A stretch of DNA of 64,000 bases from the NCBI RefSeq assembly GCF_018326005.1, contig NZ_AP021903.1, positions 1,800,001 to 1,864,000 on the forward strand. Direction: 5' to 3'. How positions within the stretch are numbered: the stretch's first letter is position 1; every line of letters starts with the position of its first letter. Below the pieces are notes generated by a model. That model made no database searches. It had not been told where the DNA came from and was given only the letters and a program-made list of their open reading frames with translations. Shown here piece by piece: positions 1 to 64,000 of this stretch. This DNA is from Pseudomonas sp. Seg1. GTDB taxonomy: Bacteria; Pseudomonadota; Gammaproteobacteria; Pseudomonadales; Pseudomonadaceae. Both the position numbers and the translations under genes were made by a program.

Positions 1-652
1 CTACAACCCGACTGCTCAGGCCGATATGCAGGCGGCATTGAAGAATTCGACACCGGTAAAACTGGTGTTCGGCGATCCGAGCGGCGGCAGTCAGTCTTAC
101 AAGTTCGTCGACGCGAAGGGCGGAACCATCAGCTCCGGCACCATCGTTCCGGGGCAGGCCAACACCCTGAACCTGAAAGTGGGCATCGTCGATGCCAGCG
201 GCAACCCGGTGCTGGACACGAGCGTCACGCCTAACGTGCAGAAAACCTTCACCGTGCAAACCACGGTTGGCGGTACGCCGAAACCGGGCGAAACCTTCAC
301 CATGAACCTGACCGGTGCGGCGTCTTCGGATAACCGCAACGCCCAGGCGCTGGTCGGCCTGCAAACCAAGCAGACCGTCGACACCGGCTCGGCGAGCAAG
401 GGCATCAGCCTGACCGACGCCTACAACAAACTGGTGACCAATGTCGGCACCAAGACCGCGCAAGGCATCTCCGACGGTGAAGCCACCTCGGCAATCCTGA
501 AGCAGGCCGCCGACTCGCGCGATTCGTTGTCCGGGGTCAACCTGGATGAAGAAACCGGCAATCTGGTCAAATACCAGCAGTACTACACAGCGTCTTCGCA
601 GATCATCAAAGCTGCGCAGGAAACTTTCGCCACGCTGATCAACAGCCTTTAA
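1..652 (+). CDS. flgK: FlgK, hook-filament junction protein 1 (C-terminal part)
   Basis: The reading frame is open from the first base of the window and stops with TAA at 650-652, so only the last ~217 residues are present. The end of the protein is the flagellin-like C-terminal helix typical of FlgK (GVNLDEETGNLVKYQQYYTA, then a run ending TFATLINSL), which packs at the hook-filament junction. It is followed after 13 bases by flgL, the usual flgKL order, and the shared operon supports the call. The N-terminus and promoter lie outside the window. Confidence 0.95.
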   Translation, partial: YNPTAQADMQAALKNSTPVKLVFGDPSGGSQSYKFVDAKGGTISSGTIVPGQANTLNLKVGIVDASGNPVLDTSVTPNVQKTFTVQTTVGGTPKPGETFTMNLTGAASSDNRNAQALVGLQTKQTVDTGSASKGISLTDAYNKLVTNVGTKTAQGISDGEATSAILKQAADSRDSLSGVNLDEETGNLVKYQQYYTASSQIIKAAQETFATLINSL

Positions 653-665
653 GGAGTCGTAATTC

Positions 666-2234
666 ATGCGCATTTCCACCGCTCAGTATTACGGAACGCA
701 AGCTTCGGATTATCAGCGTAACTTCAATAAGGCGCTGGCCACTGCCAGCGAGGCGAGCAGCCTGCAACGCATCAACACCGCAGCCGATGATCCGGTTGGC
801 GCCGGTCGCTTGCTGCAACTGGGTCAGCAGGCAGCGATGCTGGATCAGTACAAGACCAACGTCGACACCACCACAAATTCGTTGAATGTGCAGGAGTCCA
901 CGCTGGATTCCATCACCACCGCACTGGCGCGTGCCAAGGAACTCGCCCTGGCCGCCAACACCGGCACGCGCACCGACAAGGATCGCCAGGCTTACGCTTC
1001 GGAACTGAGTCAGATCCAGCAACAAGTGCTGGGCTTGATGAACTCCAAGGATGCCAACGGCAACTACATGTTCTCCGGTTCGAAGACCGATACCGCGCCG
1101 TACTCGCAGAATGCCGACGGCACTTACACCTACAACGGTGACCAGACCACGATCAACCTGGGCATCGGCGACGGTATGACGGTCGGCACCAACACCACCG
1201 GTTGGGATGCCTTTCAGCAGACCATCAACACCGGCCGCACCAGCACCAACATGACGGCTCCTGCAGTGGATGACGGCCGTGTCGTGCTGTCCAGCGGTAC
1301 CGTTGGCAATGTTGCCACCTACAACTCCAAGTTCTCCGGTGGTCAGCCGTACACCGTCAGCTTCGTCAGCAGTACCCAACTGCAAATCACCGATGCGCTG
1401 GGTAACGACGTGACGGCCGAAGCCAGCCAGAACGGCGCGATCGTCAACACCACCGGCACCAACCAGTCGGTCAGTTTCCGTGGCGTCGACCTGAAGCTGA
1501 ACATCAACCTGAAAGCGGGGGACACCAACCCGGACGCGGTCATTGCCGGGCACAGCTTCCAGCTGTCGACCCAGCCTGACTCGTTCACCACCGCGCGCAG
1601 CCCGGGTAACCCGTCTACTGCGGTGATTACCGGTTCGACCATCACCGACCAGTCGGCCTATACAAACGCCTTCCCGCAAGGCGGCGCGGTGCTCAAGTTC
1701 ACCAGCGCCACGGCGTTCGATCTGTATGCGGCGCCAGTCACTGCGGACAGCAAGCCCGTGTCGTCCGGCACCGTGGCTGGCGGCAACGCGACCGCTGCGG
1801 GCGTGACTTTCGCGCTGGGCAACACTCCGGCCGCTGGCGATCAGTTCTCGATCCAGCCGAACAATCACCAGACCCAGAACGTGCTCGACACGCTGGGCCA
1901 GATGATTACGGCATTGAATACGCCGATCGACGGTGATGATGTTGCCAAGCAGAAGTTTCAGGGTGTCATGGAGTCGGGTCTCGGCAACATCGACGCCGCT
2001 ACCAACCAGATTGGCGCTTCTGTCACCACCATTGGTGCCCGTGGCCAAGCGCTGGAAATGCAAACCGCGACTAACCTGAGCCTGAGTACGGCGAACACCA
2101 CGACCCAAGGCTCGATCCGCGATTCCGATCCGGCCGAAGTCATGACCCGTCTGACCTTGCAGCAGACCATGCTGCAGGCCGCGCAACTGGCGTTCAGCAA
2201 GATCAGCCAGTTGGGACTGTTCAACAAGATCTGA
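666..2234 (+). CDS. flgL: FlgL, hook-filament junction protein 3
   Basis: A 522-residue protein that forms the second junction ring between hook and filament. The N-terminus (MRISTAQYYGTQASDYQRNF) and the C-terminal helix (ending SKISQLGLFNKI) are flagellin-like coiled-coil segments flanking a Ser/Thr/Gly-rich central domain, as in other FlgL proteins. The ATG at 666 is preceded by AAGGAG at 651-656 and lies 13 bases after flgK. The length is within the range of Pseudomonas FlgL, whose central domain varies. Confidence 0.96.
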   Translation: MRISTAQYYGTQASDYQRNFNKALATASEASSLQRINTAADDPVGAGRLLQLGQQAAMLDQYKTNVDTTTNSLNVQESTLDSITTALARAKELALAANTGTRTDKDRQAYASELSQIQQQVLGLMNSKDANGNYMFSGSKTDTAPYSQNADGTYTYNGDQTTINLGIGDGMTVGTNTTGWDAFQQTINTGRTSTNMTAPAVDDGRVVLSSGTVGNVATYNSKFSGGQPYTVSFVSSTQLQITDALGNDVTAEASQNGAIVNTTGTNQSVSFRGVDLKLNINLKAGDTNPDAVIAGHSFQLSTQPDSFTTARSPGNPSTAVITGSTITDQSAYTNAFPQGGAVLKFTSATAFDLYAAPVTADSKPVSSGTVAGGNATAAGVTFALGNTPAAGDQFSIQPNNHQTQNVLDTLGQMITALNTPIDGDDVAKQKFQGVMESGLGNIDAATNQIGASVTTIGARGQALEMQTATNLSLSTANTTTQGSIRDSDPAEVMTRLTLQQTMLQAAQLAFSKISQLGLFNKI

Positions 2235-2239
2235 TGATT

Positions 2240-2261
2240 AACGGGCGCGTGAGCGCCCGTT
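2240..2261 (+). terminator. Hairpin after flgL
   Basis: A perfect 9-bp stem (AACGGGCGC / GCGCCCGTT) with a GTGA loop starts 6 bases after the flgL stop. No T-run follows, so it may be a weak terminator or an mRNA 3'-end stabiliser rather than a full intrinsic terminator. Confidence 0.55.
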
Positions 2262-2312
2262 CGCTCTATCCCCAAGTAATGTTTTTTAGCGGTTTCAAGG
2301 GCTCGCTGTACC

Positions 2313-2343
2313 CGGCGGGCTTTTGCCGCCTGTGAGCCCGCCG
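2313..2343 (+). promoter_or_regulatory. Hairpin abutting the glycosyltransferase start codon
   Basis: CGGCGGGCT (2313-2321) pairs perfectly with AGCCCGCCG (2335-2343). The last G of the stem is the first base of the GTG start at 2343, and no Shine-Dalgarno sequence is visible before that GTG. The structure could limit translation of the large transferase. This is seen in sequence only; no function is shown. Confidence 0.4.
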
Positions 2344-5300
2344 TGAAGTCACTCCCTCTCGTCAGCCTTGTCATTCCCGCCTTCAATCCACGCTTTTTCG
2401 AGCGAGCTTTGCGTAGCGCTGTCGGCCAAGGTTATGGCCATCTGGAGATCATCGTTTGCGATGACAGTCGTGGCGTCGAGATCGAAAACATCGTCTCGAC
2501 TGTCGGCGAGGAGACCGGCGTCGCCGTCCGTTATGTACGCAACCCGCGCACGTTGGGTCTGGTCGGCAACCTGAAAGCTTGCCTGGATCAGGCGCAGGGC
2601 GAGTTCATCAAGTTTCTGTGTGACGATGATTTGCTCTATTCCGCCTGTATCGAGCAGCAGGCGCACGAGATGCACCGTGCCGAGGTCAGCCTGGTGCTGG
2701 CGCAGCGACTGCTCTGGGACGCGAACGACATCATCCTGCCTGCGCGTCTGGAAAACACCTCGCTGTCGCCGGTCAGTGGCCTGTTCAAGGGCGACGATCT
2801 GCTGGCGATATTTGAAAAATTCCCGGTCAACGTTCTGGGCGGATTCAGCAACGCGCTGTTTCGCCGCGCGGACGTCGTCGAGCTGCTGCCGGCACTGACC
2901 GAGGAGGGCAGTTGCTTCGTCGCGTCCCTGGATTTCGCCTTGTATATCTGCCTGCTGCGACGCGGCAATCTGGCGGTGTCCAACAACGTGTTGAGCGCCG
3001 AGCGTCTTTATCCGGAGCGGCTGAGCGCGCAGCAACCGATGAAGGATGCGATGGACGTCGAGCGCGAGTGGCTTTCGCAAATGCTCAAGGCCCGCAACGG
3101 TGAGTCGGCACCTGCGCCAGGCTGGGTGCGTTATATCCCGCTGGCAAAGGCTGATGAGTCACCCAGGATTTGGGAAGAGCTGCCGTTGAGCCGTACCCTG
3201 GGCTCCAGGCAGAGCCGTCAGGAGTGTGGCGTCGGGGTAGACAGCCTGAGTTTCGGCGAACTCTACGCGCAATGGCTGGAATGCCGGGTGCTCACCGAAG
3301 GACAGCGCAAGTTGCTCCCGGAAACCATCGCCGGTTGGTCACACCAGCCACGGATCGTGCCGATCATCATCGACGGCAAAGGCAGTCGCGACGGTGTGGA
3401 ACGCACGCTGGAGGCCCTCGCCAATCAGGATTACCCGGCGGAACTGGTGCTGGTCCTGTCCGCGTCCTGTTCCGAAGCGGAGCTGGATGGCCGCGTGTTT
3501 CGCCTGCCGCTACAAGACGACGGGCTGGAGCAGCTCAACACCTTGCTGCCGCAACTGGAAGGCGCCGACTGGTTCTACCTGCTGCAACCCGGTGATCGCC
3601 CGGTGGCCACGGCGTTGCTGATCATGGCTGACCGGATTGCCCATTCGCGGTCTTTCACATGCCTGTACAGCGACGAAGGCAGTCTGCGCAATGGCGAGTC
3701 GGCAGAACCTGCGTTCAAGCCGGACTTCAACCTCGACCTCATGCGCAGCTATCCCTACGTCGGGCGGGCTCTGGCGTTCAAGCGCGAGCGGGTTCTGGCG
3801 TTGGGAGGCCTTGCGCCTGACTTCGCACAACTGGCGCCTCACGATCTGCTGTGGCGCATGGTCGAGAGTGACGGCACTCAGGTGATCGGGCATATCGCTG
3901 AAGTGTTGCTCGAATCGAAATTCGATCTGTCCCAGTGGCTCACCGACCCGGGTGTCCTGGAGCAGAATCCGCGGGTGCTCGATGCGCATCTGCAGCGCCT
4001 GGGGATTGCCTACGAGACCCGACGCGAGGGCAGCGAGCTGCTCAATCGGGTCGATTATCGCCATGCCCGCCGCCCGTTGGTGTCGGTGATCATCGTCGCT
4101 CAGGATCAGACGGCTGCCTTGCAGCGGTGTGTCGAAACGCTGCTGGAAAAGACCGCTTACACCGCCTACGAAATTCTCTTGGTCGACAGCGGCAGCGAAA
4201 GCGCCGAGGCCCAGGCCTGGCTCGACGGTATGGGGCAGTTGGGCGGTGAGCGGATTCGGGTGTTGCGCTACCCGCAAAAGAACAACCTCGCTGCCATTCA
4301 CAACTTTGCCGTTGGTCAGGCGCGCGGCGAGTATGTGGTGCTGCTCAATGCTTTTGCGGTGATCACTCAAGCCGACTGGCTCGACGAATTGCTCAATCAT
4401 GCGCAGCGTCCCGAAGTCGGGGTGGTCGGCGCCAAGTTGTACGACCCGGACGGCGGTGTGCTGCATGCCGGCCTGATTCTCGGTTTGCAAGGGCCGGCCG
4501 GGCTGCCGTTCTTTGGTCAGCCGATGCAGTCGGAGGGCTATATGTTCCGGTTGCAGGCGGTGCAGGATCTGAGTGCCGTCGGCGGTGACTGCCTGATGGT
4601 GCGCAAGTCGGTCTTCGAGGAGGTAGCGGGGCTCGACGAACAGGACTTGAAGGTCGCGTACAACGTCGTGGATCTGTGCCTGCGTGTCGGCCGCGAAGGT
4701 TATCTGGTGGTGTGGAATCCGCATGCCAGGCTGGCTGTGGGCGCCCGCCCGATTATCGAGGCCACGCGCGAAGATCAGCAGCAGCATGAGCGCGAGCAGG
4801 ATACGTTTTATCAGCGCTGGTTACCGCAGATCGCCCGCGATCCGGCATACAACGTCAACCTCGCCCTGCATGGCGTCGGTGCCAGCAACTTCAGCCTCGA
4901 ACCGGGTCTGCTGACCGGCTGGACTGCATTTTCCAAGTCGCAGCTGCCCAATGTACTGTCGGTGCCGATCAATGCTTCTGCCATTGGTCATTACCGCATG
5001 AGCCAGCCGATGATCGAGCTGGTGGCGGCCAATCGGGTCGAAGGGCGCATCTGCTACGGCTTGCCGTCGATCGTTGAAATCGAGCGTCAGGCCCCCGACG
5101 TGATCGTGCTGCAAGGGCGCTACTCGGAGCACGCCATCGATGAAATCCCGCCACTGAAGAAGTACTTCAGTGCCCGGCGGATCTTCGAACTGGATGACTA
5201 TGTGATTGATGTTCCCCATCGCAACGCGCACATCCGCAACATGCCGAGCAAGCAGGACATGGAGCGCATGGTACGCCGGGCGATCGGCCTGTGTGATCGA

Positions 5301-5936
5301 GTGGTCGTGTCGACTCAACCCTTGGCCAACGCGCTCTCGGACATGCACCACGACATTCGTGTGGTGCCGAACATGCTTGCCAAGGACCTCTGGAGCAACC
5401 TGCGCAGCCGCCGCCGCACCTCGAAGAAACCCCGTGTCGGCTGGGGCGGCGGCACCAGTCACCACGGTGATCTGGCGGTGATCGCGGATGTCGTGCGCGA
5501 ACTGGCCAACGAAGTCGACTGGGTGTTTTTCGGCATGTGCCCGGATGACCTGCGGCCGTACATGCATGAATTCCATGGTGTGATCGGCCTGGACGTGTAT
5601 CCGGCCAAACTGGCCAGCCTCAACCTGGATCTGGCCCTTGCACCGCTGGAGTTCCACATCTTCAACGACTGCAAGAGCAACCTGCGTCTGCTGGAGTACG
5701 GCGCCTGCGGCTACCCGGTGATCTGCACCGACACCGAGGCCTATCGCGGCTACCTGCCGTGCACGCGGATCAAGACCAACACCACCGATGAGTGGCTGCA
5801 GGCGATTCGCATGCACCTGGCCGATCCTGATGCCAGCTACCGCATGGGCGACGAGTTGCGTGAGGTGGTGCTGCGCGATTACGTGCTGCGTGGCGATAAC
5901 CTGCGCTACTGGGAAAATGGCTGGCTGGCGGACTGA
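2343..5936 (+). CDS. Giant multidomain glycosyltransferase, flagellin glycosyltransferase Fgt1-like
   Basis: A 1197-residue cytoplasmic protein with several glycosyltransferase modules. Residues ~1-230 are a GT-A family 2 domain (VSLVIPAFNP near residue 8, CDDDLLY near 92). Residues ~330-540 look like a degenerate second GT2 unit. Residues ~577-820 form a third (RRPLVSVIIVAQDQ, then WLDELLNHAQRPEVGVVGAK). Residues ~865-1197 resemble a GT-B domain (RIFELDDYVID near 945, SNLRLLEYGACGYPVI near 1110). Large proteins of this type next to flgL and fliC glycosylate flagellin in P. syringae (Fgt1/Fgt2). The start is a GTG without a clear ribosome site, partly buried in a hairpin. It shares the third GT2 module with the gene at 21057, so the two are paralogues. 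The sugar transferred is not predictable. Confidence 0.85.
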   Translation: MKSLPLVSLVIPAFNPRFFERALRSAVGQGYGHLEIIVCDDSRGVEIENIVSTVGEETGVAVRYVRNPRTLGLVGNLKACLDQAQGEFIKFLCDDDLLYSACIEQQAHEMHRAEVSLVLAQRLLWDANDIILPARLENTSLSPVSGLFKGDDLLAIFEKFPVNVLGGFSNALFRRADVVELLPALTEEGSCFVASLDFALYICLLRRGNLAVSNNVLSAERLYPERLSAQQPMKDAMDVEREWLSQMLKARNGESAPAPGWVRYIPLAKADESPRIWEELPLSRTLGSRQSRQECGVGVDSLSFGELYAQWLECRVLTEGQRKLLPETIAGWSHQPRIVPIIIDGKGSRDGVERTLEALANQDYPAELVLVLSASCSEAELDGRVFRLPLQDDGLEQLNTLLPQLEGADWFYLLQPGDRPVATALLIMADRIAHSRSFTCLYSDEGSLRNGESAEPAFKPDFNLDLMRSYPYVGRALAFKRERVLALGGLAPDFAQLAPHDLLWRMVESDGTQVIGHIAEVLLESKFDLSQWLTDPGVLEQNPRVLDAHLQRLGIAYETRREGSELLNRVDYRHARRPLVSVIIVAQDQTAALQRCVETLLEKTAYTAYEILLVDSGSESAEAQAWLDGMGQLGGERIRVLRYPQKNNLAAIHNFAVGQARGEYVVLLNAFAVITQADWLDELLNHAQRPEVGVVGAKLYDPDGGVLHAGLILGLQGPAGLPFFGQPMQSEGYMFRLQAVQDLSAVGGDCLMVRKSVFEEVAGLDEQDLKVAYNVVDLCLRVGREGYLVVWNPHARLAVGARPIIEATREDQQQHEREQDTFYQRWLPQIARDPAYNVNLALHGVGASNFSLEPGLLTGWTAFSKSQLPNVLSVPINASAIGHYRMSQPMIELVAANRVEGRICYGLPSIVEIERQAPDVIVLQGRYSEHAIDEIPPLKKYFSARRIFELDDYVIDVPHRNAHIRNMPSKQDMERMVRRAIGLCDRVVVSTQPLANALSDMHHDIRVVPNMLAKDLWSNLRSRRRTSKKPRVGWGGGTSHHGDLAVIADVVRELANEVDWVFFGMCPDDLRPYMHEFHGVIGLDVYPAKLASLNLDLALAPLEFHIFNDCKSNLRLLEYGACGYPVICTDTEAYRGYLPCTRIKTNTTDEWLQAIRMHLADPDASYRMGDELREVVLRDYVLRGDNLRYWENGWLAD

Positions 5937-5973
5937 TCGGTTCGCAGGTATCAAAAACTCGACCTTTAAAGTT

Positions 5974-6005
5974 AATGCCAGTCAGCCTGTCTGACTGGCA
6001 TTTTT
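5974..6005 (+). terminator. Intrinsic terminator after the Fgt1-like gene
   Basis: A perfect 12-bp stem, AATGCCAGTCAG (5974-5985) with CTGACTGGCATT (5991-6002), has a CCTGT loop and runs into TTTTTG. It separates the flgKL-glycosyltransferase unit from the accessory block downstream. The rest of 5937-6166 shows no ORF or other recognised site. Confidence 0.88.
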
Positions 6006-6166
6006 GTTTCTGATCGGACACTTCTGTGATTTCAACCGAATGGTCGAGGATACGCACGCTCCTCACACCGGTAGGCATGTAGCTTAATCAGATAGTCCGA
6101 AGTTCAGGCAGCGAGGCTTGGCTGATCGGTACTAAGCCACGTCCGGTTTTTTTAGCGTTGCACCGA

Positions 6167-6535
6167 TTACGCTTCCGGCTGAACGTTATCCAGCGCCTGA
6201 TTCACCGCCAACTCAGTCAGCATGACGATTTGCGCTATGCCCAGCGCGGTCTTGCGGTGTGAGGTATCGAGCACGGCGGCGAAGTTGTTGAGCATCTCTG
6301 TGACCGAGCCGAGGGTTTCGCTGGCATTGGCCAGCAGGGATTCGGTGTCGTACACCGGGTTGGCGAGGTACATCGGTTCAGATACGCGGGTGGACGCCAT
6401 GATGTGGGCGGTCGGTTTCAGGTAATGGTCGAGGGCGCGGTCGGCCGCTTCGTTGAGTTTTTTGCTGTCGATGGAGACGTAGGGGGAGGTTGGGTCGGTA
6501 TTGGTTTCGGGGGGATTGGGTGTTGGCTTTTTCAT
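6167..6535 (-). CDS. DUF6124-like small protein, copy A
   Basis: A 122-residue protein beginning MKKPTPNPPETNTDPTSPYV, with a conserved core (SPYVSIDSKKLNEAADRALD) and a helical C-terminal half. No membrane segment or signal peptide is visible. The ATG at 6535 was chosen because the paralogue at 57682-58041 starts at the equivalent place (MFKPTPNPPETD) and because the reading frame upstream runs through the structured leader. I assign it to the Pseudomonas family I know as DUF6124; its function is unknown. It is opposite to the flagellar genes and sits at the left edge of the T6SS cassette. Its 5' region (6536-6773) carries the leader described separately. Confidence 0.75.
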   Translation of the reverse strand: MKKPTPNPPETNTDPTSPYVSIDSKKLNEAADRALDHYLKPTAHIMASTRVSEPMYLANPVYDTESLLANASETLGSVTEMLNNFAAVLDTSHRKTALGIAQIVMLTELAVNQALDNVQPEA

Positions 6536-6571
6536 GATGAAACTCCACTGGAAAGTTGGAGCTGCCCATTC

Positions 6572-6773
6572 GGTTTCCGGACGAAGAGGTGGCAGCTGTA
6601 CGCAGGTTGGAAACCCGGGCAGCGGCGACCCGGTCGACCCGAAGGTCTCCCGCGCACAGCCGCCATAACGGAGTGCACACATTCGAAGTGCGCAAGGATA
6701 CGTTATGAAAGGCGTGTACGCGCCACTAATACCCATCGGGGTTTCCAGTCCCGGTCGCTGAATTGGCAGCGAC
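6572..6773 (-). ncRNA. Structured 5' leader of the DUF6124-like gene, copy A
   Basis: Read on the minus strand this region holds, in order: a 7-bp hairpin (6754-6760 with 6767-6773); an 'up' word (6739-6747); a hairpin-prone spacer closed by 6665-6670 with 6701-6706; the 5' side of an outer stem (6656-6665); a GACC-UUCG-GGUC hairpin (6636-6647); a 'mid' word (6608-6616); the 3' side of the outer stem (6590-6599); and a 'down' word (6572-6578). Mid (TGGAAACCC on the + strand) is complementary to up (GGGTTTCCA) and to down (GGTTTCC). The only mismatch in the 10-bp outer stem is a G-U wobble in minus-strand RNA but A-C on the plus strand, which fits transcription toward the gene. The class is inferred; this could be a cis-regulatory element rather than a separate RNA. 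Confidence 0.6.
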
Positions 6774-7114
6774 GTGCACAGCCTAGAGAGCGGACGTCCG
6801 ACGGACAACCTGAAAACCTTGTGGGACGGTTCTGTATTTTTCAGTAGTCGTTAAACATTCCACATTGAAATACACAGGGTGCCGCACATCAATCGGAGCA
6901 CTGTTTGCCGCGAAATTTGAGATTGTGATTTGGCCGCCATTGATCTTCGGTTGAGGGGAGATTTTCTAATTCGCGACACGTCCTACAAGTGTTGACGAGT
7001 CTCCCTACATAAAATCATTAGCCCCCTTGTTAGCGTGCTTGCCAGTTTTCGCGAGCACAGACCAAGGACGGTTTGGACATCGCGCTCTTTTCCTCTTTGC
7101 TTAAGGATAAGCGT
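6774..7114. other. Intergenic region between the DUF6124 leader and vgrG
   Basis: About 340 bases without a credible ORF. It should contain divergent promoters for the minus-strand leader and for vgrG. A TTGACG at about 6993 followed by TAAAAT has too short a spacer for sigma-70. I see no GG-N10-GC sigma-54 site here. Confidence 0.5.
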
Positions 7115-9130
7115 ATGTTCCGGTCGGCCAATGCCGCGCATTTCACGTTGCAAATTCCCTCGATCCGTCACGACTTCCAGGTGCTGGCTTTCAGCGGCAC
7201 CGAAGCGATCAGCACCCTCTACGGCATCCATATTGAACTGGTCAGCGAGCACCCGGACTTCGATCTGGAGAGCTTGCTCAGCCAACCGGCGTTTCTGCAA
7301 TTTGGTTTCAATGGCGAAGGCATTCACGGGCGCATTGAAGACGTGCTGATTGGTGAGGCCGGTAAACGCCTGACGCGCTATCACCTGACGCTGGTGCCGG
7401 CACTGCACTATTTGCAGTTCAGCCACGATCAGCGGATTTTTCAACGCATGACCGTGCCGCAGATCATCGCCCAAGTGCTCAACGGTCATGGCATTCAGGC
7501 CGATGCGTTTACCTTCCACGTCAGCACCAGCGCCGCTCGCGAATACTGCACGCAGTACGCGGAATCTGACCTGGAATTCATACAAAGGTTATGCGCCGAG
7601 GAGGGCATTGCCTGGCACCACCAGCACTCGGTGGATGGGCATCTATTGGTGTTCACCGATGATCAGGTGTTCCTGCCCAAACTTGGCGTTACGTCGTATC
7701 AGCAAGATTCCGGCATGGTCGCCGAGCATTCGGTGGTCAGCCGTTTCAGCGCGCGAACCAGCACCCGTACCAGCACGGTCACTCGCCGCGACTATGACCT
7801 GAAACGCCCAAGTCTGTTGATTGAAAGCCACTTCACCGCCGAGTTCACTCCGGCGCTGGAGGACTACCGTTATCCGCTGTTGATCGAGAACGAAAAGTCC
7901 GGCAAGCAATTCGCCCGACAGGCGCTCGAACGGCATCGCGCCGACTATGAGTTGGGTGAAGGTCAAAGCGATCAGGCGAACCTGCGCTGCGGCCACTTGT
8001 TCGAGCTCACCGACCATCCGCGAAAAAAGTGCAACGACCTGTGGCTGTTACTCAGCGTTTCTCATGATGGCCGCCAGCCACAAGTGCTCGAAGAATCCGT
8101 CACCAGCGACGCCAACGCGGCTGACGGTTTCACTCAGGGCTATCGCAATACTTTCAGCGTGATTCCCGCCGAGGTGGTGTTTCGCCCACAGTTGCCAGCA
8201 CCGCGTCGTCCTCTGGTTTCCCAGACTGCACGTGTGACCGGCCCCGCTAACGAAGAGATCTACTGTGACGAATATGGCCGCGTGAAGTGCCAGTTTTTCT
8301 GGGACCGCGCCGAACTCAACAGCGAGCGCAGCAGTTGCTGGGTCCGGGTTTCATCGAGCTGGGCCGGGGAAAATTTTGGTTCGGTGACCATTCCGCGCAT
8401 CGGTATGGAAGTCGTGGTGACCTATCTCGAAGGCGACCCGGACAATCCGCTGATCACCGGCTGTGTGCCCAACAAGGTTACGTCGCCACCCTACGCCTTG
8501 CCCGAGCAAAAGACCCGAACCGTGCTGCGCAGCCACAGTTCACCGCATACCGGCGGCTACAACGAACTGATGATCGAAGACCGCGCCGGTCAGGAAAAAA
8601 TCTACCTGCGCGCCGAACGCGATGTCGAACAACTGATCCTCAACGACAGCCGCAGCCAGATCCGTCGTGACCGTTTCGAGCAAGTCGACAACCACAGCAC
8701 CAGCCTGATCAAGGCTGACGAACACCACACCACCGACGGGACGCGCAACACTGTCATCGGCAGTGATGACGTGCTCAACATCAGCGGCAACAGCAGCACC
8801 ACAGCGGATGGAACGCTGGTGATTCAGGCCGGGCCGCATGCCCGCGTTACCGCCAGCCAAGTGGTGATCGATGCCGGTACGAGCCTGACGCTGACGGCGG
8901 GCGGCCATCACCTCGTGATCAATGCGGGCGGGATATTCAGCAGTGTCGCCATCGTCGAGGGTGGCGCGCCAGTGGTCGGAGTGGCGGCGTTATCTGCTAT
9001 CCCATCAGCCGAGATCGCCCTTCAAGCCCCCGTTTTACTTCACTCGCAGCGTCTGGCCCTGATGGCCAAGAGGCCGATCTGCGCTGTTTGCGAAGCCGCT
9101 CAACAACAGCGCGGAGAAGCCGATGCTTGA
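7115..9130 (+). CDS. vgrG: VgrG/TssI, type VI secretion spike protein
   Basis: A 671-residue spike-tip protein of the type VI secretion system. The N-terminal two-thirds is gp27-like (HFTLQIPSIRHDFQVLAFSG at the start). Around residues 388-450 is the gp5 OB-fold, with YCDEYGRVKCQFFWDR and the IPRIGMEVVV strand. The C-terminal part is a beta-helix-like region of short polar repeats, ending in a CxxC tail (PICAVCEAA). I chose ATG 7115 because AAGGA lies 7 bases upstream; a TTG at 7073 would add 14 residues. It overlaps the next gene by 8 bases. No structural T6SS genes are in the window, so this is an orphan effector-delivery cassette. Confidence 0.93.
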   Translation: MFRSANAAHFTLQIPSIRHDFQVLAFSGTEAISTLYGIHIELVSEHPDFDLESLLSQPAFLQFGFNGEGIHGRIEDVLIGEAGKRLTRYHLTLVPALHYLQFSHDQRIFQRMTVPQIIAQVLNGHGIQADAFTFHVSTSAAREYCTQYAESDLEFIQRLCAEEGIAWHHQHSVDGHLLVFTDDQVFLPKLGVTSYQQDSGMVAEHSVVSRFSARTSTRTSTVTRRDYDLKRPSLLIESHFTAEFTPALEDYRYPLLIENEKSGKQFARQALERHRADYELGEGQSDQANLRCGHLFELTDHPRKKCNDLWLLLSVSHDGRQPQVLEESVTSDANAADGFTQGYRNTFSVIPAEVVFRPQLPAPRRPLVSQTARVTGPANEEIYCDEYGRVKCQFFWDRAELNSERSSCWVRVSSSWAGENFGSVTIPRIGMEVVVTYLEGDPDNPLITGCVPNKVTSPPYALPEQKTRTVLRSHSSPHTGGYNELMIEDRAGQEKIYLRAERDVEQLILNDSRSQIRRDRFEQVDNHSTSLIKADEHHTTDGTRNTVIGSDDVLNISGNSSTTADGTLVIQAGPHARVTASQVVIDAGTSLTLTAGGHHLVINAGGIFSSVAIVEGGAPVVGVAALSAIPSAEIALQAPVLLHSQRLALMAKRPICAVCEAAQQQRGEADA

Positions 9131-9998
9131 ATTTCCTTCCTTACCCGATGATCTGCCATGGTCGGTGCCGGCTTACTTGCTGCTGGATGGGGTCAGTGTC
9201 ACCAACCTGCCGCAATGCCTGCGCCGCTGGGACAACCCGGTTTATTGCCTCTACCAAGGCACGCGCTGGCAGGAACTGGCAGATATCTCGCCGTACTTGA
9301 TCACGCTCAAAGGCGCAGACGATCCGCTGCTGACGTACTTTCAGGAAAACGCCGCGCTGGAATGGGGCTTTTTGCTGTTCAGCGAGGCCGATGCGCCAAC
9401 GCTCTGCCAACACTGGCGTCGCCTGCTCACCGTCAAGCACCCGAGTTCGGTGGAGGTCATGCTGCGCATCGCCGATCCAGCGGTCATGCATTCATTGCTC
9501 GACCTTGCGCAACAAGCCAACAGCGCACGCTGGTTTGGCCTCGTCCAGCACCTGTGCCTGCCCGATGGGCTTCAGGCCATCTGGCAACAGCATCAACGTG
9601 CGGAGGCTGCTGCGCCCGACACCACCGACATCTATCAGTTGACCGAACAGGAACTCACCGCTCTGGGAGAGGCGCAGTTCCATCAGTCGGTACTCAGCCT
9701 CAACAATCACTTGCAGCGATATTTCCCCGGACTCATGGCGTCCTGTTCAGCCCGGGAACGCCTTCGATTTGCCGAGAAAACAGCACAGCAGGCCTATCAA
9801 CAGGGCTTCACCTCTGAACAGGAAATCACGCTCTACGCCAATGTATTTGGCTATCTGGCCGGGCAACCATTGGAGAGCCACCCGGACATTGTCGAGCTGC
9901 TGACAGTGCCGTCGCAGCAATCCCCGATGAGCCGCGTGCGACGCGCCGCCGATCTGGCGCATGAACGATCGATCCAACAGCCGAGAGACTTGCCATGA
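9123..9998 (+). CDS. DUF4123 T6SS effector adaptor/chaperone (Tap/TEC type)
   Basis: A 291-residue protein with the DUF4123 pattern: an N-terminal YLLLDGVSVTNLP strand, then SPYLITLKGADDPLLTYF and EWGFLLFSEADAPTLCQHWR. Proteins of this family load a cognate effector onto its VgrG. It overlaps vgrG at its 5' end and the effector gene at its 3' end (ATG 9995 inside the stop region), which indicates translational coupling. That position between VgrG and toxin is the standard one for the family. No membrane segment is visible. Confidence 0.88.
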   Translation: MLEFPSLPDDLPWSVPAYLLLDGVSVTNLPQCLRRWDNPVYCLYQGTRWQELADISPYLITLKGADDPLLTYFQENAALEWGFLLFSEADAPTLCQHWRRLLTVKHPSSVEVMLRIADPAVMHSLLDLAQQANSARWFGLVQHLCLPDGLQAIWQQHQRAEAAAPDTTDIYQLTEQELTALGEAQFHQSVLSLNNHLQRYFPGLMASCSARERLRFAEKTAQQAYQQGFTSEQEITLYANVFGYLAGQPLESHPDIVELLTVPSQQSPMSRVRRAADLAHERSIQQPRDLP

Positions 9999-12900
9999 CA
10001 GCCGCCGCCAATATCGCCGCCATGGCCAAGAGCGCCCAGGACACCCGTTCCCCGCTGGGAATGTGTCACTTGATGAGCGAAAAAGTGCAGCTGTTACCGC
10101 TGCGCTATGGCCTGGTCGAACACCTTGATCCTTCTTCTGAACTGAGCATGCCACTGAGCCTGAGCAGCCAACCGCTGGGCATTCGGCTGTTGCGTGACGG
10201 CTACCTGTACATCATCGATAACGGCAGCGGTTACTTGCACGAATACCGCATTGAGCAAGGCCAGATCAACAAACTGGTCTGGAAAGGCCAGGAAGTGGCC
10301 AGCGACACGCGCACAGCATCGGTTGGTGAACCGCAACTGATCTTCAGCCGGCAGCACACGCTGTTCGCCGGTTATTCGGAAATCCAGTGGACGGCCTACA
10401 AATGTTCGCAAGTGCTCAAGGACGCCGCAGAGCGTGAACGTCTGATGCAACGCATCGAACCGGCGAGTGCTTGTCCGGACAAGGGCGGTGCGCATTTGTT
10501 GAGCCAACGGCAGGCGAATACCTGGCTGGCAGAGGTTGCCGAAAAATCCACGCCAGTCGATCTGCCCGAAGGCGCCAACCCGCAAGAGCGCCAGCCATAC
10601 GCCTGGGAAGACACCCCGCTGTTCAAGGGTACGGCAATTGAAACCCTCACCAGCCAAGTGCTGGGGGCGTATCAGAACGATTACCTGTTTCTGGTCTTGC
10701 GCGACGACTTCGGCGTGATGCGCGATCTGGCCAGCGCCCAACTGAATGTCGCGCACTGGCTCGATCAATGGAGCCGCGATGATGTCGCCCAGCGCCAATA
10801 CCTCACCGGCGCCTACATTCAGTCGTTGTACGAAGTGACCCCGGCACGCCTTGATGCACTGGCCAGCACCGACCCCGCCGTCAAAGCCCTGAAGGACGAG
10901 ACCAGCGCCGAGCAACAAGCGGCTGTCCACGACTACTTGCGGGCGAAACGTGACAACGCCGGGTCGCCAATCTTTGGTGACGAGGCTCATTGGCGAAGAG
11001 CGGCGATCAGCGACCCTTACGCACGCGCCGCCGTCAACTTGCAGGACGCACTGGGCGACGCGCTCTGGCAAAAACACCGGAGTACGATCACCACACTTCA
11101 CTTGCAAACCTGGGAGGCGCTGTACGGAAAAGAGATCGGCCAACGCGGCATCGATCACCTGATCAACCGCAGCGACATGCAAGCGTTCGTCAGCCAGCAA
11201 CAGACGCTGCTGAGCCATTGGCACAAGCGCTTGCAGGCCATTCGTGAAGATCGCCTGAACATGATCGTGGGTGGTCATTTTCACCGGGCGGCCTGGTATT
11301 ACGACTTCCGCAACGACGAGCAGATCCGCCATCGCCTCGAAACCGAATTCCTCTGCGTGGCCGCTCTGTGCTGGAACCGCGAGGCCACGGAAAAACTGGT
11401 GACCTTCCTCGACAGCAACCTGCTGACCGTCGTGCCGGGGCTGGAGACCCTGACCCTGGCCGATCAGATGGACGTGAGCAAAAAACTCATGGACCTGAGC
11501 AGCTTCTCGATCAAGGTCGCGGCGGCGCAGGAAAGCCTTGATGCGGTGGACGTGCTGACCAATCAGTTCAGAAGTTTGATGAATGAGCGGTTGCCAAACT
11601 TTGCGGATTTGAATGTGCGGTTTAGTGGGCTGCAGAGTTTGTTGGATGGGGCGTACATGCCAGCGCATCAGTTGATCGCAGCGGATCAGTTGGATCGAGC
11701 GCATACAGAATTCAAACGCCAACAACCAATCGACCCCAACAGCTTCATCCGTGGCCTCGGTATTTCAACGCGCCTGCAACTGCTGCGCGAATTCTCCCGC
11801 AGTGGCCTGACCCTGCGGGCCGCGTCGGCGTCCGAATTCCAGGCCTTCAACAAAGCCCGCGATACCGCGCTCGACCTGCGCCGCCAACTCAAGGACAGCT
11901 ACAAATTGCGTCACCGCGAGTTGTCGCGGCAGATCCATGGCCTGGCCCCATCCGGTAGCGAGCAGGTACATAACCAGCGCATCAATCAGCTCAGGGCTGC
12001 GTTGCTACCGCTGGAGGATAATCTCAGCCGCGCCCTGACCGTCGGCTCAAGCGGGCCGGGACAAATCGGCACGGTGATCGATGGCATGGCCCCGGCGTTG
12101 CGAGAGGAGATGCACAGAACCGTGCGTGATTTCCGCGCGACGGGGACGTTTGGCAAACCTATTGTGAGTGCGCTGAAATCCAAGGGCGACGGGATTGCGT
12201 TGTTGCTGTTTGTTTATCAGGGGCAGAAGTTTGTTGAGGTGTTGAGCTCGTTGAATAAAAAGGAAACGTCGTCTCTATCTGATTTGTGGACACTCTTTGA
12301 ATCATCAATAGGAATGTTGGCTGCGGGTTTCGCGGCAGTGCAAGGTCTTTCGGTGACGACTCTTCAAGCGCATATCGAGCAAATGGACAGTGCCGCTGGA
12401 AAACTCAATACCATGAGCCGTTTGGGACGCTGGAGCGGTATTGCAGGGAATGCTGCATTCGGTTTCGGAGCATTGGCAGCCGCAATCGATTTAGGTAAAC
12501 ACTCCATGCAATGGACTAAAGCGCTGGCCGAAGGCAACCACCAAGCCTTGGCAGCCACGACCATACAAATCGCCGGCGACGCTACTCTCGTAGGCACCAA
12601 CACCTGGGGGGCCAAACACACGACGTCGATCATCAGTCAGGTTCTGAGAAAACCCGCCGAACTGCGAGCTATTGCCTGGGCCGAATCCAGTCCCCGGCTG
12701 CTGGGCATCGCTGCGCAAGCCAACCTCGTAGGTCTGATCGGCACAGCCCTGCAACTGCTGGGCGAAGGCCTCTACAACTATTTCAATCTGGATGCCTTAC
12801 AAAAGTGGTTGCAGGCCAGCGCATGGGGTACCGCCAACCTGCAACGCAGCCTGCCAGAGGACTGGAGCGCATTGGCAACGGTGGTGCAACAACCGACCTG

Positions 12901-13393
12901 TGAGCTTATCCGCGAGAGTAAGCGCACCTATTTGCAACTCAGACTGCCCGGCGTCCGCACACGGGAAATGGACAGCCGCCAACTGCAACTGCTGGCGTAT
13001 CAGCAAACCCGCGCGGTACCGATCCCAGGCCCCTACAACAGCCAGTTGCCAACGCGGCGCTGGCAGGAATGTAGCGCCGCATGGGCCGCGGTGACCGTAG
13101 TCGTCAGCCAGGAAGACGAGGCACTGACCTTGCACCTGCCGATCCCCGATGTCCTGCAAACATCGGATTTCGCCCTGGCCCTGAACATTGGCTACCAACT
13201 GGAAGCCGAACGCGATTTGATCCATCGCACCTGTTTTGTCCTGCGCGATCTGCGCATTGCCACGGAACGTGGTGTACGGTTGCCGGCCCAAGGGCGTTTT
13301 ACACTCGACCCCGTAGAATCCCTGCCCACAGGATTGAGCAAGGCCCCGTACTGGTTATTCACCCGAGACGAAATGGCGACTGTCGATGTTTAG
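9995..13393 (+). CDS. T6SS effector, VasX N-terminal domain / BTH_I2691-like, probable membrane-active toxin
   Basis: A 1132-residue putative toxin. Residues ~20-180 match the VasX-type N-terminal region (CHLMSEKVQLLPLRYGLVEH, then LGIRLLRDGYLYIID). The middle is helical and charged. The C-terminal third has hydrophobic stretches near residues 732-752, 770-790, 814-834 and 902-925, as expected for a pore-forming effector. The 4-base overlap with the DUF4123 gene and the 8-base overlap with the next membrane-protein gene indicate one operon. Delivery by the upstream VgrG and membrane damage in prey cells are inferred from family and context. Confidence 0.82.
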   Translation: MTAAANIAAMAKSAQDTRSPLGMCHLMSEKVQLLPLRYGLVEHLDPSSELSMPLSLSSQPLGIRLLRDGYLYIIDNGSGYLHEYRIEQGQINKLVWKGQEVASDTRTASVGEPQLIFSRQHTLFAGYSEIQWTAYKCSQVLKDAAERERLMQRIEPASACPDKGGAHLLSQRQANTWLAEVAEKSTPVDLPEGANPQERQPYAWEDTPLFKGTAIETLTSQVLGAYQNDYLFLVLRDDFGVMRDLASAQLNVAHWLDQWSRDDVAQRQYLTGAYIQSLYEVTPARLDALASTDPAVKALKDETSAEQQAAVHDYLRAKRDNAGSPIFGDEAHWRRAAISDPYARAAVNLQDALGDALWQKHRSTITTLHLQTWEALYGKEIGQRGIDHLINRSDMQAFVSQQQTLLSHWHKRLQAIREDRLNMIVGGHFHRAAWYYDFRNDEQIRHRLETEFLCVAALCWNREATEKLVTFLDSNLLTVVPGLETLTLADQMDVSKKLMDLSSFSIKVAAAQESLDAVDVLTNQFRSLMNERLPNFADLNVRFSGLQSLLDGAYMPAHQLIAADQLDRAHTEFKRQQPIDPNSFIRGLGISTRLQLLREFSRSGLTLRAASASEFQAFNKARDTALDLRRQLKDSYKLRHRELSRQIHGLAPSGSEQVHNQRINQLRAALLPLEDNLSRALTVGSSGPGQIGTVIDGMAPALREEMHRTVRDFRATGTFGKPIVSALKSKGDGIALLLFVYQGQKFVEVLSSLNKKETSSLSDLWTLFESSIGMLAAGFAAVQGLSVTTLQAHIEQMDSAAGKLNTMSRLGRWSGIAGNAAFGFGALAAAIDLGKHSMQWTKALAEGNHQALAATTIQIAGDATLVGTNTWGAKHTTSIISQVLRKPAELRAIAWAESSPRLLGIAAQANLVGLIGTALQLLGEGLYNYFNLDALQKWLQASAWGTANLQRSLPEDWSALATVVQQPTCELIRESKRTYLQLRLPGVRTREMDSRQLQLLAYQQTRAVPIPGPYNSQLPTRRWQECSAAWAAVTVVVSQEDEALTLHLPIPDVLQTSDFALALNIGYQLEAERDLIHRTCFVLRDLRIATERGVRLPAQGRFTLDPVESLPTGLSKAPYWLFTRDEMATVDV

Positions 13394-14575
13394 CAAACTG
13401 TTCAAGCACAAAAAAAAGCCTGAAACCAAAGACTCGGCACCGGACATTCGAAGCCAGCGACCGAGTGCCGGGGAACTGCGGGTGAAGGGTTTGAATGAAA
13501 CTTTGTTCTTGGCGCCGCTACCGGTTTACACCGGACAAGCTCAGGTGTCTCGGCGTACTTTCTCAGCGATGAACGAGATCTATCTGGAGCTAGGTGGAAG
13601 TAATTTCGGAATGGTTGAGTTGGGAAAGAGATTGGCCATCCAAATATGGTTCGCCTTCGCCTTGGCTTTTATCGCGCCTGTACTCATTTGTTTATGGCTC
13701 GTTATTGCAAGTCCTCCAGAGATTGACCGTAAGTTTTTCGACATTATTTGGGATGTAGCACAAGTGTTCGCGACGGGTTCGCTTTTACTCATCATTCCCA
13801 TCGGCGCCTTCATCTACGGCATGCTCTCCAACGTCCGCACCCTCGCCAAAAGCTACCCCGTTCGCTTCAACCGCCAGCGCCGCGAAGTCTGCTACATCGA
13901 CGACACCACCCATCGCGTACTCATCGTGCCGTGGGAAAGCGTGGTGGCCTGGGTCGCCCGCAGTCAGGGCGTCACCAGTTACGGCGCCATGCGCGATTAC
14001 ACTTTCGGCATGGGGCTGGAGGACGAAGAGCACGACACCGCGCAATTCATCCTGTCGGCCCAACCCAGCGATGCGCATGCACTGGGCATGTGGACGTCGA
14101 TTCGCAATTACATGGAAGAAGGGGAATTGGTGGATGCCCCCAATCCCATGCTCGCTCTGTTGGGACTGACTCCAACCGAAGACGAACTCAAGCCTTATGA
14201 AGGCCTGCACACGTTCGAGATTGAACGTAAAGGTGCGCGCTTCACGGGTTCGCTTGACGATGGCGCCGCGCACCTGACCGCCGAACAACGTCACCGTTAC
14301 GGTTACGGCAAACGCACCCCATGGCCCCTGCGCTGGTGGTACGTGCGCCGCATCCTGACCTTCTGGAAAATGCCCTACCTGATCGCCGAATGGGCGCACC
14401 GCAAGGGCCGCCCGACCCTGCCGGAAAACGTGCAAGCCTGGTCGCAACCCCTGCCCCCGAGCAATGGGCCAAACCCAGTCCTGCCCTGCAAAAGGCCAAC
14501 GCACTGGTCAAAACTGCGATGGATAAAAAAGGCGCGAACTTCGTCGATGCCTGTAAAGCGGCAGGGTTGCATTGA
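13386..14575 (+). CDS. DUF6708-like membrane protein, putative effector partner/immunity; frameshifted near its 3' end
   Basis: This starts inside the effector gene and encodes a ~396-residue protein with two hydrophobic segments at residues ~85-108 and ~123-148 and a cytoplasmic domain (SYPVRFNRQRREVCYIDD, then WESVVAWVA). It is known to me as DUF6708, a family found beside VasX-like effectors, so an immunity or accessory role is likely but unproven. In the sequence as given the frame runs on to 14789. However, the coherent C-terminus (EQWAKPSPALQKANALVKTA, ending ACKAAGLH, stop at 14573-14575) is in another frame. One missing base in the C5 run at 14454-14458 explains this. It may be a sequencing error or a real mutation. 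Confidence 0.75.
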
Positions 14576-14632
14576 GCAAGGCCCGGTACGGGTTGTTCAA
14601 TCGATCAACCCGTGGGCGTGGCTCAATGAAAG

Positions 14633-14665
14633 GAATGAGTCCTCCGCCGGATTCATTCTTTTTTT
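14633..14665 (+). terminator. Intrinsic terminator closing the T6SS cassette
   Basis: GAATGAGTCC (14633-14642) pairs with GGATTCATTC (14649-14658), with one mismatch, and runs into seven T residues. Just upstream, 14570-14627 can form a longer imperfect hairpin (CATTGAGC with GCTCAATG) that overlaps the restored stop codon. Confidence 0.85.
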
Positions 14666-14698
14666 GCTTCATCTTCCGCTGACACAATACCCGCCGAG

Positions 14699-14716
14699 CT
14701 GGCGCGTTTCCTGCAA
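14699..14716 (+). promoter_or_regulatory. Probable sigma-54 promoter of the glycan island
   Basis: CTGGCGCGTTTCCTGCAA has the sigma-54 signature: GG at 14701-14702 and GC at 14713-14714, exactly ten bases apart, in a good consensus context (TGGCnCG, then TGCA). It lies ~135 bases before rfbF and just after a strong terminator. Control by FleQ is inferred from its occurrence in the flagellar locus. Confidence 0.65.
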
Positions 14717-14851
14717 GTCCCCCTTAAATCGCCATAAAACGAGCGCTCGCGGTCATTGCCCCTGCGCCCGGCACGGCAGAAAGGTTTAGCCAGAAGGCCG
14801 CGACGCGCAAGAAAGCGACGCGCAGCCCTGTGACGAGCGAGAGGGGAGAGG

Positions 14852-15625
14852 ATGAAGGCAGTAATTTTGGCGGGTGGTCTGGGCACACGCATCAGTGAAG
14901 AGTCGCACCTCAAGCCCAAGCCGATGATCGAGATTGGCGGCAAGCCAATTCTCTGGCACATCATGAAGCAGTACTCCGCCCACGGGATTCACGATTTCGT
15001 GATTTGCCTGGGCTACAAGGGGTACGCGATCAAGGACTTCTTCGCCAACTACTTCCTGCACACCTCCGATGTGACCTTCGACATGCGTGAAAACCGCATG
15101 GATGTTCACCAGAATTACAGCGAACCATGGCGTGTGACGCTGATCGATACCGGTGAAGAGACCATGACCGGTGGCCGCCTTGGGCGAGCCGCGCGCTATC
15201 TGGAAAATGAGGAAGCCTTCTGCTTCACCTATGGCGACGGCGTTTCCGATTTGAACATCGGCGCGTTGGTTGATTTCCACCTGACCCACGGCAAACTGGC
15301 CACCGTTACCGCCGTACAACCGCCGGGACGCTACGGTGCGCTGGATCGCGAAGGTGATCGGGTCTTGGGTTTCACCGAGAAGCCACGCGGCGACGGTGGC
15401 TGGATCAACGGCGGCTTTTTCGTGTTGTCGCCCAAAGTCCTGCCGCTGATCGAAGGCGATTCGACGTCGTGGGAGTCGGGTCCGCTGGACGGTCTGGCCG
15501 CACGCGGTGAGTTGATGGCGTTCCAGCACGACGGTTTCTGGCAGCCCATGGACACCCTGCGCGACAAGAATCATCTCGAAGCGCTGTGGCAGAGCGGGGA
15601 GGCCCCATGGAAACAATGGGACTGA
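14852..15625 (+). CDS. rfbF: Glucose-1-phosphate cytidylyltransferase
   Basis: A 257-residue enzyme that makes CDP-glucose from CTP and glucose 1-phosphate, the entry step to CDP-deoxysugars. The nucleotidyltransferase signature [20 protein letters not shown] is at the N-terminus, followed by [26 protein letters not shown] and [10 protein letters not shown] are also typical. The start at ATG 14852 follows GAGGGGAGAGG. The length matches RfbF. It overlaps rfbG by 19 bases, and this pair defines the CDP branch. Confidence 0.95.
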
Positions 15626-16689
15626 GCGCGGATTTCTGGCGCGGCAAACGTGTACTGGTCACCGGCCACACCGGTTTCAAAGGCAGTTGGCTGACCCTGT
15701 GGCTGCAAAGCCTCGGCGCGCAAGTCAGCGGCTTTGCCCTGGAGCCGTCGACCGAGCCGAGCCTGTTCGAACTGGCGCGCGTGCACGAAGGCATCAATGA
15801 TCAGCGCGGTGATCTGCGCGATCTCGGCGCTCTGCTGGAAATCATCGCCGACACCGAGCCTGAGATCGTTCTGCATCTGGCTGCACAACCGTTGGTGCGC
15901 GAAGGCTATCGCGATCCGCTCGGTACCTACTCCAGCAACGTCATGGGCACGTTGAACCTGCTTGAAGCGATTCGTCAGGTCGGCTGCGTGCGCGCCTGCG
16001 TGCTGGTGACCACCGACAAGGTCTACGCCAACAAAGAGTGGCTATGGCCCTACCGCGAAGACGAAGCCCTCGGTGGTCACGATCCTTACAGCAGCAGCAA
16101 AGCCTGCTGCGAGTTGCTTGCACAATCCTATGCCGCGTCGTTCTTCCCGGCGGACAAGTACGCCGAACACGGTCTGGCCCTGGCCACCGCGCGCGCCGGC
16201 AACGTCTTGGGCGGCGGCGATTTTGCACCGGAGCGACTGATTCCCGACGTGCTCAAAGCCTGGACGGCCGACGAGCCGGTGACCCTGCGCTATCCGCAAG
16301 CCGTGCGCCCATGGCAGCACGCGCTGGAGCCGCTGGCCGGTTATCTGCAACTGGCCGCCGGCCTTTACGAAGAGGGCCCGGAGTACGCCGGTGCCTGGAA
16401 CTTCGGCCCGGGCGAGGCGGACATGTGCAGCGTTGGCGAGGTGGTCGAATTGCTCGCCAGCCGCTGGCCGCAGGCGCGTGGCTTGCGCATCGAACCGAGT
16501 GAATTGCACGAGGCCGGCCTGCTGCGTCTGGACAGCAGCCGCGCACGCCAGGTGCTCGGCTGGCAACCACGCTGGACCTTGCAGCAATGCCTGACCCAGA
16601 CCCTCGACTGGCATCTGGCGTGGCAGAACGGCGATGACATGCGCAACGTGACACTTGGCCAATTGAACCTGTACCGAGGCGCGCTGTGA
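15607..16689 (+). CDS. rfbG: CDP-glucose 4,6-dehydratase
   Basis: A 360-residue short-chain dehydrogenase/reductase that converts CDP-glucose to CDP-4-keto-6-deoxyglucose. The Rossmann motif [20 protein letters not shown] is near the N-terminus, TTDKVY follows, and the catalytic YxxxK is in [11 protein letters not shown] near residue 160. I chose ATG 15607, preceded by GGGGAGG; an in-frame start at 15586 would add 7 residues deeper inside rfbF. It is coupled to the next gene through a GTGA overlap. Confidence 0.94.
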
Positions 16690-17246
16690 GCGAGTTTTCC
16701 CTGAAGGCATTGCCGCTGGCCGGCCTGTTCAGCGTCCAGCACAAACGTTTCGAAGACCAGCGCGGGCACTTCGCCCGGCTGTTCTGCGAAGGCAGTCTGA
16801 GTGCGTTCGGCAGCGAATTCCATATCCGCCAGATCAACCATTCCTGCACCCGCGAGAAGGGCAGCGTGCGCGGTCTGCATTATCAGAATGCCAATGCGCC
16901 GGAAGCCAAACTGATCACCTGCCTGCGTGGTGAAGTGTGGGATGTGGCGGTCGATCTGCGCCCCGACTCCGCAACCTTTTTGCACTGGCACGCCGAGCAT
17001 CTCAAGGCCGGTGACGGTCGCAGCCTGTTGATCCCGGCGGGCTTCGCCCACGGTTTCCAGACGCTCACCGAAGACGCCGAATTGCTCTACCTGCACAGCG
17101 CCGATTACGCGCCGGAGCATGAGGGCGGTCTGTCGGTGAACGATCCACGGCTGGCGATTGCCTGGCCGTTGCCTGTCAATAATTTGTCAGCGCGTGATTC
17201 CAGCCATCCCGCGCTCGATCAACACTTTGCTGGAGTGCGTCTATGA
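16686..17246 (+). CDS. dTDP-4-dehydrorhamnose 3,5-epimerase-like sugar epimerase (RfbC family)
   Basis: A 186-residue cupin epimerase. Family residues are visible in QINHSCTREKGSVRGLHYQ, DVAVDLRPDS and IPAGFAHGFQTL. The family normally acts on dTDP-4-keto-6-deoxyglucose. Here, directly after rfbFG, the substrate is more likely the CDP-4-keto-6-deoxy intermediate, which is an inference. The GTG start at 16686 overlaps the rfbG stop as GTGA. The length is typical. Confidence 0.88.
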   Translation: MSEFSLKALPLAGLFSVQHKRFEDQRGHFARLFCEGSLSAFGSEFHIRQINHSCTREKGSVRGLHYQNANAPEAKLITCLRGEVWDVAVDLRPDSATFLHWHAEHLKAGDGRSLLIPAGFAHGFQTLTEDAELLYLHSADYAPEHEGGLSVNDPRLAIAWPLPVNNLSARDSSHPALDQHFAGVRL

Positions 17247-18469
17247 ACTGCCGTGGGTGCGCCGCACCGCTGAGCCTGCCGCTGATCGACCTCGGCACCT
17301 CGCCGCCGTCCAACGCCTACGTGCATGCAGATCGCCTGGATCAGGCTGAGCAATGGGTGCCGTTGAAGGTCGCCGTGTGTCAGCAATGCTGGCTGGTGCA
17401 GACCGAGGACTACACCCGCGCCGACAGCTTGTTCGATGCCGAGTACGCTTACTTCAGTTCGTTTTCCAGCACTTGGCTCGCGCATGCCGAGCGTTATGTG
17501 GCAGAAATGGTCGAGCGTTTTGGCCTGACTGCCGACAGCCGCGTGGTTGAAGTCGCCGCCAACGACGGTTATCTGCTGCAGTACGTGGCCGCTCGCGGCA
17601 TTGCGTGTCTGGGCGTTGAGCCGACGCGCAGCACCGCACAGGCAGCACGCGAGAAGGGCCTGGAAATCCGCGAACTGTTCTTCGGTCGCGACACCGCCTC
17701 GCAGTTGCACAGCGAAGGCTGGGGCGCTGACCTGATGGCGGCCAACAACGTGCTCGCGCACGTGCCGGACATCAACGATTTCCTCGCTGGTTTCGCCACT
17801 TTGCTCAAACCGGCCGGCGTCGCCACCTTCGAATTTCCACAACTGCTGACGCTGATGGCTGGCGCGCAGTTCGACACGCTGTACCACGAACATTATTCCT
17901 ACCTGTCGCTGACCGCCGTGCAAGCCCTGTGCGAGCGCAATGGCCTGGAAGTGTTCGACGTCAGCCAGTTGAGCACCCACGGTGGATCGCTGCGGGTGTT
18001 CGTGCAGCGCAAGGATGGCGAACGTCGTCCGGTGCAGGCAGCAGTGCAGCAACAGTTGCAGGCGGAACTCGAGGCCGGGGTGAAAACTACCGAGTACTAC
18101 GCGACCCTCGCGCCCGCCGCTGAACGCATCAAGCATGAACTGCTGCGCTTTTTGTTACAGGCCAAGGCCGACGGCAAGCGTGTGGTTGGCTACGGTGCGG
18201 CAGCCAAGGGCAATACCTTGCTCAACTACGCCGGGGTCAAACCGGACCTGCTCGCCTGGGTGGCGGATGCCAATCCGCACAAGCAGGGCAAGTTTCTGCC
18301 GGGCAGCCGTATCCCGATTGTCGCGCCTGAGCGTATTGCCCAGGAGCAGCCTGACTACATTCTGGTTTTGCCGTGGAACCTGTTGAGCGAAGTGACGCAG
18401 CAACTGTCGGCGGCCAAGGCATGGGGCGCACGCTTTGTCGTCGCCGTTCCGGAGTTGATCATCCAATGA
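17243..18469 (+). CDS. Sugar C-methyltransferase with zinc-binding N-terminus
   Basis: A 408-residue SAM-dependent methyltransferase of the nucleotide-sugar C-methyltransferase type (as in NovU/TylC3). An N-terminal zinc site is formed by CRGC (residues 3-6) and CQQC (near 46-49). The SAM-binding motif VVEVAANDGYLLQYVAARG comes next, followed by a C-terminal Rossmann-like domain with VGYGAAAKGNTLLNYAG. It probably adds a methyl carbon to the 4-keto deoxysugar made by RfbG. The start overlaps the epimerase gene by 4 bases and the stop overlaps the aminotransferase start. Confidence 0.87.
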   Translation: MNCRGCAAPLSLPLIDLGTSPPSNAYVHADRLDQAEQWVPLKVAVCQQCWLVQTEDYTRADSLFDAEYAYFSSFSSTWLAHAERYVAEMVERFGLTADSRVVEVAANDGYLLQYVAARGIACLGVEPTRSTAQAAREKGLEIRELFFGRDTASQLHSEGWGADLMAANNVLAHVPDINDFLAGFATLLKPAGVATFEFPQLLTLMAGAQFDTLYHEHYSYLSLTAVQALCERNGLEVFDVSQLSTHGGSLRVFVQRKDGERRPVQAAVQQQLQAELEAGVKTTEYYATLAPAAERIKHELLRFLLQAKADGKRVVGYGAAAKGNTLLNYAGVKPDLLAWVADANPHKQGKFLPGSRIPIVAPERIAQEQPDYILVLPWNLLSEVTQQLSAAKAWGARFVVAVPELIIQ

Positions 18470-19587
18470 GCAGAATCCATTACACCAAACCCAGCGTTGG
18501 CGAACTCGAAGCGCAGTATGCCCTGGACGCCGTGCAGAACGGTTGGGGCGCGCGTTGCTACGAATACCTGACACGTTTCGAGCACGGCTTTGCCGAGCAT
18601 CTGGGCGCAACCTACGCCATCGCCACCTCCAGTTGCACTGGCGCGCTGCACATGGGCATGGCAGCCCTGGGCGTTGGCGCTGGCGACGAAGTGATCCTGG
18701 CCAACACCAACTGGATTGCCTCGGCGGCGCCGATCACTTACCTCGGTGCTACGCCGGTGTTTGTCGATGTGCTGGCCGACAGCTGGTGCCTGGATCCGCA
18801 ACGGGTCAGAAGCGCGATCACCCCGCGCACCAAGGCGATTCTGGCAGTGCACTTGTACGGCAATCTGTGTGACATGGACGCGCTGCTCGCCATCGGTCGC
18901 GAATTCGGCATCCCGGTGATCGAAGACGCGGCGGAAGCCATCGGCTCGCAATGGCGCGGCAAGGCTGCCGGCTCGCAGGGGGCTTTCGGCGCTTTTTCGT
19001 TTCATGGCACCAAGACCATGACCACCGGTGAAGGTGGCATGTTCGTCACCTCGGACAAAGCCTTGTATGAGCGGGTCCTGACCCTGTCCAACCATGGTCG
19101 TGTGGCCGGTTGCACCAAGCAGTTCTGGCCGGAGTTTGTTGGCTTCAAATACAAGATGAGTAACCTGCAAGCGGCTGTCGGCTGTGCTCAGGTCGAGCGC
19201 ATCGACGAGTTGATCGAGCGCAAACGGGCGATTTTTGCCAACTACGCGCGAGCGCTCGAAGGTGTGCCGGGGGTGTCGCTCAATCCCGAGCCAGCCCATG
19301 GCCGCAATGGCTACTGGATGCCGACCGTGGTGTTCGATGCCGACACCGGCATCCACCGCGAGCAAATGATCGCTGCCTTCCAGGCCGCCGACATCGACGC
19401 CCGGGTGTTTTTCTGGCCGCTGTCGTCGCTGCCGATGTTCAGCGAATACGTGGTCGATACGCCGCTGGCGTTCGCACTCCCTGAGCGCGCCTTCAACCTG
19501 CCGAGCTATCACGACATGACCGACGCCGATCAGCAGCGGGTGGTGCAAGTGGTGCTCGATCTGCTGGCGCGCAGGCACGCATTGTGA
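18466..19587 (+). CDS. DegT/DnrJ/EryC1/StrS sugar aminotransferase
   Basis: A 373-residue PLP enzyme that aminates a keto sugar. The PLP lysine is expected at K183 within FSFHGTKTMTTGEGGM; PVIEDAAEAIGSQ provides the cofactor Asp region. The similarity is to the perosamine/viosamine synthase group, so a 4-amino sugar product is likely. I chose ATG 18466 because it gives the usual ATGA coupling with the preceding methyltransferase and removes a non-homologous 31-residue extension. Confidence 0.92.
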   Translation: MSRIHYTKPSVGELEAQYALDAVQNGWGARCYEYLTRFEHGFAEHLGATYAIATSSCTGALHMGMAALGVGAGDEVILANTNWIASAAPITYLGATPVFVDVLADSWCLDPQRVRSAITPRTKAILAVHLYGNLCDMDALLAIGREFGIPVIEDAAEAIGSQWRGKAAGSQGAFGAFSFHGTKTMTTGEGGMFVTSDKALYERVLTLSNHGRVAGCTKQFWPEFVGFKYKMSNLQAAVGCAQVERIDELIERKRAIFANYARALEGVPGVSLNPEPAHGRNGYWMPTVVFDADTGIHREQMIAAFQAADIDARVFFWPLSSLPMFSEYVVDTPLAFALPERAFNLPSYHDMTDADQQRVVQVVLDLLARRHAL

Positions 19588-20249
19588 AGATGTATCTGCT
19601 GGGGGCGGCCAACCCGGAAGCGGTGCGCATGCTGCACGCCGTCAAGCGCAGCACGCCGAACATCGAATTCGCTTTTCTGGACAACGATCCGCGCAAGCAC
19701 GGCACGCTGTTTCACGGGGTGCCGGTGCTCGGCGGGTCCGAACTCGTCGGCGAGCTTAATGGCGAGGACGTGCGCTTCGTCAATCTGATCACCGGCAGTA
19801 CCCGGTTACGCTACGAAACCACCTGCCAGTTGGTCGACGCCGGTGCGCGACTCGGCCAGTTCGTTCATCCGGGTATCGACCTGAGCATGATCCGCATGGG
19901 GCAGGGCAGTTACCTGCAGGAAGGCGTGCTGATGCAGGCCGAAGTGACACTGGGCGACAACACCAGCATCAGCGCCGGCAGTGTCGTGGGGCATGAAGGG
20001 CAGATCGGCCACTCGGTGTTCATGGCGCCGGGCGTGTGTATCGCAGGTTGCGTGGAAATCGGTGACGGGACCTTTATCGGCACCAACGCCACGATCCTGC
20101 CGCGCTTGCGCATCGGGCGGTGGGTGACCATCGGTGCCGGTGCGGTCGTGACCAGGGATGTTCCGGATTTTTCGGTCGTGGTGGGCAATCCCGCCAGGAT
20201 CATCAAGACCAACGCAGTGCCTTACCCGGACGCCAGAGTGTTCAGGTAA
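19584..20249 (+). CDS. NeuD/PglD-type sugar acyltransferase (left-handed beta-helix)
   Basis: A 221-residue protein with an N-terminal nucleotide-sugar-binding domain (MKMYLLGAANPEAVRMLHAV) and a C-terminal hexapeptide-repeat beta-helix (VTLGDNTSISAGSVVGHEGQ, then GDGTFIGTNATILPRLRIG). The family N-acylates amino sugars with acyl-CoA, fitting its place just after the aminotransferase. The start is GTG 19584, overlapping the previous stop. Whether the acyl group is acetyl or longer cannot be read from sequence. Confidence 0.87.
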   Translation: MKMYLLGAANPEAVRMLHAVKRSTPNIEFAFLDNDPRKHGTLFHGVPVLGGSELVGELNGEDVRFVNLITGSTRLRYETTCQLVDAGARLGQFVHPGIDLSMIRMGQGSYLQEGVLMQAEVTLGDNTSISAGSVVGHEGQIGHSVFMAPGVCIAGCVEIGDGTFIGTNATILPRLRIGRWVTIGAGAVVTRDVPDFSVVVGNPARIIKTNAVPYPDARVFR

Positions 20250-20278
20250 GCCGTTTCCCGAATTTTTGGAGAGTTGCA

Positions 20279-21007
20279 ATGAATCCGCATGAACAGTTTC
20301 GCGAAGAAGTAAAAGCCAACATCGAAGGCCTGCAGCAAGACAAGGCCTTGCAGACCGAGTCCCTGGACTGGGTCGGCACCACGGCCAGACACAAGTACAC
20401 CTACAACTTCAGCTGGATGGGCCGGCCGATCATTCAGTTCCCGCAGGACATGGTTGCGATGCAGGAAATCATCTGGAACCTGCGTCCGGACGTGATCGTC
20501 GAGACGGGCATCGCCCACGGCGGTTCGCTGGTGTTCTATGCCTCGATTCTGGAACTGATCGGGCATGGCGAAGTGTTGGGCATCGACATCGATATCCGCG
20601 AGCACAATCGCGAAGCGATCGAAGCGCACCCGATGTTCAAACGCATCAGCATGATCCAGGGTTCGAGCATCGACACCGCGATCGTCGATCAGGTGCGCGA
20701 GCGTGTGCAGGGCAAAAAAGTCCTGGTGGTGCTGGACTCCAACCACACCCACGAGCACGTCCTCGAAGAGCTGCGCCTGTATGCACCACTGGTTTCGGTG
20801 GGCAGTTATTGCGTGGTCATGGACACCGTGGTCGAAGACATGCCGGCCGATGCTTTCCCGGATCGTCCGTGGGGCAAGGGTGACAACCCGAAAACCGCAG
20901 TGTGGGCTTACCTGGAAGAAAACCGCGATTTCGAGATCGATCAGTCGATTCACAGCAAATTGCTGATCACAGTCGCGCCGGATGGTTATCTGCGTCGCGT
21001 GCGTTAA
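20279..21007 (+). CDS. CmcI/cephalosporin hydroxylase-family methyltransferase
   Basis: A 242-residue protein of the CmcI family, whose members include sugar O-methyltransferases. The SAM-binding Rossmann region is visible as VIVETGIAHGGSLVFYAS followed by GEVLGIDIDI, and KKVLVVLDSNHTHEHVLEEL is characteristic. ATG 20279 is preceded by TTGGAGAG. In this context O-methylation of the glycan is the best guess. It is the last gene of the CDP branch before the second giant transferase. Confidence 0.82.
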   Translation: MNPHEQFREEVKANIEGLQQDKALQTESLDWVGTTARHKYTYNFSWMGRPIIQFPQDMVAMQEIIWNLRPDVIVETGIAHGGSLVFYASILELIGHGEVLGIDIDIREHNREAIEAHPMFKRISMIQGSSIDTAIVDQVRERVQGKKVLVVLDSNHTHEHVLEELRLYAPLVSVGSYCVVMDTVVEDMPADAFPDRPWGKGDNPKTAVWAYLEENRDFEIDQSIHSKLLITVAPDGYLRRVR

Positions 21008-21056
21008 TCGACAAACAACGATGAGTTTTCGGCGACTCGCCGCGTGTGGGGAATAT

Positions 21057-23981
21057 ATGCAAGGCAAGAACACTTCTGAAACCGGTCTGGCACTCAACGA
21101 ACAGTTGACCATTGTGCTGATCTCTCACGAACGCCCGGCGTTTCTGCGTAGAGCCATTCGCTTCTACAGCAGCCTGCCGTGCAGGATTCTGGTGCTGGAT
21201 TCGTCGGCGGTGGCGCTGGCGGGCATCCCTGCCGAATTCACCAACGTGGATTATCAGCACTTGCCGCAGTTCGGCTACTGGGGCATTCGCGCCAAGCTCG
21301 CCTACGGTGTCGAGCAGTTGCAGACGCCTTACATGGTGTTCGCCGCCGACGATGATTTCCTTGTGCATGACGCCCTGCATGAAGCCGTGGCGTTCATGGA
21401 AGCCAACCCCGATTACAGCCTGTGCCATGGCTACAGCATGATGTATCTGGCGTTGGCCAACAGCGTCAATTACTACCGCCGCGACAAGAAAGTCTGCGAG
21501 GACTACTCGGCCGATCAGGCCGAGGATCGCCTGCTCGATTACATGCATCAGTACTTGCCGCCGTTCTATGCGGTGCAGCGTACGGCGATCTTGCGCGACT
21601 GGTACAACGCGATGCCGCAAGACACGATCTTCCAGTGGCAGGAAGTCGGTCACACCTATTACATGCTGGCTCGGGGCAAGGCGCGGATTCTGCCGATTCC
21701 TTATGTCGTGCGCGAAATCAACTACGAACAGTCTGATCACAACACCGAGATCTATCACTCTCTGGCCTATATGGACGCCAAGAGCGTGGCCGGACGTGAA
21801 GCGTTTGCCGAGTTCCTTGCCGGGCTGCCGACCCAGCTTGGGCACCAGGATCCACAGCAGGGCAAACAGTTTGTTCTGAAGAGTTTTGCCACGCTCGCCG
21901 AAAGCCTGCAGACCAACCGGGCACTCACCGCCGAGCTGATCTTCGAGTCGACATGGATCGATATCGAGGCCGGGCCGCAGCGTCGCTTCGGTCCCAAGCA
22001 ATACGTTGAAATGCCGTTCTACAACCAGGTGTTTTTCGATCAACTGACTCAATTCGAGTTTCTGTTGCACGCGATGCCGGCCGGACGCGTTCAGCTCAAG
22101 GAGCTGGAGGGTATCTGGGCTCGCCAGCAGAGCCTGATGCTGGCACGCAACAATGACACCCCGGAAAGCGTGCTCGACCGCTTGTGGCAGGCGCACGACC
22201 TTAACGTGTTCAATCGCACGGTGATCAAGCAACTGATCGCGCAATTGCAACCGCTGGACGAGGAAGACGACGCGCCAGTGCTGCGTGACTGGGTTGCGCG
22301 CCTGGACGCAGCGTTGCTCGAAGGGCATCAGCCTGTATTCGAGAAAATGCTGACCGGCCGCCTGCTCAAGTGGCTCGCTGCGCGTACGCCGGATACCGAA
22401 CAGGCTGCGGCGATTGCCCGGCACCTGGCCGACAATGGCGGTGGTCCGCAGTTCGGCATTTTCCTGCTCGATCTGGACAACGACCTCGACAAGTTGCAGA
22501 TCTCCCTGGACAGCTTGCTCGAAGGCCACAGCAAAGCTTTCAAGGTCGTGGTCTTCACCACGGGTGAGCCGCCAGCTGCAACCACTGCACAAAATACGCT
22601 GCACTTTGTGCGAGTGACCCAAAGCAACTTCGTCGACAAGCTCAACCAGAGCGTCAATCAATCGACCAGCGACTGGCTGCTGCTGGCGGAAGCGGGTGAA
22701 GAGTTCACGGCTGCCGGCCTGTTGCGTGCCAGCCTGGAATTGATGGCGGCGCCAGGTGTGCGTGCGGTGGCCACGGATGAAATCCAGCGCCAGGAAAATG
22801 GTGCGCTGGTAAATATGTTCCGCCCGGGCTTCAACCTGGATCTGCTGCAGAGCGTTCCGTCACTGATGGCGCGGCACTGGTTGATTCGTCGCGAAGTGCT
22901 GACTGAACTCGGTGGCTATCAGGTCGATTTCAGCAAGGCGCTGGAACTCGATGTGCTGCTGCGCATCATCGAGCAGGGCGGCCTCGACGGCCTGGCCCAT
23001 CTCGACGAACCGTTGCTGATCACCCGCGCGCCGGAACTGACAGAAAATGCTCACGAGCGGCAGGCGCTGCTGCGCCATTTGGGTAATCGCGGTTACAAGG
23101 CTCAGGTCACCTCGACGCAGCCTGGCACCTGGCAGATCGACTATCGCCATGCCGAGCGGCCGCTGGTCTCGGTGATCGTGCCTGCCGGCGACGATCTTGG
23201 CGCCTTGCAACGCTGCCTGGATGGCGTGCTGCTCAGAACCCGTTACACCCGCTATGAGCTGTTGATTGCGGTCAACCCGAACCAGTCGGCCGAGATCAAT
23301 GACTGGTTGGGAACGCTGCGCAACGCCAAGGTGCAGGTGCTGCATGCAGATCGCCCGCTTGATCAAGTGGCGCTGTACAACGCGGCCAGCCAGCAGGCGC
23401 AGGGCGAATATCTGGTGCTGCTGGCCACCGACAGTGAAGTGGTCAACCCGAACTGGATCGAGTCGTTGCTCAATCACGCCCAGCGTCCTGAGGTCGGCAT
23501 CGTCGGTGCCAAACTGGTGGACCGCGACGGCAAGATCTCCCAGGCAGGTTTGATTCTCGGGTTGAACGGCGGGGTGGCTTCGGCCTTCATCGGCGAGAAA
23601 CACGCGAGCGAAGGTTACATGCAGCGCCTGGCGGTCGAGCAGAACTATTCGGCTGTGTCGAAGGTGTGCCTGATGGTGCGCAAAGAATTGTTCAACGCAC
23701 TGGGTGGCCTGGACGAAGTGACCTTCGCCGACGGCTTCAGCGATGTTGATCTGTGTCTCAAGGCCGGGCAGGCCGGTTACCTCACGGTGTGGACGCCGCT
23801 GGTGCAGGTATTGCACACCGGCGAGTTGCCGCAAGCCCCTGACGCATTGTCTGCATTGCGTGAGAAGTGGAGCGCGGCCTTTGCACAGGATCCGGCGTAC
23901 AACGCCAACCTGGCGCTGACCGGCAAAGGTTTTACCCTGGGTGAAAGTGCCCCGATCAATTGGGCGCAATTGCTCGGCTAA
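21057..23981 (+). CDS. Large two-part glycosyltransferase, TIGR00180 plus GT2 (Fgt2-like)
   Basis: A 974-residue protein. Residues ~15-330 form a GT2-like domain of the TIGR00180 type (QLTIVLISHERPAFLRRAIR, then VFAADDDFLVHD near residue 96). Residues ~480-690 look like a degenerate GT2 unit. Residues ~700-960 are another GT2 domain (RPLVSVIVPAGDD, then LLNHAQRPEVGIVGAKLVDR) closely resembling the third module of the Fgt1-like protein. I chose ATG 21057 because GGGGA lies just upstream; ATG 21021 lacks a ribosome site. The position between the CDP and pseudaminic acid genes suggests it transfers one of those sugars onto flagellin. Confidence 0.84.
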   Translation: MQGKNTSETGLALNEQLTIVLISHERPAFLRRAIRFYSSLPCRILVLDSSAVALAGIPAEFTNVDYQHLPQFGYWGIRAKLAYGVEQLQTPYMVFAADDDFLVHDALHEAVAFMEANPDYSLCHGYSMMYLALANSVNYYRRDKKVCEDYSADQAEDRLLDYMHQYLPPFYAVQRTAILRDWYNAMPQDTIFQWQEVGHTYYMLARGKARILPIPYVVREINYEQSDHNTEIYHSLAYMDAKSVAGREAFAEFLAGLPTQLGHQDPQQGKQFVLKSFATLAESLQTNRALTAELIFESTWIDIEAGPQRRFGPKQYVEMPFYNQVFFDQLTQFEFLLHAMPAGRVQLKELEGIWARQQSLMLARNNDTPESVLDRLWQAHDLNVFNRTVIKQLIAQLQPLDEEDDAPVLRDWVARLDAALLEGHQPVFEKMLTGRLLKWLAARTPDTEQAAAIARHLADNGGGPQFGIFLLDLDNDLDKLQISLDSLLEGHSKAFKVVVFTTGEPPAATTAQNTLHFVRVTQSNFVDKLNQSVNQSTSDWLLLAEAGEEFTAAGLLRASLELMAAPGVRAVATDEIQRQENGALVNMFRPGFNLDLLQSVPSLMARHWLIRREVLTELGGYQVDFSKALELDVLLRIIEQGGLDGLAHLDEPLLITRAPELTENAHERQALLRHLGNRGYKAQVTSTQPGTWQIDYRHAERPLVSVIVPAGDDLGALQRCLDGVLLRTRYTRYELLIAVNPNQSAEINDWLGTLRNAKVQVLHADRPLDQVALYNAASQQAQGEYLVLLATDSEVVNPNWIESLLNHAQRPEVGIVGAKLVDRDGKISQAGLILGLNGGVASAFIGEKHASEGYMQRLAVEQNYSAVSKVCLMVRKELFNALGGLDEVTFADGFSDVDLCLKAGQAGYLTVWTPLVQVLHTGELPQAPDALSALREKWSAAFAQDPAYNANLALTGKGFTLGESAPINWAQLLG

Positions 23982-24011
23982 GCCTTGCGAACAGGACACA
24001 GGAATTCAGAT

Positions 24012-25013
24012 ATGTTCAACGGCAAATCAATCTTCATCTCCGGCGGCACCGGCTCGTTCGGGCGCAAATTCATCGCCCGTCTGCTGGAGCAATACCAGCC
24101 CAAGCGCGTGGTGGTGTTCTCCCGTGACGAGTTGAAGCAGTACGAAATGCAGCAGACGTTCAACGCACCGTGCATGCGCTATTTCATTGGTGATGTGCGC
24201 GATGCCGAGCGCTTGCGTCAGGCCATGCGCGGCATCGACTACGTGGTACATGCCGCTGCGTTGAAGCAGGTGCCGGCGGCGGAATACAACCCGACCGAAT
24301 GCATCCGCACCAACGTCAATGGCGCGGAGAACATCATTGCCGCCGCCATCGACAACGGCGTGAAAAAGGTTGTGGCGTTGTCTACCGACAAAGCGGCCAG
24401 CCCGATCAACCTGTACGGTGCGACCAAGTTGCTCTCGGACAAATTGTTCGTCGCCGCCAACAACATTGCCGGCGAGCAGGAAACCCGTTTTGCCGTTGTG
24501 CGCTATGGCAATGTGGCCGGCTCGCGGGGTTCGGTGGTGCCGTTCTTCAGCAAGCTGATCGCCGACGGCGCAGAGCAGTTGCCGATCACTGACGAGCGCA
24601 TGACGCGGTTCTGGATCACCCTCGACCACGGCGTGCAGTTCGTGCTCGACAGCTTCGCGCGGATGCACGGTGGTGAAGTGTTCGTGCCGAAGATCCCGTC
24701 GATCCGCATCGTCGATCTGGCGCACGGCATGGCTGAACATCTGCCGCACAAGAACGTCGGCATTCGTCCCGGCGAAAAACTCCATGAGTTGATGGTGCCG
24801 CTGGACGATGCGCGGATGACCCTTGAGTTTGCGGATCACTACACCATCCAGCCATCGATTCGCTTTACCAGTGTCGATGTCGATTTTGCCGTCGACAAAC
24901 TCGGCGAACGGGGTCATGCCGTGAGCGAAGATTTCGAATATCGCTCCGACACCAATCCGCATTTCCTCTCGGTCGGGCAGATCGCCGACCTGCACGCGAA
25001 GCTCTCGGCATGA
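24012..25013 (+). CDS. pseB: PseB, UDP-GlcNAc 4,6-dehydratase (inverting)
   Basis: A 333-residue enzyme that starts pseudaminic acid synthesis by dehydrating and C5-epimerising UDP-GlcNAc. IFISGGTGSFGRKFIARLLE is the nucleotide-binding motif, HAAALKQVPAAEYNP is diagnostic, and STDKAASPINLYGATK carries the catalytic residues. ATG 24012 follows AGGAATTC; the reading frame is open 9 codons further upstream. It overlaps pseC by 4 bases. Confidence 0.96.
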   Translation: MFNGKSIFISGGTGSFGRKFIARLLEQYQPKRVVVFSRDELKQYEMQQTFNAPCMRYFIGDVRDAERLRQAMRGIDYVVHAAALKQVPAAEYNPTECIRTNVNGAENIIAAAIDNGVKKVVALSTDKAASPINLYGATKLLSDKLFVAANNIAGEQETRFAVVRYGNVAGSRGSVVPFFSKLIADGAEQLPITDERMTRFWITLDHGVQFVLDSFARMHGGEVFVPKIPSIRIVDLAHGMAEHLPHKNVGIRPGEKLHELMVPLDDARMTLEFADHYTIQPSIRFTSVDVDFAVDKLGERGHAVSEDFEYRSDTNPHFLSVGQIADLHAKLSA

Positions 25014-26167
25014 TCCCCTACGGTCGGCAAAGCCTCGATCAGGCAGACATCGATGCCGTCGTCGAAGTGCTGCAGTCGGACTGGCTGACCCAGGGGCCGA
25101 GCATCGAGCGTTTCGAGCAGGCCATGGCCGAGCGTTGCCAGGCCGATTACGCCGTCGCGGTGAGCAACGCCACGGCGGCTCTGCACATTGCCTGCCTGGC
25201 GGCTGGCTTGGGGCCGGGTGATCGGTTGTGGACGACGCCGAACACCTTTCTCGCGTCGGCCAATTGTGGGCGGTACTGCGGGGCTGAAGTTGATTTCGTC
25301 GACATCGATCCACTGACCTGGAACCTCGACGTTGTCGCCCTCCAGGCGAAGCTCGAGCAGGCCGAGCACGACGGCACATTACCGAAAGTCCTGATCGCGG
25401 TGGCGTTCTCCGGGCAGAGCTGCGATATGCGCAAGATTGCCGAACTGGCCGAGCGCTACAACTTCACCGTGATCGAGGATGCCTCGCACGCGGTGGGCGC
25501 CAGCTACGCCGGGCGTCCGGTGGGTTGCGGTGAATTTGCGGCGATGACCGTATTCAGTTTTCACCCGGTGAAGATCATCACCTCGGGAGAGGGCGGCATG
25601 GTGCTGACCAATCGTGCGCAGTTGGCCGAGCGCTTGCAGCGTCTGCGCAGCCACGGCATGACCCGTGATCCGCAGCAGATGACCGAGCCCAGCCACGGTC
25701 CCTGGTATTACCAGCAGATCGAGCTGGGTTTCAATTACCGGATCACCGATTTGCAGGCTGCGCTGGGCCTGTCGCAACTGGCCAAGCTGGACGACTTCAT
25801 CGCGCGTCGTCGTGAACTGGCGGCGCGCTATGAGCGTTTGCTGGCCTATCTGCCGCTGACCTTGCCCAGTGCGCAGCCGGAGGCGGAGTCGGCGTGGCAT
25901 CTGTACGTGGTGCGACTGCAGACCGAGCGCGTCGGCCTGACGCATCGGCAGGTATTCGAAGGTTTGCGTGCAGCCGGTATCGGGGTGAATCTTCACTATA
26001 TTCCCGTGCATTTGCAGCCGTACTATCGCGACCTGGGTTTTGCCGAGGGCGACTTCCCCGAAGCCGAGCGTTATTACGCCGAGGCGATCAGCCTGCCGCT
26101 GTATCCGTTGCTCAGCGAGGAACAGCAGGACCATGTGATCGAGCAGTTACGTCGGCTGACCGAATAA
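25010..26167 (+). CDS. pseC: PseC, UDP-4-amino-4,6-dideoxy-AltNAc transaminase
   Basis: A 385-residue PLP aminotransferase acting on the PseB product. IPYGRQSLDQADIDAVVEVL is the typical N-terminus, and K188 in FSFHPVKIITSGEGG is the expected Schiff-base lysine. The ATGA overlap with pseB supports coupled translation and substrate channelling. The length fits PseC. Confidence 0.95.
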   Translation: MIPYGRQSLDQADIDAVVEVLQSDWLTQGPSIERFEQAMAERCQADYAVAVSNATAALHIACLAAGLGPGDRLWTTPNTFLASANCGRYCGAEVDFVDIDPLTWNLDVVALQAKLEQAEHDGTLPKVLIAVAFSGQSCDMRKIAELAERYNFTVIEDASHAVGASYAGRPVGCGEFAAMTVFSFHPVKIITSGEGGMVLTNRAQLAERLQRLRSHGMTRDPQQMTEPSHGPWYYQQIELGFNYRITDLQAALGLSQLAKLDDFIARRRELAARYERLLAYLPLTLPSAQPEAESAWHLYVVRLQTERVGLTHRQVFEGLRAAGIGVNLHYIPVHLQPYYRDLGFAEGDFPEAERYYAEAISLPLYPLLSEEQQDHVIEQLRRLTE

Positions 26168-26198
26168 ATCCCGCTGCGGCGGTGGATGGGGCTGTGCA

Positions 26199-26819
26199 AT
26201 GCGTGAGCTGAGTGAGCAGGAAAAATTCTGGCAGGGCGATTTCGGCAATCAGTACGTTGACCGCAACATCGGTAAGCCACTGGTGGCGGCCAATCTGGCG
26301 CTGTTCGACAGGGCTCTGACCCGCGCCGCACGCATCGCCAGCGTGGTGGAACTGGGCACCAATGCCGGCAACAACCTGCAGGCGTTGCATCAATTGCTGC
26401 CGCAAAGTGAACTGTTCGGGGTCGAGATCAATGAATGCGCCTGCGCCCAGGCGCGGGCGTTGGACATTGCGCAGATCTGGCACGGCTCGCTGTTCGACTT
26501 TCCCCGCGAGCGCACCTACGACCTGAGCCTGACCAAAGGCGTGCTGATCCATCTGGCGCCGGAGCTTTTGGCGAGCGCGTATGCGCAGTTGTATGCTCTG
26601 AGCCGGCGCTACATCCTGATCGCAGAGTATTACAGTCCGGTCCCGATGGAAGTGTCCTATCGCGGCAACAGCGGCAAACTGTTCAAACGCGATTTTGCTG
26701 GCGAAATGCTCGATCGCTATGCCGATCTGCAGTTGCTCGATTACGGCTTCGTGTATCACCGCGATGCGCAATTCCCGGCAGATGATGTCACCTGGTTTTT
26801 ATTGGAAAAGCGCCCTTGA
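26199..26819 (+). CDS. Pseudaminic acid biosynthesis-associated methylase
   Basis: A 206-residue class I SAM methyltransferase. MRELSEQEKFWQGDFGNQY at the start and SVVELGTNAGNNLQALHQL as the SAM motif match the TIGR03587-type family found inside pse clusters. The methylated position on the sugar is unknown. The gene ends by overlapping the pseF TTG start. Confidence 0.86.
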   Translation: MRELSEQEKFWQGDFGNQYVDRNIGKPLVAANLALFDRALTRAARIASVVELGTNAGNNLQALHQLLPQSELFGVEINECACAQARALDIAQIWHGSLFDFPRERTYDLSLTKGVLIHLAPELLASAYAQLYALSRRYILIAEYYSPVPMEVSYRGNSGKLFKRDFAGEMLDRYADLQLLDYGFVYHRDAQFPADDVTWFLLEKRP

Positions 26820-27511
26820 GCAACGTCGCAATCATCCCGGCCCGTGGCGGCAGCAAACGCATCCCGCGCAAGAATCTTGCGCTGTTTGACGGCGTGCCGA
26901 TGATTGTCCGCTCGATCCGCACGGCACTGGATTCAGGCGTGTTCGATCAGGTCGTGGTCAGTACCGACGACGCGCAGATCGCCGATGTCGCGCGGGCGCA
27001 TGGCGCGCAGGTGCCGTTCCTGCGCCCGGCGGAGTTGGCCGATGATTTCACCGGCACCGCAGCCGTGATCGTGCACGCCTTGCAGCAACTGCCAGCCTTC
27101 GATTACGCCTGTTGCGTGTACGCCACGGCGCCGCTGTTGCAGGCGTCTTATCTGCGCGAGGGATTCGAGTTGCTGAAGCTGCATCCGGACAAGTCATTTG
27201 CCTTCTCGGTTTGCAGTTTCGGTTTTCCGGTGCAGCGAGCGCTGACGCTGGACGGGCAGGGCGCGCTCACGGCGTTGTACCCGGAGTTTCGCAACACCCG
27301 CTCGCAGGATTTGCCCGAAGCGTTTCAGGATGCCGGCCAGTTTTACTGGGGGCGCAGCGACGCCTGGTTGCGCAGCGAAGTGGTTTATTCGTCGGCGAGT
27401 CTTCCAGTGATTTTGCCGCGACATCTGGTGCAGGACATCGATACGCCTGAAGACTGGAAGCGCGCCGAATACCTTTACGCCGCGCTCAAGGCCGGCGGAG
27501 AGCTGCGATGA
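26816..27511 (+). CDS. pseF: PseF, pseudaminic acid cytidylyltransferase
   Basis: A 231-residue enzyme that activates pseudaminic acid as CMP-Pse. VAIIPARGGSKRIPRKNL is the CMP-sugar synthetase signature, and QDAGQFYWGR is typical of PseF. The start is a TTG at 26816 overlapping the previous stop. It is placed fourth in the pse operon and overlaps pseG. Confidence 0.94.
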   Translation: MSNVAIIPARGGSKRIPRKNLALFDGVPMIVRSIRTALDSGVFDQVVVSTDDAQIADVARAHGAQVPFLRPAELADDFTGTAAVIVHALQQLPAFDYACCVYATAPLLQASYLREGFELLKLHPDKSFAFSVCSFGFPVQRALTLDGQGALTALYPEFRNTRSQDLPEAFQDAGQFYWGRSDAWLRSEVVYSSASLPVILPRHLVQDIDTPEDWKRAEYLYAALKAGGELR

Positions 27512-28938
27512 GAGTGCTGATTCGCGCCGACGCCTCGCCGACCATTGGCAGCGGCCACATTGCCCGGTGTCTGACCTTGGCTCGCGTGCTGCGCGAGCAG
27601 GGCAGTCATGTCGCGTTTGCTTGTCGGCGCTTGCCGGGACATCGGCTCGACGTCCTGAGCGAGGAAGGTTTCGAGACCTTCGCGCTACCGGATTTCTACC
27701 CCGATGAAGACCCGCAACAAGCCATCGAATCGATGCTGCCGTGGCAGGCCGACATCGATGCATTGGGCGCGTTACTGCAAGGTCATGGCGAATTCGACTG
27801 GATTATCGTCGATCACTACGGCCTCGATCATCACTGGCAAACCGCCGCGCGTCGTTGGGCGCCGCACATCGCTGCGGTCGATGATCTCGCCACTCGGCGC
27901 TACAGCATTGATCTGCTGCTTAATCAGAATCTCTCGGGGCTCAGCGAAAACTACGCTGCGCTAGTGCCTGATGGCTGCCGCACCCTGCTCGGTCCGCGTT
28001 ATGCGATGTTGCGTGAAGAGTTCAACGGCCCGGCGATCGAAATCAAAGCCAGGGCGCGACGGGTATTGGTCAATTTCGGTGGTTTCGACGCAGCGATGCA
28101 GACTCATCATGCGATGCTCGCGTTGGTGGGTTTTCCCGAGCTGGAAGTGGACTTTGTTGCCGGTGCCGACAATCCGGCGTGGGCGCAAATGCAAGCCCTG
28201 AGCGATACGCGACCGAATTGGCGTCTGCACAGCTTTGTCAGTGATTTCCATCAGCGCATGACCGAGGCCGACCTGTTTATCGGCGCTGGCGGCGGTACCA
28301 GTTGGGAGCGTGCGGCGCTGGGCCTGCCGACCATCTGTATCGCGGTGTCGAACAACCAGCAAGTCAATGGCGAAGTCATGGCGGCAGCCGGCGCCCATAT
28401 ATTCATGGGCGCGCGGGAGCAGATCAGTGTCGAGCAGTTGCGCGATGCGATTGGTTTCGTCGCGGGAAATCAGTATTTGCGGCAGAGCCTGGCAGAACGT
28501 TCGCGGCAACTGGTCGATGGTCGTGGAGCGTTGCGAGTCGCTGCGGCGTTGGCCGGCGCCGTGCTCAAGGTTCGTCCGGCGACGCAGGACGACACGCCGC
28601 TGCTACTCGACGGAATGCGCGCCAGTCTGCGTAATCCGCAGCACTTGTTGTTGATCGCCGAGGCCGACGACGGCCCGGTCGGGGTGTTGCGTTACGACCT
28701 GCGCGGCTTCGAAGCCGACGTTTCGCTGCATCTGTTTGCAGGGCGAATCGACCTTGGCTGGGGCAGGGCGCTGCTGGCGCGGGGCGAGTCGTTTGTCCGG
28801 GCACACTGGCCGCAATTGACCGCCATTTCCGCCCAGGTGCAGCCGGATAATCACGCTTCATTGAATGTATTTCGCGACGCCGGCTTCAATCAAAATGCCT
28901 GCGCGTTCACCAAGGTTTTGAAGGAACACCACACATGA
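27508..28938 (+). CDS. pseG: PseG hydrolase fused to a C-terminal GNAT (PseH-like) domain
   Basis: A 476-residue protein. Residues ~1-345 are PseG, the GT-B-fold hydrolase that removes UDP from UDP-2,4-diacetamido-trideoxy-altropyranose (ASPTIGSGHIARCLTLARVL, then GAGGGTSWERAALGLPTICI). Residues ~352-476 form an added GNAT-like domain (VRPATQDDTPLLLDGM, IDLGWGRALLARGESFV, SLNVFRDAGF). Typical PseG is much shorter. No separate pseH occurs in the island, so the fused domain is the likely N-acetyltransferase. The start overlaps pseF and the stop overlaps pseI by 4 bases each. Confidence 0.9.
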   Translation: MRVLIRADASPTIGSGHIARCLTLARVLREQGSHVAFACRRLPGHRLDVLSEEGFETFALPDFYPDEDPQQAIESMLPWQADIDALGALLQGHGEFDWIIVDHYGLDHHWQTAARRWAPHIAAVDDLATRRYSIDLLLNQNLSGLSENYAALVPDGCRTLLGPRYAMLREEFNGPAIEIKARARRVLVNFGGFDAAMQTHHAMLALVGFPELEVDFVAGADNPAWAQMQALSDTRPNWRLHSFVSDFHQRMTEADLFIGAGGGTSWERAALGLPTICIAVSNNQQVNGEVMAAAGAHIFMGAREQISVEQLRDAIGFVAGNQYLRQSLAERSRQLVDGRGALRVAAALAGAVLKVRPATQDDTPLLLDGMRASLRNPQHLLLIAEADDGPVGVLRYDLRGFEADVSLHLFAGRIDLGWGRALLARGESFVRAHWPQLTAISAQVQPDNHASLNVFRDAGFNQNACAFTKVLKEHHT

Positions 28939-29987
28939 GCAGTTTCAAGATTGGCGACCGTCTGATCGGTGCCGATGCGCCGCCGTTCATCATTGCCGAG
29001 ATGAGCGGCAACCATAATCAGTCGCTCGATGTGGCCCTGCAAATTGTCGAAGCCGCCGCCAAGGCCGGCGCGCATGCCTTGAAACTGCAAACGTACACCG
29101 CCGAAACGATGACGCTGGATCTGGCCGAAGGCGAGTTCTTCATCAAGGATCCGGGCAGTCTGTGGGCGGGGACTTCGCTCTACGATCTGTATGAGAAAGC
29201 CCATACGCCTTGGGAATGGCATGCACCGATTTTCGCCCGGGCCAAAGAGCTGGGGATGCTCGCGTTCTCGACGCCGTTCGATGACACGGCCGTGGACTTT
29301 CTCGAAAGTCTCGACGTGCCGGCCTACAAGATCGCCAGTTTCGAAAACACCGACCTGCCGTTGATTCGCCGTGTCGCCGCCACCGGCAAACCGCTGATCA
29401 TTTCCACCGGCATGGCCAGCATCGCCGAACTCGACGAAACCGTGCGCGCTGCCCGCGCGGCGGGTTGCAAGGATCTGGTGCTGCTCAAATGCACCAGCAC
29501 GTATCCGGCGACACCGCTCAACAGCAACGTGCGCACGATCCCTCATCTGCGTGAATTGTTCGGTTGCGAGGTGGGGCTGTCCGACCACTCGATGGGCGTC
29601 GGTGTGTCGGTGGCAGCCGTGGCGCTTGGCGCGACGGTGGTGGAAAAACACTTCACCCTTGACCGTTCGGCAGGTGGGGTTGATGCGAGTTTCTCGCTGG
29701 AACCTGCAGAAATGGCCAGTCTGGTGCTGGAAACCGAACGTGCCTGGCAGGCTTTGGGGCACGTGCAATACGGCGCCACCGAAGCTGAACTGAAATCGGT
29801 GGTCTATCGCCGTTCGCTGTACGTGACCGCCGACATGGCCGCGGGTGAGCCCTTTACTCGGGACAATCTGCGGGCCATTCGTCCCGGCCTCGGTCTGCCG
29901 CCCAAGCACACCGACGCCGTTCTCGGCCGCCGCGCTCGCACGCCGATCAAGCGCGGCACGCCGCTGGATTGGTCGTTGGTCGAATAA
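28935..29987 (+). CDS. pseI: PseI, pseudaminic acid synthase
   Basis: A 350-residue NeuB-family enzyme condensing the PseG product with phosphoenolpyruvate. The N-terminal TIM barrel shows FIIAEMSGNHNQSLDVALQI and VGLSDHSMGVGVSVAAVALG. The C-terminal ~60 residues are a SAF (antifreeze-like) domain beginning near SLYVTADMAAGEPFTRDNLR. ATG 28935 overlaps the pseG stop. It is the last gene of the pse branch. Confidence 0.95.
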   Translation: MSSFKIGDRLIGADAPPFIIAEMSGNHNQSLDVALQIVEAAAKAGAHALKLQTYTAETMTLDLAEGEFFIKDPGSLWAGTSLYDLYEKAHTPWEWHAPIFARAKELGMLAFSTPFDDTAVDFLESLDVPAYKIASFENTDLPLIRRVAATGKPLIISTGMASIAELDETVRAARAAGCKDLVLLKCTSTYPATPLNSNVRTIPHLRELFGCEVGLSDHSMGVGVSVAAVALGATVVEKHFTLDRSAGGVDASFSLEPAEMASLVLETERAWQALGHVQYGATEAELKSVVYRRSLYVTADMAAGEPFTRDNLRAIRPGLGLPPKHTDAVLGRRARTPIKRGTPLDWSLVE

Positions 29988-30123
29988 GCCGATCTGCACC
30001 GATTCGGCAAAATAGCGTGACCTGCGAGTCATAACGCGCATCTTCACTGTACTGTATTGTATTGATCGGGGAGATGGCGCCTGGCCCGTTTTCGGTTCCA
30101 GTGATAGCCCTTTGCGCTCCCCC

Positions 30124-30145
30124 TGGCCGCCCTTCGTGGCGGCCA
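30124..30145 (+). terminator. Hairpin in the pseI-KAS III gap
   Basis: A perfect 8-bp stem (TGGCCGCC / GGCGGCCA) with a CTTCGT loop is followed by AATTTCTGTTT. It may end the pse transcript. No sigma-54 or FliA site is evident in 29988-30217. Confidence 0.5.
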
Positions 30146-30217
30146 ATTTCTGTTTGTCGGCGCCCCTCGAATCCTTGCGAGCGGTGGTCTTGGGCTGTTT
30201 TTTATTGGGAAGCCGTA

Positions 30218-31144
30218 ATGATTGGCATAAAAAGCATTGCGAGCTACGTTCCTGTAGCCGGCGTGGACAATTACGCACAAGGTGCAAAATTCGAGAAGGA
30301 TGAAGAGTTCATCCTTGGCAAGATCGGTTCGGCATTTCTGCCGCGCAAAGACGCTGAACAAGAAACCTCCGATCTGTGCGTGGAAGCGGCCAATGCGCTG
30401 TTTGCCAGCAACCCTGATCTGAAGCGTGAATCGATTGACGCGTTGATTGTCGTCACCCAGAACGGTGATGAAGAAGGCCTGCCGCACACTGCCGCGATCG
30501 TGCAGGACAAGCTCGGTCTGCCGACCAACGTTGCGGCGTTCGACATTTCCCTGGGCTGCTCCGGTTATGTCTACGGCATCTACGCGATCAAGGGCTTCAT
30601 GGAAGCCGCCGGGCTGAAGAACGGCCTGCTGATCACCGCTGATCCGTATTCGAAAATCGTTGATCCGGAAGACCGCAACACCACCATGCTGTTCGGCGAT
30701 GCCGCCACCGCTACCTGGATGGGCGAAGATCCGAGCTGGGCGCTGGGCAAGGCCAAGTTCGGCACTGACGGCTCCGGCGCTCCGCACCTGAAAGTCACCG
30801 ATGGCGTGTTCTTCATGAACGGTCGTCAGGTGTTCAACTTTGCGCTGCTGAAAGTTCCGGCGCACCTGCATGAGCTGCTCGATGATTCAGGCCTCAAGGC
30901 TGACGACATTGATGCGTTCTGCATTCACCAGGGCAGCGCGGCGATTGTCGACGCGGTGGCGCGACGTTTCGAAGGCGAGCCGGAGAAGTTCATCAAGGAC
31001 ATGGTCGAGACCGGCAACACCGTGTCGTCGAGCATTCCGTTGCTGCTGGAAAAACACGTACTCGATTCCGATTGGCAGCGTATTGCGTTGAGCGGTTTTG
31101 GTGTCGGTCTGTCGTGGGGCTCGGCGATTATTTATCGTCCTTGA
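30218..31144 (+). CDS. Ketoacyl-ACP synthase III homologue of the flagellin glycosylation island
   Basis: A 308-residue thiolase-fold enzyme related to FabH. The Cys-His-Asn triad is present: C114 in DISLGCSGYVYG, H237 in FCIHQGSAA and N267 in ETGNTVSSS. A KAS III gene is linked to fgt1/fgt2 in P. syringae, so a role in making the acyl group for an acylated amino sugar is more likely than housekeeping fatty-acid initiation. ATG 30218 is preceded by GGGAAG. A strong terminator follows. Confidence 0.9.
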   Translation: MIGIKSIASYVPVAGVDNYAQGAKFEKDEEFILGKIGSAFLPRKDAEQETSDLCVEAANALFASNPDLKRESIDALIVVTQNGDEEGLPHTAAIVQDKLGLPTNVAAFDISLGCSGYVYGIYAIKGFMEAAGLKNGLLITADPYSKIVDPEDRNTTMLFGDAATATWMGEDPSWALGKAKFGTDGSGAPHLKVTDGVFFMNGRQVFNFALLKVPAHLHELLDDSGLKADDIDAFCIHQGSAAIVDAVARRFEGEPEKFIKDMVETGNTVSSSIPLLLEKHVLDSDWQRIALSGFGVGLSWGSAIIYRP

Positions 31145-31167
31145 GCTGGATAAAAAACGGCGGATAC

Positions 31168-31207
31168 AAAAATAGCGTTCAAGGTTAACCTTGAGCGCTA
31201 TTTTTTT
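31168..31207 (+). terminator. Strong intrinsic terminator between KAS III and MAF genes
   Basis: A 17-nt arm at 31168-31184 pairs with 31189-31205 (one mismatch) around a TTAA loop, ending in seven T residues. It ends only 24 bases before the MAF start codon, so the MAF gene needs read-through or another promoter. Confidence 0.88.
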
Positions 31208-31230
31208 GCCTGAACGGAGCGCGAGCCGGC

Positions 31231-32520
31231 ATGAGCGAGTTTTTCCAAGCCAACGCCCAGGTGATCCAGCAGCGCTGGCCGGCGTTGTTTGTACGATTGG
31301 TGGCTGAAGACAGTTCGGCCATTCAAGCCGAGCTGGTACAAGGCTTGGGCTCTACGCTGAGCGTGGACGGGATCCAGCTGACCAGTCGCCATGACCGGAT
31401 TCACGAGGCCCGGGTCCAGGCGGCCAGCCTGCCGGAAAAACCGCGATTGCATGTCTATGGCACCGGCCTTGGCGACTTGCCAGCGGTTTTGCTGGAGCGT
31501 GCCGGGCTTGAACGCTTGTACGTGCACGTCCTTAACGGCGCCCTGTTTGCGCTGGTGTTGCAACTGCTCGATCAGCGGCAATGGCTTGAAGACCCCAGGG
31601 TGGAACTGATGTACGCCGGCGATCACGCCGATATCTTCACACCGTTTTTTGCCCTTCCTGCGGAAATGCTCCTGGCCGATGACTTCAATGCCAAGGTGCG
31701 TGATCGGCTGGTCAATGAAGTTCACCTGAGTTTCAACAATCGCGAGTTCGATCCGCAATTGCCGGCAATTCAGCAGCGCTTGCGCGATAGCCTGGAGGTG
31801 CTGCTTGCGGATGATGACGTGGCGCAACTGTTTGGCACTTGCATCGGCCGCGAAATCTATGTGATCGGCACCGGACCGAGCCTGGAAGGACATTTTGAAC
31901 GGCTGGCGTCGGTGCGTGGCCAGGCCGAGCGGCCGCTGTTCATTTGTGTCGACACGGCTTATCGACCTTTGCGTCAGCACGGGATCATCCCCGATCTGGT
32001 GGTGACGATCGATCAGTTGATCAGCTTTCGGCATCTGCCTTTCGAGGAGTCCGACGGCATCCCGCTGGTGTATCTGCCCATGAGCTCACCGACGGTGTTG
32101 AAGGCCTGGAGAGGCAAGCGCTATGGCGCTTATACCGCCAGCCCGGTCTACGCCACGTTGCGTCAGCAGCACCCTCGGGCCGAATTGCATGCCGGTGGCA
32201 GCGTGATTCACCCCGCCGTGGACCTGGCCGTGAAAATGGGCGGCACGCGCATCACGCTGTTCGGCGCCGACTTTGCCTTCCCGATGAACAAGACACATGC
32301 CGGATGGGACGATGGCGATCTGGGGCCACCCGTGGAGCAGGCGCGACACTGGGTTCGTGACGGGTATGGCGAACGGGTCAGGACGCAGTTGAATTTTCGT
32401 GGCTACCTGTGCGTGCTGGAGCGGTATATCGCTCTGCACCCAGAGGTCAGGTTCCTTAACAGCAGTCGGGCAGGGGCGATGATCGTGGGCACGCAATTCA
32501 ATCCGGAGTTTGTGCAATGA
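31231..32520 (+). CDS. MAF (motility-associated factor) glycosyltransferase, DUF115
   Basis: A 429-residue DUF115 protein. EIYVIGTGPSLEGHFERLAS is the hallmark motif, and ITLFGADFAFPMNKTHAGW completes the core. MAF proteins transfer nonulosonic acids such as pseudaminic acid to flagellin Ser/Thr, so this is the best candidate for the CMP-Pse-dependent step. It overlaps the next small ORF by 4 bases. Confidence 0.88.
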   Translation: MSEFFQANAQVIQQRWPALFVRLVAEDSSAIQAELVQGLGSTLSVDGIQLTSRHDRIHEARVQAASLPEKPRLHVYGTGLGDLPAVLLERAGLERLYVHVLNGALFALVLQLLDQRQWLEDPRVELMYAGDHADIFTPFFALPAEMLLADDFNAKVRDRLVNEVHLSFNNREFDPQLPAIQQRLRDSLEVLLADDDVAQLFGTCIGREIYVIGTGPSLEGHFERLASVRGQAERPLFICVDTAYRPLRQHGIIPDLVVTIDQLISFRHLPFEESDGIPLVYLPMSSPTVLKAWRGKRYGAYTASPVYATLRQQHPRAELHAGGSVIHPAVDLAVKMGGTRITLFGADFAFPMNKTHAGWDDGDLGPPVEQARHWVRDGYGERVRTQLNFRGYLCVLERYIALHPEVRFLNSSRAGAMIVGTQFNPEFVQ

Positions 32521-32783
32521 GTGCGCAGGTGATGTGCATCAGCGCATGTCGGCAATGCGCGGGATTGTTTCGTTTGGGCCGTGATGTCGAAGCGGCGCTG
32601 ACCATGGTCGATGTATTTGACGAGGCACAACGGTTTTTTGCGCTCGCTCCTGAGAATGTCCAGCAGTCGTGGGCACAGGTACTGACACACATCCTGGCGT
32701 GTCAGGAGCGCCAGGACTGGTTGGGACTTGCCGATTTCATGGAGTATGAACTGATTGAATTGCTGGACAGTGCGCAGCGCTGA
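32517..32783 (+). CDS. Small conserved-looking protein downstream of MAF, function unknown
   Basis: An 88-residue protein coupled to the MAF gene by an ATGA overlap. It is predicted helical and has four cysteines, three in the first 14 residues and one near residue 62. The C-terminus is acidic (FMEYELIELLDS). I recognise no family. Coupling suggests an accessory role in flagellin glycosylation or export, but that is a guess. Confidence 0.6.
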   Translation: MSAQVMCISACRQCAGLFRLGRDVEAALTMVDVFDEAQRFFALAPENVQQSWAQVLTHILACQERQDWLGLADFMEYELIELLDSAQR

Positions 32784-32920
32784 CGGGGAACCGACGGCTC
32801 TGGCACGAGGGTTGGTGATGTGGGCAGTTTTATGGCGTCATTTTTTCGTGGGAGGGGGCGCGCTAAGCCCTTGTTTTCTCGGGGGTGGCAGGGTGATGGC
32901 AAATTTTTTTCAAAAAGCCC

Positions 32921-32947
32921 TCAAGCAACCTGATTACCCGACGATAA
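32921..32947 (+). promoter_or_regulatory. FliA (sigma-28) promoter of fliC
   Basis: TCAAGCAA (32921-32928), an 11-base spacer and GACGATAA (32940-32947) match the FliA consensus TAAAGTTT-N11-GCCGATAA well. It lies 80 bases before the fliC start. The preceding 32784-32920 holds no gene. Confidence 0.82.
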
Positions 32948-33027
32948 CTATTACGAAGGTTCTCTAGGCCATACCCGGCGGTTGCCAGGGCCGGAAGCCG
33001 CAGTACCCAACCAACGAGGAATTCGTC

Positions 33028-33879
33028 ATGGCTTTAACAGTAAACACCAACACCACGTCGTTGAACGTTCAGAAAAACCTGAACCGCGCTTCCGACGCTC
33101 TGTCGACTTCGATGCAGCGCCTGTCTTCCGGCCTGAAAATCAACAGCGCTAAAGACGACGCCGCTGGCCTGCAGATCGCTACCCGTATGACTTCCCAGAT
33201 CCGTGGTGGCAACCAGGCGATCCAGAACGCCAACGACGGTATCTCCGTTGCTCAGACCGCTGAAGGCGCTCTGCAAGCTTCGACCGACATTCTGCAGCGT
33301 ATGCGTGAACTGGCTGTTAAAGCCCGTACCGGTACCAACGGCAGCATCGACCAGAAAGCAACCAACGACGAATTCGCCCAGATGTCGGACGAACTGACTC
33401 GTATCTCTGCTTCCACCAACCTGAACGGCAAAAACCTGCTGGACGGTTCGGCTGGTACTGTGACCCTGCAAGTGGGCGCAAACACCGGTTCGGCTAACCA
33501 CATCGACCTGGTACTGAGCTCCAAGTTCGACGCCGTCAGCCTGTCCGTAGGTAGCGGTACTGTAGTTCTGACCGGTGCAAGCGTATCGGGCGCTGCTGCC
33601 AACATCGACAACGCAATCACCGCGATCGACGCTGCAATTGCAACGATCAACAGCACTCGTTCGAGCCTGGGTGCTTCGCAAAACCGTCTGACCAGCACCA
33701 TCTCCAACCTGCAAAACATCGTTGAGAACACCACTGCTGCACAGGGTCGTGTACAAGACACCGACTTCGCCGCAGAAACTGCTAACCTGACCAAGCAGCA
33801 AACTCTGCAGCAGGCTTCGACCTCCGTACTGGCTCAAGCCAACCAACTGCCTTCCGCTGTACTGAAGCTGCTTCAGTAA
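33028..33879 (+). CDS. fliC: FliC, flagellin
   Basis: A 283-residue flagellin, short because the outer D2/D3 region is nearly absent. The N-terminal D0/D1 helices (MALTVNTNTTSLNVQKNLNR) and C-terminal helix (ending ANQLPSAVLKLLQ) are intact. The flg22-equivalent segment is residues 30-51 and differs from the P. aeruginosa peptide at three positions (S for T, L for S, K for R). The Ser/Thr-rich middle (~145-200) is the likely glycan-bearing surface. AACGAGGAA precedes the ATG. Confidence 0.98.
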   Translation: MALTVNTNTTSLNVQKNLNRASDALSTSMQRLSSGLKINSAKDDAAGLQIATRMTSQIRGGNQAIQNANDGISVAQTAEGALQASTDILQRMRELAVKARTGTNGSIDQKATNDEFAQMSDELTRISASTNLNGKNLLDGSAGTVTLQVGANTGSANHIDLVLSSKFDAVSLSVGSGTVVLTGASVSGAAANIDNAITAIDAAIATINSTRSSLGASQNRLTSTISNLQNIVENTTAAQGRVQDTDFAAETANLTKQQTLQQASTSVLAQANQLPSAVLKLLQ

Positions 33880-33895
33880 TTTCGGAATGAGTTCG

Positions 33896-33934
33896 GGCGA
33901 GGGAGTGCGCTAGTCGCGCTCTCTCGCCTTTTTT
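33896..33934 (+). terminator. Intrinsic terminator of fliC
   Basis: GGCGAGGGAGTGCG (33896-33909) pairs with CGCGCTCTCTCGCC (33915-33928) apart from two wobble positions, and six T residues follow. It insulates the abundant fliC transcript from flaG. Confidence 0.88.
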
Positions 33935-33952
33935 CGTTAGGAGGTGATGAGC

Positions 33953-34309
33953 ATGGACATGAGCGTCAAGCTTAACCAGTCTTATCCGGCTCCCAAGCCA
34001 GTAACGCCGGTTGCTGACAAACCGTCAGAGACGCCTAAGGTTGTGAAGGCTGAAGCTCCGGCCGCTGCCAAGAGTCAGGATACGGACGATGCCAAGTTGA
34101 AGCTGGCGGTGCAGGAGATCGAGAAGTTCGTTCAATCGATCAAGCGCAATCTGGAGTTCTCCATCGACGAACATTCCGGAAAGGTCATCGTCAAGGTGAT
34201 CGCAAGCGAGACGGGTGAGGTTGTTCGACAGATTCCCTCCGCGGAAGCCCTCAAGCTGGCAGACAGCCTCGCGAACGCGAGTCACGTATTGTTCGACGCC
34301 AAAGTCTGA
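33953..34309 (+). CDS. flaG: FlaG family protein
   Basis: A 118-residue protein with a disordered Pro/Ala/Lys N-terminus and a conserved C-terminal FlaG domain (FSIDEHSGKVIVKVIASETG, then EVVRQIPSAEALKLADSL). FlaG affects filament length in Pseudomonas. Of several in-frame starts (33944, 33947, 33953), ATG 33953 has the best spacing from TTAGGAGG. Confidence 0.92.
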   Translation: MDMSVKLNQSYPAPKPVTPVADKPSETPKVVKAEAPAAAKSQDTDDAKLKLAVQEIEKFVQSIKRNLEFSIDEHSGKVIVKVIASETGEVVRQIPSAEALKLADSLANASHVLFDAKV

Positions 34310-34391
34310 TAGCTGGCATGAATAGTGTTTGTCCGTTCTCAGGACGCGTGTAACGGTCAAAAGAATGGCAACAATCTGAAGGGAGATGCAC

Positions 34392-35852
34392 ATGGCAAGT
34401 CCAATTCTACCGGGTTCCGGACTGGGTTCCGGCCTGGACATCGGTGCGATCGTCACTGCGCTGGTTAATGCCGACAAGGCGCCGAAGCAGACGCAGATCG
34501 ATACCGCGACCAAAGTCAATACGCTGAAGATTTCCGGTGTCGGCTCGCTGAAGAGTGCATTGACCGCGTTCCAGACGGCGATGACCAACCTGGGCAGCAA
34601 GACCAATCCTGCATTTGCCGGTTTCACCGCGACTTCGAACAATGCCACTCTGAGCGCGACGTCCGACAGCACTGCTGTGACGGGCAATTACAACGTTGTT
34701 GTCAGTCAATTGGCCACTGGCTCGAAAATCGCCAGCGCCTCTTTCGCCGGCGGTGCCGCCAGTGCCATTCCGAGTGGTACCCTGAAAATCAGTCAGAATG
34801 GCACTGATTACAATGTCGACATTCCGGCAAATGCCACGTTGCAAACCACCCGCGACGCCATCAACAAGGCTCAGGGCGCAAACGGGATTTCCGCCAACAT
34901 CGTGACCGACAGCTCAGGTTCGTCGCGCCTGGTGATCAGTTCGAGCAAGACCGGCGAAGGTTCTGACCTCAAAGTCAGCGGCATTGCCGGTCTGGAAATC
35001 GATGGCACCCAGAAGATGGGCCCTAGTCCGGCTGCAGGCGCTTCAGGCGCTGTCAACGACGTGGCGGGAAACGCCAAGCTGACTATCGATGGCCTTGCAG
35101 TCACCAGCAAAAGCAACACGGTGACCGGTGCAATCAGTGGCTTGACCCTGAACCTGACGACCGTCAGCCCTGTCGTGGGTAACGTTGCGACGCCGACTGT
35201 TGTCACCGTGGATGCCAACACCAAAGGGTTGCAGACATCGATTCAGTCGTTCGTCGACGCTTACAACACGTTGAAGACGACCATCGACACGCTGTCCAAG
35301 GCGACGCCGGATGCGGATGGCAAGCTGACTGTGCAAGCAGCATTCACAGGTGACGCGATGCCGCGCTCGCTGATTGCCGATATTCGTGGTCAGTTGACTG
35401 CGGAAGGGGCCGGCGGTCCATTGGCGGTGCTGTCCCAGCTGGGTGTGATGACCGACCGCAACACCGGCAACCTGACGTTCGATACCAATGCCTTCAACAA
35501 AACCATGGCGCAGCCAGGCATGACCGGCCAGGTTCAGCAGTTGTTCAACGGCACCAACGACACCAATGGTTTGCTGGCGCGTATGAACAAGGCTGTTGAT
35601 CCGTATCTCAAGCCACCGGCGGGAGAGCTCAAAGGTGTCAGTCTGCTTGATCAGCGCATGGCCATTCTCACCAAAAACACCCGAAACCTGACCGACCAGC
35701 AAGCGGCGCTGGACTTGCGTGTCGCTAACCTGACCAAGACGTTGACTGCCAAGTACAACGCCATGGACTTGTTGGTAGGGCAGATGAAGGCGACGGCGAG
35801 CAACATCACGTCGTTCTTCAGCTCGCTGACCGCTCAGCAGTCTGCGAAGTAA
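34392..35852 (+). CDS. fliD: FliD, filament cap protein
   Basis: A 486-residue capping protein. FliD_N is seen at SPILPGSGLGSGLDIGAIVT, FliD_C around VDAYNTLKTTIDTLSKATPD, and the C-terminal coiled coil ends in MKATASNITSFFSSL. ATG 34392 sits 8 bases after GAAGGGAG; ATG 34386 is too close. It assembles flagellin subunits at the filament tip. A weak promoter-like TGGCATG at about 34315 lacks the sigma-54 GC. Confidence 0.96.
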   Translation: MASPILPGSGLGSGLDIGAIVTALVNADKAPKQTQIDTATKVNTLKISGVGSLKSALTAFQTAMTNLGSKTNPAFAGFTATSNNATLSATSDSTAVTGNYNVVVSQLATGSKIASASFAGGAASAIPSGTLKISQNGTDYNVDIPANATLQTTRDAINKAQGANGISANIVTDSSGSSRLVISSSKTGEGSDLKVSGIAGLEIDGTQKMGPSPAAGASGAVNDVAGNAKLTIDGLAVTSKSNTVTGAISGLTLNLTTVSPVVGNVATPTVVTVDANTKGLQTSIQSFVDAYNTLKTTIDTLSKATPDADGKLTVQAAFTGDAMPRSLIADIRGQLTAEGAGGPLAVLSQLGVMTDRNTGNLTFDTNAFNKTMAQPGMTGQVQQLFNGTNDTNGLLARMNKAVDPYLKPPAGELKGVSLLDQRMAILTKNTRNLTDQQAALDLRVANLTKTLTAKYNAMDLLVGQMKATASNITSFFSSLTAQQSAK

Positions 35853-35863
35853 CAGGCAGGCAC

Positions 35864-35909
35864 GACAAAAACCCGGCTACGCTTTATCGGCGTGTGCCGG
35901 GTTTTTGTC
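35864..35909. terminator. Terminator after fliD, possibly bidirectional
   Basis: A perfect 14-bp inverted repeat: GACAAAAACCCGGC (35864-35877) and GCCGGGTTTTTGTC (35896-35909). The A-run on the left arm and the T-run on the right would allow termination in both directions. Confidence 0.87.
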
Positions 35910-35917
35910 TTTTGATC

Positions 35918-35944
35918 TAAAGTTCTCTGATTCGTTGGCGATAC
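35918..35944 (+). promoter_or_regulatory. FliA (sigma-28) promoter of fliS
   Basis: TAAAGTTC (35918-35925), an 11-base spacer and GGCGATAC (35937-35944) form a good FliA match. It lies directly after the fliD terminator and 38 bases before fliS, giving fliST their own late promoter. Confidence 0.75.
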
Positions 35945-35981
35945 ACTGGATATACGAGTCATTGTGGCAATGAGGTAGAAC

Positions 35982-36377
35982 ATGAATCCGATGTTAGCCC
36001 TTCGGCAATACCAGAAAGTCGGCGCGCATGCACAGACGTCCGAAGCGAGCCCGCACCGTTTGGTGCAAATGTTGATGGAAGGTGGCCTGGGGCGTATTGC
36101 CGAGGCCAAGGGCGCCATCGAGCGCAAGGATATTGCTGCCAAATGCACGGCCATCAGCAAGGCCGTGGGCATTATCGGTGGCCTGTGTGAAGGCCTGGAT
36201 CTGGAAAACAGCGCGGATTCGGTAGGTGAGCTCAACCAGCTCTACATCTACATGATGAAGCGACTCGCCGAAGCCAACGCCAAGAGTGATCCACGGATTC
36301 TCGACGAAGTTGCCGGCCTGCTGCGCACCGTAAAAGAGGGCTGGGACGGCATTGCTCCACCAGGCCCGCAGTTTTAA
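35982..36377 (+). CDS. fliS: FliS, flagellin export chaperone
   Basis: A 131-residue helical-bundle chaperone that binds the flagellin C-terminus in the cytoplasm. The start MNPMLALRQYQKVGAHAQTS and the SPHRLVQMLMEGGLGRIAEA segment are characteristic. It is followed after 10 bases by fliT. The length is typical. Confidence 0.95.
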   Translation: MNPMLALRQYQKVGAHAQTSEASPHRLVQMLMEGGLGRIAEAKGAIERKDIAAKCTAISKAVGIIGGLCEGLDLENSADSVGELNQLYIYMMKRLAEANAKSDPRILDEVAGLLRTVKEGWDGIAPPGPQF

Positions 36378-36387
36378 GGAGAGCACC

Positions 36388-36684
36388 ATGAGTCTTGTAT
36401 TGCAGCGAATTGCCGATACCCGTGAAGCGTTGGTCGGTGCCTTGGCCGAGCGCAACTGGGAAGCCATTGGCGAGCTGGATCTGGCTTGCCGTTCCTGCAT
36501 GGAAGACGTCATGGCCGAGGCCTCGCTGGACGAGGTCGCGTTGCGCGATAACCTTGAGGAGTTGCTCCATGTCTACAAGGAGCTTCTTGAGGCGGCCATG
36601 GGTGAGCGGCAAGCGATAGCCAACGAGATGTCGCAGATCACCCAAGCGCAAAAGGCGGCAAAGGTTTACCATCTGTTTGGTTAA
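36388..36684 (+). CDS. fliT: FliT-like flagellar chaperone
   Basis: A 98-residue helical protein immediately after fliS. The pattern is that of the short Pseudomonas FliT (LQRIADTREALVGALAERNW, then ELLEAAMGERQAIANEM). FliT-type proteins chaperone FliD. I chose ATG 36388, preceded by AAGGAGAG; the frame extends 12 codons upstream into fliS. Sequence conservation in this family is low, so the name relies partly on context. Confidence 0.82.
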   Translation: MSLVLQRIADTREALVGALAERNWEAIGELDLACRSCMEDVMAEASLDEVALRDNLEELLHVYKELLEAAMGERQAIANEMSQITQAQKAAKVYHLFG

Positions 36685-36721
36685 TTAACCTCCAGTTAAT
36701 CCAGACATGTGCGCCATAAAT

Positions 36722-36750
36722 TTGACTGTGCACGGTTTTTTGACTTAACT
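36722..36750 (+). promoter_or_regulatory. Possible sigma-70 promoter of fleQ
   Basis: TTGACT (36722-36727), a 17-base spacer and TTAACT (36745-36750) resemble a sigma-70 promoter ~107 bases before fleQ. The -10 match is moderate, so this is tentative. Confidence 0.35.
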
Positions 36751-36856
36751 AGTGGCTGTTTTCAGATTTCAGGCGTCTACAGGCACAAGGTGTCCTGCAA
36801 GCGTCTCGCTTGCCCCATTTTTCGGGCATTGAGTTGACTAGGGAAGTTGCTATTGC

Positions 36857-38332
36857 ATGTGGCGTGAAACCAAAATTCTGCTGATCGATGACGATAGCGT
36901 CCGCCGCCGCGACCTGGCGGTGATTCTAAATTTTCTCGGCGAAGAAAATTTACCCTGCGGCAGCCATGACTGGCAGCAGGCAGTCGGCTCTTTGTCGTCT
37001 AGTCGTGAGGTCATTTGCGTACTGATCGGGACGGTCAATGCTCCTGGTGCGCTTTTGGGCTTGCTAAAGACACTCTCAACCTGGGATGAGTTCCTTCCGG
37101 TTTTGCTGATGGGTGATAATTCTTCCGTCGACTTGCCCGAAGACCAGCGTCGCCGAGTGCTTTCGACCCTCGAAATGCCGCCCAGCTACAGCAAATTGCT
37201 CGACTCTCTGCACCGCGCCCAGGTCTATCGCGAAATGTATGACCAGGCCCGCGAACGCGGCCGTCATCGCGAACCCAATCTGTTCCGCAGCCTCGTCGGC
37301 ACCAGCCGGGCGATCCAGCACGTGCGTCAGATGATGCAGCAAGTGGCCGACACCGACGCCAGCGTGCTGATCCTTGGCGAGTCCGGCACCGGCAAGGAAG
37401 TGGTCGCGCGTAACCTGCACTACCACTCCAAGCGTCGCGACGCGCCATTCGTGCCGGTCAACTGCGGGGCGATCCCGGCAGAGCTGCTCGAAAGCGAACT
37501 GTTCGGCCACGAGAAGGGCGCCTTCACCGGTGCAATCACCAGCCGTGCCGGGCGCTTCGAGCTGGCCAACGGCGGGACGCTGTTCCTCGATGAAATCGGC
37601 GACATGCCACTGCCGATGCAGGTCAAACTGCTGCGCGTGTTGCAGGAGCGCACCTTCGAACGCGTGGGCAGCAACAAGACCCAGAGCGTCGATGTGCGCA
37701 TCATTGCTGCGACCCACAAGAATCTCGAAAGCATGATCGAGATCGGCACGTTCCGCGAAGATCTCTACTATCGCCTGAACGTGTTCCCGATCGAGATGGC
37801 GCCGCTGCGTGAGCGCGTCGAAGACATTCCGTTGCTGATGAACGAGCTGATCTCGCGCATGGAGCACGAGAAGCGCGGTTCGATCCGCTTCAACTCGGCA
37901 GCAATCATGTCGCTGTGCCGTCACGGCTGGCCGGGCAACGTCCGTGAGCTGGCCAACCTGGTGGAGCGCATGGCGATCATGCATCCGTACGGGGTGATTG
38001 GCGTCGTCGAGTTGCCGAAGAAATTCCGCTACGTCGATGACGAAGACGAGCAAATGGTCGACAGCCTGCGCAGCGATCTCGAAGAGCGCGTGGCCATCAA
38101 TGGTCATACGCCGGACTTCACCGCCAATGCCATGCTGCCGCCGGAAGGTCTGGATCTGAAGGACTACCTCGGTGGTCTGGAGCAGGGCCTGATCCAGCAG
38201 GCGCTGGACGATGCCAATGGCATCGTTGCGCGTGCCGCCGAGCGTCTGCGCATTCGACGTACCACGCTGGTCGAGAAGATGCGCAAGTACGGCATGAGCC
38301 GGCGCGATGGAGACGAACAGGCGGAGGATTGA
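36857..38332 (+). CDS. fleQ: FleQ, flagellar master regulator (sigma-54 activator)
   Basis: A 491-residue enhancer-binding protein. Residues ~5-120 form the divergent receiver-like FleQ domain ([20 protein letters not shown]). Residues ~140-370 are the AAA+ domain with Walker A GESGTGKE near 173 and the sigma-54 contact loop GAFTGA near 221. The C-terminus carries a Fis-type HTH ([20 protein letters not shown]). FleQ activates flagellar sigma-54 promoters and, in relatives, represses exopolysaccharide genes and responds to cyclic-di-GMP. It sits immediately upstream of fleSR. Confidence 0.97.
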
Positions 38333-38344
38333 CGCCTGTTTTTC

Positions 38345-38373
38345 AACTGCTTCATTTATAAGCAGTTTTTTTT
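38345..38373 (+). terminator. Terminator after fleQ
   Basis: AACTGCTT (38345-38352) pairs with AAGCAGTT (38360-38367) and ends in eight T residues. It directly precedes the fleSR sigma-54 promoter. Confidence 0.82.
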
Positions 38374-38390
38374 AGGCACGGGTATTGCTA
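38374..38390 (+). promoter_or_regulatory. Sigma-54 promoter of fleSR
   Basis: AGGCACGGGTATTGCTA has GG (38375-38376) and GC (38387-38388) ten bases apart, close to consensus. FleQ activates fleSR in P. aeruginosa, consistent with this site ~55 bases before fleS. Confidence 0.85.
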
Positions 38391-38442
38391 CATCCCTCGC
38401 AACGTTCCGTTTAACTGACGGTCAGCCAAGCGAGAGAGCACA

Positions 38443-39654
38443 ATGCCCCAAGCCGCCCAGATGTCTTCTGCCTCCAGTCCCGAGGGGCAACCGTCCTCCG
38501 TAGAGCAGGCAAGCCGACAGGGTCTTGAGCAGGCTTTCGAGCTGTTCAACCAGATGTCCAGTCAGTTGACTGACTCCTACAGCATGCTCGAAGCGCGGGT
38601 GACCGAACTCAAGGGTGAGCTGGCGGTGGTCAGTGCCCAGCGCATGCAGGAGCTGGCGGAAAAAGAACGTCTGGCCAACCGTCTGCAAAACCTTCTTGAT
38701 CTGTTGCCCGGTGGCGTCATCGTGATTGACGGTCACGGCATCGTGCGCGAAGCCAACCCGGCCGCCATCGAACTGCTTGGTCTGCCGCTGGACGGCGAAC
38801 TGTGGCGCCATGTCATCGCACGTTGCTTTGCGCCGCGTGAAGACGACGGCCACGAAATCTCCCTGAAAAACGGTCGACGCCTGTCGATTGCCACGCGCTC
38901 GCTGGATGCCGAGCCGGGGCAATTGGTGCTGCTCAACGACCTGACAGAAACCCGTCATCTGCAAGATCAACTGGCGCGCCACGAACGTCTGTCCTCGCTG
39001 GGGCGTATGGTCGCCTCGCTGGCGCATCAGATCCGCACGCCGTTGTCCGCCGCGTTGCTCTATGCCAGTCACTTGACCGAGCAGGAACTGCCTGTCGCCA
39101 CCCAGCAGCGTTTCGCCGGACGCCTCAAGGAGCGTCTGCATGAGCTGGAGCATCAGGTGCGCGACATGCTGGTCTTCGCTCGCGGTGAACTGCCGCTGAC
39201 TGATCGCATCACGCCCAATGCCTTGATGCAGTCACTGCAAGCTGCCGCGTTGACCCACGTGCAGGACCTGCCGATTCGCTGGCAGTGCGACAGCCACGCC
39301 GGCGAGTTGCTGTGCAATCGCGACACGCTGGTCGGCGCGCTTTTGAATCTGATCGAGAACGCGATTCAGGCCAGCGCCGGCGATGTACGTCTGAAAGTGC
39401 ATTGCTACAGCCGAGACAACACGCTGCGGTTGTGCGTCAGCGATACCGGCAGCGGCATCGAACCGACCGTGCTGGCACGTCTCGGCGAGCCATTTTTTAC
39501 CACCAAAGTCACCGGTACCGGCCTCGGCCTGACCGTGGTCAAGGCTGTGGCACGGGCACATCAGGGAGAATTGCAGCTGCGTTCGCGGGTCGGACGCGGC
39601 ACGTGCGCGCAGGTGATCCTGCCGCTGTTTTGCGCTGGACAAGGAGCTGAGTGA
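38443..39654 (+). CDS. fleS: FleS, flagellar sensor histidine kinase
   Basis: A 403-residue soluble kinase with no membrane segment. It has an N-terminal coiled coil, then a PAS domain (~75-180; LLDLLPGGVIVIDGHGIVRE) and a HisKA domain with the H-box SLAHQIRTPLSAALLY (His near residue 194). The HATPase domain has NLIENAIQASAGDVRL, DTGSGIEP and GTGLGLTVVKA. It phosphorylates FleR for middle-late flagellar genes. Its stop overlaps the fleR GTG start. Confidence 0.95.
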   Translation: MPQAAQMSSASSPEGQPSSVEQASRQGLEQAFELFNQMSSQLTDSYSMLEARVTELKGELAVVSAQRMQELAEKERLANRLQNLLDLLPGGVIVIDGHGIVREANPAAIELLGLPLDGELWRHVIARCFAPREDDGHEISLKNGRRLSIATRSLDAEPGQLVLLNDLTETRHLQDQLARHERLSSLGRMVASLAHQIRTPLSAALLYASHLTEQELPVATQQRFAGRLKERLHELEHQVRDMLVFARGELPLTDRITPNALMQSLQAAALTHVQDLPIRWQCDSHAGELLCNRDTLVGALLNLIENAIQASAGDVRLKVHCYSRDNTLRLCVSDTGSGIEPTVLARLGEPFFTTKVTGTGLGLTVVKAVARAHQGELQLRSRVGRGTCAQVILPLFCAGQGAE

Positions 39655-41051
39655 ACGTCATGGGCATCAAGGTTTTGCTGGTCGAGGATGACCGCTCGTT
39701 GCGTGAGGCGCTGGCCGATACGTTGCTGTTGGCCGGTCATGATTATCACGCGGTCGGCAGTGCTGAAGAGGCACTGACGGCGGTAGCGCGCGAAGCATTC
39801 AGTCTGGTGGTCAGCGACGTCAACATGCCCGGCATGGATGGCCATCAATTGCTGGCGTTGCTGCGTGCCCGTCAGCCGCAGTTGCCGGTGTTGCTCATGA
39901 CCGCCCACGGTGCGGTTGAGCGTGCCGTCGATGCGATGCGCCAAGGTGCGGCGGACTATCTGGTCAAACCGTTTGAGCCCAAGGCCTTGCTGGATCTGGT
40001 GGCGCGGCATGCGCTGGGCAATATTGGCGCATGCGAAGCTGATGGCCCGATCGCGGTCGAGCCGGCCAGTGCCCAGCTTCTGGAGTTGGCAGCGCGTGTC
40101 GCACGCAGTGATTCCACCGTGCTGATTTCCGGCGAGTCCGGTACCGGCAAGGAAGTGCTGGCGCGCTACATTCACCAGCAATCCCATCGTGCCAGCCAAC
40201 CGTTCATTGCGATCAATTGCGCGGCCATCCCCGACAACATGCTCGAAGCGACGTTGTTCGGTCACGAGAAAGGCTCGTTCACTGGCGCCATCGCGGCGCA
40301 GGCGGGCAAGTTCGAACAGGCCGACGGCGGCACCATCCTGCTCGACGAAATTTCCGAAATGCCCCTCGGCCTGCAAGCCAAACTGCTGCGCGTGTTGCAG
40401 GAGCGCGAAGTCGAGCGGGTGGGGGCGCGCAAGCCGATCACCCTGGATATCCGCGTGGTCGCCACCACCAACCGCGACCTGGCAGGGGAAGTGGCGGCGG
40501 GGCGTTTCCGTGAAGATCTTTTTTACCGTCTGTCGGTTTTCCCCCTGGCCTGGCGTCCACTTCGCGAGCGCACTGCCGATATCTTGCCGCTGGCTGAGCG
40601 CTTGCTGGCCAAGCACGTCAATAAAATGAAGCATGCGGCGGCAAAACTTTCGCCAGAGGCGCAGGCGTGCCTGATCGGTTATCCATGGCCGGGCAATGTG
40701 CGCGAGCTGGATAACGCGATTCAGCGTGCGTTGATTTTGCAGCAGGGCGGCTTGATCCAGCCGCAGGATTTCTGTCTTGCCGGGCCGGTGATGTTCGCCA
40801 CGTTGCCAGCGGTAGCGCCGGTGCCTGCGGTGATTCGTGAGGTGGAGATCGAAGCCGATTCGGCCGGCGCCCTGGGTGATGACCTGCGCCGCCGGGAGTT
40901 TCAGATGATCATCGACACCCTGCGCACCGAGCGTGGCCGGCGCAAGGAAGCAGCGGAAAAGCTCGGCATCAGTCCGCGCACCCTGCGTTACAAGTTGGCG
41001 CAAATGCGTGATGCCGGGATGGATGTCGAAGGCTACCTGTTCGCCACCTGA
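39651..41051 (+). CDS. fleR: FleR, sigma-54-dependent response regulator
   Basis: A 466-residue regulator with a receiver domain ([20 protein letters not shown]; phospho-acceptor Asp near residue 56 in VVSDVNMPG). The AAA+ domain follows ([20 protein letters not shown], with a GSFTGA loop). The C-terminal Fis-type HTH ([19 protein letters not shown]) completes it. The start is GTG 39651, spaced correctly from AAGGAG and coupled to fleS; ATG 39660 is the alternative. It activates class III flagellar genes. Confidence 0.95.
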
Positions 41052-41102
41052 GTCGTGGCGCAAAGATTTGAAAATGCTTTTCTGAAAGGGGTGCCCATGA
41101 GC

Positions 41103-41118
41103 TGGCACCCTTGTTGCT
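41103..41118 (+). promoter_or_regulatory. Sigma-54 promoter of fliE operon
   Basis: TGGCACCCTTGTTGCT is a near-perfect sigma-54 site: GG 41104-41105, ten bases, GC 41116-41117. It lies 62 bases upstream of fliE and should drive fliEFGHIJ. Confidence 0.9.
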
Positions 41119-41179
41119 AATACCTGTGTACCCGCCGAGTGAGTGTCAAAAAATTGCGGGCCGCCCAAGAGAGTAGACC

Positions 41180-41509
41180 ATGAGCCAAGGTATTGAATTT
41201 AATCGGTTGATGACAGACATGAAGGCCATGAAGCTGGATGCCATGTCTGCGCCGAAATCGACTGCCGCTGTCCCTGAACTGGCAGGCAGCAGCTTTTCCG
41301 ACATGCTCGGTCAGGCCATCAACAAAGTCAGCGATACCCAGCAGGCGTCGACTCAACTGGCCAACGCATTTGAAGTGGGCAAGAGCGGCGTCGATCTGAC
41401 GGACGTGATGATCGCTTCGCAAAAAGCCAGCGTGTCGTTCCAGGCTCTGACCCAGGTGCGCAACAAGCTGGTTCAGGCTTATCAAGACATCATGCAGATG
41501 CCGGTTTAA
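41180..41509 (+). CDS. fliE: FliE, MS ring-rod junction protein
   Basis: A 109-residue protein. The C-terminal conserved half ([20 protein letters not shown], then [20 protein letters not shown]) is diagnostic. It links the MS ring to the rod and is exported early. It is the first gene of the operon behind the sigma-54 promoter, 15 bases before fliF. Confidence 0.96.
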
Positions 41510-41524
41510 GGACGAGATTGAGTC

Positions 41525-43312
41525 ATGGCAGAAGCAGTCGCCGATAACGTTCCGGCCAAGGCCACCCCGATAGACGGCAAACCGCCGCTGTTCGGCCTGT
41601 CCTTCCTGGAAAACCTCTCCGAGATGACCGTGCTGCGTCAGGTGGGCCTGTTGGTCGGCCTGGCTGCGAGCGTGGCGATTGGCTTTGCCGTGGTGCTGTG
41701 GTCGCAGCAGCCGGATTACCGTCCGTTGTACGGCAGCCTTGCCGGCCTGGACGCCAAGCAGGTCATGGACACCCTGGCCTCCGCCGATATCCCTTACACC
41801 GTAGAACCGAATTCTGGCGCCTTGCTGGTCAAGGCCGATGACCTGTCCCGTGCGCGGATGAAACTCGCTGCTGCTGGTGTCACTCCCAGCGACGGCAACA
41901 TCGGTTTCGAAATCCTCGACAAGGAACAGGGTCTGGGCACCAGCCAGTTCATGGAAGCGACCAATTATCGTCGCGGCCTCGAAGGTGAACTGGCCCGTAC
42001 CATTTCCAGCCTGAACAACGTCAAGGGTGCTCGCGTGCACCTGGCGATTCCGAAGAGCTCGGTGTTCGTGCGTGATGAACGCAAGCCAAGCGCTTCGGTG
42101 CTGGTCGAGCTGTATTCCGGTCGTTCGCTGGAGCCGGGCCAGGTCGTGGCGATCATCAATCTGGTGGCCACCTCCGTTCCCGAGCTGAGCAAATCGCAGA
42201 TCACCGTCGTCGACCAGAAGGGCAACCTGCTCTCTGATCAGGCGGAAAACTCCGAAATGACCATGGCCGGCAAGCAGTTCGATTACAGCCGCCGCATGGA
42301 AAGCATGCTGACTCAGCGCGTGCACAACATTCTGCAACCGGTATTGGGTAACGACCGCTATAAGGCTGAAGTGTCGGCCGATATCGATTTCAATGCTGTC
42401 GAGTCCACCGCCGAGCAGTTCAACCCGGATCAACCGGCGCTGCGCAGTGAACAGTCGGTCAACGAACAACGTACCGCCAGCAATGGCCCGCAAGGTGTGC
42501 CGGGTGCCCTGAGCAACCAGCCACCGTCGCCAGCCTCGGCACCGCAAACCACCGGTGGCGCCGCAGCGCCTGCCAGCATGGTGCAGCCGGGTCAGCCATT
42601 GGTTGACGCCAACGGCCAGCAGATCATGGACCCGGCCACCGGCCAGCCGATGCTCGCGCCGTACCCGGCAGACAAGCGTCAACAATCCACCAAGAACTTC
42701 GAACTCGACCGTTCCATCAGCCACACCAAACAGCAGCAGGGTCGCCTGAATCGCCTGTCGGTGTCGGTGGTTGTCGATGATCAGGTCAAGGTCAATGCGG
42801 CAAACGGGGAAATCACCCGCGCGCCGTGGAGCGCCGACGAATTGTCGCGCTTTACCCGTCTGGTACAGGACGCGGTCGGCTTCGATGCCAGCCGTGGCGA
42901 CAGTGTCAGCGTGATCAACATGCCGTTCTCCGCCGAGCGCGGCGAAGTGATTGCCGATATTCCGTTCTACTCCCAGCCATGGTTCTGGGACATCGTCAAA
43001 CAAGTGCTGGGTGTGTTGTTCATCCTCGTGCTGGTGTTTGGTGTGCTGCGCCCGGTGTTGAACAACATCACCGGCGGTGGCAAAGGCAAGGAGCTGGCCG
43101 GTCTTGGCGGCGACGTGGAACTCGGTGGCATGGGCGGCCTGGACGGCGAACTTTCCAACGATCGCGTAAGCCTCGGTGGTCCGCAGAGCATTCTGTTGCC
43201 GAGCCCGAGTGAGGGTTATGACGCGCAACTGAATGCAATCAAGAGCCTTGTGGCTGAAGACCCGGGTCGTGTGGCTCAGGTCGTGAAAGAGTGGATTAAC
43301 GCAGATGAGTGA
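41525..43312 (+). CDS. fliF: FliF, MS-ring protein
   Basis: A 595-residue inner-membrane protein with two transmembrane helices near residues ~40-62 and ~480-505 flanking the periplasmic ring-building motifs. YscJ/FliF signatures include QQPDYRPLYGSLAGLDAKQV and RARMKLAAAGVTPSDG. A Pro/Ala/Gln-rich linker occupies ~320-380. The C-terminal tail (LNAIKSLVAEDPGRVAQVVK) binds FliG. It overlaps fliG by 8 bases. Confidence 0.97.
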   Translation: MAEAVADNVPAKATPIDGKPPLFGLSFLENLSEMTVLRQVGLLVGLAASVAIGFAVVLWSQQPDYRPLYGSLAGLDAKQVMDTLASADIPYTVEPNSGALLVKADDLSRARMKLAAAGVTPSDGNIGFEILDKEQGLGTSQFMEATNYRRGLEGELARTISSLNNVKGARVHLAIPKSSVFVRDERKPSASVLVELYSGRSLEPGQVVAIINLVATSVPELSKSQITVVDQKGNLLSDQAENSEMTMAGKQFDYSRRMESMLTQRVHNILQPVLGNDRYKAEVSADIDFNAVESTAEQFNPDQPALRSEQSVNEQRTASNGPQGVPGALSNQPPSPASAPQTTGGAAAPASMVQPGQPLVDANGQQIMDPATGQPMLAPYPADKRQQSTKNFELDRSISHTKQQQGRLNRLSVSVVVDDQVKVNAANGEITRAPWSADELSRFTRLVQDAVGFDASRGDSVSVINMPFSAERGEVIADIPFYSQPWFWDIVKQVLGVLFILVLVFGVLRPVLNNITGGGKGKELAGLGGDVELGGMGGLDGELSNDRVSLGGPQSILLPSPSEGYDAQLNAIKSLVAEDPGRVAQVVKEWINADE

Positions 43313-44324
43313 TAACCGAGCCGCCACCGTCAAACTGAACAAGGTCGACAAAGCCGCGATTCTGCTGCTGTCCCTGGGTTCGACCGATGCTGCGCAAGTG
43401 CTGCGCCACATGGGCCCGAAAGAGGTTCAGCGCGTCGGCGTGGCCATGGCGCAGATGGGCAACGTCCATCGCGAACAGGTCGAGCAGGTCATGAGCGAGT
43501 TTGTCGACATCGTCGGTGACCAGACCAGCCTCGGCGTCGGTTCCGATGACTACGTGCGCAAAATGCTCACCCAGGCCCTGGGTGAAGACAAGGCCAACGG
43601 CCTGATCGACCGTATCCTGCTCGGTGGCAACACCAGCGGCCTCGACAGCCTGAAATGGATGGAGCCGCGCGCCGTAGCCGACGTGATCCGTTACGAACAC
43701 CCGCAGATCCAGGCCATCGTGGTTGCGTACCTCGACCCGGATCAGGCCGGTGAAGTGCTCGGCAACTTTGACCACAAGGTGCGTCTGGATATCATCCTGC
43801 GCGTCTCGTCGTTGAACACCGTGCAGCCAGCGGCACTGAAAGAACTGAACCAGATTCTCGAGAAGCAGTTCTCCGGCAACTCGAACGCCTCGCGCACCAC
43901 CCTGGGTGGCATCAAGCGTGCGGCAGACATCATGAACTTCCTCGACAGCTCGATCGAAGGCCAGCTCATGGACTCGATCCGCGAAGTCGACGAAGACCTG
44001 TCCGGTCAGATCGAAGACCTCATGTTCGTGTTCAACAACCTCGCCGATGTCGACGACCGTGGCATTCAGGCGCTGTTGCGCGAAGTGTCTTCCGACGTGC
44101 TGGTGCTGGCCCTCAAGGGTTCGGACGAAGGCGTCAAAGAAAAGATCTTCAAGAACATGTCCAAACGTGCGGCCGAACTGTTGCGCGACGATCTCGAGGC
44201 CAAAGGCCCGGTGCGCGTCAGCGACGTCGAAACCGCGCAGAAGGAAATCCTCACCATCGCCCGCCGTATGGCCGAAGCCGGAGAGATCGTGCTCGGTGGC
44301 AAGGGCGGCGAGGAAATGATCTAA
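43305..44324 (+). CDS. fliG: FliG, motor switch protein
   Basis: A 339-residue C-ring protein. The N-terminal FliF-binding part (LNKVDKAAILLLSLGSTDAA) precedes the middle domain with the EHPQIQAIVVAYLDP motif. The C-terminal torque domain has the charged helix (EDLMFVFNNLADVDDRGIQ) that meets the stator. The EHPQ motif and length are standard. Confidence 0.98.
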   Translation: MSDNRAATVKLNKVDKAAILLLSLGSTDAAQVLRHMGPKEVQRVGVAMAQMGNVHREQVEQVMSEFVDIVGDQTSLGVGSDDYVRKMLTQALGEDKANGLIDRILLGGNTSGLDSLKWMEPRAVADVIRYEHPQIQAIVVAYLDPDQAGEVLGNFDHKVRLDIILRVSSLNTVQPAALKELNQILEKQFSGNSNASRTTLGGIKRAADIMNFLDSSIEGQLMDSIREVDEDLSGQIEDLMFVFNNLADVDDRGIQALLREVSSDVLVLALKGSDEGVKEKIFKNMSKRAAELLRDDLEAKGPVRVSDVETAQKEILTIARRMAEAGEIVLGGKGGEEMI

Positions 44325-44328
44325 GCCC

Positions 44329-45135
44329 ATGGATAAGCACGATGACGATGTGACGGATCTGATCCGTGCCCGCGATGTCCGTGGCTTCGAGTCATGGGCA
44401 ATGCCCAGCTTCGATCCGCCGAAACCGGAACCCGAGCCGGAGCCTGAGCCCGAACCGCCGGAAATGGAAGAAGTGCCGCTGGAAGAAGTCCAGCCACTGA
44501 CCCTGGAAGAACTCGAAAGCATCCGTCAGGAGGCTTACAACGAGGGCTTCGGCATCGGCGAAAAAGAAGGCTTTCACAGCGCTACGCTGAAGGTTCGTCA
44601 GGAAGCCGAAGTCGCGTTGGCGGCGAAACTGGCCAGTCTTGAGCAACTGATGACTCACTTGTTCGAGCCTATCGCCGAACAAGACACCCAGATCGAAAAA
44701 TCGCTGGTCGATCTTGTGCAACACATCACCAAGCAGGTGATCAAGCGCGAGCTGGCCATCGATTCGTCGCAGATCGAACACGTCATGCGCGATGCGCTCA
44801 AGCTGTTGCCGCTGGGCGTGGAAAATGTGCGTCTGTACGTTAATCCGCAAGACTTCGAGCAGGCCAAAGCCCTGCGCGAGCGTCACGAAGAAACCTGGCG
44901 CATCGTTGAAGACGAAGCGCTGATGCCGGGTGGTTGCCGGGTCGAGACGGCGCACAGCCGCATCGACGCGAGCATTGAAACCCGTGTCACTCAGGTCATG
45001 GACAAGCTGTTCGATCAACTGCACGAACAGGCTTTGCACCCGGCTGCCCCGGACTTGAGCCTGGATATTGCCGAAGACGTCAAACCGGCGGCCGAGCCAG
45101 ACGAGCCGCTTGCGGACACCGCCGATGCGCCTTGA
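44329..45135 (+). CDS. fliH: FliH, regulator of the export ATPase
   Basis: A 268-residue cytoplasmic protein with an acidic Pro/Glu repeat near residues ~28-45 (alternating P and E), a coiled-coil middle with spaced Gly ([19 protein letters not shown]), and a FliH/HrpE C-terminal domain ([20 protein letters not shown] region). It binds FliI and the C-ring. It overlaps fliI by 11 bases. Confidence 0.94.
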
Positions 45136-46483
45136 ACGCACCAGTTTCGCCAAGCGCCTCAGCACCTATGCCGAAGCCACTGAAATTGCTGGCGCGCCGA
45201 TTCTCGAAGGTCGCCTGCTGCGTATGGTTGGTCTCACGCTGGAAGCCGAAGGCCTGCGCGCAGCCATGGGCACGCGCTGCCTGGTAATCAATGACGACAG
45301 CTATCACCCGTCCCAGGTGGAAGCGGAAGTCATGGGTTTCTCCGGCGGCAAAGTCTTTCTGATGCCGGTCGGCAGCGTCGCCGGTATCGCTCCCGGTGCC
45401 CGCGTGGTGCCGTTGGCTGAAACCGGTCGACTGCCGATGGGCATGAGCATGCTCGGCCGTGTGCTTGATGGCGCCGGTCGTGCGTTGGACGGCAAGGGTG
45501 GCATGAAAGCCGAAGACTGGGTGCCGATGGATGGCCCGACGATCAATCCGCTCAACCGCGACCCGATCAGCGTACCGCTGGACGTCGGCATCCGTTGCAT
45601 CAACGGTTTGTTGACGGTGGGCCGTGGTCAGCGTCTGGGTCTGTTCGCCGGTACCGGTGTCGGTAAATCGGTATTGCTGGGCATGATGACCCGCTTCACT
45701 GAGGCCGACATTATCGTCGTCGGTCTGATCGGTGAGCGGGGTCGCGAAGTTAAAGAATTCATCGAGCACATCCTCGGTGAAGAAGGCCTCAAGCGTTCGG
45801 TGGTGGTGGCCTCGCCGGCGGACGATGCGCCCCTGATGCGTCTGCGCGCGGCGATGTACTGCACGCGCATTGCCGAGTATTTCCGCGACAAGGGCAAGAA
45901 CGTCCTGTTGCTGATGGATTCGCTGACCCGTTTCGCCCAGGCGCAGCGGGAAATCGCTTTGGCCATCGGCGAGCCGCCAGCGACCAAGGGTTATCCGCCC
46001 TCGGTGTTCGCCAAACTGCCGAAACTGGTGGAGCGTGCCGGTAATGCCGAGAAGGGCGGGGGTTCGATCACCGCGTTCTACACGGTACTGTCCGAGGGCG
46101 ATGACCAACAGGACCCGATTGCCGACTCGGCGCGGGGCGTACTTGATGGCCACATCGTGCTGTCGCGGCGTCTGGCCGAGGAAGGGCACTACCCGGCCAT
46201 CGATATCGAAGCCTCGATCAGCCGGGTGATGCCGGCGGTGGTCTCGGCGGAACACATGCAGCGCGCGCAGTATTTCAAGCAATTGTGGTCGCGCTATCAG
46301 CAGAGTCGCGACCTCATCAGCGTCGGTGCGTATGTCGCTGGTGGCGATCGCGAGACCGATCTGGCGATTTCCCTGCAACCGCAATTGGTCAGGTACCAGC
46401 GTCAGGGCCTCAACGACAAAATCAACATGGGCGAAAGCCAGTCCTATCTCGAGACCCTGTTCGCCCCTGCGGCGGGCGGGTAA
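45125..46483 (+). CDS. fliI: FliI, flagellar export ATPase
   Basis: A 452-residue F1-beta-like ATPase. Walker A is [18 protein letters not shown], Walker B is [20 protein letters not shown], and the [18 protein letters not shown] segment is characteristic of T3SS/flagellar ATPases. I chose ATG 45125 ([12 protein letters not shown]) to remove a 19-residue out-of-family extension inside fliH. It unfolds substrates at the export gate. Confidence 0.97.
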
Positions 46484-46489
46484 CCGGCC

Positions 46490-46939
46490 ATGGCCGTCAG
46501 CCGAGCCGCGCGTCTCGCTCCGGTGGTGGACATGGCCGAACAGGCCGAGAAAACCGCCGTGCAGCGCCTGGGTTATTTTCAGGGCCAGGTGAAGGTCGCC
46601 GAAAGCAAACTCGCCGACCTGCACGCCTTCCGTCTGGATTACTCGCAGCAATGGATCGTGCGCGGCAGCACTGGCGTCAGTGGGCAATGGCTGCTCGGCT
46701 TCCAGGGCTTTCTGGCGCAACTCGACACCGCCGTCGACCAGCAGCGGCAGAGCCTGGTCTGGCACCAGAACAAGCTCGACAAGGCTCGTGAGGAATGGCA
46801 ACAGGCCTTCGCCAAGGTCGAGGGCCTGCGCAAACTGGTGCAGCGCTATCGCGAAGAGGCGCAGCGCCTTGAAGACAAACGCGAGCAGAAGCTGCTCGAT
46901 GAGTTGTCCCAGCGCTTGCCGCGTCATCAGCCATTCTAA
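46490..46939 (+). CDS. fliJ: FliJ, export apparatus stalk protein
   Basis: A 149-residue, highly charged, two-helix coiled-coil protein (VDMAEQAEKTAVQRLGYFQG, with a KLDKAREEWQQAFAKVEGLR helix). It acts as the gamma-like stalk of the FliI hexamer and chaperone escort. It starts 6 bases after fliI. Sequence conservation is low but position and form are clear. Confidence 0.92.
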   Translation: MAVSRAARLAPVVDMAEQAEKTAVQRLGYFQGQVKVAESKLADLHAFRLDYSQQWIVRGSTGVSGQWLLGFQGFLAQLDTAVDQQRQSLVWHQNKLDKAREEWQQAFAKVEGLRKLVQRYREEAQRLEDKREQKLLDELSQRLPRHQPF

Positions 46940-47039
46940 GCCGCGCCGTTCCCACATGTGATCCCGCGTTGCACCTTGCCCCAACACTGTCCAAGTGCTA
47001 AACCTTGTAAACGTTCGTCAATGACAAGGAAGCCAGTCA

Positions 47040-47345
47040 ATGTCAGTCGTTACAGAATTATCCCCGGATGGTCAAAAACTGACGATTTTAGTCAAGGGTC
47101 GATTCGATTTCGCCAAGCATCAGGAATTTCGAGAGTCCTACGAGAATCTGCAGCCGAAACCCGAATCCTTTGAAGTGGATCTGAAAGACGCCACTTACCT
47201 CGACAGTTCGGCGCTCGGGATGTTGTTGCTGCTGCGCGATCATGCCGGCGGTGAGAGTGCCGAAATCACGCTGACCCACGCCAATGCCGATGTTCGCAAG
47301 ATTCTTGCGATTTCAAATTTCGAACAAATCTTCGACGTGGCATAA
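47040..47345 (+). CDS. STAS-domain anti-sigma factor antagonist (HsbA-type)
   Basis: A 101-residue single STAS domain. SYLDSSALGM-type phospho-site context is seen as DATYLDSSALGMLLLLRDHA; the serine after Asp is the expected phosphorylation site. With the next two genes it corresponds to the HsbA-HsbR-HptB module of P. aeruginosa, which links Gac/HptB signalling to swarming and biofilm choice. HsbA is reported there to bind the anti-sigma factor FlgM. The 46940-47039 gap shows no clear promoter. Confidence 0.86.
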   Translation: MSVVTELSPDGQKLTILVKGRFDFAKHQEFRESYENLQPKPESFEVDLKDATYLDSSALGMLLLLRDHAGGESAEITLTHANADVRKILAISNFEQIFDVA

Positions 47346-47350
47346 GCGCA

Positions 47351-49057
47351 ATGCAGGCTGATTCCGAGCCGCTGACAATTCTGATCGCCGAAGACAGCGC
47401 CGCCGACCGGTTGCTGTTGTCGACCATCGTTCGCCGTCAGGGCCATGAGGTGCTGACGGCGGCCAATGGTGCCGATGCAGTGGAGATCTTCCGCCGGCAG
47501 CAACCGCATCTTGTCCTGATGGACGCGATGATGCCGGTGATGGACGGTTTCGAGGCTGCGCGGCAGATCAAGGCGCTGGCCGGGGAAACCCTGGTGCCGA
47601 TCATCTTCCTGACTTCGCTCACCGAAAGTGAGGCGTTGGCCCGCTGTCTGGAGGCCGGTGGTGACGACTTTCTGGCGAAGCCCTACAACCAGGTGATTCT
47701 TGCCGCCAAAATCAAGGCGATGGACCGCTTGCGCCGCTTGCAAGCCACGGTGCTGCAGCAGCGCGACCTGATCGCCAAACATCACGATTACCTGCTCAAC
47801 GAGCAACGGGTCGCAAAAGCCGTGTTCGACAAGGTCGCGCACTCCGGTTGCCTGAGTGCGCCGAATATTCGTTATCTGCAATCACCCTATGCGCTGTTCA
47901 ATGGCGACCTATTGCTGGCGGCGTATACGCCGGCGGGCGACATGCATGTGTTGCTGGGTGATTTCACCGGCCATGGCTTGCCGGCCGCCGTCGGTGCGAT
48001 GCCGTTGGCCGAAGTGTTTTACGGCATGACGGCCAAGGGCTACGGCTTGGCGGAAACCCTGCGCGAGATGAACGCCAAGCTCAAGCGCATCCTGCCGGTG
48101 GACATGTTCTGTTGTGCGACGCTGCTGTGCCTGAGTTCTCAAAGGCGTTCGGTCGAAGTCTGGAACGGTGGCATGCCGGACGGCTATCTGCACCGGATTG
48201 CCAGCGGCGAGCGCGAGCCTCTGGCTGCGCGACATTTGCCGTTGGGGGTATTGAGCCCGCAGGCGTTCGATGACTGCACGCAAGTGCATCCGATGGCCGT
48301 CGGTGATCGGGTCTTCCTGTTGTCCGACGGGGTGATCGACACCAGTAACGCCAGTGATCAGTTGTTCGGCGTCGAGCGTTTGCAGCGAGTGTTCGCCAGC
48401 AATCGCGAGCCAGATCGACTGTTCGACGAGATCGAGCAGGCGCTGCGCGATTTTCGCGGTGAGGCTCGCGACGATGTGAGTATGGTCGAGGTCAGCCTGC
48501 TTGAGCCTGAGCAGGTGCACCCTGCGGTGCCGGTGTACTCCGACAGCGGTCAGTCGTGTCCGCTGGACTGGTCGGCGAGTTTCGAATTTCGTGGCGCCAC
48601 GTTAAAGCGTTTCAATCCGTTGCCGTACCTGTTGCAGTTGCTCCAGGAGGTGCATGGGCTGCGCGCGCAAAGCGGCGCGCTATACAGCGTGCTCGCCGAG
48701 TTGTATTCCAATGCACTGGAGCACGGGGTGTTGGGTCTGGACTCCAGCCTCAAGCGCGATGCCTCGGGATTCGCCCGCTACTATGAGCAGCGCAACGTGC
48801 GTCTGGAGAGTTTGCAGGATGGCTTTGTGCGTGTGCATTTGCAGGTGAAGCCGCAAGGCAAGGGCGGTTGTCTGCTTATCCGTGTCGATGACAGCGGTAA
48901 GGGTTTCGATGTCGCAAGGGTCATGGATCGGCCGCTGGACGGTGTCCGTCTGTCGGGACGCGGTGTCAGTCTGGTCCGGCAATTGGGGCGCAACGCGAGT
49001 TGGTCGGACGAAGGTCGTAGTGCCCACGTGGAGTTTTTCTGGGAGATTGAGTCATAA
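47351..49057 (+). CDS. Response regulator-PP2C phosphatase-kinase hybrid (HsbR-type)
   Basis: A 568-residue three-domain protein. A receiver occupies residues ~10-130 (LTILIAEDSAADRLLLST, acceptor Asp in HLVLMDAMMPVMDG). A SpoIIE/PP2C phosphatase is at ~190-390 (LLGDFTGHGLPAAVGAM, then LLSDGVIDTSN). A HATPase (anti-sigma kinase type) domain is at ~430-565 (ELYSNALEHGVLGL, then VDDSGKGFD). It should phosphorylate or dephosphorylate the adjacent STAS protein, depending on receiver state. Confidence 0.9.
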   Translation: MQADSEPLTILIAEDSAADRLLLSTIVRRQGHEVLTAANGADAVEIFRRQQPHLVLMDAMMPVMDGFEAARQIKALAGETLVPIIFLTSLTESEALARCLEAGGDDFLAKPYNQVILAAKIKAMDRLRRLQATVLQQRDLIAKHHDYLLNEQRVAKAVFDKVAHSGCLSAPNIRYLQSPYALFNGDLLLAAYTPAGDMHVLLGDFTGHGLPAAVGAMPLAEVFYGMTAKGYGLAETLREMNAKLKRILPVDMFCCATLLCLSSQRRSVEVWNGGMPDGYLHRIASGEREPLAARHLPLGVLSPQAFDDCTQVHPMAVGDRVFLLSDGVIDTSNASDQLFGVERLQRVFASNREPDRLFDEIEQALRDFRGEARDDVSMVEVSLLEPEQVHPAVPVYSDSGQSCPLDWSASFEFRGATLKRFNPLPYLLQLLQEVHGLRAQSGALYSVLAELYSNALEHGVLGLDSSLKRDASGFARYYEQRNVRLESLQDGFVRVHLQVKPQGKGGCLLIRVDDSGKGFDVARVMDRPLDGVRLSGRGVSLVRQLGRNASWSDEGRSAHVEFFWEIES

Positions 49058-49088
49058 TCGGCGCAATTCTTGATCAAGGAGTGAGCAA

Positions 49089-49436
49089 GTGACTGATAAA
49101 CATATTGATCGCGAGGTGCTCAGCGTACTGCGCGAAGTCATGGAGGATGGTTATCCCGAATTGCTGGATACCTTTCTGGCGGATTCGGAAAACCGCCTGC
49201 TTGAGCTGCGCGAGACTGCCGATGCCAAGGTCTTGTCCGAAGTGGCTCATAGCTTCAAGGGCAGCGCCGGCAACATGGGCGCGGTTCGACTGGCCGAGCT
49301 TTGTCAGAGGCTTGAGTCGGACGCCAAAGGCAATAGCCCTGCACAAATCGCCAAACTGGTCGCCGAGATCAGTAGCGAATTCGCTCAGGTGCGGCCTGAA
49401 TATGAGCATGAACGCCAGGACGCGCTAACCCAATAA
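49089..49436 (+). CDS. hptB: HptB-type histidine phosphotransfer protein
   Basis: A 115-residue single Hpt domain with the phosphorylatable His in EVAHSFKGSAGNMGAVRLAE. The GTG start at 49089 follows AAGGAGTGAGC. It passes phosphate from hybrid kinases to the upstream HsbR-type receiver in the P. aeruginosa model. Context with the STAS and PP2C genes makes the assignment firm. Confidence 0.9.
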   Translation: MTDKHIDREVLSVLREVMEDGYPELLDTFLADSENRLLELRETADAKVLSEVAHSFKGSAGNMGAVRLAELCQRLESDAKGNSPAQIAKLVAEISSEFAQVRPEYEHERQDALTQ

Positions 49437-49444
49437 AACGAGCC

Positions 49445-49471
49445 GTCCGGCGCTTTTCCAAAGCGTCGGAC
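49445..49471. terminator. Hairpin after hptB
   Basis: GTCCGGCGCTTT (49445-49456) pairs with AAAGCGTCGGAC (49460-49471) with one mismatch. The T-run is on the minus strand, so this is a weak terminator for the plus strand. A sigma-54 site follows at once. Confidence 0.5.
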
Positions 49472-49476
49472 AAAAC

Positions 49477-49492
49477 TGGCCCGGCACTTGCA
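49477..49492 (+). promoter_or_regulatory. Sigma-54 promoter of fliK
   Basis: TGGCCCGGCACTTGCA has GG (49478-49479) and GC (49490-49491) ten bases apart with a TTGCA -12 element. It is 50 bases before fliK. Confidence 0.8.
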
Positions 49493-49542
49493 GTCATCTC
49501 CCGCAACTGTACCTACGATCCCAGTGCAGCGGAGACCGTTTC

Positions 49543-50913
49543 ATGCCTGCGACCCCCAACATTCTTCTTCAGAACGCCGCCCAGGCCAAGGCGCAAGCCG
49601 CCTCTGCCAAACCGTCGGCAGTGGCCGCAGACGCCGGGGACAAGGCCTCAAGCTTCGCTCAGGTGTTTGCCAGTCAGGATTCGAGCAAGCCTGCCGTCAC
49701 GGTTGACGCCCCGCTGAAATCGGCGCGCGACAAGGTCGCTGACACCGGCGGCAAGAAGGACGTCAGCAAGGATCAATCTGCCCCTGCGAAGCCGGCGGTT
49801 GCCGATAGCGGCAATGCCTTGCCTGCCGAAAAGCCGGTGGCGGCCGACGACAAGGTCGTCAGCAGCGACGAATCCGCGGATACCAACCAGACTCCGGTAG
49901 CCGATGCCACTCCAGTCGATCCGACGCTGGATCCTGCGTTGGCCGCCGTCGTGCAGCCGGCAGTGACGGCACCCGTCGTGCCGGTCCCGGTTGTCGAAGC
50001 GGCCACCCCGGCGAAAACCGAAACCCCGGCCGTCGCCCTATTGCCGGGCGCGGTCAAAGACCCGGCGGCGAGCACCGACAGCGATTTCGATCCTTCGGCC
50101 GATCCTCTCGATGCCTTGCCGGCCGTGCGCATGGCGATGGAGCAGGGTGGACATATCTCCGCCGCCAGCCAGGCACAACCGAAAGCGGCGCCCGCGCAGA
50201 CTCAGGCTGACGGCGAATTGACCTCGGCGCAGAACTTTGCCGCCGGCATGGCCAGCATGCTTGATGTGCAGTCCGACAAGGACAGCACCAGTCAGGGCGG
50301 CGAGAAGGCTTTCAGCGGGCTGATCGATGACGGCCTGAAAGACCTGAAAACCGCCACCAGCGACACCCGCGTCGATGACTTCGCCAACCGCTTGGCGGCA
50401 CTGACTCAGGCTGCCACGCCGAAAACTGCGAACGCAGTACCGGTCAATCAGCCGATCGCCATGCATCAAAGCGGCTGGACCGAAGAAGTGGTCAACCGCG
50501 TCATGTATCTGTCGAGCGCCAATCTGAAGGCGGCGGACATTCAGTTGCAGCCGGCCGAGCTGGGGCGTCTGGATATTCGCGTGAATATGGTCCCCGACCA
50601 GCAGACTCAGGTGACGTTCATGAGCGCGCACCCGAGTGTGCGTGAAGCGCTTGACGGGCAGATGCATCGTTTGCGCGAGATGTTCAACCAGCAGGGCATG
50701 GGTCAGGTCGACGTCAATGTCTCCGACCAGAGTCGTGGCTGGCAGGGCCAGCAAGGTCAGGAGCAGGCGCAGCCGGGTCAGAGTGGGCGTACCAGCGCTA
50801 CCGGTGGTCGTCTGGATTCGGCGGATGAAGAGTTGGCACCTGCCGCTATTGCTGAAGCAGCCGCGCAAACCACCAGCGTGATCGGCACCAGCGCGGTCGA
50901 CTATTACGCCTGA
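49543..50913 (+). CDS. fliK: FliK, hook-length control protein
   Basis: A 456-residue secreted ruler. The N-terminal two-thirds is Ala/Pro/Asp-rich and disordered. The conserved substrate-specificity switch domain lies near residues ~320-400 (DIQLQPAELGRLDIRVNMVP, then VREALDGQMHRLREMFNQQG). A Gln/Gly-rich tail ends the protein. It interacts with FlhB to stop hook export. It has its own sigma-54 promoter. Confidence 0.94.
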   Translation: MPATPNILLQNAAQAKAQAASAKPSAVAADAGDKASSFAQVFASQDSSKPAVTVDAPLKSARDKVADTGGKKDVSKDQSAPAKPAVADSGNALPAEKPVAADDKVVSSDESADTNQTPVADATPVDPTLDPALAAVVQPAVTAPVVPVPVVEAATPAKTETPAVALLPGAVKDPAASTDSDFDPSADPLDALPAVRMAMEQGGHISAASQAQPKAAPAQTQADGELTSAQNFAAGMASMLDVQSDKDSTSQGGEKAFSGLIDDGLKDLKTATSDTRVDDFANRLAALTQAATPKTANAVPVNQPIAMHQSGWTEEVVNRVMYLSSANLKAADIQLQPAELGRLDIRVNMVPDQQTQVTFMSAHPSVREALDGQMHRLREMFNQQGMGQVDVNVSDQSRGWQGQQGQEQAQPGQSGRTSATGGRLDSADEELAPAAIAEAAAQTTSVIGTSAVDYYA

Positions 50914-50925
50914 CACACCGCTGTA

Positions 50926-51020
50926 CCCTGTGGGAGCTGGCTTGCCAGCGATGGCGGCGGCACATTCGAAATCAATGTGTCAGACAAATCGCTATCGCTG
51001 GCAAGCCAGCTCCCACAGGG
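50926..51020. repeat. REPIN, perfect inverted REP pair between fliK and fliL
   Basis: The 27 bases at 50926-50952 and the 27 at 50994-51020 are exact reverse complements. The core GTGGGAGCTGGCTTGCCAGC is a common Pseudomonas REP sequence. The pair encloses a 41-base spacer and can fold into a long hairpin. Confidence 0.9.
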
Positions 51021-51067
51021 TCTTGCATCAGTCGATACATCCCTCTCGTCAATCCCTCCGACACTTC

Positions 51068-51083
51068 TGGCATAACACTTGCT
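51068..51083 (+). promoter_or_regulatory. Sigma-54 promoter of fliL operon
   Basis: TGGCATAACACTTGCT: GG 51069-51070, ten bases, GC 51081-51082. It is ~50 bases before fliL and probably serves fliLMNOPQR-flhB. Confidence 0.88.
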
Positions 51084-51133
51084 CTTGCCTTGCCGTGCGA
51101 CTGTGAAAACCCGATTAGTGACGGATTATTGGC

Positions 51134-51637
51134 ATGGCGAAGAGCGAAACAGCAGCAGTGAAAGACCCAGCAACCAAAGGCAAACTCAAGCTGATCATCG
51201 TGATCGTGCTGGCGTTGCTGCTGGCCATTGGCGCGTCCGTGGGGGCGACCTGGTTCTTCATGCACAGCGCCCAAAGCAAGCCTGCCGAGGCCGCAGATGC
51301 AGCGCCCGTCGGCAAGCAGCCGGCGATTTTCGAGCCGATGGCGCCGGCCTTTGTCGCCAACTACAACCAGAACGGCCGTCAGCGCTACATGCAGGTGAGC
51401 ATCACCATGCTGGCGCGTAACCAGGCCGATCTGGAAGCGCTGAAAGTGCACATGCCGGTGATCCGCAACAACCTGGTGATGCTCTTCTCCGGTCAGGATT
51501 TCGCCACTTTGGCGACGCCGGTCGGCCAGGAGATGTTGCGCCAGAAGGCCACAGCGAGCGTGCAGGAAGTGGCGCAGAAAGAGCTGGGCAAAGTGGTGAT
51601 CGAACAGTTGCTTTTCACTAATTTCGTACTGCAGTAG
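51134..51637 (+). CDS. fliL: FliL, flagellar basal-body protein
   Basis: A 167-residue protein with one transmembrane helix near residues 17-42 (KLIIVIVLALLLAIGASVGA) and a periplasmic FliL domain (FVANYNQNGRQRYMQVSITM). FliL surrounds and supports stator units. It is the first gene of the operon after the sigma-54 promoter and is followed by fliM after 9 bases. Confidence 0.96.
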   Translation: MAKSETAAVKDPATKGKLKLIIVIVLALLLAIGASVGATWFFMHSAQSKPAEAADAAPVGKQPAIFEPMAPAFVANYNQNGRQRYMQVSITMLARNQADLEALKVHMPVIRNNLVMLFSGQDFATLATPVGQEMLRQKATASVQEVAQKELGKVVIEQLLFTNFVLQ

Positions 51638-51646
51638 GAACACGAC

Positions 51647-52615
51647 ATGGCCGTGCAGGATCTGCTGTCCCAGGATGAAATCGATGCGCTGTTGCATGGC
51701 GTCGACGATGGTCTGGTACAGACCGATAACGCTGCCGAACCCGGCAGTGTCAAAAGCTACGACCTGACCAGCCAGGATCGCATCGTCCGTGGACGCATGC
51801 CGACTCTGGAGATGATCAACGAGCGTTTTGCCCGTTACACCCGCATCAGCATGTTCAACATGCTGCGCCGCTCGGCGGACGTTGCCGTCGGTGGCGTACA
51901 GGTGATGAAGTTTGGCGAATACGTACACTCGCTGTACGTGCCGACCAGCCTCAACCTGGTCAAGATCAAACCCCTGCGCGGCACCGCGCTGTTCATCCTC
52001 GACGCCAAACTGGTGTTCAAACTGGTGGACAACTTCTTCGGCGGTGACGGTCGTCACGCGAAGATCGAAGGGCGTGAATTCACCCCGACCGAATTGCGCG
52101 TGGTGCGCATGGTGCTGGAGCAGGCCTTCGTCGATTTGAAAGAAGCCTGGCAGGCGATCATGGAAGTCAATTTCGAGTACATCAACTCGGAAGTGAACCC
52201 GGCCATGGCCAACATCGTCGGCCCGAGCGAAGCGATCGTGGTTTCCACCTTCCATATCGAACTCGATGGCGGTGGCGGCGACCTGCACGTGACCATGCCG
52301 TACTCGATGATCGAGCCGGTGCGCGAAATGCTCGACGCCGGTTTCCAGTCGGACCTCGACGATCAGGACGAGCGCTGGGTCAATGCCCTGCGCCAGGACG
52401 TGCTCGATGTCGACGTGCCGATCGGTGCCACCGTCGCCCGTCGCCAGTTGAAGCTGCGCGACATCCTGCACATGCAGCCGGGGGATGTGATCCCGGTGGA
52501 AATGCCGGAAGACATGATCATGCGCGCCAACGGCGTACCGGCCTTCAAGGTCAAGATGGGCTCGCACAAAGGCAACCTCGCGTTGCAAGTGATCGAGCCG
52601 ATCGAGCGTCGCTGA
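51647..52615 (+). CDS. fliM: FliM, motor switch protein
   Basis: A 322-residue C-ring protein. The N-terminal CheY-P-binding peptide (VQDLLSQDEIDALLHGV), the CheC-like middle domain (FNMLRRSADVAVGGVQVMKF) and the C-terminal SpoA domain (VDVPIGATVARRQLKLRDIL) are all present. The length and order are standard. Confidence 0.98.
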   Translation: MAVQDLLSQDEIDALLHGVDDGLVQTDNAAEPGSVKSYDLTSQDRIVRGRMPTLEMINERFARYTRISMFNMLRRSADVAVGGVQVMKFGEYVHSLYVPTSLNLVKIKPLRGTALFILDAKLVFKLVDNFFGGDGRHAKIEGREFTPTELRVVRMVLEQAFVDLKEAWQAIMEVNFEYINSEVNPAMANIVGPSEAIVVSTFHIELDGGGGDLHVTMPYSMIEPVREMLDAGFQSDLDDQDERWVNALRQDVLDVDVPIGATVARRQLKLRDILHMQPGDVIPVEMPEDMIMRANGVPAFKVKMGSHKGNLALQVIEPIERR

Positions 52616-52668
52616 AGCGCCGCTCTCACCCCCACACATTTAGCTGAATTGTTGCCCGCCGAGGACAA

Positions 52669-53127
52669 ATGATGAACGACGATATGAACGCCCAGGACGA
52701 TCAGGCACTGGCTGACGAATGGGCTGCTGCCCTGGAAGAAACCGGTGACGGCCAGGCTGACATCGATGCGCTGCTGGCTGCTGACGCTGGCGCCGCCAGC
52801 TCCAACCGTCTGCCGATGGAAGAATTCGGCAGCGTGCCGAAGAACAACGATCCGGTAACGCTGGACGGTCCGAACCTGGACGTGATCCTCGACATCCCGG
52901 TGTCGATCTCGATGGAAGTGGGCAGCACCGACATCAACATTCGCAACCTGCTGCAACTCAACCAGGGTTCGGTCATCGAACTGGACCGCCTGGCGGGTGA
53001 GCCGCTGGACGTGCTGGTCAACGGCACGCTGATCGCTCACGGCGAGGTGGTCGTGGTCAACGAGAAGTTCGGCATCCGCCTGACCGACGTGATCAGCCCA
53101 AGCGAACGCATCAAGAAGCTGCGCTGA
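52669..53127 (+). CDS. fliN: FliN, motor switch protein
   Basis: A 152-residue protein with an acidic N-terminal extension and a C-terminal SpoA domain (LDVILDIPVSISMEVGSTDI, then NEKFGIRLTDVISPSERIKK). Two ATG codons lie next to each other (52669, 52672); the first is used here. It forms the base of the C-ring and docks FliH. Confidence 0.97.
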   Translation: MMNDDMNAQDDQALADEWAAALEETGDGQADIDALLAADAGAASSNRLPMEEFGSVPKNNDPVTLDGPNLDVILDIPVSISMEVGSTDINIRNLLQLNQGSVIELDRLAGEPLDVLVNGTLIAHGEVVVVNEKFGIRLTDVISPSERIKKLR

Positions 53128-53589
53128 GTGAAAAGGTTTCTCTGGGCTCTGCTCGCGTTGCCGTTGAGCGTGCTGGCCGCTGAACCGGCGGCAACCCACG
53201 CTGCTGCTGCGCCGGTTGCCGCGACTGCGCCGATGGTCAGCAGCGGCGTGGCCGGGCAATTGACGCAACTGGTGTTCGGCTTGCTGCTGGTGCTGGGGCT
53301 GATCTTCTTCCTTGCCTGGCTGTTGCGTCGAGTGCAGCAGGCAGGCCCGGCAGGCAAGGGCCAGGTGATCGAGCTGATCGGTTCCCGTGCGCTCGGTCCG
53401 CGTGACCGGTTGATGCTGGTGCAGGTCGGCAATGAGCAGATTCTGCTCGGTCTGAGCCCCGGCACCATCACCGCGCTGCACGTGCTCAAAGAGCCGGTTG
53501 AAGTGCCAGGTACCAGCGAGAAAGCGACCCCGGAATTCGCTCAGCATCTGCTGAAGATTCTCGGCAAGGATCAGAAGGATAAGAAGTAA
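53128..53589 (+). CDS. fliO: FliO, export gate assembly protein
   Basis: A 153-residue protein with an N-terminal signal-like hydrophobic segment ([20 protein letters not shown]), a second membrane helix near 45-68 ([20 protein letters not shown]) and a cytoplasmic domain ([20 protein letters not shown]). FliO helps assemble the FliP ring. The GTG start at 53128 abuts the fliN stop. Confidence 0.93.
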
Positions 53590-54347
53590 TGGGTGCGCTA
53601 CGCATCGTCTTGACGCTGGCCCTGTTGCTGGCCGCGCCGCTGGCGTTCGCCGCCGATCCGTTGTCGATCCCGGCGATCACGCTGGGCACCAACGCCGACG
53701 GCGCGCAGGAATATTCGGTCAGTCTGCAGATTCTGCTGATCATGACCGCGCTGAGTTTTATCCCGGCGGCGGTCATCCTGATGACCAGTTTCACGCGGAT
53801 CATCATCGTCTTCTCGATCCTGCGTCAGGCCCTGGGCCTGCAACAGACACCGTCGAACCAGATCCTCACGGGCATGGCGCTGTTCCTGACCATGTTCATC
53901 ATGGCGCCGGTGTTCGATCGGGTGAACAACGATGCGTTGCAACCGTATCTGGCCGAGAAACTCACCGCTCAGCAAGCGGTGGAAAAGGCTCAGGTGCCGA
54001 TCAAGGACTTCATGCTCGCGCAGACCCGCACCAGTGATCTGGAGTTGTTCATGCGCCTGTCCAAGCGCACCGACATCGCCACCCCGGATCAGGCGCCGCT
54101 GACCATTCTGGTACCCGCGTTCGTCACGTCCGAGCTGAAAACCGCGTTCCAGATCGGCTTCATGATCTTCATTCCGTTCCTGATCATCGACCTCGTCGTG
54201 GCCAGTGTGCTGATGGCGATGGGTATGATGATGCTCTCGCCGCTGATCATCTCGCTGCCGTTCAAGATCATGCTGTTTGTGCTGGTGGATGGCTGGGCGC
54301 TGATCATCGGCACGCTGGCCAGCAGTTTTGGAGGTGTTTCGCCATGA
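53589..54347 (+). CDS. fliP: FliP, export gate protein
   Basis: A 252-residue protein with a cleavable signal peptide ([20 protein letters not shown]) and four membrane helices. Signature: [20 protein letters not shown] followed by [18 protein letters not shown]. It forms the core of the FliPQR export gate. The start overlaps the fliO stop (TAATG). Confidence 0.97.
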
Positions 54348-54613
54348 CGCCGGAAGTCGCGGTCGACATATTTCGTGAGGCGCTTTGGCTGACCACGTTG
54401 ATGGTCGCGATTCTGGTGGTGCCGAGCCTGTTGGTCGGTTTGCTGGTGGCAATGTTCCAGGCGGCCACGCAGATCAACGAACAGACCCTGAGCTTCCTGC
54501 CGCGTCTGCTGGTGATGCTGGTCACGCTGATCGTCGCCGGCCCGTGGATCGTGCAGACGTTCATGGAGTACATCATTCAGTTGTACAAAAACATTCCGAT
54601 GGTCATCGGCTAA
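54344..54613 (+). CDS. fliQ: FliQ, export gate protein
   Basis: An 89-residue protein with two membrane helices. [20 protein letters not shown] and [20 protein letters not shown] are typical. It overlaps fliP by 4 bases and precedes fliR by 3. Confidence 0.96.
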
Positions 54614-54616
54614 GCC

Positions 54617-55402
54617 ATGCAATCGCTGCTGCAGTTGACCGACACCCAGATCAGTTCCTGGGTGGCGACGTTCATGTTGCCGCTGTTTCGCGTCGCCTCG
54701 ATGCTGATGGTCATGCCCGTGTTCGGCACAACCCTCATCCCCCGGCGTGTGCGCCTGTATTTCGCCGTGGCGATTACCGTGGTGATTGTGCCCGGCCTGC
54801 CGCCGATGCCGGCGGTCAGTCCGCTCGATCTCAGCGGGCTGCTGTTGATTGCCGAGCAGATCCTGGTCGGCGCCGTACTCGGGTTTTCCTTGCAGCTGTT
54901 TTTCCAGGCCTTTGCCGTGGCCGGGCAGATTGTCGCGATCCAGATGGGTATGGGCTTCGCCTCGATGGTCGACCCGGCCAACGGTGTCTCGGTGGCGGTG
55001 ATCGGCCAATTCTTCACCATGCTGGTGACGTTGCTGTTCCTGTCGATGAATGGCCATCTCGTGGTGTTCGAGGTCCTCACCGAAAGCTTCACCACGTTGC
55101 CCGTGGGCAGTGGGTTGATGACCGCGCATTACTGGGAGTTGGCCGGCAAACTCGGCTGGGTGCTGGGCGCGGCGTTGTTGCTGGTATTGCCGGCGGTCAC
55201 CGCGCTGCTGGTGGTCAACATCGCGTTCGGCGTGATGACCCGTGCCGCGCCGCAACTGAACATTTTCTCCATCGGTTTTCCACTGACCCTGGTGCTCGGC
55301 CTGTTCATTGTCTGGGTCGGCCTGGCGGACATTCTCAATCAGTACCAGCCGCTGGCTACCGAGGCCTTGCAGCTGTTACGCGAACTGGCACGGGCGCGCT
55401 GA
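54617..55402 (+). CDS. fliR: FliR, export gate protein
   Basis: A 261-residue inner-membrane protein with about six hydrophobic helices. Signature regions include FRVASMLMVMPVFGTTLIPR and GFASMVDPANGVSVAVIGQF. It completes the FliPQR gate. flhB follows after 3 bases. Confidence 0.96.
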   Translation: MQSLLQLTDTQISSWVATFMLPLFRVASMLMVMPVFGTTLIPRRVRLYFAVAITVVIVPGLPPMPAVSPLDLSGLLLIAEQILVGAVLGFSLQLFFQAFAVAGQIVAIQMGMGFASMVDPANGVSVAVIGQFFTMLVTLLFLSMNGHLVVFEVLTESFTTLPVGSGLMTAHYWELAGKLGWVLGAALLLVLPAVTALLVVNIAFGVMTRAAPQLNIFSIGFPLTLVLGLFIVWVGLADILNQYQPLATEALQLLRELARAR

Positions 55403-55405
55403 CTC

Positions 55406-56544
55406 ATGGCCGAGAGCGAAAGCGGTCAGGACAAAACAGAAGACCCCACGGAGAAACGTAAAAAGGACTCCCGTGAGAAGGGTGAGATCGCCCGCTCGAA
55501 AGAGCTCAACACCCTCGCCGTGATGATGGCCGGTGCCAGCGCGCTGTTGATATTCGGCGGCATGCTCGCCGAAGACCTGATGGACCTGATGCGTATGAAC
55601 TTCACGCTGTCGCGCGAAGTGATCATGAACCAGGGCTCCATGGGCACGTTCCTGATGCAGTCGGGCAAGCTCGCCCTGGTGGCGATTCAGCCGATCATGA
55701 TCACCTTGTTGCTGGCCGCGTTGATCGGGCCGATTTCCCTCGGTGGCTGGCTGTTCGCGGCCGGCTCCCTGGCGCCCAAGTTCAGCCGGATGAACCCGGC
55801 AGCGGGCATCAAGCGGATGTTCTCCTTCAAGTCTGTGGTCGAACTGCTCAAGGCTTTGGCGAAGTTTCTGATCACCTTGGGTGTGGCGCTGGTGGTGCTG
55901 TCAGCCGACGTCGATGACTTTTTGCGCATCGCCCATGAGCCGCTGGACCGGGCGATCATTCACAGCGTCACGCTGGTTGCCTGGAGTACGTTGTGGCTGG
56001 CTTGCGGGCTGATCATCATCGCTGCAGTCGACGTGCCGGTGCAGCTCTGGGAAGCCCACAAGAAACTGCTGATGACCAAGCAGGAAGTGCGCGACGAGCA
56101 CAAGGATCAGGAAGGCCGGCCTGAAGTCAAACAACGCATCCGTCAAACCCAGCGCGAGATGTCCCAGCGGCGGATGATGGCGGCGATTCCCGATGCCGAC
56201 GTGGTCATCACCAACCCGACCCACTACGCGGTGGCGCTCAAGTACGATTCCGAGAAGGGTGGGGCCCCCGTCCTGTTGGCCAAGGGCAGCGACTTCCTGG
56301 CGCTGAAGATCCGTGAAATCGCCGTGGCCAACAACGTCATGCTCCTCGAGTCGCCGGGGTTGGCGCGGTCGATCTACTACTCCACTGAGCTCGATCAGGA
56401 AATCCCCGGGGCTTGTATCTGGCGGTTGCCCAGGTCCTGGCCTACGTCTACCAGATCCGCCAATTCCAGGCGGGCAAGGGCAAGCGCCCGGATCCGCTCA
56501 AGGACGATCTGCCGATTCCGCCGGACCTGCGTCGCGATTCCTGA
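55406..56544 (+). CDS. flhB: FlhB, export specificity switch protein; frameshifted near its 3' end
   Basis: An ~379-residue export gate protein. DKTEDPTEKRKKDSREKGEI opens it, four membrane helices follow, and the self-cleaving NPTH motif is at residues 270-273 (VVITNPTHYAVALKY). As given, the frame is lost after DQEIP and runs on to 56620 with non-homologous sequence. The normal end (GLYLAVAQVLAYVYQIRQFQ, ending PPDLRRDS, stop 56542-56544) resumes one frame off. One base is missing within CCCCGGGG at 56404-56411. FlhB is required for export, so a sequencing error is the simplest explanation. Confidence 0.92.
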
Positions 56545-56570
56545 CGGTTACCGTCTGTCTGAAAGACCTC

Positions 56571-56591
56571 CGCACCTGTTATTTCTGACAG
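56571..56591. repeat. Palindromic motif copy 1 after flhB
   Basis: This 21-base segment (CGCACCTGT, four bases, TCTGACAG) matches 62471-62491 in the same orientation at 18 of 21 positions. The two copies bracket the accessory block between flhB and flhA. Confidence 0.55.
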
Positions 56592-56724
56592 TAGCCAGTG
56601 AGCACTCCTCAGCGATCTAATTGCCATGGGATTTCTCCCGGCATTTTCCCTGTATTGGTGGCTCTGATCATTTGATGCGAGTACCAGGGATCGGCGTCTA
56701 CGTCAGGTTTCAGAGGAAGCGATC

Positions 56725-57399
56725 ATGGCAGCGAATCCGCTAAAAAAATTGGACGGCATGGAGATGGAGTTTGTCTCCGGTGTGTTGGAAAGGCGCCCTG
56801 ATGAGCGCGCAATCGGTTACACCGTCACGTTCAAACTGATTCTGGATTTCACTCATTTCAAGCACATGGCCAACGCCTATAGTCCAAATTATCTGGAGGT
56901 GTCGACTAACTCGATTCGGCCTGAGCTGGAGGGGCTGGCGTACCACTCTAGCTACAATTTGATTGGCAAACCTGACGAAAAAATCGTCAACAGCGCGATG
57001 CTTTTCGAGCGATTCACCCATCTGGAGGACTACATGGATGGCTGGATCTACGATGAAATGGAAAGGCGCTACAGCAAACCGCAATTCACCATTGAAGGTG
57101 ATGCTCTTTTCATTACGGCACGTCAGGACTTTCGCTGGTTGGATCCCGCGCGCCAGATCGAAATCAAAGACCTCGCCATCATCCCTTTCAAGTGGGGGCT
57201 AACCCTGATAGAGCAGCGCGTAAAAGTGTCCTGGGGGAAGCCAGACATTAGAACGCCTGAGGAGATAGTGACGTTTATGTACACGCAGACTGAGTTCGTC
57301 GACATCGAAGGGGTCTTCGTGCTCAAGGGTTCGCGCTACATCAATGGCAAGGCCCTCAGTTTCGGTGTGATTGCACCTGAGCAGGTTTTGACGGCGTAG
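56725..57399 (+). CDS. Protein of unknown function in the flhB-flhA gap
   Basis: A 224-residue soluble protein with no signal peptide or membrane helix. It is rich in aromatic and charged residues (MAANPLKKLDGMEMEFVSGV, then DGWIYDEMERRYSKPQF and FIEQ-like beta strands). I recognise no family. ATG 56725 is preceded by AGAGGAAG. It is a single gene followed by an intrinsic terminator. The gene is absent from the usual flhB-flhA arrangement and so probably acquired. Confidence 0.7.
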   Translation: MAANPLKKLDGMEMEFVSGVLERRPDERAIGYTVTFKLILDFTHFKHMANAYSPNYLEVSTNSIRPELEGLAYHSSYNLIGKPDEKIVNSAMLFERFTHLEDYMDGWIYDEMERRYSKPQFTIEGDALFITARQDFRWLDPARQIEIKDLAIIPFKWGLTLIEQRVKVSWGKPDIRTPEEIVTFMYTQTEFVDIEGVFVLKGSRYINGKALSFGVIAPEQVLTA

Positions 57400-57471
57400 G
57401 GATGGGCAGCATGGCCGCCACGTTGTTGCTGGACGACCGTGGAAACGGTTTGATCGAGAGCTGAAACGAAA

Positions 57472-57505
57472 AAACCGCCGTCCCGATTGAACCGGGCGGC
57501 GGTTT
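57472..57505 (+). terminator. Terminator after the unknown ORF
   Basis: AAACCGCCGTCCCG (57472-57485) pairs with CGGGCGGCGGTTT (57493-57505), with one bulged base, and is followed by TTTCTTC. Confidence 0.75.
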
Positions 57506-57543
57506 CTTCATGCCTGAAGACATGTGTTGGCTGTGCCTCAGTT

Positions 57544-57633
57544 TTCGCGAGCAAGCCTGCTCCTACAGGTTTGGTAACTGCTCACAGGCTTGTGATTAAT
57601 GCATATCCCTGTGGGAGCGGGCTTGCCCGCGAA
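57544..57633. repeat. REPIN (imperfect inverted REP pair)
   Basis: The 26 bases at 57544-57569 are a near-perfect inverted copy of 57608-57633, whose core is GTGGGAGCGGGCTTGCCCGC, a typical Pseudomonas REP. The spacer is 38 bases. Confidence 0.85.
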
Positions 57634-57681
57634 GACCTCAGCAACCACAGCACAGCACTCAAGCCTTGTCAGACAGTCCTG

Positions 57682-58041
57682 CTACTGCGGCACCTGCAGA
57701 TTATCCAGCACCCGGTTCACCGCCAACTCCCCGAGCATGATCAGCTGCGCAATCCCCAACAGCGTCCGGCGCTGCGACGCTGGCAAGAGGTGGGCAAAGT
57801 CACTGGCAATGGTTCTTGCCGAAGCAAGGGTCTCGAAGGCATCGGCCAGCATCTCCTCGTTTTTGAAGTCCGCAGTAACGGCGTACATCCTGCGGGTTCT
57901 GCGGGGCGGTGGTGTGGACCCGGGCGGGCAGAGATAGTGATCGAGGGCGCGGTCGGCGGCGTCGTTGAGCTTTTTCGAATCGAGGGATTCGTAGGGGGAG
58001 GTGAGATCGGTTTCGGGCGGGTTGGGTGTTGGTTTGAACAT
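57682..58041 (-). CDS. DUF6124-like small protein, copy B
   Basis: A 119-residue paralogue of the protein at 6167-6535. It starts MFKPTPNPPETDLTSPYESL, shares DSKKLNDAADRALDHYL and ends LAVNRVLDNLQVPQ. No membrane segment or signal peptide is visible. ATG 58041 was chosen by homology of the PTPNPPET start; the frame is open 16 codons upstream but that part lies in the leader. It is convergent with the unknown ORF and flanked by a REPIN. Its leader (58078-58275) has the same architecture as that of copy A. Confidence 0.78.
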   Translation of the reverse strand: MFKPTPNPPETDLTSPYESLDSKKLNDAADRALDHYLCPPGSTPPPRRTRRMYAVTADFKNEEMLADAFETLASARTIASDFAHLLPASQRRTLLGIAQLIMLGELAVNRVLDNLQVPQ

Positions 58042-58077
58042 GGTGAGACTCCGTGGTTGATTTGGCCGCCACGGCTC

Positions 58078-58275
58078 ATCGCTAAACAAGTAAAGGTGGC
58101 GGCTGTACGCAGGTTAGCGATCCGGGTCACAGAAACCCCGGGTAGACCCGAAGGTCTCCCACGCACAGCCACCATGACGCCAATTGCAGATAGACAAAAA
58201 CTGCAATTGAGAATGGGCATGTTGCGTCTGTTAGATGCCGGATCGCTAAACCCGATCGCTGATTCGTCAGCGATC
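58078..58275 (-). ncRNA. Structured 5' leader of the DUF6124-like gene, copy B
   Basis: This has the same order of elements as the leader at 6572-6773: hairpin (58254-58262 with 58267-58275); 'up' word (58238-58249); a 9-bp hairpin (58181-58189 with 58201-58209); outer stem (58165-58174 with 58097-58106); GACC-UUCG-GGUC hairpin (58145-58156); 'mid' word (58114-58125); 'down' word (58078-58085). Mid (TTAGCGATCCGG) is fully complementary to up over 12 bases, and its first 8 bases to down (ATCGCTAA). These words differ from copy A, yet the pairing is kept. The single outer-stem mismatch is again a wobble only in minus-strand RNA. Confidence 0.62.
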
Positions 58276-58406
58276 GCACCACAATAGAACCCGCCCCCAA
58301 GGCGCACAAGCCGGCGGATTCTGGCGTAGCTGTAGGCAATTACGCAAGGTCGTGTAGCCTGATTACGTGTCTTGCCGTGTCACTTAAACGAAGGTGTTTA
58401 AAAACA

Positions 58407-58470
58407 AAAATCGCAACGTTCGGCAGCGTCTACATCGATCCATGTAGGAACTGCCGAAGGCGGCGATCTT
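58407..58470. repeat. REP-like inverted pair
   Basis: The 28 bases at 58407-58434 are an imperfect inverted copy of 58442-58470, whose core ATGTAGGAACTGCCGAAGG is a known type of Pseudomonas REP. The rest of 58276-58658 contains no convincing gene. Confidence 0.7.
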
Positions 58471-58658
58471 TGATTTTCTCTCCGTCAGATCCGAGCCTGA
58501 ACATACTGGGCCAACACAGCCATCATGCAGCGACATCACGGCCCTTCGCCGACGTTATATCGAACTGACCAGACTCTCCATCGAAAGCGTTAGCCCATCT
58601 CAATAGGACTCATGCTGGTTACTAATCATAAAAAGAGCGACTGTTTCAGGTACAACTT

Positions 58659-58688
58659 CATCCACTGCCCTAGGAAGGGCAGTGGATG
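58659..58688. terminator. Perfect 12-bp hairpin at the 3' end of the Ig-like gene
   Basis: CATCCACTGCCC (58659-58670) and GGGCAGTGGATG (58677-58688) pair perfectly around a 6-base loop, 30 bases past the stop of the minus-strand gene. There is no U-tract on that strand, so it is a processing or rho-linked end rather than a classic terminator. Confidence 0.5.
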
Positions 58689-58718
58689 GGACAAATCAAA
58701 GTTGTCCTATTAATGCGA

Positions 58719-61700
58719 TCAGGTAGTTTTTTTTTGATCGGGAACGTACATGGCCACACCGTGTTTCTGGTCGTTCAACCGACTGAATTGGAGACTCCAA
58801 TCTTTTGTAAAAGGAAGATAGCCTGTGCAGAATGCCTGCTCTCTATCCTGAAACGTCTGACTAGGCCCATGCCACCAGACGGCTTCTGGGTAATGCGCGG
58901 TAGCGGTGAATTTTGTATTCATGACTTTCATGTGATGAGAGCGTTCGTGAACTGGGATTGGTTCCGCACCAACGCTTTGCGCCCATACGAGGTATTCCTC
59001 ATGATTGAATTTCTGATTATTGGAAGATACGTAATGGGCCACATTGGAAACGGTGACGGGGAACTCCTTAATTTGATTCGCCTGGTCTCGAACTCTGATA
59101 GTGGTGCTTCCGTTGCCTTGACTTCTGACGATACCGAGAAGGCGATCAACCGAAGCAATGCGCTCGTCGAGGGATTCATAGATATAAGGAGGAACCCCAC
59201 CTTCGGCACTACGATCGAACGCGGTTCCGATAGGATCGACGCCAGTCAGGACCCATGGCAGTCCCGAGCCTTCGATTGATATGTTGTGCCCGTTGATTCT
59301 GAGCAGGGACGGATCCACGATAAGTTCAGGACGCGTCATTACGGTTAATGTCCTTGCGGCAGATGTCTCCCCCGGAGCGTACAGCGCCTTGGCGGTGAAA
59401 CTGTGCAGCGCGGCGTTCAGTTCTTTCACCTCAAGTTCCCAACGGCCGTTATCGGCACGCACCTCCGCTATACCTTTGGACGTCGGCCCGTCAAAGATCT
59501 CGACTTTCAGGCGCGGTGTACCGCCGCCGGTCAATTTGAGTGAGGTATCGTACGTCTTGCCGTTAGAGGGAATTTCAATGCCTGTCGAGTCTTTCACCGA
59601 GGTGATGCTTGGCTTGATGGCATTGGAAAGGGTGACGACTCTGCCAAGCGATACCTGCCCCGTACCGTACAGCGCCTTGGCAGTGAGCGTGCGAGTACCA
59701 ATGGCGGTCAGTGTGATTTCGCAGGTCCAGATGCCACCGGCATTGACCGGGTGTTTACCTTTAGTGGCAGCTCCCTCGAACACCTCGACTTCCTGAAGCG
59801 GTGCCGCAGTGCCGGTCAGTTTGATCTTCGGATCGACCGTGCCACCGTAATTCGGAATGTCTTCACCCTTGGAATCCTTCACCGTGCTGATCACCGGTTT
59901 CACATCCTGCACGGCTTTGACGTTGTAAACGCGCGACGGGAAGGTCACGGCTTTGGCTTCATCGGGGCTGCCGTCGAAAGTGACCTTGAACTCGATTTTC
60001 AGTGTCGAGTTGTCCTTGAGACCGCGCAACTCGGCCACCGGTGTCGCCGGGTAAGGCCCTACGATCACGCCATCACCGCGTAGAGTTTCCCCCTCATAAG
60101 TCGTTTTTTTGTACTCCGATCCATCGGCTTTGGTGCCGCTGTAGCGCAGCCAGATTTTCTGATTCGCAGCAATCAAAGGCCAGGCAGCCACGCGGGTGGA
60201 CGCATTGGCCAGGGCGGTCACATCGAGATCATCGTTGGACGCGCCATCGATGGTTGCCTTGGGCAGTTCGGCATGTTCTTGCGGGATCGCCAGCACCGTC
60301 AGCGGCAAAACCTTCGAAGGCACCGGCGCACCACCGCGCGTCACGGTGTAACTCACCGTCACCGCTTTGCCCAGGTTGAAGGCCACGACCGCGTTCTTCA
60401 GCGGGATCGATTGTGGCCCCAGCGTGGTCACGGTTTTTTTCGCGGAGGTGTCCGAGCCGTTCGGTGGCGTGCCGGTCCAGGTGACGATGATGTCGTCACC
60501 GAGGGCCATGCCGGTGTAGTCGACGATGGCGGTCAGGCTGTCCTTGGCTGCCAATGGATTGAGGCTGGTGCTGCCATTGGCCTCCTTGATCTTCGGTGCG
60601 TCCAGACCCAGCGCCGCGCCAATACGCAACGTCAATTCATGCGAGTTCCCTACCGTCGCCCCCGCCCGCTGAATGCTGTAATCAGCGACCACCGTGCCGT
60701 TGAGGTTGGCCGTCACATATTGCTTGGCCACGGTGATGCGCACAGGCTTGCCGGCGGTGGCGGGGATCAGGTCGATATGGCCGCTGGTGCTGCCGCCGCT
60801 GGCCGAACCGCGCCAGCGCCAGGTCACGCGGTCCTTGTCGCGGGTGCCCAGGTACGGCACCACCAGCGTGGCGCCGAGCGGCGGCACTTTGTCCGGATCG
60901 AGCACGTCATTGTCTGCGCCCTCGACTTCCGGTCGGTCAAACGTCGGCAAGGCCACGCCGACCTGCATCGGAAATACCAGCGATTCGCGCACGCTCAGCA
61001 GCGCCGTTTCGCTGTTGGTGACGGTGTAAAAGACCTTGACGTTCAGGCCGTTGAAGCGCCGGATTTCGGCATTGCTCACGTTGCGTTGGACGGGCTGGTT
61101 TTCCGCGATGTCGCCGACCGGACGCGGATCTTCGTAATAGACGGTACTACCACCCGGCGCCTGGGCCTGCCAGATCAGATTGATCAGGTCGCTGCTGTTG
61201 CGGCCGGGATACCAGGGAATGTTCACCGTCGCCCAAGGTGTCTCCGGCGGCAAAGTCCCACCCGGGGCCTCGTCCACGGTTGGTTCACGCAGTTGGCTGA
61301 TGTCACCAATCACCGGGACGCTGGCGTTCTTCGAAGGGCGGTCGGCTGCACCGCTGCGCTTACAGACATAGCCGACCGAGGCGCTGCCCTTGGCGATGGC
61401 CCTGACCGATGCATTGGGAATGGGAAATTTCAGAGGAAACGATACGACCGCGACCGGCAATTCAAGTGGCCCGACGATGATCTGCGAGCCTTGCGCCGGG
61501 GTGCCTGTCCAGGTCAGGAACACCTTGTCACCGACCTTGAAATCAGCTGCCGGCGTGTTGACGAGGACCTCCACATCGTCATCGCCGAGCTGATCGAGAT
61601 TGATGCTGTTGGCCGGCTGGCCTTTGACCAGCACCAATGGAACGTCCAGTCGATTGCCGCCCAGATCCACCAGCACTTTGCGAATGGCCGACCACGGCGC

Positions 61701-62408
61701 GCGCTCGTCCGGGTAGTTGCCGCAGCGGTCGATGACCTGATAAGCCACCGCCACTTCCGGGCCATCACCCGCCGTCTCGATCACGGCGCGACTGAACACC
61801 ACGTCGATTGGATGGCGGACCGGGTCCAGGGCCTGTTCCGGCGTGACGACGTGAGTGACTTGCTGACTGCCCCAGCGGGCGAGGATGCGATCGTAGCGGG
61901 TGAGGTTGCGGTAGGGCACGATGCGCATCGTCACGCCCTTGGCCGGCAGGTTTTGGTCAACCTCGTCATGGTCGAGGGAAAACTTCAGATCGGAGTGGCC
62001 GTCATCGCCAGCGATGTCATCGTATTCGCCGGGCCGCGTGAGCTTGACCAGCAGGACCAGTTCGGGTTTGGAGTCTTCCTCCGTCTGGTTCTTGTAGGTG
62101 ATCCGGTAAAACACCGGCTTGGCCTCGCCGTCGAGCACGTGGGCCTTGGGAATGGTGAACGACAGGTCCTTGTTGAGCTCGATATCGAGATCGAGGGTCT
62201 TGCTCCAGATTGCCGTCGTGGCATTGCCCCAGAACACCTCGGCCTTGTCGCCAATGTTCATGTTGAACCAGGCGGGGATGATGCCTTGCAGGTCGTCTTC
62301 CACCGCCCGGATGGGAATGCCACCGTTGTAATGCTCGGCGGGAGTCAGGGTGACCAGCGTGGGGAAATACAGCGGTTTGAGGGCTAGCGGATGTTGGGAC
62401 GTGGTCAT
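58719..62408 (-). CDS. Large Ig-like repeat protein, function unknown
   Basis: A 1229-residue, beta-strand-rich protein. No signal peptide is seen at the start (MTTSQHPLALKPLYFPTLVT). The body has repeated Ig-like units of ~90-100 residues. Two adjacent ones near residues ~850-1040 are clearly related (STVKDSKGEDIPNYGG... and TSVKDSTGIEIPSNGK...), each ending in a TAKALY strand. Another recurring phrase is TWTGTP. A unique C-terminal ~110 residues, rich in His/Trp/Tyr (AVWWHGPSQTFQDREQAF), follows a Big-like domain. Cell-surface or injected roles are both possible. It is opposite to the flagellar genes and sits between flhB and flhA. Confidence 0.75.
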   Translation of the reverse strand: MTTSQHPLALKPLYFPTLVTLTPAEHYNGGIPIRAVEDDLQGIIPAWFNMNIGDKAEVFWGNATTAIWSKTLDLDIELNKDLSFTIPKAHVLDGEAKPVFYRITYKNQTEEDSKPELVLLVKLTRPGEYDDIAGDDGHSDLKFSLDHDEVDQNLPAKGVTMRIVPYRNLTRYDRILARWGSQQVTHVVTPEQALDPVRHPIDVVFSRAVIETAGDGPEVAVAYQVIDRCGNYPDERAPWSAIRKVLVDLGGNRLDVPLVLVKGQPANSINLDQLGDDDVEVLVNTPAADFKVGDKVFLTWTGTPAQGSQIIVGPLELPVAVVSFPLKFPIPNASVRAIAKGSASVGYVCKRSGAADRPSKNASVPVIGDISQLREPTVDEAPGGTLPPETPWATVNIPWYPGRNSSDLINLIWQAQAPGGSTVYYEDPRPVGDIAENQPVQRNVSNAEIRRFNGLNVKVFYTVTNSETALLSVRESLVFPMQVGVALPTFDRPEVEGADNDVLDPDKVPPLGATLVVPYLGTRDKDRVTWRWRGSASGGSTSGHIDLIPATAGKPVRITVAKQYVTANLNGTVVADYSIQRAGATVGNSHELTLRIGAALGLDAPKIKEANGSTSLNPLAAKDSLTAIVDYTGMALGDDIIVTWTGTPPNGSDTSAKKTVTTLGPQSIPLKNAVVAFNLGKAVTVSYTVTRGGAPVPSKVLPLTVLAIPQEHAELPKATIDGASNDDLDVTALANASTRVAAWPLIAANQKIWLRYSGTKADGSEYKKTTYEGETLRGDGVIVGPYPATPVAELRGLKDNSTLKIEFKVTFDGSPDEAKAVTFPSRVYNVKAVQDVKPVISTVKDSKGEDIPNYGGTVDPKIKLTGTAAPLQEVEVFEGAATKGKHPVNAGGIWTCEITLTAIGTRTLTAKALYGTGQVSLGRVVTLSNAIKPSITSVKDSTGIEIPSNGKTYDTSLKLTGGGTPRLKVEIFDGPTSKGIAEVRADNGRWELEVKELNAALHSFTAKALYAPGETSAARTLTVMTRPELIVDPSLLRINGHNISIEGSGLPWVLTGVDPIGTAFDRSAEGGVPPYIYESLDERIASVDRLLGIVRSQGNGSTTIRVRDQANQIKEFPVTVSNVAHYVSSNNQKFNHEEYLVWAQSVGAEPIPVHERSHHMKVMNTKFTATAHYPEAVWWHGPSQTFQDREQAFCTGYLPFTKDWSLQFSRLNDQKHGVAMYVPDQKKTT

Positions 62409-62470
62409 GGTGGCGGGCTCCGGTCGATGGTGGGGGCGACGGAGTGATTGAACGTGGGATCGGGGAATTG

Positions 62471-62496
62471 CGCACCTGTCAGATCTGACAGGTGCG
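62471..62496. repeat. 26-base perfect palindrome, motif copy 2
   Basis: Each base pairs with its mirror partner around TCAGATCTGA. The left part repeats 56571-56591. It could be an operator for the divergent Ig-like gene (62 bases upstream of its start), a terminator, or an intergenic repeat. Confidence 0.6.
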
Positions 62497-62538
62497 GGTG
62501 GGTTTTCGACGAACGGTCATTGAGGAAAAGCGAAGGTC

Positions 62539-62564
62539 AAAAGATCGCAGCCTTCGGCAGCTCC
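62539..62564. repeat. Single REP-like sequence
   Basis: AAAAGATCGCAGCCTTCGGC and the bases after it match the REP type seen at 58442-58470 in inverse orientation. Confidence 0.65.
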
Positions 62565-62679
62565 AGATGTCATGTGTGGTGTGCCACGGATAGTCCGACA
62601 CCTGCAGATTCCGCGAACTCACATTGCGGTCAGCAGAAACTCACGTTCAACCCCCTCTGTTTCAATCAATGGCAAAAGT

Positions 62680-62695
62680 TGGAAGGCTTCTTGCA
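62680..62695 (+). promoter_or_regulatory. Sigma-54 promoter of flhA
   Basis: TGGAAGGCTTCTTGCA: GG 62681-62682, ten bases, GC 62693-62694, with a TTGCA -12 element. It is 62 bases before the flhA start. flhA keeps its own promoter despite the insertion that separates it from flhB. Confidence 0.8.
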
Positions 62696-62756
62696 GTACC
62701 CGCCGTGCGTCCGCTCTGGGCGTCAAAAGTTTGCTTTAAAGGAACGGGGAAAACCG

Positions 62757-64000
62757 GTGGATCGCTCTCAGTTATTCAACACTGCTCGCTCGAATGTTGC
62801 CGACCTCAGTCGAGGCAATCTGGGCGTGCCGTTGTTGCTGCTGGTCATGCTGGCCATGATGATGCTGCCGGTGCCGCCGTTCCTGCTCGACGTGTTCTTC
62901 ACCTTCAACATTGCCTTGTCGATTGTCGTGCTGCTGGTCTGCGTGTACGCGCTGCGGCCGCTGGATTTTGCGGTGTTCCCGACCATTCTGCTGGTCGCGA
63001 CGTTACTGCGGCTGGCATTGAACGTGGCGTCGACGCGGGTGGTGATGCTTCACGGTCAGGACGGCCACGCCGCCGCCGGTAAGGTGATCCAGGCCTTCGG
63101 TGAAGTAGTGATCGGCGGTAACTACGTGGTCGGTATCGTGGTCTTCGCGATCCTGATGATCATTAACTTCGTCGTGGTGACCAAGGGTGCCGGGCGGATT
63201 TCCGAGGTGAGTGCGCGTTTCACCCTCGATGCGATGCCCGGCAAACAAATGGCGATCGACGCCGACCTCAACGCCGGTCTGATCGACCAGAACCAGGCCA
63301 AGGCGCGTCGTCAGGAAGTGGCGCAAGAGGCCGAGTTTTACGGTTCGATGGACGGTGCCAGCAAATTCGTCCGTGGTGACGCCATCGCCGGTCTGCTGAT
63401 TCTGTTCATCAACCTTATCGGCGGCATGGCCGTCGGTATCTTCCAGCACAACATGAGCTTCGGCGACGCCGGCCGGGTTTACGCCTTGCTGACCATCGGT
63501 GACGGTTTGGTGGCGCAATTGCCATCACTGTTGTTATCGACAGCGGCGGCAATCATGGTGACCCGTGCGTCCGGCTCGGAAGACATGGGCAAGCAGATCA
63601 ATCGCCAGATGTTCGCCTCGCCGAAAGCGCTGGCGGTGGCCGCAGGTTTGATGGCGGTCATGGGTCTGGTGCCGGGCATGCCGCACTTCTCGTTCCTGAG
63701 CATGGCGGCGCTGGCCGCTGGCGGCGCTTACCTGTTCTGGAAAAAGCAGAACGTCGCCAAGGTCGAAGCACTGCAAGAGGTCAAGCGCCAGCAGGAGCTG
63801 CTGCCGTCGCCGGCCCGCGCCATGGAAACCAAGGAGCTTGGCTGGGATGACGTGACCCCGATCGACATGATCGGCCTGGAAGTCGGTTATCGCCTTATTC
63901 CATTGGTGGACCGCAATCAGGGCGGGCAACTGCTGGCGCGGATCAAGGGCGTGCGCAAGAAGCTCTCGCAGGATCTGGGCTTCCTGATGCCGACCGTGCA
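62757..64000 (+). CDS. flhA: FlhA, export gate protein (N-terminal part)
   Basis: The frame is open from GTG 62757 to the window end, giving ~414 residues of a protein that is normally ~700. The N-terminus reads VDRSQLFNTARSNVADLSRG, and then membrane helices begin (LLLLVMLAMMMLPVPPFLLD). The FHIPEP-family core is visible in FPTILLVATLLRLALNVAST, GDAGRVYALLTIGDGLVAQ and AAAIMVTRASG. After about eight membrane segments the cytoplasmic domain starts near residue 330. AAAGGAACGGGG precedes the start. The nonameric ring receives export substrates. Confidence 0.96.
   Translation, partial: MDRSQLFNTARSNVADLSRGNLGVPLLLLVMLAMMMLPVPPFLLDVFFTFNIALSIVVLLVCVYALRPLDFAVFPTILLVATLLRLALNVASTRVVMLHGQDGHAAAGKVIQAFGEVVIGGNYVVGIVVFAILMIINFVVVTKGAGRISEVSARFTLDAMPGKQMAIDADLNAGLIDQNQAKARRQEVAQEAEFYGSMDGASKFVRGDAIAGLLILFINLIGGMAVGIFQHNMSFGDAGRVYALLTIGDGLVAQLPSLLLSTAAAIMVTRASGSEDMGKQINRQMFASPKALAVAAGLMAVMGLVPGMPHFSFLSMAALAAGGAYLFWKKQNVAKVEALQEVKRQQELLPSPARAMETKELGWDDVTPIDMIGLEVGYRLIPLVDRNQGGQLLARIKGVRKKLSQDLGFLMPTV

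Follow-up and report, generated by a model that had tools for sequence, protein, structure and literature searches.

C4-type antisense RNAs in the leaders of multiplied DUF6124 genes of Pseudomonas

The leaders of copies A and B

The window, the whole 64,000-nt stretch analyzed here from the genome of Pseudomonas sp. Seg1 (contig NZ_AP021903.1), holds two related leaders, termed copy A and copy B. In copy B, the leader of a DUF6124 gene carries a C4 antisense RNA preceded by an a1b1 element, and copy A belongs to the same family. The words are named after P1/P7 usage (a', b', a1/b1 and a2/b2) as given in the available text of PMC5320573. The features of both loci, in window coordinates, are as follows.

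Copy B
58254..58275, minus strand: upstream hairpin GATCGCTG-ACGAAT-CAGCGATC, the 5' portion of the c4-a1b1 element
58235..58287, minus strand: c4-a1b1 element, RF03163 (44.7 bits, gathering score 46.7, E 6.1e-10, local scan)
58238..58250, minus strand: a1 word TTTAGCGATCCGG, duplex with a' of -23.3 kcal/mol
58226..58232, minus strand: candidate b1 word AACAGAC, proposed from reading the sequence, about 5 bp with the b' loop
58181..58209, minus strand: inverted repeat CAATTGCAG / CTGCAATTG with a T-rich loop, between a1b1 and C4 (from folding)
58092..58179, minus strand: C4 antisense RNA, RF01695 (64.8 bits against a gathering score of 45, model positions 1-87 of 87)
58127..58136, minus strand: b' word GTTTCTGTGA, the loop of hairpin 2, complementary to the Shine-Dalgarno region
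58114..58125, minus strand: a' word CCGGATCGCTAA
58078..58086, minus strand: a2 word TTTAGCGAT
58049..58055, minus strand: b2 / Shine-Dalgarno CACGGAG, which pairs with the b' loop
57682..58041, minus strand: DUF6124 gene (PF19619), 119 aa (67 bits, cut-off 27)

Copy A
6733..6786, minus strand: c4-a1b1 element (52.9 bits, over the cut-off)
6585..6670, minus strand: C4 antisense RNA (68.0 bits)
6167..6535, minus strand: DUF6124 gene, 122 aa (67.1 bits, cut-off 27, domain scan on 6167-6520)

Copy B thus scores above the RF01695 gathering threshold over the full model. Upstream a1b1 targets are present in both copies, over the cut-off in copy A and just under it in copy B, and the b2 of the downstream a2b2 falls on the ribosome-binding site. 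Copy B pairs strongly through a1; its b1 is weak and hard to see, and is not the best duplex in the energy computation. In P1/P7 C4, b' occludes the ribosome-binding site and a' binds upstream of it, and the 5' end is matured by RNase P at a GG motif, as described in the available sections of PMC5320573. The 5' side of the outer stem reads GGT in copy B and GGC in copy A. No sigma-70 promoter was found at the threshold of the scan.

The original prediction held that the leader of copy B repeats the elements of copy A in the same order, and all of these elements are indeed present, on the minus strand. Its 'up', 'mid' and 'down' segments, with 'up' and 'down' complementary to 'mid', are the a1, a' and a2 words, the 12-base 'up' lying within TTTAGCGATCCGG. 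What it missed were the Rfam C4 family, the minus strand and a second covarying word that pairs with the ribosome-binding site. Copies A and B both have the 11-nt gap it counted from the outer stem to 'down', but this is no rule: 85 loci in two genomes show distances of 7 to 13 nt. The two halves of the open reading frames (ORFs) of copies A and B are 0.69 and 0.63 identical, with a C4 identity of 0.80 and no dip in C4.

The copy B unit is flanked by REP-like repeats, which we take to be of the kind common in Pseudomonas, at window positions 57540-57640 and 58440-58475. The long ORF adjoining it (58719-62408, minus strand, 1229 aa) has sub-threshold matches to bacterial Ig-like domains.

Covariation of both words with their targets

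The RNA duplex energy of each C4 with its own targets was compared with that obtained on the targets of other loci, using 10,000 partner shuffles. Over the 38 loci of the window's genome, own and other energies were -16.14 and -10.36 for b':b2, -13.26 and -9.43 for a':a2, and -18.92 and -14.02 for a' with the upstream target, none of which was reached by any of the 10,000 shuffles. The pairing of b' with its upstream target was weaker there (348 of 10,000), and the mismatched controls gave 7278 and 5556 of 10,000. The genome-wide tabulation of words that the original prediction proposed as a check covered these 38 of 38 copies and 50 of 53 loci in a second genome, where all four pairings stood at 0/10,000 (controls 3344 and 9009). 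It was extended to the best 30 of 42 and best 30 of 41 loci in two further genomes, again with four pairings at 0/10,000 (controls 5281/5565 and 9666/7710), as well as to named genomes and viral contigs, and the segments covary in every set tabulated. Among the single genomes, three pairings were thus at 0/10,000 in all four, and b' with its upstream target in three.

A pooled set was assembled from 218 C4 loci: 38 and 50 from the first two genomes, 54 from viral contigs and 76 from a named-genome set, in which 77 Pseudomonas loci have genes 81-92% identical to that of copy B and 76 of these have a C4 match upstream. Three loci at contig ends or containing N were dropped to leave 215, and removal of L010 and 88 repeated b' words left 126 loci with unique words. 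Cognate and non-cognate energies were -14.62 and -9.15 for b':b2, -12.75 and -9.63 for a':a2, -18.23 and -14.08 for a' with its upstream target, and -13.52 and -12.10 for b' with its upstream target, each at 0/10,000, and the mismatched controls showed nothing (8097 and 7585 of 10,000). Uninterrupted runs of at least seven pairs were found in 85/126 own against 30/504 cross pairs for b':b2, and in 117/126 own against 46/504 cross pairs for a':a2. These results support the claim that base pairing has been selected, with changes matched across three segments: the cognate a' pairings on both sides beat every partner shuffle. The covariation has exceptions, as counted in two genomes: an own a':a2 run of at least six is present in all but one of 86 loci, whereas a b':b2 run of six near the start codon is absent from 22.

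The compensatory change noted between the two upstream hairpins is real and is part of a wider pattern. Across 35 leaders of the window's genome (35 of its 37 a1b1 matches, those left out being the loci without a scored C4), 99.0% of cells in the hairpin and short a1 stem pair, and five pairs change on both sides. The covariation score was reached by 0 of 500 shuffles, and slid controls paired in at most 44.2%. Together, these data establish a conserved architecture in which both words covary with their upstream and downstream targets, and in which b' is directed at the Shine-Dalgarno sequence.

Some copies do look broken, such as L010, which is nearly without a gene, and L028, whose ORF appears frameshifted, as might be expected were the leader merely a repeated non-functional element whose likeness stems from duplication. 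This reading is already contradicted by the covariation of four pairings against null controls; in addition, none of the 37 DUF6124 matches in the window's genome contains an internal stop, the exact words of copy B recur in seven of the named genomes, and the A and B ORFs are only 63-69% identical, so that a recent duplication of a dead repeat is vanishingly improbable.

The position of the b':b2 pairing bears on how the RNA would act. A run of at least six near the start codon is found in 64 of 86 loci, and in 52 of these 64 it ends 5-10 nt before the start. It could be supposed that C4 mainly causes premature transcription termination, as P4 CI RNA does with seqA and seqC, and that the translation block is secondary. 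Consistent with this, targets flank the antisense RNA on both sides, as told for P4 in the accessible portion of PMC4825925, a1b1 and C4 are separated by an inverted repeat whose loop is T-rich, and in phage phiAH14b C4-like DNA lies some 1 kb past an AlpA regulator gene. The leader also resembles the IsrK family (RF01394) weakly, at 30.2 bits for copy B and 28.4 for copy A against a gathering score of 50. Against it, the aim of b' at the Shine-Dalgarno sequence is not needed for termination alone, and termination as the chief mode of action is judged rather unlikely.

C4 and DUF6124 across genomes

In the window's genome (6.63 Mb, one contig), 38 C4 loci score over the cut-off. DUF6124 gives 37 matches there at E up to 0.01, of which 36 exceed its cut-off. 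A DUF6124 gene follows within 520 nt downstream on the same strand in 31 of the 38, a linkage count that covers this genome. The other seven C4s lead DUF3077 (L003), a Bro-N antirepressor (L006), a gene that is nearly gone (L010), and small proteins without a Pfam match (L002, L029, L037 and L038). Matches to c4-a1b1 number 37 at E up to 0.1, with 17 over the Rfam cut-off; 35 of the 37 precede a C4 of this genome, and L002, L036 and L038 are the three C4 loci that lack one. At that E limit, 6 of 14 control genomes also show sub-threshold matches to the RF03163 model.

In a sample of the genus, C4 is found in 53 of 59 genomes (0-53 copies), DUF6124 in 46 and DUF3077 in 44. Totals over the 59 genomes at E up to 1e-5 are 1012 C4 and 681 DUF6124, with a Spearman correlation of 0.85. 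Across the class, C4 was found in at least 17 of 273 other genomes among the best 15 candidates scored per genome, with at most six matches listed for each; these figures are lower bounds, 15 of the 38 C4s of the window's genome being listed by the same procedure.

Several loci depart from the common arrangement. Genomes G009, G025 and G057 have 38, 28 and 22 C4s but one DUF6124 each, with 3, 16 and 14 DUF3077; given its few DUF6124 and DUF3077 genes, most C4s of G009 must lead other genes. The gene behind L010 (C1:3470875-3470961) is almost wholly deleted, and a DUF6124 reading stretch with no scored C4, L042 (C1:3464454), lies about 6 kb away. At L039 (C1:6408469-6408887), an a1b1-like element stands directly 5' of a DUF6124 gene with no C4 scored between, and this gene should lack its own repressor. 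A C4-led protein of genome G049 (L077:440-952, minus strand) has the DUF6124 N-terminal motif TPNPPE, after which the remainder resembles, by eye, the Bro-N protein of L006. Finally, at L195, L197-L199, L205, L208 and L209 the C4 lies about 530-550 nt 5' of DUF6124, as if the first gene of an operon stood between.

The DUF6124 protein

The structure model of the copy B protein is of moderate quality (pLDDT 75.4, pTM 0.48), with a confident two-helix hairpin (61-83/88-113) and a helix at 22-37, and points to no function. PADLOC, PHROGs and NCBIfam gave no useful match for DUF6124 proteins, no solved structure matched the DUF6124 profile at E up to 1, and no paper in the searched literature names DUF6124. 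A common origin of the C4-led proteins (DUF6124, DUF3077 and a third small family) was considered and rejected, as profile comparison returned E values of 0.059 to 0.15 and a probability below 1%, the DUF3077 profile having been built from three sequences only.

Private words within a genome

All b' words are distinct in the window's genome (38 of 38) and among the 50 examined in the second genome (50 of 50), and distinct a' words are fewer, at 25 of 38 and 37, respectively. The first two genomes alone have two b' words in common and none repeated within either. As this is too thin to assess word reuse, two further genomes and the named-genome set were used. Over the four genomes (148 of 174 C4 matches), both members have the same b' word in 1 of 2798 within-genome pairs, compared with 40 of 8080 between-genome pairs, 38 of the 40 also having a' in common. 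Shuffling of genome labels gave a mean of 10.6 within-genome b' repeats and a minimum of 3, and 0 of 1000 shuffles were as low as 1. The single exception is L343/L344, two loci of one genome with the same words, an identical C4 and ORF regions 91% identical. From the named-genome set, 75 loci with a full-length C4 were compared over 32 genomes, a non-random sample picked by similarity to copy B; the same b' word occurs in 0 of 83 within-genome pairs against 164 of 2692 between-genome pairs, with 4 of 1000 shuffles as low, and a' alone is repeated within a genome in 7 of the 83.

Word pairs are hardly ever repeated among the copies of a genome, and the main target of each C4 is therefore probably its own gene. 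When targets are ranked by a crude sum of two energies over tight windows, the own target comes first for 27 of 36 C4s in the window's genome (L010 and L033 left out). In the second genome it does so for 31 of 45, five having been omitted because of an unusual start distance. For copy B itself, the sum is -23.7 with its own target against -23.2 with that of its nearest paralogue, L012, a margin of 0.5 kcal/mol. By these equilibrium duplex energies, which ignore kinetics and structure, the predicted insulation between C4s is incomplete. For P1/P7, a deviation of 4 nt is enough to restrict cross-reactivity, according to the available text of PMC5320573 (citing Citron and Schuster 1990).

Divergent leaders and movement of units

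Seven pairs of loci, chosen for high gene identity except for copies A and B, were compared segment by segment. The clearest is L014/L020, neighbours about 0.9 kb apart, which are nearly identical far upstream (0.96), in the promoter and hairpin (0.97), in both halves of the ORF (0.97 and 0.99) and downstream (0.97), whereas the leader between falls to 0.69 from a1b1 to C4, 0.77 in C4 and 0.67 in a2b2. Five other pairs have ORFs 0.89-0.97 identical, promoter regions 0.83-0.97 and leaders 0.53-0.83. Their outer flanks are 0.49-0.82 identical, in most no closer than the leader, and L014/L020 alone among the seven has outer flanks so similar. Where gene identity exceeds 0.80 (34 pairs in the window's genome and 48 in the second), mean b' identity is 0.626 and 0.624, compared with 0.586 and 0.630 over all pairs. 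These patterns suggest that word-bearing leaders have been exchanged, or have diversified, faster than the ORFs behind them. Words recombine with scaffolds, as in L020 and L024, which have a common scaffold and a' but different b'.

Among 12 named loci compared, homology to copy B spans at most about window positions 57681-58403 where copy B's words are present. Only one of the seven loci with these words (L108, P. chlororaphis EA105) has the neighbour gene within 1.5 kb, and at L109 and L124 units with other words stand at copy B's neighbour gene. The unit thus moves together with its words.

Words might instead differ within a genome only through old paralogy, gene conversion having homogenized the ORFs in the absence of any selection for insulation. 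That words are kept across species indicates that word identity is old, and both the recombination seen at L020/L024 and the existence of a recent copy with unchanged words (L343/L344) would fit such a history. To account for L014/L020, however, conversion must skip the leader from both sides, leaving 67-77% identity amid flanks and ORF of 96-99%, and within-genome word reuse lies below all 1000 shuffles. A purely historical origin of the word differences is accordingly held to be possible, though on the less likely side.

Viral contigs, phages and plasmids

Relatives of DUF6124 are encoded at 69 viral-contig loci, with a C4 just upstream in 54, further upstream in seven and none detected in eight. 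Nine of the 54 units carry a word pair known from a chromosome, eight having that of L004 and one that of L055. The L004 pair occurs at L172, L173, L175, L179, L186-L188 and L210, all within 2.5 kb of a contig end, as if prophages had inserted beside that unit.

A pattern search for C4 gave 50 matches in 46 viral-contig stretches. A b' word known elsewhere in the analyzed set is carried by 17 of the 50, and 14 of these have that of L045 (genome G049): L240, L242, L243, L246 (two), L247, L248, L258, L264, L268, L270, L280, L281 and L285, mostly before ORFs that by eye are DUF3077-like. None of the 50 carries a b' word of the window's genome. Similar 52-aa ORFs stand behind the viral C4s L244, L249, L252, L253, L257, L267, L269 and L274, and may be a counterpart of P1 icd. 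C4-like DNA is also present in five phage and two plasmid records. Searched with the copy B protein as query, 50,697 phage records yielded DUF6124 in one and 72,556 plasmid records in none.

As to the possibility raised earlier that the words match phage targets, words of other C4s of the family do occur in viral contigs. For copy B it is not supported: its a1 word in its hairpin context is present in 0 viral contigs, and the phage-target idea for this copy was rejected on that count together with the phage and plasmid records. More broadly, the units could be remains of prophage immunity regions that now guard against phages with the same words. In keeping with this, the C4 of L006 precedes a Bro-N antirepressor, viral C4s precede apparent antirepressors, 52-aa ORFs and DUF3077-like genes (as read from translations), and the upstream C4s of viral DUF6124 loci, the nine word pairs known from a chromosome and the recurring b' words would fit it as well. 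The near-absence of DUF6124 from phage and plasmid records, the lack of copy B's a1 word in viral contigs and the lack of the window genome's b' words among the 50 pattern-found C4 matches argue against it, as does the placement of all eight L004-word units where host flank would be. A present role as guards against phages is consequently regarded as improbable.

Proposed mechanism

The reading preferred here, and held to be very probably correct, is that a C4-type antisense translational off-switch in the DUF6124 leader has been multiplied in Pseudomonas with private words, each copy silencing mainly its own gene. The leader RNA runs in the order hairpin, a1 (and b1), the folded C4 with b' and a', a2 and b2 (the Shine-Dalgarno), and ORF. 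By analogy with P1/P7, C4 would be cut out of the leader transcript, with RNase P acting at its 5' end, and would then pair in trans with a2 and b2 and block translation, while a1b1 may compete for or modulate C4. In Pseudomonas, the unit has multiplied to dozens in many genomes.

A bolder extension is offered tentatively, being more doubtful than likely. Under it, the units would form an RNA-addressed repertoire of silent genes, in which dozens of DUF6124 effectors each stand under a private two-word C4 key. Reuse of a key within a cell would be selected against and whole keyed leaders would be swapped between units, the set of keys serving as an identity code at the RNA level that decides which gene is freed on meeting a matching decoy or on loss of a unit.

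Comparison with known systems

In the passages available from the cited papers, C4 figures mainly as an RNA of phage immunity, and a single bacterial case with multiple copies is described. As far as its available text goes, PMC2864571 tabulates the c4 antisense RNA for Proteobacteria and phages, and c4-a1b1 for gamma-Proteobacteria and phages. Sets of many C4s with variable words are already known, having been published for Acinetobacter. As far as the searches go, the cis-linked DUF6124 arrays, the four-way covariation and the near-absence of within-genome word reuse are new; no report of Pseudomonas C4 arrays was found in the searched literature, a body that leaves most subscription journals outside. 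With its many natural sets of matched words, the family lends itself to studying how short antisense words keep their specificity within one cell, and both the role of DUF6124 and the reason for any copy-by-copy silencing become directly testable.

The CI RNA of satellite phage P4, as described, resembles the present RNA as a processed antisense RNA with targets on both sides, but CI RNA acts by transcription termination (PMC4825925, available text). IsrK of the Salmonella prophage Gifsy-1 is a leader RNA that resembles the a1b1 part, although the leaders of copies A and B fall short of the gathering score of its family and IsrK is described as an activator of orf45/anrP.

The Group 1 C4-derived sRNAs of Acinetobacter baumannii are closer, with 21 C4-like RNAs in one chromosome and a variable word, and are reported as expressed and apparently processed (PMC5320573, available text). 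Their targets are left open in that text, whereas the Pseudomonas C4s are cis-linked to the target gene, and, according to it, their region 1 shows very little homology with the sequence upstream in P1/P7. The same source names a' as the variable part (a' and b' in its discussion); in Pseudomonas, both words covary with both targets.

The closest counterpart is the P1/P7 C4 itself (RF01695, RF03163), which has in common with the Pseudomonas elements the covariance-model match, the upstream a1b1, the a' and b' words, a b' directed at the ribosome-binding site and the position in the leader before a gene. In contrast, the Pseudomonas elements are chromosomal, number dozens per genome and mostly precede DUF6124 rather than icd/ant. 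Their b' is also the more diverse word (38 distinct against 25 a'), while a' is named as the specificity word in the available text of PMC5320573. The leader of copy B is thus a real and functional-looking feature of a known RNA family, in a setting that is unusual and, within the reach of the searches, unreported.
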